A DNA stretch of 32,482 bases from Syntrophobacterales bacterium (GTDB lineage Bacteria; Desulfobacterota; Syntrophorhabdia; Syntrophorhabdales; Syntrophorhabdaceae), in NCBI GenBank assembly GCA_031274925.1, contig JAISPL010000018.1, forward strand, positions 1 to 32,482, read 5' to 3'. Made by a program: the position numbers and the translations under genes. Of the stretch, positions 1 through 32,482 are shown in pieces (within the stretch, counting starts at the first letter, position 1; the number at the start of each line of letters is the position of its first letter). The notes beneath the pieces were generated by a model, which worked only from the letters and a program-made list of their open reading frames with translations, did no database searches and was not told the DNA's origin.

Positions 1-134
1 TTTGCAGCCTCTTCTATATGTATGTCCTTCCTTCCGATATTCTACTACTCTCTTTCTATATTTTATATCATATCCCATTCTTTTACTTTACAAGATGATT
101 AGACCTTTGGGAAGTGGGGTGGGTATATTTGTAT

Positions 135-156
135 TCACGCTATAATTATAGCGTGA
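135..156. repeat. Perfect 22-bp palindrome (operator-like)
   Basis: The arms TCACGC (135-140) and GCGTGA (151-156) flank a self-complementary TATAATTATA core, so all 22 bases form a perfect dyad. Both strands therefore read CACGCTATAAT, with a -10-like hexamer. A perfect palindrome with no loop is more typical of a dimeric regulator site than of a terminator. No regulator gene lies next to it in the window, so the partner is unknown. Confidence 0.6.
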
Positions 157-229
157 TGAATACCACTCCTTATCTATCCCCATTCTGCTAAATCTCTATG
201 CTCTTTTTGGCTCTTCCCTCCCCACGCTA

Positions 230-248
230 CACGCTATAATCTCGCGTG
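230..248. repeat. Imperfect dyad related to the 135-156 palindrome
   Basis: CACGCTATAAT at 230-240 repeats the left half of the 135-156 palindrome exactly. The right half keeps only GCGTG (244-248), so the outer 5 bp on each side are symmetric and the core is not. The two sites are about 95 bp apart centre to centre. They could be strong and weak sites of one DNA-binding protein, or remnants of a short repeat; the sequence alone does not decide. Confidence 0.45.
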
Positions 249-391
249 AGCTTAGGATGATACCTGTCAGGAACGGAGATCCTTGTGTGGAATATAATTT
301 GCTACATCACTGGTAATATAATCTGGCGCTGATACCGAGTGTTCTCATCTTATCCACAGGAGTCAGGGGATTGTTAGGGTGGGGAGGAGTG

Positions 392-448
392 ATGCATATG
401 ACAAAGGCGGTGGGAATTGACACTGCTTTCAGGCAGGGACCGTTCTAA
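392..448 (+). other. 18-codon frame behind a strong Shine-Dalgarno-like run
   Basis: The run GGGGAGGAG (381-389) precedes ATG at 392 by 2 nt and ATG at 398 by 8 nt. The frame reads MHMTKAVGIDTAFRQGPF and then TAA (446-448). The spacing to the second ATG is ideal for ribosome binding. I do not recognise the peptide. It may be a leader peptide, the broken 5' end of a lost gene, or chance. Confidence 0.2.
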
Positions 449-541
449 CAAGAAACAAAAGTACTCGCACACTGCCCGGGCACGGAGAGATGATCACGGA
501 GGGTTGAGATGGGAAAACGCAAGGGGATTGCTCGCAAAGAG

Positions 542-781
542 CTATGTACGGAGCCTGATGAATATTGTACGATATCGCTCCCTGTCTATGTCAAAACAGG
601 CCGTGCAACTCTGCCCCCCACAGCAGGCCGCGTCGGCTATTTCCTCCTTCGAAGGCAGAGGCTCAAGAAGAACTTCAAACCCGAGAGACTCGTACAGTTC
701 GGCCATCTCAGTCAGGCGAGGTTCCATAGAGACAAATTTTTTCTCCCAACCGACGCTTACAAGTTCTTCTTCTTTGGTCAT
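542..781 (-). CDS. Small cysteine-containing conserved-type protein, unknown function
   Basis: This is a 79-residue soluble protein with no signal peptide or membrane segment. The N-terminal half carries the pattern VGWEKKFV...EPRLTE (residues 10-25), then GFEVLLEPLP (34-43). The C-terminal half has four cysteines as CC-x4-C-x2-C (Cys53, 54, 59, 62), followed by FDIDRERYRTIFIR. The cysteine spacing suggests metal or redox chemistry, but this is inference. The ATG lies 2 nt after the stop of the UDP-glucuronate decarboxylase gene, with GGAATAGAG just upstream, so the two are probably translated from one message. I do not recognise a named family. An antisense plus-strand frame covers the same bases but has no protein-like features, so the minus-strand reading is preferred. 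Confidence 0.7.
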   Translation of the reverse strand: MTKEEELVSVGWEKKFVSMEPRLTEMAELYESLGFEVLLEPLPSKEEIADAACCGGQSCTACFDIDRERYRTIFIRLRT

Positions 782-783
782 CT

Positions 784-1815
784 CTATTCCAGCTGCGACT
801 TAAAATATTCTATAGTCCTTTTCAGGCCGTCGTCAAGGGCAACGCGAGGCCACCATTCAAATCGTTGCTTCGCCTTTTCAATATCGGGACATCTCTTCTT
901 GGGGTCATCCTCCGGAAGGTCTTTAAAGACTATTCTCGATCCCGATCCGGTCATTTTGATTACTTTTTCCGCAACAGTCAGGATGGAAACCTCTTCAGGG
1001 TTTCCAAGGTTGACAGGACCGTGAAACCCTGACAGTCGTTCCTTCATATAATCGTTGTCCCTGGCCGGTCCTCCATCGGTCTCATAATCCATCATCCTGA
1101 TCATGCCATCAATCATGTCGTCAATGTAGCAGAAGGACCTTGTCTGACTGCCTTCGCCGTAGATTGTGATAGGTTTGTTCCGGAGGGCCTGCTCAATGAA
1201 ATTACTGACCACACGACCGTCATCGGATCGCATCCTAGGGCCGTAGGTGTTGAATATGCGAATAACCTTTATATCGACTTTGTTTTGTCTCATATAGTCG
1301 AAGAAAAGCGTTTCCGCTACCCTCTTGCCTTCATCATAGCAGCTTCGTCTTCCTACTGGGTTTACATGACCCCAATACTCTTCCCTCTGAGGATGGACTT
1401 CCGGATCACCGTACACTTCGCTGGTGGAAGCCTGCAGTACTCTTGCGTTCACTCTCTTTGCAAGGCCAAGTACGTTGAGGGCCCCCAGAACGTTCACTTT
1501 CGTCGTCTTCACCGGGTTATACTGGTAATGGATCGGACTCGCCGGGCAGGCGAGATTAAATATCCAGTCCACTTCCACAAGAAAGGGTTCTGTGATGTCT
1601 CGTCTTATCAATTCGAACCGTGGATTGGAAAGAAGATGAGATATATTTTTTTTCTTCCCTGTGAAATAATTGTCGAGACAGAGAACCTCGTGTCCGTCCC
1701 TCAAAAGTCTTTCAGAGAGGTGGGAACCGATAAATCCCGCACCGCCAGTCACAAGAATCCGCTTAGGGATATTGTATGTTCTATATCTGTAAGTTCTCTC
1801 GTCCATTCGTTTCAC
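784..1815 (-). CDS. uxs: UDP-glucuronate decarboxylase (UDP-xylose synthase), extended SDR family
   Basis: Converts UDP-glucuronate to UDP-xylose with bound NAD+ in the cytoplasm, supplying surface-polysaccharide synthesis. The 343-residue protein shows the Rossmann glycine motif TGGAGFIG (23-30), NYFTG (49-53), ACPASP (89-94), TSEVYGDP (131-138) and RSCYDEGKR with catalytic Tyr160 and Lys164. TSEVYG and [18 protein letters not shown] are characteristic of UXS rather than of other dTDP- or UDP-sugar epimerases. It lies 57 nt downstream of ugd, the enzyme that makes its substrate. The longest frame starts with GTG at 1815; an ATG three codons later (1806) is equally plausible because neither has a strong ribosome-binding site. 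The function is firm; the exact start is not. Confidence 0.93.
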
Positions 1816-1872
1816 TCAAGTGGGTTATTTTCCATGCAACCATCCCGGCATCCGTCGTCGCAGGAGCATATC

Positions 1873-3210
1873 TCAATTCCTCTTGTCTGTCGGTCTTCCT
1901 ATACATTCATAATAAAAACCCATCTCTGCCATTATTGCAGGGTTATACTGGTTTCTTCCGTCAAAAATTACGGGCTTCTTCATGAGTCCTTTCATCCTGT
2001 CAAAATCAGGTTCCCTGAATGAGAGCCATTCCGTAATAAGGATCAGGGCATCCACATCCTTAAGAGCATCATACTGGTTATTTTCGAATTTGATATTTTT
2101 ATTGCTTTCAAATACTTTCTCGGCTACTTCCATCGCCTTGGGATCGTGCAAATGGCAAAATGCGCCTCTCATTGTGAGCTCGTTGACGATATATGTCGCG
2201 GGAGCCTCCCTCATATCATCCGTATTCGGCTTAAAGGCAAGCCCCCATATGCCAAACTTCTTCCCCTTTATATCCCCTCCGAAGTACGACAGCACCTTCT
2301 CGGCAAACGCAACCCGCTGAGAAGCGTTCACCTTCATTACTCGGTCCAGTATGGAAGCATCACACCCATATTCCTGACTGGTCCGTATCAATGCCCTTAC
2401 ATCCTTCGGGAAGCAGGAGCCGCCAAATCCAACGCCAGGGAAAAGGAACTTGGGTCCTATTCTCGAATCGCTTCCCATCCCTCTCATCACCATCATCACG
2501 TCAGCCCCTACTTTCTCACACAAATTTGCAATCTCGTTCATGAAAGAGATCCTGGTGGCAAGCATGGAATTGGCCGCATACTTCGTCATCTCGCTTGATC
2601 TTATATCCATGGCAAGAAAGGGCGCACCCGTGCGGGTAAAGGGCGAATAAAGTTCCTTCAATGTCTCCCCTACCCTGCCATGCTCCACTCCCACAACGAC
2701 CCTTTCCGGCTTCATACAATCATCTACCGCCACGCCTTCTTTCAAAAACTCGGGGTTTGATGCCACGTCGAACGAGACATCGGCCCCTCTCTTTTCCAAC
2801 TCTTTCTTGATCGCTCCTTTGACCTTTTCACAGGTTCCAACAGGTACCGTAGATTTGACAACAACAATTCTATATTTATCGATTACTCTGCCCACATCCT
2901 CGGCCACGCTCATCACATACTGGAGGTCCGCAGACCCATCTTCGTCCTGAGGCGTGTTGACGCTGATAAAAATAACGAGCCCGTGATCAACCGTCTCTTT
3001 GATATCTGTCGTAAACCGGAGTCTTCCCTGCTCCATATTGTTTTTTACCAATTCCTCCAAGTGAGGCTCGTAGATAGGTATAATCCCTTTCTTCAGGTTT
3101 TCTATCTTTGCCTGATCAATGTCCATGCAGATCACGTCATTACCTGTCTCCGCAAAGCATGTCCCGGTTACGAGACCGACGTAACCAACGCCAACAACTG
3201 ATATACGCAT
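1873..3210 (-). CDS. ugd: UDP-glucose 6-dehydrogenase
   Basis: Oxidises UDP-glucose to UDP-glucuronate with two NAD+. The 445-residue length is normal. The N-terminal NAD-binding domain begins VVGVGYVGLVTG (5-16), the second strand ends with the NAD-binding acid in DIDQAKI, and the KSTVPVGT motif sits at 119-126. The catalytic loop GFGGSCFPKD (261-270) holds nucleophile Cys266. The C-terminal UDP-binding domain includes GLAFKPNTDDMREAP. The ATG at 3210 has a GGAGG box just upstream on the minus strand. It is the first gene of a three-gene minus-strand unit with the decarboxylase and the small cysteine protein. The order substrate producer then consumer supports a UDP-xylose branch. Confidence 0.96.
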   Translation of the reverse strand: MRISVVGVGYVGLVTGTCFAETGNDVICMDIDQAKIENLKKGIIPIYEPHLEELVKNNMEQGRLRFTTDIKETVDHGLVIFISVNTPQDEDGSADLQYVMSVAEDVGRVIDKYRIVVVKSTVPVGTCEKVKGAIKKELEKRGADVSFDVASNPEFLKEGVAVDDCMKPERVVVGVEHGRVGETLKELYSPFTRTGAPFLAMDIRSSEMTKYAANSMLATRISFMNEIANLCEKVGADVMMVMRGMGSDSRIGPKFLFPGVGFGGSCFPKDVRALIRTSQEYGCDASILDRVMKVNASQRVAFAEKVLSYFGGDIKGKKFGIWGLAFKPNTDDMREAPATYIVNELTMRGAFCHLHDPKAMEVAEKVFESNKNIKFENNQYDALKDVDALILITEWLSFREPDFDRMKGLMKKPVIFDGRNQYNPAIMAEMGFYYECIGRPTDKRN

Positions 3211-3364
3211 AAAGCCTCCGTATTTTTTATTTCATTTTTACCTTCAAAATAGTAGGAAAGTCAATTAAAGATTATATGTGAAACAGCATCATGACTCGCC
3301 CCCCCCCAAAAAAGCCAGTTCAAACCTGAAAACCGCAAAAAAACCAACGTTCTCTGTTAATGAA

Positions 3365-3453
3365 CCTCCCCGTCGCAAGCGACGAGGTGTCCCGGGGTTT
3401 ACGACTGACTATTAGACAAGTGCCTCAAGGGACGGGGAATTCGACCCGTAGAG
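3365..3453. repeat. REP-like composite hairpin element
   Basis: Two stems are visible. The first pairs CGTCGC (3371-3376) with GCGACG (3379-3384), backed by CCT (3365-3367) with AGG (3385-3387). The second pairs ACGGG (3432-3436) with CCCGT (3445-3449) around the 8-nt loop GAATTCGA. A GTCCC (3389-3393)/GGGAC (3429-3433) pairing could bridge the two, though it competes for two bases of the second stem. The G+C-rich, structured composition differs from the A+T-rich flanks. Such paired hairpins resemble REP/BIME elements mobilised by IS200-like TnpA(REP) transposases. That identity is inference; no transposase is in the window. Confidence 0.45.
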
Positions 3454-3454
3454 A

Positions 3455-3483
3455 TTAACATATTGAAAAAAAGTCCATATTAT
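3455..3483 (+). promoter_or_regulatory. Sigma-70-type promoter for the rimP-nusA-infB operon
   Basis: The -35 box TTAACA (3455-3460) and -10 box TATTAT (3478-3483) each match the consensus at 5 of 6 positions and are separated by exactly 17 nt. Transcription would start near 3490, giving a leader of about 48 nt that contains the hairpin at 3501-3519 before the rimP start at 3538. The -35 box directly abuts the end of the REP-like element, so that element may have shaped the promoter. Confidence 0.55.
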
Positions 3484-3500
3484 GTTAAAAATACAAATGT

Positions 3501-3528
3501 TAGTGGGCTCGACCCGCTATTTTAGTTT
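3501..3528 (+). terminator. Terminator-like hairpin in the rimP leader (possible attenuator)
   Basis: Seven base pairs (3501-3507 with 3513-3519, including one G-U) close a 5-nt loop CTCGA. The stem is followed by the T-rich run ATTTTAGTTTAG. The stem lies between the predicted promoter and the rimP ribosome-binding site (AGAGG, 3529-3533). Leader hairpins with a T-rich tail are known upstream of several rimP-nusA operons and fit feedback by NusA on its own operon. Here the T-tract is broken, so partial rather than complete termination is more likely. Confidence 0.45.
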
Positions 3529-3537
3529 AGAGGCTAA

Positions 3538-4002
3538 ATGATATCCGAGAATGAGATCGTAAAAAAAATTGAGAGCGTACTTAATCCCATCCTTGGCGAG
3601 GAGTCGATTGAGCTGGTGGATCTTGAGTTCATGCCTTTCGGGAAGAGATGGATGCTTCGCATATTCATTGATAAAGAAGGAGGCGTTACAATAGCGGATT
3701 GTGAAACGGTGAACCGTGAACTGGGCAGAATTCTGGATGTGGAGGATTTCATTGACCACCCGTATACATTGGAAGTCTCCTCCCCTGGTCTCACCCGGTC
3801 GTTGAAGAAACGTACGGACTTTTTGAGATATAGAGGTAAGCTCTGCAAAATAACAACAAAAGAGCGCATTGACAACAAAACCGAGTTCAGGGGAAAGATT
3901 GTCGATATTACAGACGATAAAGTTGAGATTAAAGGAAAAATAGATGTATTTACAATCCCGATATGTGCTATAAAAAAGGCAAACTTAGAATTTGAATTAT
4001 AA
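3538..4002 (+). CDS. rimP: Ribosome maturation factor RimP
   Basis: Needed for maturation of the 30S subunit. At 154 residues it has the family's usual length. The N-terminal alpha/beta domain shows IELVDLEF, WMLRIFIDKEGGVTIADCE and the hallmark LEVSSPGLTRSLKK (about 78-91). The C-terminal SH3-like domain follows (KITTKE, FRGKIVDI, KGKIDVFTIP). The ATG at 3538 follows an AGAGG box at 4 nt spacing. It is the first gene of the operon and is 9 nt ahead of nusA, the standard arrangement. Expression is probably set by the promoter and hairpin just upstream. Confidence 0.96.
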   Translation: MISENEIVKKIESVLNPILGEESIELVDLEFMPFGKRWMLRIFIDKEGGVTIADCETVNRELGRILDVEDFIDHPYTLEVSSPGLTRSLKKRTDFLRYRGKLCKITTKERIDNKTEFRGKIVDITDDKVEIKGKIDVFTIPICAIKKANLEFEL

Positions 4003-4011
4003 GAGGTATTC

Positions 4012-5307
4012 ATGTATTTTGATTTGAATTACGTTATTGAACAGGTAGGCAAGGAAAAAGGCATACCAAAGGAAACGTTGATTGCTGCCCTAGAAGAGGC
4101 GATACTCTCCGCATCCAAGAAAAAATATGGCAGCCATCTCGACTTAGAGGCAAAATACAACGAAGAACTGGGCGAGATAGAGGTGTTCCAGTTTAAAAAA
4201 GTGGTGGAAGAAGTAAATGAACCAGATGTGGAGGTTTCCATTGAGGAGGCAAGAACGCACGACCCTGAATGCGAGATCGACGACAGCATAGGCGTTAAGA
4301 TGGATACTTCGTCTCTGGGGAGAATTGCAGCCCAGACAGCAAAGCAGGTAATTGTCCAAAAGGTGAGAAACGCGGAAAGCGATGTTATATATAATGAATA
4401 CAAAGGTAAGAAAGGTGAGATAGCAGCAGGCGTCATTCAGCGGGCAGAAAAGAACCACTACGTGGTTAACCTCGGGAAGACCGAAGCGATCCTTCTCGCA
4501 AAGGAAGTGATACCAGGCGAAGGTTTCCGTCAAAGAGACCGGATCAAGGCGGTTATCCTAGACGTCGAAAAAACCCCTAAGGGCTGTACAATACTTCTGT
4601 CACGGACTCATCCAGGCTTTCTCATCAAACTCTTTGAACTGGAAGTTCCCGAGATTCAGGAAGGTATAATAAAAATCATCGGGGCTGCACGGGAACCGGG
4701 AGAACGGGCAAAAATATCAGTCTACAGCGAGGATCCAGACATAGATCCCATTGGCGCCTGCGTGGGTGTGAAGGGGTCAAGGGTCCAAGCAGTTGTCCAG
4801 GAACTGAGAGGAGAGAAAATTGATATCATACCCTGGAGTAAAGATCCAGCCAAATTCGTCTGCAATACCCTGGCGCCGGCTAGAGTTTCCAAGGTCTATA
4901 TCAACGAAGAGGAACATTCTATGGAAATCATAGTGAATGATGACCAGCTTTCTCTTGCCATAGGCAAGAAAGGTCAAAATGTACGACTTGCGTCGAGACT
5001 GACCGGCTGGAAGATAGACATAAACAGTGAGTCTGAAGTAGAGATTACGTCGCGGAAAGTAATCGACGACCTCATGGATAAGCTCAAGATTAGTGAAATC
5101 CTCGCCAGGATCCTCCATGATGAATATCTGAGAGACGCCCAGGACCTTGCAAAACTTACATCTGAAGAATTGAACAAGATCACCAGCATTTCCATAGAAG
5201 ATTGCAGAAGAATCATCGAACAAGCCAAACAGATCAAGGAAAAAGAAACATCGGAAAAAACAGAGGAACGACAGGAAGAGGCTGCGGCCGGGAATCTGCA
5301 ATCGTAA
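4012..5307 (+). CDS. nusA: Transcription termination/antitermination factor NusA
   Basis: Binds RNA polymerase and nascent RNA, modulating pausing, termination and antitermination. The 431-residue protein has the N-terminal polymerase-binding domain (about 1-125), an S1 domain (HYVVNLGKTEAIL), and two KH domains with IGACVGVKGSRVQ and LAIGKKGQNVRLASRLTGW. A single helix-hairpin-helix-like region follows (SEILARILHDEYL ... LTSEELNKITSIS), ending in a charged tail. It lacks the second acidic repeat of the E. coli protein, as in most non-gamma bacteria. The ATG at 4012 has an AGAGG box. No ylxR gene lies between nusA and infB, where many bacteria keep one. Confidence 0.97.
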   Translation: MYFDLNYVIEQVGKEKGIPKETLIAALEEAILSASKKKYGSHLDLEAKYNEELGEIEVFQFKKVVEEVNEPDVEVSIEEARTHDPECEIDDSIGVKMDTSSLGRIAAQTAKQVIVQKVRNAESDVIYNEYKGKKGEIAAGVIQRAEKNHYVVNLGKTEAILLAKEVIPGEGFRQRDRIKAVILDVEKTPKGCTILLSRTHPGFLIKLFELEVPEIQEGIIKIIGAAREPGERAKISVYSEDPDIDPIGACVGVKGSRVQAVVQELRGEKIDIIPWSKDPAKFVCNTLAPARVSKVYINEEEHSMEIIVNDDQLSLAIGKKGQNVRLASRLTGWKIDINSESEVEITSRKVIDDLMDKLKISEILARILHDEYLRDAQDLAKLTSEELNKITSISIEDCRRIIEQAKQIKEKETSEKTEERQEEAAAGNLQS

Positions 5308-5348
5308 GAACAATAAAAGCAAGCACAGAAGTCAGGAAGGATTAGAGC

Positions 5349-7898
5349 ATGACAAAAATAAAAATCACCACCTTCACCGATAAGATAAGCGACGATGAAA
5401 TTCTGTCGAAATTGAAGGGTATCGGTGTAAAGATAAAGGATAAGTCAAGGGAGGAAACGCCTCACGAAGAAGAAAAAGAAAGGATAGCGCCCGCAGGAGA
5501 AACCCTCGTAGAGAAACGCGTGGCTTCCACGATTATACGCAGAAGGGTTCAACCTCCTCCTGAAAAAGAGAAAACAGAGACCATTAGACAACAGACGGTC
5601 CCCGAAGAACCTCCAAAAGCCCCGCGTCCAGAAAAAATTGCTATAAAGTATAAAGAACCAACACCAACAGAACCAGTGGTGGCGGAAGCTCCGGTTCCAC
5701 GGGAAGCCAAAGCGGAGGTCCCGGAAACTGTCGAAAAATCATTGGAGATGGAGCCTCCCGAAAATAAAGAGCCGCCAGTAGAAGAACTGTCCAAGGGGGA
5801 AGTAGAGCGGATCGGACAAGAAAAGGAAAAAGAGATTACCAAGGTACTTGAAGAGGCTTACAAACAGGATCTTGAGAAAGAAGTCACTCTTACCGATGAA
5901 ACAGAAGAAGAACGGAAGAAGAAAAAGACTGAAAAGCTTCTGAAAAAGATAGAAGAACAGGAATTTGAGGAGACCAAGGTAAAGAAAAAAGGCCTTCTCA
6001 AAAGAAAGGTCGTCATAAAAGAAGAAGATCTCTATACATTCAAGAGAGGGAAAGGAAGGTCCACTCCCAACCGAAAAGGACGAACACTGGATGAGAGGAG
6101 GGAAGAAGACCGAAGAGAGGCGAGACCTGCCAAAAAATCGATCAAGGTAGGCGACGAGATACAGGTAAGCGAGCTTGCAAAAAGGATGGGCATCAAGGCG
6201 CAGGATATCGTTACAAAACTTCTGCCTCTCGGAATAATTGTTCCTATAAATCAGAGCATAGATTATGATACGGCATACTTAGTAGCGAGTGAATTGGGCT
6301 TCGACGTGGAAAAGATAGTTTCAATTGAAGAAGAATTTCTTGCTCTTGAGGAAGAGCAAAAAGAAAGTAGCAGCCGGAATCTGAAGCCAAGGTCGCCCGT
6401 AGTGACGATTATGGGCCATGTCGACCACGGCAAGACACTTCTCCTCGACACAATCCGCCATTCAAATGTTGCGGAGAAGGAGGCGGGAGGGATCACCCAA
6501 CATATCGGAGCATATGTGGTGAATGTGGACGGAAAGGAGATTGTTTTTGTAGATACGCCAGGCCACGAGGCGTTTACCGCGATGCGGGCGAGAGGGGCGA
6601 AAGTCACCGACATCGTCGTTCTTGTTGTTGCATCTGACGATGGCGTAATGCCTCAAACGGTAGAAGCCATAAACCATGCCAAAGCCGCTAATGTACCTAT
6701 TATTGTGGCCATCAATAAGATAGACAAGCAAAACGCAAACCCTGACAAAGTCTTGACGGAACTGAGCGAGTACGGATTGGTTCCCGAGGAATGGGGCGGA
6801 ACAACTCTGTTCGCGAAGATTTCCGCCAAAAAAAATATGGGTATAAAAGAGCTTCTCGAATTGATTACTCTCCAAGCTGAAATGCTTGAGCTGAAAGCGG
6901 ACCCAGATCAGTTGGCCAAGGCCATTATCGTAGAATCGGAACTTGACAAAGGACAGGGTCCTGTGGGCACCGTCATCATTCAGGAAGGAACCCTGAAAAT
7001 AGGAGATCCCTTCATAGCTGGGAGCATGTTCGGAAGAGTTCGGGCTATGATAGATGATAAAGGGAAAAGGATCCAGAAGGCGCCGCCGTCCACGCCGGTG
7101 CTTGTAGTAGGATTTCAGGATGTCCCTCACGGGGGAGACCGGTTCATCGTTACCACAGAAGAAAGGTATGCAAGGGAGCTATCAAAGTATCGCCAGGAGA
7201 AACTTAGGGAAAAAGAGATAATGAAGAGTTCCCGAACCACCCTTGAGGATCTTTATTCGAAGATGCATGAAACAGGGAGAGTCACTCTCAATGTAATTGT
7301 AAAAGGCGATGTGAGAGGGACTATCGACGCCATAATTGAAGCCCTGAAAAAACTTTCCAACGAACAGGTAGAAATTCAGATAATTCACAGCGGTGTCGGC
7401 GCCATCACGGAAACGGATGTGAACCTGGCTATGGCGTCAGGTGCCATTATAATCGGCTTCAATACAAAGCCGATCGGCAAGGCACAGGCGCTCGCGGAAC
7501 ATGAAAAAATAGATATCAGAACATATTCCATCATATATGAACTGATTGACGAGATCAAAAAAGCCATGGAAGGAATGCTTGCCCCGAAGATCGTCGAGAC
7601 CGAGATCGGAAAGGCCGAAGTACGGAAAGTGTTCTCCGTATCTAAGATAGGCACGATCGCCGGATGTTACATGACCGAAGGGAAAGCGACCAGAAATGCT
7701 GTGGTAAAGGTAATGAGAACCAGCAATGAGGTATTCTCCGGTAAACTTGCCTCTCTGAAACGATTCAAAGATGATGTGAAAGAGGTTCAGACAGGATACG
7801 AGTGTGGAGTATCAATAGAAAGCTTCAACGATATCAAAGAAGGGGACATCTTGGTCTTCTCCATACAAGAAAAAGAGAAGCAGACCCTCGACGGTTAA
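5349..7898 (+). CDS. infB: Translation initiation factor IF-2
   Basis: GTPase that places fMet-tRNA on the 30S subunit and promotes subunit joining. The 849-residue protein has an IF2_N-like module at about 1-30, a long low-complexity Lys/Glu/Pro linker (about 35-260) and a second IF2_N module ([21 protein letters not shown] region, from 271). The GTPase domain has G1 GHVDHGKT (356-363), G2 [10 protein letters not shown] (379-388), G3 DTPGH (402-406), G4 NKID (456-459) and G5 SAK (492-494). Beta-barrel and C-terminal fMet-tRNA-binding domains complete it. The ATG at 5349 is 41 nt after nusA. All G motifs are intact, so it should be active. Confidence 0.98.
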
Positions 7899-7903
7899 GA
7901 AGT

Positions 7904-8191
7904 ATGATTGTCGGTGTTTCAACTATAGAGATATTCTTTTCCGAGAACCAGTCTCTGAAAGACAAACGGCAAGTTACAAGAAAGATAGTGGGGAAGATAA
8001 GAACGAGGTTCAACATATCCGTCATGGAGGTGGAGCAGACAAACCTCTGGCAGAGGGCGCATATTGGTTTCGCTTTAGTAGACGTGAAGAAAGATCATGT
8101 GGATGCGGCGATCGAAAATGTCCACAGGTATGTGGAGTCTCTTTATATCGGCAAGATCATAGACACCAAGACAGAGATCATGGTTATGTGA
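7904..8191 (+). CDS. DUF503 family protein (YlxP-like)
   Basis: This 95-residue protein begins MIVGVSTIEIFF and carries SLKDKRQVTRKIVGKI, a typical DUF503 pattern. The remainder includes VEQTNLWQRAHIGFALV and a C-terminal helix. It sits between infB and rbfA with 5 and 7 nt gaps, exactly where YlxP-type genes are found in many Gram-positive and deltaproteobacterial operons. A role linked to ribosome assembly has been proposed for the family on the basis of this position; the biochemical function is not settled. I chose the ATG at 7904 because longer in-frame extensions run back into infB and read as shadow sequence. Confidence 0.88.
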   Translation: MIVGVSTIEIFFSENQSLKDKRQVTRKIVGKIRTRFNISVMEVEQTNLWQRAHIGFALVDVKKDHVDAAIENVHRYVESLYIGKIIDTKTEIMVM

Positions 8192-8198
8192 GCAAAAA

Positions 8199-8549
8199 AT
8201 GAGATACAGAAAACTCAGGGTCCAGGACCTTATAAGAGAAGAGATATCCTCCATAATCCAACTGGATGTCAAAGACCCGGGTATCGGTTTCGTCACCATA
8301 CTGGAGGTAAAGATGAGCGAAGACCTGAAGATAGCCAAGGTATACTGCTCAGTTTACGGCAATGAAGAGACGAAACAGGCGACGATTGAGGCATTGAAGA
8401 GGTCGAAAAATTATATCAGGTTCCTGTTGGGAAAACGAATAAAGTTGCGATATACACCAGAAATTGTCTTCGTTCTCGACACCACGTATGATGCAGCAGC
8501 GAAGATTGAAGCGATATTGAACAAAGAAATTCATGCTAAAGAAGATTAA
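8199..8549 (+). CDS. rbfA: Ribosome-binding factor A
   Basis: Assists late 30S maturation by binding near helix 1 of 16S rRNA. The 116 residues form the usual single KH-like domain: LRVQDLIREEISSIIQ at the N-terminus, the DPGIGFVTILEVKMSEDLKIAKVYCSV-type core (about 25-52) and LRYTPEIVFVLDTTYDAAAKIEAIL at the C-terminus. Gene order infB, DUF503, rbfA is standard. The last 17 nt overlap the start of the DHH phosphoesterase gene, so coupled translation is likely. Confidence 0.95.
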   Translation: MRYRKLRVQDLIREEISSIIQLDVKDPGIGFVTILEVKMSEDLKIAKVYCSVYGNEETKQATIEALKRSKNYIRFLLGKRIKLRYTPEIVFVLDTTYDAAAKIEAILNKEIHAKED

Positions 8550-9474
8550 AGAGATTATCAACGAAGGAAAACGATTTCTCATAACCGCCCATATTGATCC
8601 GGATGGGGACGCGATAGGTTCAACATTTTCTCTGTACTGGGCGCTCAATTCCATGGGCAAGCAGTCGGTCGTCTATCTGAAGGATGAAGTGCCGTATAAG
8701 TACAAGTTCCTCCCACAGCCTTCCCACCTCACCCGTCAGTTCCCGGATGAAAGATTCGACGCGGTTTTCGTGCTGGATTGTGGAAGCCTATTCCGCGTAG
8801 GAGACGGGCATGAGCGGCTGAAAGAGATTGGACCCCTCATAAATATCGACCACCACAAAACAAATGAACCATTCGGGGCGGTAAATGTAGTCGACGAAAC
8901 TGCCTGTTGCACCGCCGAGATCCTTTACTTTCTTTATGAATTTCTGAACCTGTTCATTACTCCCGAGATGGCTACAAACATCTATACCGCCATTTTGACG
9001 GACACCGGTTCTTTTCGTTTTGAGAATACAAATTCCAATGCCTTTATCATCTCGGAGAAAATGCTCATGGCGGGGGTCAAACCAGCCTATGTGTCGGGGA
9101 TGGCATATAACAGTCATCCCAAAGAACGGTTTAAACTTCTTGGATTGGTCCTCTCTGGACTCGAGACATTTAATCACGGCAAAGTCGCCATGGCCTATCT
9201 CACGGAAGATATGTTTAAAGAGTCCCATGCGGGCCGAGAACTATCAGATGGGTTTGTAGAGCACATAAAGGAGATACGGGGCTTAGAAGTGGCCGTCCTG
9301 TTCCGACAAGTGGCAAAAGGCTACAAGATCAGCATGAGGTCCAAAGGGGTCGTGGATGTGGCCCGGATTTGCAGTCTCTTTGGAGGGGGAGGACATAAGA
9401 ACGCAGCCGGCTGTATTATTGAGGGAGACCTGGAGACCGCAAAAAAACGAATAAAGGAGGCTTTAGAGCTTTAG
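8533..9474 (+). CDS. nrnA: DHH/DHHA1 phosphoesterase, NrnA type (oligoribonuclease / pAp phosphatase)
   Basis: Likely degrades very short RNAs or nucleotide dimers and may dephosphorylate pAp, as shown for NrnA relatives. The 313 residues show the metal-site motifs AHIDPDGDAIGS (His20, Asp22, Asp24, Asp26), LDCG (Asp82), IDHH (Asp106-His107-His108) and Asp157 in TDTGSFRF. The C-terminal DHHA1 domain ends in the substrate-binding GGGGHKNAAG. All catalytic residues are present. It lies between rbfA and truB, a placement seen in many Firmicutes and Deltaproteobacteria. Because the neighbouring cyclase at 28713-29453 makes c-di-AMP, activity on dinucleotides derived from it is possible but not shown by sequence. 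Confidence 0.92.
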   Translation: MLKKIKEIINEGKRFLITAHIDPDGDAIGSTFSLYWALNSMGKQSVVYLKDEVPYKYKFLPQPSHLTRQFPDERFDAVFVLDCGSLFRVGDGHERLKEIGPLINIDHHKTNEPFGAVNVVDETACCTAEILYFLYEFLNLFITPEMATNIYTAILTDTGSFRFENTNSNAFIISEKMLMAGVKPAYVSGMAYNSHPKERFKLLGLVLSGLETFNHGKVAMAYLTEDMFKESHAGRELSDGFVEHIKEIRGLEVAVLFRQVAKGYKISMRSKGVVDVARICSLFGGGGHKNAAGCIIEGDLETAKKRIKEALEL

Positions 9475-10358
9475 TGAACGGCTTTTTAATCATAGATAAG
9501 CAATCAGGCATTTCGTCGTACGACGTCATCAGGAGATTGAAGAGAATATGTTCGTTCAAGAAAATAGGCTACATCGGCACTCTCGACAGAAACGCCACAG
9601 GCATATTGCCTGTGGTTTTGAACGAAGCGGTGAAATTGATCCCCTTCCTTGAAGACGGTCAGAAAACGTATATAGCCACCGTCCTCTTGGGAACCACAAC
9701 CGATACCTTGGACATTGAAGGTAATGTTCTCTCCGCAATAGAAACTGAACCTTACGAGAAACCCGAATTGGAGGAATTGCTGAAAAAGTTTGAGGGAAAG
9801 ATCACACAGCAGATTCCGGCCTACTCTTCAAAGAAGGTAAACAAAAAACCTTTATATAAATGGGCTCGCGAAGGGATTCCAGTAGAGCCTTCATACAAAG
9901 AGGTGGAGATATATCGGATACGGCTTCTCCGTTACATCCACCCACATCTCACGATTGAAGTGTCCTGCTCCAAGGGTACATATATCAGGACCCTGGCTCA
10001 GGATTTCGGCGCCGCCCTCGGCTGCGGCGCAACCCTCTATTCCCTTAAAAGAACGAAACACGGTGAGTTTACCGAAAGCATGTGCGTTAATCTCGATAAT
10101 ATAAACGCCAGACAAGACCTGCTAAACAGTTTAATATCATTGGAAAATGTGTTAAAATATTTAAAGATGACTACAGTGGAGTCTTCATTAGAAAAATTTT
10201 TACGTCAAGGTATGCCGGTTCCGTTGACAGGCAACCCGAAAGAATGGATAAACGGTGAGCTGACAAGGCTCTTTGATCACAAAGGGATTCTCATAGGAAT
10301 CGGGACGGCAAATATATTATCAAAGACGATCAAGATCAAGAGATTGATAAACAGTTAA
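9474..10358 (+). CDS. truB: tRNA pseudouridine(55) synthase TruB
   Basis: Forms pseudouridine 55 in the T-loop of tRNAs. The 294-residue protein retains catalytic Asp38 in GTLDRNATG, the substrate-binding Tyr in KTYIATVLLG, IPAYSSKKVNKKPLYKWAREG and SKGTYIRTLAQDFG. Two active-site neighbours are unusual: the loop normally reads GHxGTLDPxATG, but here Tyr33 replaces His and Arg39-Asn40 replaces Pro-Leu or similar. The C-terminal PUA-like part follows. The start is GTG at 9474, overlapping the TAG of the upstream gene by one base (TAGTG). It is followed by rpsO, the classical order. The family is certain; the loop deviations deserve a check. Confidence 0.94.
   Translation: MNGFLIIDKQSGISSYDVIRRLKRICSFKKIGYIGTLDRNATGILPVVLNEAVKLIPFLEDGQKTYIATVLLGTTTDTLDIEGNVLSAIETEPYEKPELEELLKKFEGKITQQIPAYSSKKVNKKPLYKWAREGIPVEPSYKEVEIYRIRLLRYIHPHLTIEVSCSKGTYIRTLAQDFGAALGCGATLYSLKRTKHGEFTESMCVNLDNINARQDLLNSLISLENVLKYLKMTTVESSLEKFLRQGMPVPLTGNPKEWINGELTRLFDHKGILIGIGTANILSKTIKIKRLINS
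10224..10252 (+). promoter_or_regulatory. Possible internal promoter for rpsO-pnp inside truB
   Basis: A perfect TTGACA (10224-10229) is followed after 17 nt by GATAAA (10247-10252), a 4-of-6 match to the -10 consensus. A start near 10259 would give a leader of roughly 120 nt before rpsO. A promoter at the end of truB feeding rpsO-pnp is known in E. coli. The weak -10 box keeps this tentative. Confidence 0.35.
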
Positions 10359-10382
10359 GAATAATTAAATAAGGAGGATTGT

Positions 10383-10652
10383 ATGTCGCTTACCCCCGTA
10401 CAAAAACAGACCATTATAGAAAGCTATAAAACTCACGAGAAGGATACCGGTTCTCCGGAGGTCCAGATTGCGCTTCTTACGGAACGTATCAAGTCTCTCA
10501 CCGAACATTTCAAAAAATTCTCGAAAGACCATAATTCGAGGAGAGGACTCCTCGTTATGGTAGGCAGCAGAAGAAGGCTGCTCAATTATCTCAAAGAGAA
10601 AAACCTAGACAGGTACAAAAAGGTCATAGAGAGGCTAGGGTTAAGAAAATAG
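10383..10652 (+). CDS. rpsO: 30S ribosomal protein S15
   Basis: Binds 16S rRNA helices 20-22 early in assembly of the 30S platform. The 89-residue length matches the family. Visible hallmarks are [22 protein letters not shown] (about 15-36), [18 protein letters not shown] and [15 protein letters not shown]. An AAGGAGG ribosome-binding site lies 5-8 nt ahead of the ATG at 10383, the strongest in this part of the operon, as expected for a ribosomal protein. It sits between truB and pnp, the standard order. Confidence 0.98.
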
Positions 10653-10679
10653 AGCCTAAAAAGGACAGAAAGGAATACT

Positions 10680-12761
10680 ATGAAACAAAGTGTAACTATT
10701 AACTATGCTGGAAGACCATTAACGATAAGCACAGGCGAATTGGCAAAACAGGCAGGAGGTAGCGTCGTAATACAGTATGCCGACACAGTCGTACTCGTTA
10801 CTGCGGTCGCGCAAAAAAAGCCGTCTGAAAGAGACTTCCTGCCTCTCACGGTAAATTATCAGGAAATGGCCTATGCGGCGGGAAAATTTCCAGGAGGCTT
10901 TTTCAAGAGGGAAGGAAGACCCTCTGCGGGAGAGGTACTCACATCCCGCCTTATCGACAGACCAATTCGTCCGCTATTTCCCAAAGGGTTCAGGAATGAG
11001 ACCCAGGTTATCGCTACGGTGCTCTCTGTGGATCAGGAAAGTGACCCTGCCGTACTCGGCATCATAGGCGCTTCCGCCGCACTGACCATCTCGGAGATAC
11101 CATGGGATGGCCCCCTCGCAGGCGTCAAGATAGGAAGAAAGAACGGTGTGTTTATCATAAACCCGAGTGCGGCCGATATGGCTGAAAGTGATATAGACAT
11201 CGTGGTCACAGGAACCAAAGATGCAATCATGATGGTCGAAGGCACGGCGAACTTCGCAAGCGACCGCGATCTGCTTGATGCCATCCACTTCGGCCACCAG
11301 CAACTGATACCTCTTATAGAAATGCAGGAGCAATTAAGAGATAAGGTGGAGCCAAGAATAAAATGGGCCGTCCAGATAAAAGAGGCTCCTGAAGGCTTAA
11401 AAGAAGAACTCCGCAGCAAGATCGAGAAACCTCTAATAGAGACCTTCGGCATAAAGGCCAAGATCGAGAGAGGTGAACGGCAGAAAGAATTATTTGACAG
11501 CGTTGTGCAAAACTATCCGGATATGGACGAATCCATCCTATACGAGACATATGACGATATAACCAGAGATGTCCTGAGAGAGCAACTGTTGTCAATTGGA
11601 AAAAGGATTGATGGACGGGCCTACGACGCTATAAGGCCCATAAACTGCCAGGTGGGTATTCTGCCAAGAACGCACGGCTCCGCCCTTTTTACAAGGGGCG
11701 AGACCCAGTCTCTCGCCGTAACCACCTTCGGGACGGCGGATGATGAACAGAAAGTAGAATCGCTCCTTGAAGGCGAGACATTTAAATCGTTTCTCCTTCA
11801 CTACAACTTTCCCCCCTTCTCAGTCGGAGAAGTGTCAATGCTCCGCGGGCCTTCGCGGCGCGAGATCGGTCACGGGAATCTTGCGTTAAGGGCACTTACT
11901 CCGATCCTTCCCTCCAAAGAGGATTTCCCTTACACTATCCGGATCGTATCAGAGATATTGGAGTCGAACGGTTCTTCATCTATGGCCACTGTATGCGCTG
12001 GATGCCTGACCTTGATGGATGCAGGAGTTCCCATCAAGGAACCGGTAGCGGGAATCGCCATGGGTCTCGTCAAAGAGGGCGATATAGAGATCGTCCTTAC
12101 CGATATTCTTGGAGATGAAGACCACCTCGGCGATATGGATTTTAAAATTGCCGGCACACGAGAAGGTATAACCGCCATCCAAATGGACATCAAGATCAAG
12201 GGCATCACTAAAGAGACCATGTGGAAGGCAATTGGTCAGGCCAAACAGGGCATCGCAAAGATCCTTGATATAATGTCAGAAACTCTGAACGCTCCAAGAG
12301 AGACGCTTTCGCCGTACGCCCCCAGAATATACACCATCACCATCAAGCCTGATAAAATAAGAGACGTGATAGGTCCGGGCGGCAAAGTAATCAAGAGCAT
12401 CGTGGAGCAGACCGGGGTAAAGATCGATATTGAAGATTCCGGTATCGTGAAAATCGCGTCCATGGATGAGGAATCAGCAAACCAGGCGATTGATATCATC
12501 CGGGGCCTCACAAAAGAAGCGCAGGTAGGCGAAATATACCTCGGTAAAGTGAAGAAGGTAATAGACTCCGGCGCCATCATTGAGATCATGCACGGCACGG
12601 ACGGTTTTTGTCACATCAGCCAGTTAGCCGAGGGTTACGTGAAGAAGGCATCAGACGTAGTCAAGGAGCGGGACGAAATGCTCGTGAAGGTTATAGATAT
12701 TGAACCGAGCGGGAGGATAAAACTCTCAAGAAAGGCTATTCTCCTGGAAAAGAAAGAATAG
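10680..12761 (+). CDS. pnp: Polyribonucleotide nucleotidyltransferase (PNPase)
   Basis: Phosphorolytic 3'-5' exoribonuclease, and polymerase in reverse, in RNA turnover. The 693-residue protein has the full family layout. The first RNase PH domain includes FLPLTVNYQEMAYAAGKFPGGFFKREG with the FFRR-like loop. An all-alpha linker follows, then the catalytic second RNase PH domain (LPRTHGSALFTRGETQ, LHYNFPPFSVGE, DILGDEDHLGDMDFKIAGT). KH (IGPGGKVIKSI, about 560-570) and S1 (GEIYLGKVKKVIDSGAIIEI region) domains end the protein. It is 27 nt after rpsO and 18 nt before the M16 peptidase gene, a neighbour often found with pnp in Gram-positive and deltaproteobacterial genomes. Confidence 0.98.
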   Translation: MKQSVTINYAGRPLTISTGELAKQAGGSVVIQYADTVVLVTAVAQKKPSERDFLPLTVNYQEMAYAAGKFPGGFFKREGRPSAGEVLTSRLIDRPIRPLFPKGFRNETQVIATVLSVDQESDPAVLGIIGASAALTISEIPWDGPLAGVKIGRKNGVFIINPSAADMAESDIDIVVTGTKDAIMMVEGTANFASDRDLLDAIHFGHQQLIPLIEMQEQLRDKVEPRIKWAVQIKEAPEGLKEELRSKIEKPLIETFGIKAKIERGERQKELFDSVVQNYPDMDESILYETYDDITRDVLREQLLSIGKRIDGRAYDAIRPINCQVGILPRTHGSALFTRGETQSLAVTTFGTADDEQKVESLLEGETFKSFLLHYNFPPFSVGEVSMLRGPSRREIGHGNLALRALTPILPSKEDFPYTIRIVSEILESNGSSSMATVCAGCLTLMDAGVPIKEPVAGIAMGLVKEGDIEIVLTDILGDEDHLGDMDFKIAGTREGITAIQMDIKIKGITKETMWKAIGQAKQGIAKILDIMSETLNAPRETLSPYAPRIYTITIKPDKIRDVIGPGGKVIKSIVEQTGVKIDIEDSGIVKIASMDEESANQAIDIIRGLTKEAQVGEIYLGKVKKVIDSGAIIEIMHGTDGFCHISQLAEGYVKKASDVVKERDEMLVKVIDIEPSGRIKLSRKAILLEKKE

Positions 12762-12779
12762 CTAAAATACCAAGGGTCA

Positions 12780-14036
12780 ATGTATAGAAAAACAACCCTT
12801 TCAAACGATATTACGGTGGTAACCGAATCTATCCCCTACTTCTCCACCATATCGATAGGGATATGGTGGAAGGTCGGAGGAAGGTTTGAAGACGAGTCGA
12901 ACAACGGCATATGCCATTTCATCGAACATATGTTATTCAAAGGAACGACTCGTCGAACGGCCCATGACATTGCCCGTGAGATGGATGCCGTAGGTGGCAC
13001 CCTCAACGCATTCACCGGTAAGGAATCGACGTGCCTATATGCGAGAGTATTAAGAAAAGATACGGATATGGCGCTTGATATCCTCGCCGATATGTACGCC
13101 CAGTCCACCTTCAACAAGGAGGACATCGAAAAAGAGAAGTATGTAATCGCTCAGGAAATCAAGATGATTGATGATAATCCAGAGGAATATGTATACGACC
13201 TCTTCAATGCCACGTATTTCTCCAACCACGCGCTCGGCATGCCCATTCTTGGGACCCAGAAGAATGTGGAACGCTTCACCAAAGAGAGCCTGTTAGCTTA
13301 TTTTAACCGTTACTACCAGCCTCAAAACGTAATCATAACTGCTACCGGCAGGATTGACCACGATAATTTCGTAAGAAAAATAGAGACCCTCTTCGGTGGA
13401 AGAAAACCTAGCGCTCCTTTGCCTGTCATGGTGAGTCCGGTGCCCCATGCCGGTGTACATTTTTATGAAAAGGATCTGGAGCATGTATATTTGTGCATAG
13501 GTTCCCGAGGCGTGAGCCAGGTGGACCAAAAGCGATATGCTCTGTATGTCCTTAACGCGCTTCTCGGCGGAAGCATGAGTTCCCACCTCTTCCAAGAGAT
13601 ACGGGAAAAGAGGGGCCTTGTGTATAACATATACTCATATGTGAACTGCTATCATGACGCAGGTACTTTCGGCATCTCCACATCCACATCAAACGAATCC
13701 GTCGAGGAAGTGATCGCTCTCATCAGGAACGAGATCCTTCGGATTCGCGACAAAGGAATTACGGACGCTGAACTTACCTTCTCGAAGAAGCATATTAAGG
13801 GAGATCTCTTGATTTCCCTGGAAAACTCCGAGTCGAAAATGGGAAGACTGGCGAAGAACGAGCTATACTTCGGCTCTTATATCCCGCTTAAGGACACACT
13901 GCGGGCCATTGACAGCATTAGCAAATCCGACGTGAACGAGATTAGTCGCTTTGTCTTCAGCAACCCCGAAGACCTCTCTCTCACAATCTTGGGAAACGTC
14001 AACAAAAAAACTGTCGAAGACGCATGGAAGAATTAG
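12780..14036 (+). CDS. M16 family zinc peptidase (processing-peptidase-like)
   Basis: A zinc metallopeptidase of the pitrilysin/MPP-beta family, probably cytoplasmic because no signal peptide is present. The inverted zinc motif HFIEH (His46, Glu49, His50) is intact, with the third ligand Glu126 in AQEIKMIDDNPEEYV, 76 residues later as the family requires. The second, inactive half carries the substrate-binding GLVYNIYSYVNCYHDAGTF pattern (about 280-300). The 418 residues match single-chain bacterial M16B enzymes such as YmxG, found downstream of pnp in Bacillus. Its substrate is unknown. The last 13 nt overlap dut. Confidence 0.92.
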   Translation: MYRKTTLSNDITVVTESIPYFSTISIGIWWKVGGRFEDESNNGICHFIEHMLFKGTTRRTAHDIAREMDAVGGTLNAFTGKESTCLYARVLRKDTDMALDILADMYAQSTFNKEDIEKEKYVIAQEIKMIDDNPEEYVYDLFNATYFSNHALGMPILGTQKNVERFTKESLLAYFNRYYQPQNVIITATGRIDHDNFVRKIETLFGGRKPSAPLPVMVSPVPHAGVHFYEKDLEHVYLCIGSRGVSQVDQKRYALYVLNALLGGSMSSHLFQEIREKRGLVYNIYSYVNCYHDAGTFGISTSTSNESVEEVIALIRNEILRIRDKGITDAELTFSKKHIKGDLLISLENSESKMGRLAKNELYFGSYIPLKDTLRAIDSISKSDVNEISRFVFSNPEDLSLTILGNVNKKTVEDAWKN

Positions 14037-14464
14037 AAGTCCTCATTTCAATGATTGATGGGGCGCGGATACCGGAATATGCGACCCATCTGTCTTCAGG
14101 CGTTGATCTTCGAGCCTGCCTTGACGAACCTTTCATCCTTTCCCCTGCGGACCGAGCCCTCATATCGACCGGCATCCATGTAAGCATACCGGAGGGTTAT
14201 GAAGCAGAAATACGGCCGAGAAGCGGTATGGCAAATAAGTTCGGCGTCACTATCGTCAACACACCGGGGACCATAGATGCCGATTACAGGGGAGAAATTA
14301 AAGTCATCCTCATAAATCTCGGCAAAGAGCCTTTTGTCATCAAGAATGGGGACAGGATTGCTCAGATGGTATTCAGAAGTGTGGCTAGAGCCCGGTTCAA
14401 GGCCGTGGACACACTACCAGAGACAGATCGGGGCAAGGGCGGTTTCGGTTCTACAGGCATCTGA
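14024..14464 (+). CDS. dut: Deoxyuridine 5'-triphosphate nucleotidohydrolase (dUTPase)
   Basis: Hydrolyses dUTP to dUMP and pyrophosphate, keeping uracil out of DNA and feeding dTMP synthesis. All five trimeric dUTPase motifs are present in the 146 residues: SGVDLRA (motif 1), RPRSGMA (motif 2), NTPGTIDADYRGE with the catalytic Asp (motif 3), GDRIAQMVF (motif 4) and the C-terminal RGKGGFGSTG arm (motif 5). It starts with ATG inside the 3' end of the peptidase gene (13-nt overlap). The pnp, M16 peptidase, dut order is recurrent in this type of genome, suggesting simple co-transcription. Confidence 0.97.
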   Translation: MEELEVLISMIDGARIPEYATHLSSGVDLRACLDEPFILSPADRALISTGIHVSIPEGYEAEIRPRSGMANKFGVTIVNTPGTIDADYRGEIKVILINLGKEPFVIKNGDRIAQMVFRSVARARFKAVDTLPETDRGKGGFGSTGI

Positions 14465-14465
14465 A

Positions 14466-15326
14466 ATGAACCTATATGATTGTCTTGATAGTTTCATAAG
14501 CCACCTCACCACAGAAAGAGGTGCATCGGTACATACCGTCGAAGCATATAGCAGGGATATTCTAGCTTTTGTCAAGCATCACGAGACTGTCCAATCCCCG
14601 GAACCAGGCAGACAAGATATTGAGGCCTATATAGGGCATCTGCGCCAGCAGGGTAAGAAAACCAGGAGCATAGTGCGGGCTATTTCCGCGCTACGGAGCT
14701 TTTTCACTTTTCTCGTCATGGAAGGCTCGGTCGGCAAAAACCCTCTGGAGGAAGTTGAAATACCCAAATTTCAGACTCCCATACCTGAAGTATTGAGTGA
14801 GCAGGAAGTAACCAGATTGCTCAATCTTCCCGCCGGGGCGAGGACCTCCGCCCGTGACAGGACCATTCTGGAACTCCTTTACGCGACAGGACTCAGGGTC
14901 TCAGAACTCATAAAGCTAAAAAAAAGCGACATCAATCTTGACGCAGGGTTCCTCATCGCCTCGGGAAAAAGATCGAAAGAGCGTATTGTACCCATGGGTG
15001 CGTATTCTAGGGAAGCGATCAAGTCCTATCTCGAAACCGAAAAACCGAAAGGTTCGTTTCTCTTCCCCAACCGTAGGGGCGGAATGCTCACGCGACAGGC
15101 CATTTGGAAACTGCTCAGAAAATATGCCGTACAGATGAAACGAGACCATATCTCACCCCACACAATGAGGCACACATTTGCCACCCACCTGCTTGAGGGT
15201 GGGGCTGACCTGCGCTCGGTGCAGATTCTCCTTGGCCATGAAGACATCTCCACAACTCAGATATATACTCATGTGGATGGTAAGCGATTGAAGGAAGTCC
15301 ACAAGAAATATCATCCGAGAGGATAA
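14466..15326 (+). CDS. xer: Tyrosine recombinase XerC/XerD
   Basis: Site-specific recombinase that resolves chromosome dimers at dif in partnership with FtsK. The 286-residue length is typical of XerC/XerD. The N-terminal SAM-like core-binding domain contains LTTERGASVHTVEAYSRDI. The catalytic domain has Arg144 (ATGLRVSEL), Lys168 (SGKRSKER), His232-x-x-Arg235 (HTMRHTFATHLL), His258 (LLGHEDISTT) and nucleophile Tyr267. I chose the ATG at 14466, one base after the dut stop, because longer in-frame extensions read into dut and add no recombinase sequence. The chromosomal core-gene context favours a housekeeping Xer over a phage integrase. XerC and XerD cannot be told apart here. Confidence 0.93.
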   Translation: MNLYDCLDSFISHLTTERGASVHTVEAYSRDILAFVKHHETVQSPEPGRQDIEAYIGHLRQQGKKTRSIVRAISALRSFFTFLVMEGSVGKNPLEEVEIPKFQTPIPEVLSEQEVTRLLNLPAGARTSARDRTILELLYATGLRVSELIKLKKSDINLDAGFLIASGKRSKERIVPMGAYSREAIKSYLETEKPKGSFLFPNRRGGMLTRQAIWKLLRKYAVQMKRDHISPHTMRHTFATHLLEGGADLRSVQILLGHEDISTTQIYTHVDGKRLKEVHKKYHPRG

Positions 15327-17965
15327 TGAAGGTTATTACGAGCCATCACAACGCCGATTTTGATTCGCTCTCATCAATGGTTGCGGCAAAAAAACTCTAT
15401 CCTGATGCGATCCTGACTTTTCCAGGCTCACAGGAGCGGACGCTTAGGGAGTTTTTTATCAATTCAACCCTTTATGTGTACGATATTGAGAAGATAAAGA
15501 AAATCGATTACGACACGATTGATACCCTTATCCTCGTGGATACCCGTCAAAAGACAAGGATTGGCGATTTAGGGAAGGTGGCGACCGCAAGAAAAGTAAA
15601 AGTTCACATCTATGACCATCACCCTGCGTCTACGGAAGATGTTGAGGGTGAAGTAGAGGTAATTAGGAATACCGGAGCATGCGTCACTATACTGATCTCC
15701 ATGCTTAAGGAGAAGAGGATTCCCATTTCCGCCGAAGATGCAACGATCATGATGCTCGGTATATACGAAGAAACGGGCAGTTTTCTCTTTCCCTCCACCA
15801 CCACAGAAGATTTTGAAGCCGCCTCTTTTCTTTTATCTAAGGGAGCAAATGTCAATTTTGTTTCAGACATGCTGGTAAAGGAGATAACGCCCGAGCAGGT
15901 ATTCATCCTGAACGACCTCATGAGTAACGCTTTAATGTACAACATAAACGGCATTGATGTGGTAATCGCTCGCGGGAGTTCCGAGAACTACGTAGGCGAC
16001 CTCGCAGTCATTGTCCATAAATTCAGAGATATGGAAAACATTAACGTAGTTTTCGCCATTTTCAGGATGGAGGACCGCGTCTATCTAATAGGCAGAAGCC
16101 GGATTCCAGAGGTAGACGTGGGGCATATCCTTTCCTTGATGGGGGGTGGAGGCCATAAAGAAGCCGCATCCGCCACAATGAAAGATAAGACCATTACCGA
16201 GGCACAGGAAACGCTTCTTGAGCATATCAGGCAGAACGTTAAACCCCTTAGAAGAGCCCGAGACATCATGTTCTACCCCGTCAAGTCCATCGACGCCAGT
16301 GCGACAACAGAAGAGGCGCGCGTACTGATGGTAAAATATAACATCAATGCCCTCCCGGTAATCTCAAGAGACAAGGTCGCGGGTATAATTACCAGACAGA
16401 TAGTGGGTAAGGCCGTGTTTCACGAACTTCAAAGCATCCCTGTCAAAGAGTACATGAGTACCGAGACATGCACGGTGGAAGAAGATGACTCCATTGAAAG
16501 GGTAAAGGAGATAGTAATAGGCAATAACCAGAGATTTCTGCCTGTCGTGAAGGCAGGGGAGTTGGTGGGCGCCATTACGAGGACGGACCTTCTGAGGGTA
16601 CTCGAAGATGAGATCGCCAAAGTGATTCTCGGTAAGACAGAAACCCACGACCTCTATCGGAAACGCAAGAATGTAAAAAAATTGATGGAAGAGAGGTTGG
16701 ACAGGAATACGCTTCAGAGGCTAGCTGAGATAGGAAATCTCGCCGATTCTACGGGATATCATGCTTTTCTAGTCGGGGGATTCGTGAGAGATATCCTGCT
16801 CCGCATAGAAAATTATGACATTGATATCGTAATAGAAGGGGACGGGGTGAGATTCGCCGAAGAGATGGCCAAGGCATTCCATGCGAAAGTGAGGTCCCAC
16901 AAGGAGTTTGCGACAGCCAAGGTAATATATCCGGACAACTTTAAGGTCGATATTGCTACCGCCAGACTGGAGTACTATAAAGCACCTGCGGCTCTTCCCG
17001 TTGTCGAGCACAGTTCGCTGAAGCTCGATTTGCGCAGGAGAGACTTTACTATTAATACTTTAGCCATATCTCTCAATAAGAACAATTTCGGTCAGCTGAT
17101 AGATTTCTTCGGCGGACAACGCGATATTAAAGATAAGACAATCAGAGTGCTCCACAGCCTGAGTTTTGTCGAAGATCCCACAAGGGTGTTCAGGGCGGTC
17201 CGGTTTGAGCACAGATTCAATTTCCAGATCGGCAAACACACCATGAATCTCATCAGAAATGCCGTAAAGATGAATTTCATGGCAAAAATCAGAGACAAGA
17301 GGCTTTGGGCGGAGATTTCCATTATTTTACTCGAAGAAGAGCCTGATAAGATACTGAGAAGACTTCAGGAGTTTGACTTGTTGAAATTTATTTCGCCCAA
17401 TCTCGTTTTCAATAAAGATAAAGAGCGGTTGTTTCATCAGATGCATGACGTTTACAGATGGTTTGAGCTCCTTTACAAGGGCGGGGTCTGCGAGAGGATC
17501 CCCTATTACGTGCTGGGACTCGTAGACCACATGAAACCTGAAGAGGTCGTCGATTTTTGCAGAAAAACTGAAATGGCGGACAGGTTGCGTAAGAAAACTG
17601 TGGATAATATAGCGAAAATGAGAGATACGCTGGCTGGCTTGTCGTACGGAGAATCTGCGATGAAAAAAAGCGAGGTCTACAGAATGTATGAGGATCTCTC
17701 TCGGGAAGCAAGGCTCTTTATGATGGCACGAACCAGATCTGAAGAGGTGAAAAAATCAATATCGAATTACATCACTTACAATGAAACTATGAAACCCTCA
17801 CTCACCGGCGAAGACCTGAAACAACTGGATATCAAAGAAGGTCCTGTTTACAGGGAAATTCTGGATAAACTGTGGGAAGCGAAGATTGACATGAATTTAA
17901 AGACAAAAGACGAAGAGATAGCCTTCGTAAAGATCTACCTGTCGGGAAAGGAGATCGCCTCTTGA
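15326..17965 (+). CDS. DHH-CBS-tRNA nucleotidyltransferase fusion (A-adding/CCA-adding type)
   Basis: An 879-residue multidomain protein. Residues 1-300 form a DHH/DHHA1 unit (HHNADFDS with Asp11 and Asp13, ILVDTR, YDHHPAS, MGGGGHKEAASA). Two CBS domains follow: RARDIMFYPVKSIDA at about 311 and VKEYMSTETCTVEEDD at about 372. The class II nucleotidyltransferase head has GGFVRD (484-489), the catalytic DID (Asp498, Asp500), RRDFTINTLAI and EDPTRVFRAVRFEHRF, then a helical body. Proteins of this layout are known in Deltaproteobacteria and Aquificales and act on tRNA 3' ends. Whether it adds CCA, CC or A is not visible. The CBS pair suggests nucleotide control (inference). The ATG overlaps the xer stop by one base (TAATG). 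Confidence 0.92.
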   Translation: MKVITSHHNADFDSLSSMVAAKKLYPDAILTFPGSQERTLREFFINSTLYVYDIEKIKKIDYDTIDTLILVDTRQKTRIGDLGKVATARKVKVHIYDHHPASTEDVEGEVEVIRNTGACVTILISMLKEKRIPISAEDATIMMLGIYEETGSFLFPSTTTEDFEAASFLLSKGANVNFVSDMLVKEITPEQVFILNDLMSNALMYNINGIDVVIARGSSENYVGDLAVIVHKFRDMENINVVFAIFRMEDRVYLIGRSRIPEVDVGHILSLMGGGGHKEAASATMKDKTITEAQETLLEHIRQNVKPLRRARDIMFYPVKSIDASATTEEARVLMVKYNINALPVISRDKVAGIITRQIVGKAVFHELQSIPVKEYMSTETCTVEEDDSIERVKEIVIGNNQRFLPVVKAGELVGAITRTDLLRVLEDEIAKVILGKTETHDLYRKRKNVKKLMEERLDRNTLQRLAEIGNLADSTGYHAFLVGGFVRDILLRIENYDIDIVIEGDGVRFAEEMAKAFHAKVRSHKEFATAKVIYPDNFKVDIATARLEYYKAPAALPVVEHSSLKLDLRRRDFTINTLAISLNKNNFGQLIDFFGGQRDIKDKTIRVLHSLSFVEDPTRVFRAVRFEHRFNFQIGKHTMNLIRNAVKMNFMAKIRDKRLWAEISIILLEEEPDKILRRLQEFDLLKFISPNLVFNKDKERLFHQMHDVYRWFELLYKGGVCERIPYYVLGLVDHMKPEEVVDFCRKTEMADRLRKKTVDNIAKMRDTLAGLSYGESAMKKSEVYRMYEDLSREARLFMMARTRSEEVKKSISNYITYNETMKPSLTGEDLKQLDIKEGPVYREILDKLWEAKIDMNLKTKDEEIAFVKIYLSGKEIAS

Positions 17966-18690
17966 GCGCATCTCTAACCCCACTTGAAGTCAGCGTTGAA
18001 TGTTACGAGGGACCTCTGGCCGTACTTGTCACTCTCATAAGAAAAAACAAAGTGAGCATTTGGGAAGTTCCTCTCGCCTCTATTACGGAAAGGTTTCTTC
18101 AATACGTTGAGTTGGTGGCTGAAATGAACCTCCGCATTGCTGAAGATTTTATCGAAATGGCCTCTCTTCTTATCTTCATTAAGTCAAAGATGCTTCTCCC
18201 TGTAGAGGACCGAGACCAGGAAAATAGCCATGAAGAAGAACTGGTCGAGAGGATAATTGAGTACGAAAAAATCAAGGAAATGTCAAATGCTATTGCCGCC
18301 TTGCCTATGCTCAATAGAGATTTATTTGTACGAGGATTAAAAACCATTAACCGGGAGGCAGATTATGACCTTCTAGAGCTTTCCCACATGTTCTTTGAGC
18401 TTATGACAAACAAGGAAGAGCGGTACATCGAGATTAAGGAAATAAGGCCTACCCTAGAAGAAAAAATGACCACATTGAAAGCTATGCTCGAGGCATCGGG
18501 TCTCTATGTATGGAGCATAGACGGTGGCGAGGGCCAGAATGAAAAAATAGCAACTATTCTGGGAATGCTTGAACTGACGAAGACGAAGTTTGCCACCCTA
18601 CTTCAGAGGAGACCATTCGGAAAAGTTATCCTGCGCAAAAGGGACTACAACGAACACATTACGAAAGGTGGTTTACATGTCGAGGGGTAA
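17962..18690 (+). CDS. scpA: Segregation and condensation protein A
   Basis: Kleisin subunit of the SMC-ScpAB condensin, required for chromosome compaction and partition. The 242 residues open with the family signature FEGPLDLL-like YEGPLAVLVTLIRKNKVSIWEVPLASIT (region 13-40), followed by MASLLIFIKSKMLLP (about 66-80) and a C-terminal winged-helix part. The start is TTG at 17962, overlapping the upstream TGA (TTGA) and preceded by AAAGGAG, so translation is coupled to the tRNA nucleotidyltransferase gene. The usual partner scpB does not follow; sppA does, so scpB must lie elsewhere. The signature residue Asp of GPLDLL is Ala here. Confidence 0.88.
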   Translation: MSASLTPLEVSVECYEGPLAVLVTLIRKNKVSIWEVPLASITERFLQYVELVAEMNLRIAEDFIEMASLLIFIKSKMLLPVEDRDQENSHEEELVERIIEYEKIKEMSNAIAALPMLNRDLFVRGLKTINREADYDLLELSHMFFELMTNKEERYIEIKEIRPTLEEKMTTLKAMLEASGLYVWSIDGGEGQNEKIATILGMLELTKTKFATLLQRRPFGKVILRKRDYNEHITKGGLHVEG

Positions 18691-19540
18691 AAAAACAATC
18701 TTTTTCCTTGTAATTATTGTCACACTGGTCTTTGTAGGAGCTTTTGCCATAGGCGTCGTCGGCAAGGGATCGGGTGAAAAGTTTGGGGTTGTTGAAATAG
18801 AGGGTGTCATAACTCAATCAGGGGACACCATGGCCGATATGGTCAGATTCAGCGAAGACGCTTCTATAAAAGGGGTTATTGTTAGGATAAATTCACCAGG
18901 TGGATCAGTAGGACCGACTCAAGAAATTTACAGAGAAATGATAAAGCTGCGGGAGAAAAAGAAGGTATTCGTATCCATGGGCGGAATATGCGCCTCCGGG
19001 GGCTATTACATCGCATCGGCCGGGGAAAAAATATACGCGAGCCCTTCAACCATTACGGGAAGCATAGGCGTCATAATGGAGCAGATGGTTATTGAGGATC
19101 TTTTAAAAAAGATAGGGGTGCAACCGAATACGCTTAAAGCAGGCGAGTATAAAAACGTTGGTTCCCCTTTTAAAAAAATGACAAGCAAAGAGAGGGAGTA
19201 TCTGGACCGAATAATGACAAGCATTCACGAGCAATTCATCTCCGATGTCGCCGTAGGCAGGAAAATGGATGTCGAATCCGTAAGAAAGCTTTCGGACGGA
19301 CGAATCTACACAGGCACCCAGGCCAAAGAAGCCAAACTAGTGGATAACATAGGCACATTATACGACTGCAGGGACGATCTCAAAACAACACTCAACATCA
19401 AAAGAAAGCCGGTGCTCATATATGGCAAGAGACCTTTCTCTTTCGCAAAATGGTTCTTTTCCTCTTTTGCAAGAGAAATGATCTCCCAGTCCACAGCGTC
19501 GCCTTTCAAATTCCTGTTCAAGGGAAATGCGGGGTTCTAA
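18677..19540 (+). CDS. sppA: Signal peptide peptidase SppA, short 36K type
   Basis: Membrane-anchored serine protease that degrades cleaved signal peptides. The 287-residue protein has an N-terminal anchor (KKTIFFLVIIVTLVFVGAFA, 5-24). The catalytic dyad is visible as Ser107 in CASGGYYIASA and Lys159 in LKAGEYKNVGSPF. Other family marks are INSPGGSVGPTQEIY (71-85) and STITGSIGVI (124-133). It has one protease domain, like Bacillus SppA, not the duplicated E. coli form. The ATG at 18677 lies inside scpA (14-nt overlap). I preferred it over an upstream in-frame start because it places the hydrophobic anchor at the N-terminus. Confidence 0.94.
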   Translation: MSRGKKTIFFLVIIVTLVFVGAFAIGVVGKGSGEKFGVVEIEGVITQSGDTMADMVRFSEDASIKGVIVRINSPGGSVGPTQEIYREMIKLREKKKVFVSMGGICASGGYYIASAGEKIYASPSTITGSIGVIMEQMVIEDLLKKIGVQPNTLKAGEYKNVGSPFKKMTSKEREYLDRIMTSIHEQFISDVAVGRKMDVESVRKLSDGRIYTGTQAKEAKLVDNIGTLYDCRDDLKTTLNIKRKPVLIYGKRPFSFAKWFFSSFAREMISQSTASPFKFLFKGNAGF

Positions 19541-19585
19541 GGCAGATGGCATTGCATGACTTCAATCACCCCACCGTGAGAGGTT

Positions 19586-20311
19586 TTGATTTCTATACCC
19601 TTCTTTGTGCTTGCCCTGCTAGCCTCTTCCCACGTAGTTCTTGCGTCCTTACGGACTACTGACCCGCCGATGTTCCTCACGAGTTGCTCTTTTGCTGGTA
19701 TCCCGCTTCAATCCGCCCAATTACTCATTGTGGCGGGCAACAAATCGAGATTAAACTCCGTTGCAGTTTATGCTGCGAAAAGGAAACCGTATGGATGGAT
19801 TGCTTCATTTCCTCCTATAGATGCAACCATCGGCCGAAACGGCTTTGCCGAACCAGGCGCAAAAAGGGAAGGCGACGGGAAAACCCCATCCGGTGTTTAC
19901 CCCCTCTTGTACGCTTTTGGCTACGCTCACGAGATCAACACGAAAATGCCTTACCGACAAGCCGGAGAGAACGACATCTGGGTCAACGATCCCTCTTCTC
20001 TAGATTACAACAAATGGGTTAGGCAAGGAGAAACAACGGCTATTTCTTTTGAAAATATGAAACGTAAAGACGGATTTTACAGGTACGGTGTCGTAATCGG
20101 TCATAACATTGATCCGGTAGTCAGAGGCCATGGAAGCGCCATATTCCTACATGTGTGGAAAAGGCGCGACGCACCCACTTCAGGCTGCGTAGCAATGGCT
20201 CAAAAAAACTTGGTACACATTCTTGGATGGCTTGATCCTTTGAAAAAACCGCTCATTATAATGGGAACCAAAGAAGCTCTTATTAAATTTGACGAAATGA
20301 GTTGGATATAA
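19586..20311 (+). CDS. L,D-transpeptidase (YkuD-fold) family protein, exported
   Basis: Probably cross-links or edits peptidoglycan through an L,D-transpeptidase cysteine. The 241 residues start with a likely signal peptide (MISIPFFVLALLASSHVVLA, 1-20). The core shows EGDGKTPSGVYPL (96-107), NDIWVNDPSSLDYNKWV (129-145), then GHGSAIFLHVW with His189 and PTSGCVAM with nucleophile Cys201. That spacing and the GCVAM ending match the COG3786-type YkuD subgroup rather than the SHGC(I/V)R type. The TTG at 19586 is the only start that keeps the signal peptide; its GAGAGG box is very close. LTSC at 31-34 looks like a lipobox but is too far from the hydrophobic stretch. It is the last gene of the plus-strand unit. 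Confidence 0.85.
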   Translation: MISIPFFVLALLASSHVVLASLRTTDPPMFLTSCSFAGIPLQSAQLLIVAGNKSRLNSVAVYAAKRKPYGWIASFPPIDATIGRNGFAEPGAKREGDGKTPSGVYPLLYAFGYAHEINTKMPYRQAGENDIWVNDPSSLDYNKWVRQGETTAISFENMKRKDGFYRYGVVIGHNIDPVVRGHGSAIFLHVWKRRDAPTSGCVAMAQKNLVHILGWLDPLKKPLIIMGTKEALIKFDEMSWI

Positions 20312-20347
20312 CTCGGTATCTTCCCGTTGACTCTTCCTTTGCCATTT

Positions 20348-20803
20348 TTATGTTTTATCTTCGCCTGACAATATTGCGTATTCGAATCCGTCGAGAAGGG
20401 CGACGAAAGACGCCATATTGATATTCGGTGAGATAGCGGCCACGCTCCATATCACTGAACCGTCGGTAAATATGATGGACACCCCGACATGGGCCGCCGT
20501 TCCTGTTTTAGATTCATGTATTCTCGACGAAAAATCGACCAACTTGACGTCTTGAATGACGGGAAAAATCGACGCGAGAGATTTCTTCAGCACATTGGCA
20601 AGCGCATCAACAGGCCCAACTCCAGTCGACGCCTCATGCATCTCTTTGTCTGCAGTCCTGATAATTACTGTTGCCTCCGGCCTCAATCCATCATCAATAA
20701 GCCTATAGGTTCCCACGACCTCAAAAGGACTCTGGTAGCCATCAAGAGAGCGAAGGATATTAAGTTCTTTTGTCCCATCCCGTATGTCAAGAAACCGTTT
20801 CAC
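20348..20803 (-). CDS. Stand-alone LeuA-type regulatory (dimer) domain protein
   Basis: This 151-residue protein is only the C-terminal LeuA allosteric domain and has no TIM barrel. Key patterns are FEVVGTYRL (27-35), [18 protein letters not shown] (59-76), [11 protein letters not shown] (100-110), [10 protein letters not shown] (112-121) and [18 protein letters not shown] (125-142). These line up one-to-one with the C-terminal domain of the CimA encoded immediately upstream ([51 protein letters not shown]). The start is GTG overlapping the cimA TGA (GTGA), so translation is coupled. It probably binds an amino acid such as isoleucine or pairs with CimA; that role is inference. A truncated synthase is unlikely because the domain is complete and neatly coupled. 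Confidence 0.85.
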
Positions 20804-22371
20804 TCAGCTTTCTCCTCTTCAATCAGCAGCTTGTAATCTATACTGTCCACAAGCGCCTGCCAGCTTGCCTCTATGATGTTCTCCGATACCCCGACAGTTC
20901 CCCATGATTGCTTTCCATCACTGCTTTCTATAAGAACCCGTGTGGGAGCCTCGGTTCCATCCTTGGCGGACAGAACCCTCACCTTGTAATCAACCAACTC
21001 CATCTCCATGAGAACAGGGTAAATCTTGCAGAGGGCCTTCCTCAGGGCATTGTCAAGGGCGTTTACCGGACCGGTCCCGAGAGCGGCGGTGTGCTCAATC
21101 CTGTCGTTGACCTTGACCAGTATTGTCGCTTCGCAGACAGGGTGATTCTTCTCTTTTTTCTCTGTGATGATCCTGAACCCAACAAGGTCGAAATACTTTT
21201 TGTGGATACCAAGTGATTTTTTTATGAGAAGTTCAAGGGAACCTTCCGCACCCTCAAACTGGTACCCGAACATTTCGAGTTCCTTGACTTTTCTCGCAAC
21301 CTCTTTCGCAAGCTTCTTGTCTTTATCTATATCAATATTAAATTCCCTCGCCTTGTAAAGGATGCTACTCTCTCCTGAAAGATCTGAGATAAGCACTCTT
21401 TGAACATTGCCAACAAGGGCGGGCTTTATGTGTTCATACGTCTCCGGATTTCTCCTTATGGCACTCACATGGATACCGCCTTTATGCGCGAAAGCGCTCT
21501 CCCCTACATATGGTCTGTGCTTGTCAGGAATGAAATTTGCCATTTCATCAACAAAAAGGCTCAGTTCCCGAAGTCTTAAAAGGCCTTCCTCCTCTATGCC
21601 TCCGCATCCCATCTTGAGGGTCACACTCGGTATTATTGAGCAAAGATTAGCATTACCACAACGCTCTCCATACCCATTGATCGTGCCCTGGACATGCTCG
21701 CATCCCGCGCGCACGGCCATAAGGCTATTAGCAACTGCCATTTCTGTATCGTTGTGAGTATGTATTCCTAATTTACACTTGATTGATGCGCTCACGATCG
21801 TCACAACGTCGAATACGTCATAGGGCATGCTCCCCCCGTTGGTATCACAAAGAACCAGGACGTCAGCTCCTGAGTCACGCGCCACGGTCAGGACTTTCAC
21901 GGCATATGCCCTGTTCCTGCGATACCCGTCAAAGAAATGCTCTGCGTCAAAAAATACGGTCTTGCCGCAATTCTTCAGATAACGGATCGTGCCCTCGACC
22001 ATCTTCAGGTTGGTGTCCAAGCTGACTTTCAATGCGTCCCTAACGTGGAGATCCCAGCTTTTCCCCACAATGGTCACATACTCGGTTTCAGCGTCTAGCA
22101 CCGACCGTATAACCTCGTCGTCTTCTGGCCTCGTGTGGGCCTTCATTGTCATGCTGAATGCTACAACCTTCGATTGTCGAAGTTGCAGATTTTTTACTTC
22201 CTTGAAATAGCTGAGGTCTTTCGGATTTGATCCCGGCCAGCCCCCTTCGATATAATGAATTCCAAATTCATCCAGCTTCTCTGTGATTCTCAATTTGTCC
22301 GTAAGGGAAAATGCGATATCTTCAGACTGAGCTCCGTCGCGAAGCGTGGTGTCGTAAAACTCAACCCTCAC
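20800..22371 (-). CDS. cimA: (R)-citramalate synthase
   Basis: Condenses pyruvate with acetyl-CoA to (R)-citramalate, opening the threonine-independent route to 2-oxobutyrate and isoleucine. The 523-residue protein has a DRE-TIM metallolyase barrel with DTTLRDGAQ (7-15, metal ligand Asp12), HTHND (204-208) and GYGERCGN (233-240), then a LeuA-type regulatory domain from about 385. The early [10 protein letters not shown] (43-52) is characteristic of citramalate synthases of the Geobacter/Leptospira kind rather than of isopropylmalate or homocitrate synthases. The start is GTG overlapping the lysC TGA (GTGA). Being next to aspartokinase suits amino-acid supply. Substrate assignment rests on motif style and should be treated as likely. 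Confidence 0.9.
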
Positions 22372-23603
22372 TGCTCCTCCCTGACTTCTCCGGCATCGAG
22401 CCCAAATGCAGTATGGAGCGCCCTCACAGCCAACTCCCCGTATTTGCTTTCCAGCACGCAGGAGATCTTGATCTCTGACGTGGTAATTGCCTCAATATTT
22501 ATACCCTCGGCAGCAAGAACGGAGAACATATTCGATGCTATTCCGGCGTGGGATATCATGCCACGGCCAACGATGCTCACTTTTGCTATATTATCGTCCA
22601 TGGTCACCTTTTCGGCTCCCACTTCTTTTACCTTTTCCTCCATAATCTTATACGCCTTCTTTGCGTCGGCCTTTGATGTGGTGAAAGTAATATCCGTTAA
22701 ACTGCTGCGGCTCACGTTCTGCACGATTACGTCCACAACAATATTAGCATCGGAAAGAGCGGTAAATATGTCGGCCGCGATTCCGGGCTTGTCCGGAACG
22801 GCACTTACCGTGATCTTTGCTTCGTTCTTGCTGTATGTAACACCGGAAACTACCACTTTTTCCATTGGCATACTTCCCTCCTCGCATACGAGTGTCCCTT
22901 TGCCCTCTTCTAAAGAAGATTTCACAAGGATCGGAACATTATATTTTTGAGCCAGCTCAACCGATCTTATCTGTAGCACCTTGGCTCCCAAGCCTGCCAT
23001 TTCCAGCATCTCATCATAGGATATCTTATCAAGTCTCTGCGCCTTATCGCATATATTGGGATCTGTAGTATACACACCATCCACATCCGTGTAAATTTCA
23101 CATACGTCTGCGTTGAGACTCGCAGCAAGGGCCACACCAGTGGTATCCGATCCACCTCTTCCCAGGGTTGTAATGTTACCATTTTCGTCCACACCCTGAA
23201 AGCCGGGCACTACCACTATTTTACCCAGTTTTAGTTCGGCAAGGATCCGCTCTTTCTCCAACCGGTCGATCCGTGCCTTTCCAAATTTGGAGTCGGTGAT
23301 TATCCTCACCTGGTACCCAAGGACGGACACGGCATCATTCCCCATTTCCTTTAAAGTAAGGGTAAGAAGAGCGGAGGTTACCTGTTCACCGGTCGAAATA
23401 AGGACGTCAACCTCCCGCTCATCTGGAAATTTGGAAATCTGATTGGCAAAATTGAGCAATCTGTCAGTCTCTCCTGCCATCGCCGAGACAACGATCACCA
23501 TATCGTTGCCCCTGCTTTTGTAATCTATGGCTCTTTTCGCTACATTGCGTATCCGCTCAATATCTCTGACGGAAGTTCCGCCATATTTTTGCACGACTAA
23601 CAT
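22368..23603 (-). CDS. lysC: Aspartokinase
   Basis: Phosphorylates aspartate, the first step towards lysine, threonine, methionine and isoleucine. The 411 residues begin with the family motif VQKYGGTSV (4-12). The kinase domain contains [36 protein letters not shown] and the aspartate-binding [14 protein letters not shown]. Two ACT domains at the C-terminus ([38 protein letters not shown] and [12 protein letters not shown]) indicate feedback control, most likely by lysine and/or threonine. An excellent GGAGG box precedes the ATG at 23603. The first 47 nt overlap the end of tsaE in another frame. Confidence 0.97.
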
Positions 23604-24018
23604 CTTCTACCTCCAGCGTAATTTTTCGATCCTCTTTTTCAAACGCTTCTATGTAGATCCTGATTGTACCTTCCGGCCAGACGCTTCTTTCGGCCCACTC
23701 AGCGACTATTATGCCGCTTTCGTAATATCCCTCCATGTCAAGCGACTCTACCTCGGATTCGTCGATCCTGTATAAGTCCACATGGCAGAGAGTGCATGAG
23801 CCTTCATATACATTCATCAGAGTAAAGGAGGGGCTCAAAACATAGAGCCAGTCCTCAACCCCGACACCCTTTGCGATACCCTTAACCAGTTGGGTCTTGC
23901 CGGCACCAAGCTCACCGTATAAGGCATAACAGTCACCTGGCCGGGCATGCCTCCCTATGTGTTCCCCAATGTCCCACGTATCAGAGGGACTTTTCGATAT
24001 AAACTCTATCCGTTCCAC
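23557..24018 (-). CDS. tsaE: tRNA N6-threonylcarbamoyladenosine biosynthesis ATPase TsaE
   Basis: ATPase partner of TsaB/TsaD in t6A37 formation on ANN-decoding tRNAs. The 153 residues show the P-loop GELGAGKT (35-42), [12 protein letters not shown] (about 62-73), VDLYRID (80-86) and the terminal ATPase motif VAEWAERS. The start is GTG at 24018, 38 nt inside the end of nnr; the stop lies 47 nt inside lysC. Such long overlaps on both sides are unusual, yet the conserved core fills the frame, so the gene looks intact. TsaE next to Nnr is a common arrangement. The last 15 residues are not conserved in my reading and may be an overlap-born tail. Confidence 0.93.
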
Positions 24019-25558
24019 GCTTGATTTCCCTCAAAACCCTTCCCGTTTCTACGAGAAGGTCTCCGGCCAAGAGGTCCATATCCGTAGACTCTTCTACAAA
24101 ATTGTCCGCTGCGTAGCCGTGGAGATAAGCGCCTAGGATCGATGCTTCGGTCATACTATACCCTTGCGCCAGCAGACCCCCGATGAAACCAGTAAGTATA
24201 TCACCACTCCCACCTTTTGCCAAGGCAGGGTTGCCAGGAGGAATTATAAATGCTTCTCCTTGGTTGTCAAAGATTATCGTCCTCGCCCCCTTGAGAACAA
24301 GATTCATCTCTGTCTTTTCGACAAAACCCTTTCCAACGGACATCCTGTCGGCGTTGATCTCCATGGGGCTTAGTTTCATAAGCCGGCCTAACTCACCAGG
24401 GTGAGGCGTGAATACTGCGCTCCTTTTTGCCTCCGCGATCAGGTCCGTGTGTCCGGCAAACGCGTTAATAGCGTCGGCATCTATCACAAAAGGCTTATCT
24501 GTCTTTGCAAAAAGCCTCCTCACAATTTCCTGGGTTTCCTCATGCTGTGAAAGACCGGGCCCCATAACGACTACGTCCTTGTCGGAAATGAATTCCAAAA
24601 TCTCATCATAGGATGAAAGAACGAAGTACCCGCTCCCCCCGTCTGCCACGGGATAGGTCATCACTTCCGTTAACTTGACCTCCATGACAGCGTTAAGGGC
24701 TTGAGGGATGAGAAGGGTTACAAGGCCAGCCCCGATCTTCAAAGCGGCGAGAGACGCCATGTACGCCGCTCCTGTTTTGCCAGGAGATCCTGCGATCACT
24801 GCCACATGACCGAACGTGCCTTTGTGTGCCCAGGGCATTCTATCTTTAAGGAATCCTCTGATCAATTCGCCGTCAACAATATTCGCGTCCACCCCCAGCA
24901 CTGTCTCGCCATGAGGAGGAAGAGAAATATCGATAACCGTTAGACCTCCCGCGTGATAGGCGCCAGGGTAGAAAAGCTGGCCGAGCTTGGGATAACCGTA
25001 TGTATAGGTATGGGTTGCCTTCACGGCTGTGCCCAGGGGCACGCCCGTCCGTCCGTCAACGCCGGAAGGGATATCAACGGCGATGACCGTTTTCCCAGAG
25101 TGGTTGATTAACTCAATAATTCTACCCTCGAAGCCGCTCACGGGTTTTGAAAGCCCTGTGCCAAAGATCGCATCCACTATTACGTCCGTCTCTTTGAGAG
25201 ACGCCTTAGCCAGAGGAAAGGATGCGTCGTCAATTTCCGTAATTACCCCCCCGAGCGACTCGAAAAGGCCCATATTGAGAGCTGTATCTCCTTTCAGGTC
25301 AGAGGTTTTACATAGAAGAAATGCCCTGGCTGAAAAGCCGTCCCTCAAGGCATATCTTGCGATAACAAACCCATCGCCACCGTTGTTGCCCCGCCCACAG
25401 AAAACGGTCAACCGACTGCCGGGGATCAAGTAACGCTCTTTTGCCAGTCTGTATGTAGTTCTGCCCGCATTCTCCATGAGCACGGCCGACGGTATTCCCC
25501 AAACCCTGATCGCGTACTCGTCGTATTTTGCCATTCTTTCAGGGGAGAGCGCCTTCAT
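23981..25558 (-). CDS. nnr: Bifunctional NAD(P)H-hydrate repair enzyme (epimerase + ADP-dependent dehydratase)
   Basis: Repairs hydrated NAD(P)H: the N-terminal YjeF domain interconverts R and S epimers and the C-terminal domain dehydrates the S form with ADP. The 525 residues contain VFCGRGNNGGDGFVIARY (52-69), DAIFGTGL and AVDIPSGVDG in the epimerase half. The kinase-like half (from about 225) contains GSPGKTGAAYMASLAAL, VMGPGLSQ, DADAINAF, FTPHPGELGRL and GNPALAKGGSGDILTG, whose GSGD holds the catalytic Asp. Full length for the fused form. It is 20 nt downstream of acpS and overlaps tsaE by 38 nt. Confidence 0.95.
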   Translation of the reverse strand: MKALSPERMAKYDEYAIRVWGIPSAVLMENAGRTTYRLAKERYLIPGSRLTVFCGRGNNGGDGFVIARYALRDGFSARAFLLCKTSDLKGDTALNMGLFESLGGVITEIDDASFPLAKASLKETDVIVDAIFGTGLSKPVSGFEGRIIELINHSGKTVIAVDIPSGVDGRTGVPLGTAVKATHTYTYGYPKLGQLFYPGAYHAGGLTVIDISLPPHGETVLGVDANIVDGELIRGFLKDRMPWAHKGTFGHVAVIAGSPGKTGAAYMASLAALKIGAGLVTLLIPQALNAVMEVKLTEVMTYPVADGGSGYFVLSSYDEILEFISDKDVVVMGPGLSQHEETQEIVRRLFAKTDKPFVIDADAINAFAGHTDLIAEAKRSAVFTPHPGELGRLMKLSPMEINADRMSVGKGFVEKTEMNLVLKGARTIIFDNQGEAFIIPPGNPALAKGGSGDILTGFIGGLLAQGYSMTEASILGAYLHGYAADNFVEESTDMDLLAGDLLVETGRVLREIKRGTDRVYIEKSL

Positions 25559-25578
25559 ACTTTCCTACTCCTCGGATT

Positions 25579-25896
25579 TCAGATTATTACCACGGAGACC
25601 GCATATGCTTTTTCATGGGAAATACTTACCCCTTCATACCTTGTATGTTTATAAATAATGAAAGGTTTGCCTCCAGTCTGCAAAACCTCAATCGCCTTCC
25701 ACGAAAGCCCCTTTCCGACCGCCTTCATAAACGCTTCCTTGGCGGCAAATCGTCCGGCAAGGGTTTGATACATACTCTTCCTCTGTTTTGCGTACCTGAT
25801 TTCCTCATCGGTGAAAACCTTGTGAAGAAATCTATCCCCGAATCGGTCAACAGCCTGCGCTATCCTTGATACATCAACAATATCAATGCCGACCAT
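25579..25896 (-). CDS. acpS: Holo-[acyl-carrier-protein] synthase
   Basis: Transfers 4'-phosphopantetheine from CoA to acyl carrier protein. The 105 residues begin VGIDIVDVSRI with metal ligand Asp8. The second signature is FAAKEAFMKAVGKG with Glu54, and the C-terminal GVSISHEKAYAVSVVII strand is typical. Slightly shorter than the 120-residue average but with both motifs and the core strands intact. It lies between pdxJ (68-nt gap) and nnr (20-nt gap); pdxJ-acpS-nnr is a frequent bacterial gene order. Confidence 0.95.
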   Translation of the reverse strand: MVGIDIVDVSRIAQAVDRFGDRFLHKVFTDEEIRYAKQRKSMYQTLAGRFAAKEAFMKAVGKGLSWKAIEVLQTGGKPFIIYKHTRYEGVSISHEKAYAVSVVII

Positions 25897-25964
25897 TCAG
25901 ACCCACCTTCCTTACGCCCAATCATGGAATCTGCCTGAAAAAAGATGAGAATGTGCCGTGTTAA

Positions 25965-26681
25965 CTAACCACCGATCAGGCTGATCATGTCACGGACAGC
26001 CCTATCTAGGCCCACAAACATAGCCCGGGCTATAATTGCATGTCCTATGCTCAGCTCGTCTATTTCATGGATTGCAGCTATCTCTCTCACATTGTGATAG
26101 TTAAGACCATGACCGCCGTTCACTTCAAGGCCAAGCCCCTTGCCTCTCGCTGCAGAGTACACAACCTTTTTCAATTCCTCTCTCCGTGATTCGCTTGTTC
26201 TTGCATCACTGTAGGCGCCAGTATGAATCTCTATCATATCGGCCTTCACGGCTACCGCTGCAAGAATTTGCTCCTCTTCGGGGTCGATAAAAAGACTCAC
26301 TTTGATGCCTTTCTCCTTCACCACGCGAATAACTTCCCCGAGCCGACCTTCGAGACCTGCCACGTCAAGCCCGCCCTCCGTGGTCAATTCTTCTCTTTTT
26401 TCCGGCACCAGGGTGATCATATCGGGTTGTATCTCCATTGCTATCTTGACCATCTCGTCGGTAGCCGCCATTTCGAGGTTCAACTTTGTCTTAATCACAT
26501 TCCTCAGAATGGCTACATCTCTGTCCTTTATGTGGCGTCTGTCTTCCCTCAGGTGCACAATGACACCCGATGCCCCAGCGATTTCAGCAATGCCGGCTGC
26601 ATGCACAGGATCGGGGTACGATGTACCTCTGGCCTCTCTGAGAGTTGCCACATGATCTATATTCACCATAAGCTCAGGCAT
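25965..26681 (-). CDS. pdxJ: Pyridoxine 5'-phosphate synthase
   Basis: Condenses 1-deoxyxylulose 5-phosphate with 3-amino-2-oxopropyl phosphate to give pyridoxine 5'-phosphate in the DXP-dependent vitamin B6 pathway. The 238 residues open with MVNIDHVATLREARGTSYPDP (starting at residue 5), then VHLREDRRHIKDRDV, TLVPEKREELTTEGGLD, SLFIDPE and GLEVNGGHGLNYHNV, ending with LSIGHAIIARAMFVGLD. I placed the start at ATG 26681, overlapping the glmM TAA by one base (TAATG); a 63-residue in-frame extension upstream lies entirely in glmM and is not PdxJ-like. Confidence 0.97.
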   Translation of the reverse strand: MPELMVNIDHVATLREARGTSYPDPVHAAGIAEIAGASGVIVHLREDRRHIKDRDVAILRNVIKTKLNLEMAATDEMVKIAMEIQPDMITLVPEKREELTTEGGLDVAGLEGRLGEVIRVVKEKGIKVSLFIDPEEEQILAAVAVKADMIEIHTGAYSDARTSESRREELKKVVYSAARGKGLGLEVNGGHGLNYHNVREIAAIHEIDELSIGHAIIARAMFVGLDRAVRDMISLIGG

Positions 26682-28039
26682 TAGTTTCCTCCGATTTCCT
26701 GCCGGGCCGACTCCGCAATCTCTTCTGCGTATGCGGCTACGAGGGCATCGTCCATGCCCTCCACCATGACCCTCAATTTCATTTCCGTGCCTGAATATCT
26801 CACAACCACCCTTCCCTCTTCGCCAAGACGATCCCTTACCGCCTCTATCGCCTTCATGAGACGGGGACAATCGTCCACTGGCTTTTTCTCCCGAACCTTC
26901 ACATTCAACTCAACCTGAGGCAATTCGGTAAAACCTTCCATCAAGTCGCAAAGACCCTTTTGTTTTTCAATCATAACATTCAGTATTTTGAGGGCCGTGA
27001 CCATGCCGTCGCCGGTTGTATTGTGATCAAGAAACACGACATGCCCTGACTTTTCCCCTCCAAAATTATAATCATCTTTCAATATGGTCTCAAGCACATA
27101 CCGGTCTCCCACATTGGTCCTCACGACCGTTATATTTTCCGTCTTAAGGCAGGTCTCCACTCCCATATTGCTCGCTATGGTGGCTACGACCGTATTCTTC
27201 TTCAGCCTCCCTTTCTCTTTGAGGTGTCTTGCCAGAACCACCATGGCGCCATCCCCATCAATGATCTTTCCTTTTTCATCGACAAAAGCGACTCTGTCGG
27301 CATCTCCGTCAAGGGCGATGCCGATGTGGGCGTTATGCTCCATTACATGTCTTCTCAATGAGTCCGGATAAAGACTTCCGCATTCCCTGTTGATATTCTC
27401 ACCGTCGGGTTCGACACCGAAGGAAATCACGTGAGCTCCCAGCTCCTCAAACACGCTAGGGGCCACCTTGTATGCGGCTCCTTGAGCGCAATCCACCACA
27501 ACCCTCAATCCGTCAAGCGAATACTGCTGGGGAAAAATGTTCTTAAGAAACACGATATATCTTCCCACCGCGTCATCAATCCGGTGAGCTTTTCCCACCT
27601 CATTAGCCACTGGTCTCAGTGTATCCAGCGAACCCTCCATGACCATCTTTTCGATTTCATATTCAAGATCGTCCGGCAGCTTAAAACCATCTCCGGAAAA
27701 TATCTTTATCCCATTGTCCTGATACGGATTATGAGAAGCGGAGATGACTATTCCCGCATCCGCCCTCATACTGCTTGTAATAAACGCAATCCCTGGGGTC
27801 GGCAATGGACCCACGAGCCACACATCAACTCCCATGGAGCAAATACCGGAGGCGATGGCCGTCTCAAGCATGTAACCCGAAAGCCTCGTGTCCTTCCCTA
27901 CCACTATTCTTCCTCGGCCGTGTCTCTCTTTGAAAACGTATGAAACTGCCCGGCCTAATTTCAGGGCCACCTCCGAGGTCATAGGATACATATTCGCAGT
28001 CCCCCGTATCCCGTCGGTCCCGAAAAGCCTCCTCTCCAT
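26681..28039 (-). CDS. glmM: Phosphoglucosamine mutase
   Basis: Converts glucosamine 6-phosphate to glucosamine 1-phosphate for UDP-GlcNAc and peptidoglycan. The 452 residues show FGTDGIRG (6-13), the phosphoserine loop ISASHNPYQDNGIK with Ser102 (the position used in E. coli GlmM), the Mg site DGDADR (Asp244, Asp246, Asp248), GGEKSGHV and the phosphate-binding RYSGTEMKLRVMVEG near the C-terminus. It follows the CdaR-like gene by one base and is coupled to pdxJ. In Gram-positive bacteria GlmM binds and restrains the CdaA cyclase; conservation of cdaA-cdaR-glmM here allows the same link, but this is inference. Confidence 0.97.
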   Translation of the reverse strand: MERRLFGTDGIRGTANMYPMTSEVALKLGRAVSYVFKERHGRGRIVVGKDTRLSGYMLETAIASGICSMGVDVWLVGPLPTPGIAFITSSMRADAGIVISASHNPYQDNGIKIFSGDGFKLPDDLEYEIEKMVMEGSLDTLRPVANEVGKAHRIDDAVGRYIVFLKNIFPQQYSLDGLRVVVDCAQGAAYKVAPSVFEELGAHVISFGVEPDGENINRECGSLYPDSLRRHVMEHNAHIGIALDGDADRVAFVDEKGKIIDGDGAMVVLARHLKEKGRLKKNTVVATIASNMGVETCLKTENITVVRTNVGDRYVLETILKDDYNFGGEKSGHVVFLDHNTTGDGMVTALKILNVMIEKQKGLCDLMEGFTELPQVELNVKVREKKPVDDCPRLMKAIEAVRDRLGEEGRVVVRYSGTEMKLRVMVEGMDDALVAAYAEEIAESARQEIGGN

Positions 28040-28040
28040 A

Positions 28041-28682
28041 TCATTCCCTCCTGAGATGGACCCTTACGGTCTCAGGCTTTATTTTCCTTACGAAAATTCC
28101 CTTAGTCACCAAAGGCACATCAATCTCTTCTTTTTTATCTTTGAAATCCCCATTCACCGGAACGGTCTCGATAACTTCTCTATCTTTCAACACTTCTTCG
28201 GAACCTTCAACCACTGCGTATTGTGGATACCAAGTCCCCACTCCATATATGCCGGCCCATCTCTTGTCTAATTTTACAACAACTCTGAGCCGTTTTTCCA
28301 CCGCCTTGCCTATTTCCACAACCATGTAGTCCGGCTTCACATCTTCAACTTTCACCCCTTTCGGAACCGTCACATTATCTTTATCCAACTCAAATACCTG
28401 GGTGCCACCCTTGGCACCGGACAGGCTGATTGCGACTCTTATATCGCGAGCTCTCAGGTTTTTGAGAATCGAGATGGGCCCACCTATAGTAACGAGGACA
28501 GAATCGGTTTCTATTTTTTCCATTATGAGGTCCTCTCGTATATTCTCCATGGCAACAGGCACGGAAACCGTCATCTTCGATTCGCCTATATAAGATATGG
28601 CAACCCAGAACATTGCCGCAAGCACAAGGGACAACGCCTTGAGTCTATAATCTTTAAGAATGTGATTTCTCACTAACCCCAT
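28041..28682 (-). CDS. cdaR: YbbR-domain membrane protein, CdaR-like
   Basis: Likely modulator of the diadenylate cyclase encoded upstream. The 213-residue protein has an N-terminal membrane segment (ALSLVLAAMFWVAISYIG, about 16-33) and a presumably external region with two YbbR-type repeats: VPVAMENIREDLIMEKIETDSVLVTIGGP-like and a second ending in VPLVTKGIFVRKIKPETVRVHL. B. subtilis CdaR has more repeats, so this is a short form. Position between cdaA (30-nt gap) and glmM (1-nt gap) is the strongest functional hint. Sequence conservation in the family is low, so the name rests on domain type plus context. Confidence 0.85.
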   Translation of the reverse strand: MGLVRNHILKDYRLKALSLVLAAMFWVAISYIGESKMTVSVPVAMENIREDLIMEKIETDSVLVTIGGPISILKNLRARDIRVAISLSGAKGGTQVFELDKDNVTVPKGVKVEDVKPDYMVVEIGKAVEKRLRVVVKLDKRWAGIYGVGTWYPQYAVVEGSEEVLKDREVIETVPVNGDFKDKKEEIDVPLVTKGIFVRKIKPETVRVHLRRE

Positions 28683-28712
28683 TATCCAATCTCAATTGCA
28701 CGATATACCTGA

Positions 28713-29453
28713 TCATATCAGTGCGTCCCTCAAAACCTTCTTCAGGGTATCGCCGTCCACATTCCAGTGCAACTCCCCCTTAAAAGCGTAAGATATTTTT
28801 CCTTTTTCCTCCGAGACCACAAGTGCGATGGCATCGGTCACCTCAGTGATCCCTATAGCCGCCCTGTGCCGTGTGCCTAATTGCTTATCAATGGTATCCA
28901 TCATAGCAAGAGGGAGTATACAACTTACCGCCCTTATTCTTCCTTCCCTGATAATCATTGCTCCGTCATGAAGCGGCGACGCATACTGAAATATGCTCAG
29001 AATAAGTTCCGTATTGACTTCCGCATCCAGACGAACCCCTATTTCCATGAATTCTTCCAAACCAATTTCCCGTTCAATCACCAGAAGGGCTCCTGTTTTC
29101 TTGCCTGCCATTACGGTACACGCATTGGACAATTCATCGAAAAACAGTGTCTCCTCCACATATGTGATTCTCTTGAAGAACGGGCTTCTCCCCAACGCTA
29201 GGAGCGCCCGCCTTATTTCGTTCTGAAATACCACCACAATAACGAGAATGATGGAACTTACGAAATTATTGAGAATCCATCCAAGGGCAAAAAGCTCTAG
29301 TTTTTTTGATAGGTAGAAGACAAAGACTACTATGATTACCCCGATGATCAGTTGGCTCGCCCTTGTCCCTTTCACCAGGAGAAAGATCCTATAAATGAGG
29401 AAAGCGACAATCAGTACATCAAGGACATCCTGCCATCTCAGGTACGTTATCAT
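28713..29453 (-). CDS. cdaA: Diadenylate cyclase CdaA (c-di-AMP synthase)
   Basis: Makes cyclic di-AMP from two ATP at the membrane. The 246-residue protein has three N-terminal membrane segments (about 10-27, 33-49 and 55-77) followed by a DAC/DisA_N domain. The catalytic DGA motif is at 163-165 (PLHDGAMII) and the RHR motif at 195-197 (GTRHRAAIG). I placed the start at ATG 29453, which overlaps the folP TGA (ATGA); an in-frame upstream extension adds 28 Arg-rich residues from inside folP. With the CdaR-like gene and glmM downstream it recreates the Gram-positive cdaA-cdaR-glmM unit. Confidence 0.95.
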   Translation of the reverse strand: MITYLRWQDVLDVLIVAFLIYRIFLLVKGTRASQLIIGVIIVVFVFYLSKKLELFALGWILNNFVSSIILVIVVVFQNEIRRALLALGRSPFFKRITYVEETLFFDELSNACTVMAGKKTGALLVIEREIGLEEFMEIGVRLDAEVNTELILSIFQYASPLHDGAMIIREGRIRAVSCILPLAMMDTIDKQLGTRHRAAIGITEVTDAIALVVSEEKGKISYAFKGELHWNVDGDTLKKVLRDALI

Positions 29454-30268
29454 GACTTGACGACAGCATCTACGAGCATGATCACTTTGCGTGCTTTGCC
29501 AACGTCGTGGACCCTCACAATATCGGCCCCGTTCCAAATCGAAACTGCAATACTGGCAAGGGTTCCCTCTGTTCTGTCGTGGGTGGGAGAGTCGGTGATC
29601 CTTCCTATAAAATTCTTTCTTGAAGTACCAACAAGAATTGGCCTCCCCAAGTCTTTGAAGGTTCCAAGGCCTTTGATGATCTTAAGGTTATCTTCTACCC
29701 GCTTTCCAAACCCGATGCCGGGGTCAAGTATGATATTATCCTCTCTTATCCCACGGTCAATCGCAAACGTCATTCTTGCTTCCAGAAACCGGAACACCTC
29801 TCCTATCACATCCTCATAATACGGATCAGCCTGCATGTCTTGGGGTGTTCCCTTCATGTGCATTATAACCACGTACATCCCAAGCACCGCCGCCGTCTCT
29901 GCCATTTCGGGATCAAACACGAGAGCGCTTATATCGTTTATCATATCAGCTCCCGCATCCCGCGCTTCTTTCGCAACTTCGGCTTTATACGTATCAACGG
30001 AGATCAATACATCTGAACTTGCTCTTATTCCCTGGATTACGGGAACGACTCTTTTCAGCTCTACATGTAAAGGAACCCGCAGCGAAAAGGGTCTCGTGGA
30101 TTCACCACCCACATCAATAATATCAGCCCCTTCTTCGACCATTTCCAAGGCATGCTGTACTGCTGTTTTGGTATCAAAAAATTCCCCTTCGTCGGAAAAG
30201 GAGTCGGGCGTCACGTTCAACACGCCCATAATGAGAGGTCTCTCGCTACACAGCAACTTCCTCTGCAT
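29450..30268 (-). CDS. folP: Dihydropteroate synthase
   Basis: Joins p-aminobenzoate to dihydropterin pyrophosphate in folate synthesis; target of sulfonamides. The 272 residues show [17 protein letters not shown] (14-30), DVGGESTRP (56-64), [17 protein letters not shown], the DPGIGFGK motif and GTSRKNFIG, the full set of pterin- and phosphate-binding loops. It begins with ATG at 30268, inside the 3' end of ftsH (23-nt overlap); an internal ATG at 30229 is less likely because the N-terminal strand is normal for the family. ftsH-folP-cdaA is a recurring gene order in Deltaproteobacteria. Confidence 0.97.
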
Positions 30269-32075
30269 TCACATGTTCCTTGATGAGGGACTCTATTTCC
30301 TGTCCATCCAGCACTTCCTTCTCAAGAAGTCTGTTAGCGATGGCATGGAGAGCGTTCATATTATTGTAAAGTATCGCCTTAGCTCTTTCAAAACAGTCCA
30401 TCACTATCCGTCTCAGTTCCTCGTCTATGTCTTGGGCGGTGCTTTCACTGAAATCCCGGTGCTGGGCTATCTCCCTGCCGAGAAAAATATGTTCTTCTTT
30501 TTTTCCGTAGTTGAGGGGACCAAGTTTCTCGCTCATACCCCACTCGCACACCATCTTTCGCGCTATTTCCGTCGCCCTGTCAATATCATTCCCCGCCCCT
30601 GTGGTTTTATGATTGAGGACAAGCTCTTCCGCAGCTCTGCCGCCTAAAAGTATCGTGATATTGTCAATAAGATAGGACCTCGAATAGGTGTGCCGCTCAT
30701 CAATGGGCAACTGCTGGGTTATGCCCAGCGCACGCCCTCTGGGGATAATGGTGACCTTATGAATGGGGTCTGAACCTGGTATCATTTTAGCCACAAGGGC
30801 ATGGCCCGCCTCATGAAACGCGGCGTTTTTTCGCTCTTCATAAGGAATGATCAGACTTTTCCTCTCCACGCCCATGAGCACCTTGTCCTTCGCCTGCTCA
30901 AAGTCATCCATTTCAATCTCTTTTTTGCTTTTCCTTGCAGCCAGAAGAGCAGCCTCATTTACAAGGTTTTCCAAGTCGGCGCCAGAAAATCCAGGAGTAC
31001 CGCGCGCAATCACCGATAGCTCAACATCTCCTGCCACCACGGTCTTTTTGGTATGAACACTGAGAATAGCCTCTCTCCCTTTTACATCCGGTATGGAAAC
31101 CACTATCTGACGGTCGAACCTTCCCGGCCTAAGAAGGGCAGGATCCAGCACATCGGGTCTGTTTGTCGCCGACATAACGATGACACCTTCGTTCGACTCA
31201 AAACCGTCCATCTCCACGAGGAGTTGGTTCAAGGTCTGCTCTCTCTCGTCATGGCCGCCCCCAAGGCCAGCACCTCTGTGTCTGCCTACCGCATCAATCT
31301 CGTCAATAAATATGATGCACGGCGCATGTTTTTTGCCTTGATTAAAGAGGTCTCTCACCCGGGAAGCTCCCACACCGACAAACATTTCCACGAAATCAGA
31401 GCCGCTAATGCTGAAGAACGGCACATCAGCTTCTCCGGCTATGGCTTTGGCAAGCAAAGTCTTTCCTGTCCCGGGAGGACCTACGAGAAGAACGCCTTTA
31501 GGTATCCGTCCACCCAACTTCGTGAATTTCTTCGGGTCTATCAGAAATTCTATGATCTCCTGAAGTTCTTCTTTTGCCTCGTTGATCCCGGCCACATCCT
31601 TGAACGTGACTTTATTCTCTTTTCCGGTCACCAGCCTTGCCTTACTCTTGCCAAAGGCCATGGCCTTGCCACCTCCAGCCTGCATCTGTCTCATAAAGAA
31701 CACCCAGACGCCAATGAGCAGAAGCATAGGAAACCAAGAGATAAGGATATTCTGCCATATCCCGGAATCATCGTCCGGTTTTGCATCGACACTCACATTA
31801 TGGGATCTCAATATCTTCGTCAACTCCAGATCATCCGGGGTATAACTTTTAAATTTCTTGCCTTCCTTGAACGATCCTATAATATGCCTTCCTTGAATAG
31901 TAACAGACTCCAACTTATCAGTCTCTATGGCATGTATGAAGTCACTGAATTTGACGCTCTCGTAATTCGTTTTCGGCTTGTAATACATGTTAAAGATGAC
32001 TAATCCGAAAATAATTATGAAAAGCCATACAAATATGTTCTTGTTCATAGGATTAATATTCGTATTCTTAGGCAT
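30246..32075 (-). CDS. ftsH: ATP-dependent zinc metalloprotease FtsH
   Basis: Hexameric membrane AAA+ protease that extracts and degrades membrane and regulatory proteins. The 609 residues have two membrane segments (about 14-30 and 112-127) around an external FtsH_ext domain. The AAA module follows, with Walker A GPPGTGKT (199-206), pore loop FVGVGA, Walker [10 protein letters not shown] (253-261) and the second region of homology ([20 protein letters not shown]). The M41 protease site is HEAGH (421-425). All catalytic residues are present. The ATG at 32075 gives a nine-residue N-terminal extension; ATG at 32048 is a possible alternative. It is the first gene of the 12-gene minus-strand unit. 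Confidence 0.98.
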
Positions 32076-32482
32076 CTATCTTTATTATCACAAAAACCTA
32101 GGATTATCAATATAATAAAACCCCTCCTACTCCTTGCCCCCCTGGCCATCTATCCCAATATCCTCACTTATATCAGATCAGGAATCAGGGAGAGACTCTC
32201 TCTCCAGTTTCGTCTGTTACAGCAGCCATACGCCTCCATGGAGGGTGGGGTCTCTTTGCCGTTTCTATCCAGCGCTTATGACACCATTTGACCGTGTCTG
32301 CCATCGCAACGGCTAAGTACGGACTATCAACAACTGTTGGGCGTTACCATTATGGTAGCCATAAAAGAACACCTCCATGTATTTCTCATGGCGTACAATC
32401 TGGCCGTTTGAAAAGCTTATAAGGAAAATCTCCTTATGATTTCATCAGAGATATATGGACGCTTGAGCCTGAAAGATTTAAA
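32076..32482. other. Right-end intergenic region upstream of ftsH
   Basis: No gene is firmly supported in these 407 bp. On the minus strand a TGTGATAAT extended -10-like sequence lies just ahead of ftsH, too close to be a confident promoter. The palindrome CCTCCATGGAGG lies near 32234-32246. A 7-bp hairpin (GGAGAGA/TCTCTCC, 3-nt loop) is near 32189-32208, and a 13-base dyad TACCAT-T-ATGGTA is near 32346-32358. A 7-bp A+T-rich hairpin (ATAAGGA/TCCTTAT) is near 32420-32440. A short minus-strand frame (32185-32304) is listed separately. There is no tRNA signature, and no tilS-like sequence, which often precedes ftsH. Confidence 0.5.
32185..32304 (-). other. Possible 39-residue small ORF or gene remnant upstream of ftsH
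   Basis: The frame from ATG 32304 reads MADTVKWCHKRWIETAKRPH and on to TGA at 32185-32187. It is basic and Trp-rich (WCHKRW, PPWRR), which looks more protein-like than random. It stays open upstream to about 32340. About 30 nt further upstream, an ideal GGAGGT box precedes another ATG whose short frame (MATIMVTPNSC) ends just as this frame opens. A single frameshift would join the two, so this could be a broken gene. I recognise no family. Confidence 0.2.

Follow-up and report, generated by a model that had tools for sequence, protein, structure and literature searches.

A PATE-type repeat element beside the promoter and leader hairpin of the rimP-nusA-infB operon in a Syntrophorhabdaceae bacterium

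The rimP upstream region and its repeat element

The window, by which we mean the whole 32,482-nt stretch of DNA that was analysed, is contig 18 of the 2.06-Mb assembly of a Syntrophorhabdaceae bacterium (G000). This assembly consists of 57 contigs and has a completeness of 97.36%, so that the absence of a gene from it is no proof. The window carries rimP (3538-4002), nusA (4012-5307) and infB (5349-7898) on the plus strand, as an earlier reading made from the sequence alone had recognized. The nusA and infB genes score above the cut-offs of TIGR01953 and TIGR00487, respectively; rimP was called from the NCBIfam RimP models (best E 1.7e-42, all 25 RimP models shown scoring below their curated cut-offs) together with gene order. 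On its other side the intergenic region is bounded by a divergent nucleotide sugar dehydrogenase gene on the minus strand (1873-3210; above the cut-off of TIGR03026), which also adjoins rimP in the genus-mate G002. The two genes are 327 nt apart in the window versus 232 nt in G002, a difference of exactly 95 nt. Within the window's intergenic region, a run of nine C followed by a run of A (3299-3307) lies between the divergent gene and the repeat element described below. In another genus-mate, G001, rimP was matched at positions 166-627 of contig 28 with 73% identity. The G001 assembly breaks in the same intergenic region, at the starts of contigs C28 and C162 (loci L050 and L180), where the presence of the element cannot be judged.

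Scanning of positions 3150-3700 returned two promoter-like sites (shuffle mean 1.1) and one terminator-like site (shuffle mean 0.7); lying near the shuffle means, such matches mean little alone. Single-sequence DNA folding of the repeat element was not better than that of its shuffles (z 0.51; 141 of 200 folded at least as well), and folding of the leader was weakly special (z -1.63; 17 of 200 shuffles at least as good). The case for the element and for the leader hairpin rests on repetition and comparison.

The element, which we class below as a palindrome-associated transposable element (PATE), occupies positions 3359-3453. The sequence-only reading had described a repeated, mobile-type, G+C-rich element with two hairpins that ends at about 3453, and the comparison bears it out: far from being single-copy and unconserved, the element has 32 matches in G000 at E≤0.001, itself included (query 3330-3560). 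The aligned copies have in common AATGAACCTCCCCGCCGCAAGCGGCGGGGTATCC and GGGGCGGGGAATTAGACCCGTAGAGATTAA, separated by a middle that varies in length, and in the aligned part they are 77-97% identical to their consensus. A fixed score allowed both ends to be located in 25 of the 32 copies; the seven below this score were dropped. In the 25 copies the conserved part ends sharply, at AATGAAC in one direction and at ATTAA(A) in the other. None of them has the same 5-mer next to its two ends, i.e. there is no target duplication. Each is a single two-ended unit of 96-116 nt including the target ATTAA, too short for a transposase. As judged by eye, neither of the ends AATGAAC... and ...GATTAA(A) is the other in inverted form, so that terminal inverted repeats are absent; palindromes lie near both ends. 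In the window, the right-end palindrome is CCCCGTCG-CAAG-CGACGAGG (3368-3387), as seen from the sequence and from pair counts over the 25 copies. Counted by eye, seven of its eight pairs form, and one inner pair departs from the consensus on both sides. The left-end palindrome (3420-3433), placed by sequence and alignment with the other copies, appears by eye to be imperfect in the window copy. By a crude count, five of the 32 copies lie inside an open frame of at least 90 aa, and the other 27 do not.

With the window copy as query no match was obtained in G001, and with the consensus of the copies 11 matches were obtained there. G001 has a 100-bp PATE subfamily of its own with similar ends and a different middle (L133, L182): a search with one G001 copy gave six matches in G001, counting the query, and another in G042, all covering 96-100 of 100 nt at 94-100% identity. 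Neither the window copy nor the consensus detected a copy in G002. Within the family, the consensus matched in 15 of 39 genomes at E≤0.01, often with just its first 33 nt. Many matches to just these first 33 nt, i.e. the right end, occur in G005, G044, G042 and G039, which perhaps carry other PATE families with different left ends. Some matches have identical contig coordinates in two assemblies of different genera (G001:C106/G042:C80 and G001:C66/G042:C48), which suggests a shared or mis-binned contig. The consensus had no match in E. coli genomes (E≤0.01) or in phages (E≤0.1). It matched 18 plasmid records of distant bacteria, two of which cover at least 80% of the consensus and the others one end.

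The conserved promoter and the leader hairpin

To characterize the region between the element and rimP, we compared the rimP upstream regions of relatives. This set comprised 23 order-level loci, of which 22 have a hairpin by our scoring rule (L055 being the one without). Together with a shuffle control, the comparison revealed a conserved promoter on the plus strand of the window, composed of a -35 box TTGAAA (3463-3468), a 17-nt spacer and an extended -10 region (3483-3491), in which TG (3483-3484) and a single T precede TAAAAA (3486-3491). The conserved promoter is also present in G002, which is free of the element. In 21 of the 22 loci the -10 box of the best-scoring promoter ends 9-15 nt before the GTGGG of the hairpin; the TG extension likewise occurs in 21 of 22, and exact TTGAAA in 14. 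When the upstream DNA was shuffled, 317 of 4400 best promoters fell into the 9-15 nt range, 67 of them with TG and six with both TG and a score at least as high as that observed. Transcription generally starts about 7 nt after a -10 box, and the predicted start in the window is at about 3498-3499.

The leader hairpin TAGTGGG-CTCGA-CCCGCTA (3501-3519, plus strand) has a stem of 7 bp and is followed by a short T tract, TTTT (3520-3523). The terminator-like hairpin noticed from the sequence alone is confirmed, and it is kept in relatives. A fixed rule, which includes a T tract of at least five T in seven positions, detected it in 22 of 24 close-relative regions, versus 112 of 2400 shuffles, and in 25 of 28 loci from the phylum, versus 242 of 2800 shuffles. 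The close set consists of the 23 order-level loci and G023; L047 (a duplicate record), L048 (the named outgroup) and L073 (a second gene fragment) were left out. The phylum set consists of the new loci among 30 returned for the 52 matching of 59 genomes searched, and two of them, L158 and L160, are near-identical in the leader region. One of the two misses in the close set, L070, does have the hairpin, further upstream than the range of the rule. The second stem pair may be T-G, T-A or C-G. The T tract is interrupted in three genomes of the genus (TATTTTAG, TGTTTTAG and TATTTTAC), and most relatives have six T.

In Naville and Gautheret's ranking the rimP-leader is the most ubiquitous predicted attenuator, with the motif GGGc(...)gCCC, in which lower-case c and g are marked as less conserved (PMC2965389). 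Repression of the rimP-nusA-infB operon by NusA is published, and the same account proposed NusA as the rimP-leader factor, a role given there as proposed and not demonstrated (PMC2965389). Like the rimP-leader as presented in that account, the sequence in the window is a short hairpin that has GGG in the 5' arm, CCC in the 3' arm and a T stretch behind it, and is located before rimP-nusA-infB. Unlike the leader presented there, the hairpin of the window's order nearly starts the predicted transcript, GTGGG/CCCGC, which includes a G-U pair, occurs in 18 of the 22 hairpins, and the inner c...g is found in none of the 22 order-level loops (c...a in the window; many loci of the phylum keep c...g). 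This absence slightly lowers our confidence in the overall explanation given below. The Rfam family RF01770 (rimP; gathering 47 bits) had no match in G000, and of 14 control genomes just Escherichia coli matched; filing the leader under RF01770 was rejected, the score being below gathering. Rfam searches of the window gave no match at gathering and one sub-threshold snoRNA match (E 0.79) over 3340-3560, and searches in ten sources gave none up to E 0.5. Judged by its arms, T stretch and position, the hairpin is a form of the published rimP-leader.

In the window's order no more than about 10 nt separate the predicted start from the beginning of the hairpin, GTGGG lying at about +3 to +10 if transcription begins about 7 nt after the -10 box, and by this comparison the compact arrangement is typical of the order. 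Outside the order, the distance from the best-scoring promoter to the hairpin is 20-35 nt in 14 of 26 loci; over all of them it ranges from 9 to 101, and some of the scores are low. Because the hairpin starts at about +3 to +10 of the predicted transcript, there would be no room upstream for an antiterminator. The arrangement would fit control through a factor that binds RNA polymerase, for example NusA. A fit to autoregulation by NusA had been suggested in the sequence-only reading and may stand, the same having been proposed in PMC2965389.

Alternatively, the hairpin might be mainly a 5'-terminal stem that shields the mRNA from decay, and no terminator. Its start at about 10 nt or less from the predicted start throughout the order and the interrupted T tract in the three genomes of the genus would suit such a role. 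However, the T tract, which is part of the rule, is retained in all the loci that conform to it (22 of 24 and 25 of 28), also where the hairpin is further from the promoter. We consider protection of the mRNA rather unlikely to be the main role, and favour an attenuator.

The insertion point and a second promoter-like sequence

For a relative of the element a natural empty site was found. A megaplasmid of Xenorhabdus bovienii (L078:339-865 and 1201-1900) carries tandem paralogues, one with a 100-bp PATE and the other empty, which are identical at 279 of 301 positions in the left part and 167 of 229 in the right part. The empty sequence is AATTTTGGATTTAATACG; the occupied one consists of TTTTGG, the element and ATTTAATACG, and one G or A at the joint is assignable to either side. 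Comparison of empty and occupied sequences shows that ATTTAAT at the edge of the element was pre-existing and that nothing was duplicated. A 99%-alike copy is located at a different site in Xenorhabdus sp. TH1 (L144), also beside ATTTAAT, and the presence of such similar copies at two sites suggests past movement of this plasmid relative. A plasmid search for further empty sites in the case of Legionella matched just the record itself.

Applied to the window, the rule taken from the Xenorhabdus empty site gives 3359-3453 as the inserted DNA and ATTAA (3454-3458) as the target. The copy edges and the comparison with G002 likewise point to ATTAA as target, which would be older than the insertion. 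At the aligned place G002 has AATAA, and it has GAATAACCTATTGAAA where the window has GATTAACATATTGAAA. We infer the exact insertion point from the Xenorhabdus case and not from G002, the alignment with which does not place the insertion at 3359-3453, as the upstream DNA has diverged: allowed a single free gap, it prefers one from 3345-3350 to 3437-3444 (score 201) to 3359-3453 (score 187.5).

The sequence-only reading had placed a promoter with a 17-nt spacer at 3455, immediately behind the element, and had suggested that the element may have supplied or altered its -35 region. A match of this kind, TTAACA-17-TATTAT (3455-3483), does exist and agrees at 10 of 12 hexamer positions; on bare hexamers it even exceeds TTGAAA/TAAAAA, for which nine of 12 were counted by eye. 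However, it is not the promoter conserved in relatives. The transcription start is likely to lie elsewhere than this match implies, by about 8 nt according to the comparison. The element as source of the conserved -35 box could be ruled out: TTGAAA starts 9 nt past the insertion, and G002 has the same promoter without the element. Nor is the suggestion upheld for TTAACA, the TTAA of which would be pre-existing target, going by the Xenorhabdus empty site.

The operon might nevertheless also use TTAACA-17-TATTAT, as a second start without counterpart in relatives. Besides the match at 10 of 12 positions, inspection by eye showed TATTATG in the -10 region of 11 of 16 f1 loci and two of three f3 loci; a text search counts 12 of 16 in f1, L062 having one elsewhere upstream. 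TTAACA itself is not conserved in relatives, the aligned hexamer in G002 being ATAACC, and thus looks particular to the window's genome. Against a second start, its TTAA is target and not element by the Xenorhabdus case, and TATTATG is found in none of the four f2 loci. Moreover, L056, L059, L060, L062, L063 and L068 are without TATTATG at the -10 region, and in each of them the compact promoter is best-scoring. A second start is unlikely in our view, and the conserved promoter remains the preferred one. Of note, many f1 and f3 relatives share TATTATGTTAAAA (window 3478-3490) to a greater extent than a -10 box requires; it perhaps contains an overlapping second -10 box or a regulator site.

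IS200-type ends and the history of the locus

IS200 tnpA genes lie between ends of the same kind in Kovacikia, Chroococcidiopsis, Pseudanabaena, Megaera and Piscirickettsia. In Kovacikia minuta the gene between them is an open frame of 147 aa on the opposite strand (Pfam Y1_Tnp, E 1.1e-38), and this TnpA scores 134.8 on the NCBIfam IS200 transposase model (cut-off 55) versus 34.8 on the REP transposase model (cut-off 80). With two further proteins that behave alike, the three related transposases score 130.7-137.4 and 27.8-34.8 on these models. Among 12 loci chosen from earlier matches, the right end agreed at 26 or more of 34 positions in 10, the left end at 25 or more of 37 in six, and both in six, the shuffle maxima being 20 (right) and 22 (left). 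At one of the six loci with both ends, L098, the tblastn match covers just 23 aa of TnpA. In a wider set (24 loci submitted, 22 scored) the right end reached at least 26 of 34 in just four, and most Y1 genes of the family therefore belong to other elements.

In the tnpA sense the element is on the minus strand of the window, with its left end at 3453 and its right end at 3359. Y1 sequences in G000 were fragments only, unclassified, and no intact related tnpA was found there (completeness 97.36%). Two candidate parents were rejected: the Y1 fragment at C51:675-776 has ends matching at 16 of 37 and 18 of 34 positions, which is background level, and the decayed Y1 gene at C53:19346-19680 has flanks unlike PATE ends as judged by eye. 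The latter gene, in region L042 (C53:18500-21000), apparently belonged to another IS200-like element.

PATEs have been described in the archaeon Haloquadratum walsbyi (PMC3119063), and one PATE-like sequence in the bacterium Halanaerobium (PMC7290912). Like the PATEs presented in PMC3119063, our element is without a transposase gene, has near-terminal palindromes, no target duplication and IS200/IS605-like ends. Unlike the homogeneous PATEs of the archaeon, which are said to exceed 90%, the 32 copies have diverged, and unlike the case of Haloquadratum no intact partner transposase was found in G000. Judged from its genomic matches, the sharp alignment edges, the ends common to tnpA-bearing elements and the empty site of its Xenorhabdus relative, the element is a PATE, i.e. 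a transposase-free remnant of an IS200-type insertion sequence. It is probably inactive, and we infer that it is immobile at present. In the literature on IS200, miniature and non-autonomous elements, Syntrophus and Syntrophales were absent among the matches listed; earlier publication is still possible. A REP/REPIN origin of the element, with spread through a REP-associated transposase, as its description as REP-like had implied, is hardly credible and was rejected on transposase class and end structure: being short, palindromic, repeated, mostly outside open frames and related to Y1 transposases it resembles REPs, but the three related transposases pass the IS200/IS605 cut-off and fall far below the REP-transposase cut-off, the 25 well-bounded copies are single two-ended units, and the hairpins, inspected by eye in sequence and consensus, are without GT[AG]G at the 5' foot, the mark of REPs according to PMC6006769.

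Taken together, we think it likely that a PATE inserted beside an old, intact rimP promoter, the leader of which is a compact form of the known rimP-leader attenuator. In the past, an IS200-type TnpA would have mobilized a PATE of about 95 nt in trans, and this PATE would have inserted beside the pre-existing ATTAA, 9 nt upstream of the old promoter. The insertion would have spared the promoter (TTGAAA-17-TAAAAA with TG) and the leader, and displaced DNA further upstream. The hairpin and its T tract would constitute the attenuator, nearly the first RNA that the polymerase makes, and NusA, which the operon itself encodes, most likely determines the frequency with which transcription stops there. 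Several of the above results weigh against this explanation: TTAACA/TATTAT scores higher on bare hexamers and may also be used; the G002 alignment prefers another gap; G000 yielded no intact related tnpA; the right end was seen in just four of the 22 scored loci of the wider set; and the T tract is just TTTT, in a hairpin of an order whose loops do not keep c...g and in a genome not matched by RF01770.

The view that a mobile element rewired a core operon is thereby corrected: the element is most likely an old bystander by a conserved promoter, and the arrangement of the three elements is largely ordinary. The analysis adds IS200-type ends common to several phyla, the PATEs that belong to them, and a clean natural empty site. 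More tentatively, it is possible that the rimP attenuator of this order is pressed against its promoter such that the terminator hairpin, as the first RNA made and with no space ahead of it for a sensor or an antiterminator, forms a gate at promoter escape that reads only polymerase-bound factors; NusA, which replaces sigma, would be the natural candidate. The compact form of the rimP attenuator would make control by NusA testable without an upstream antiterminator.
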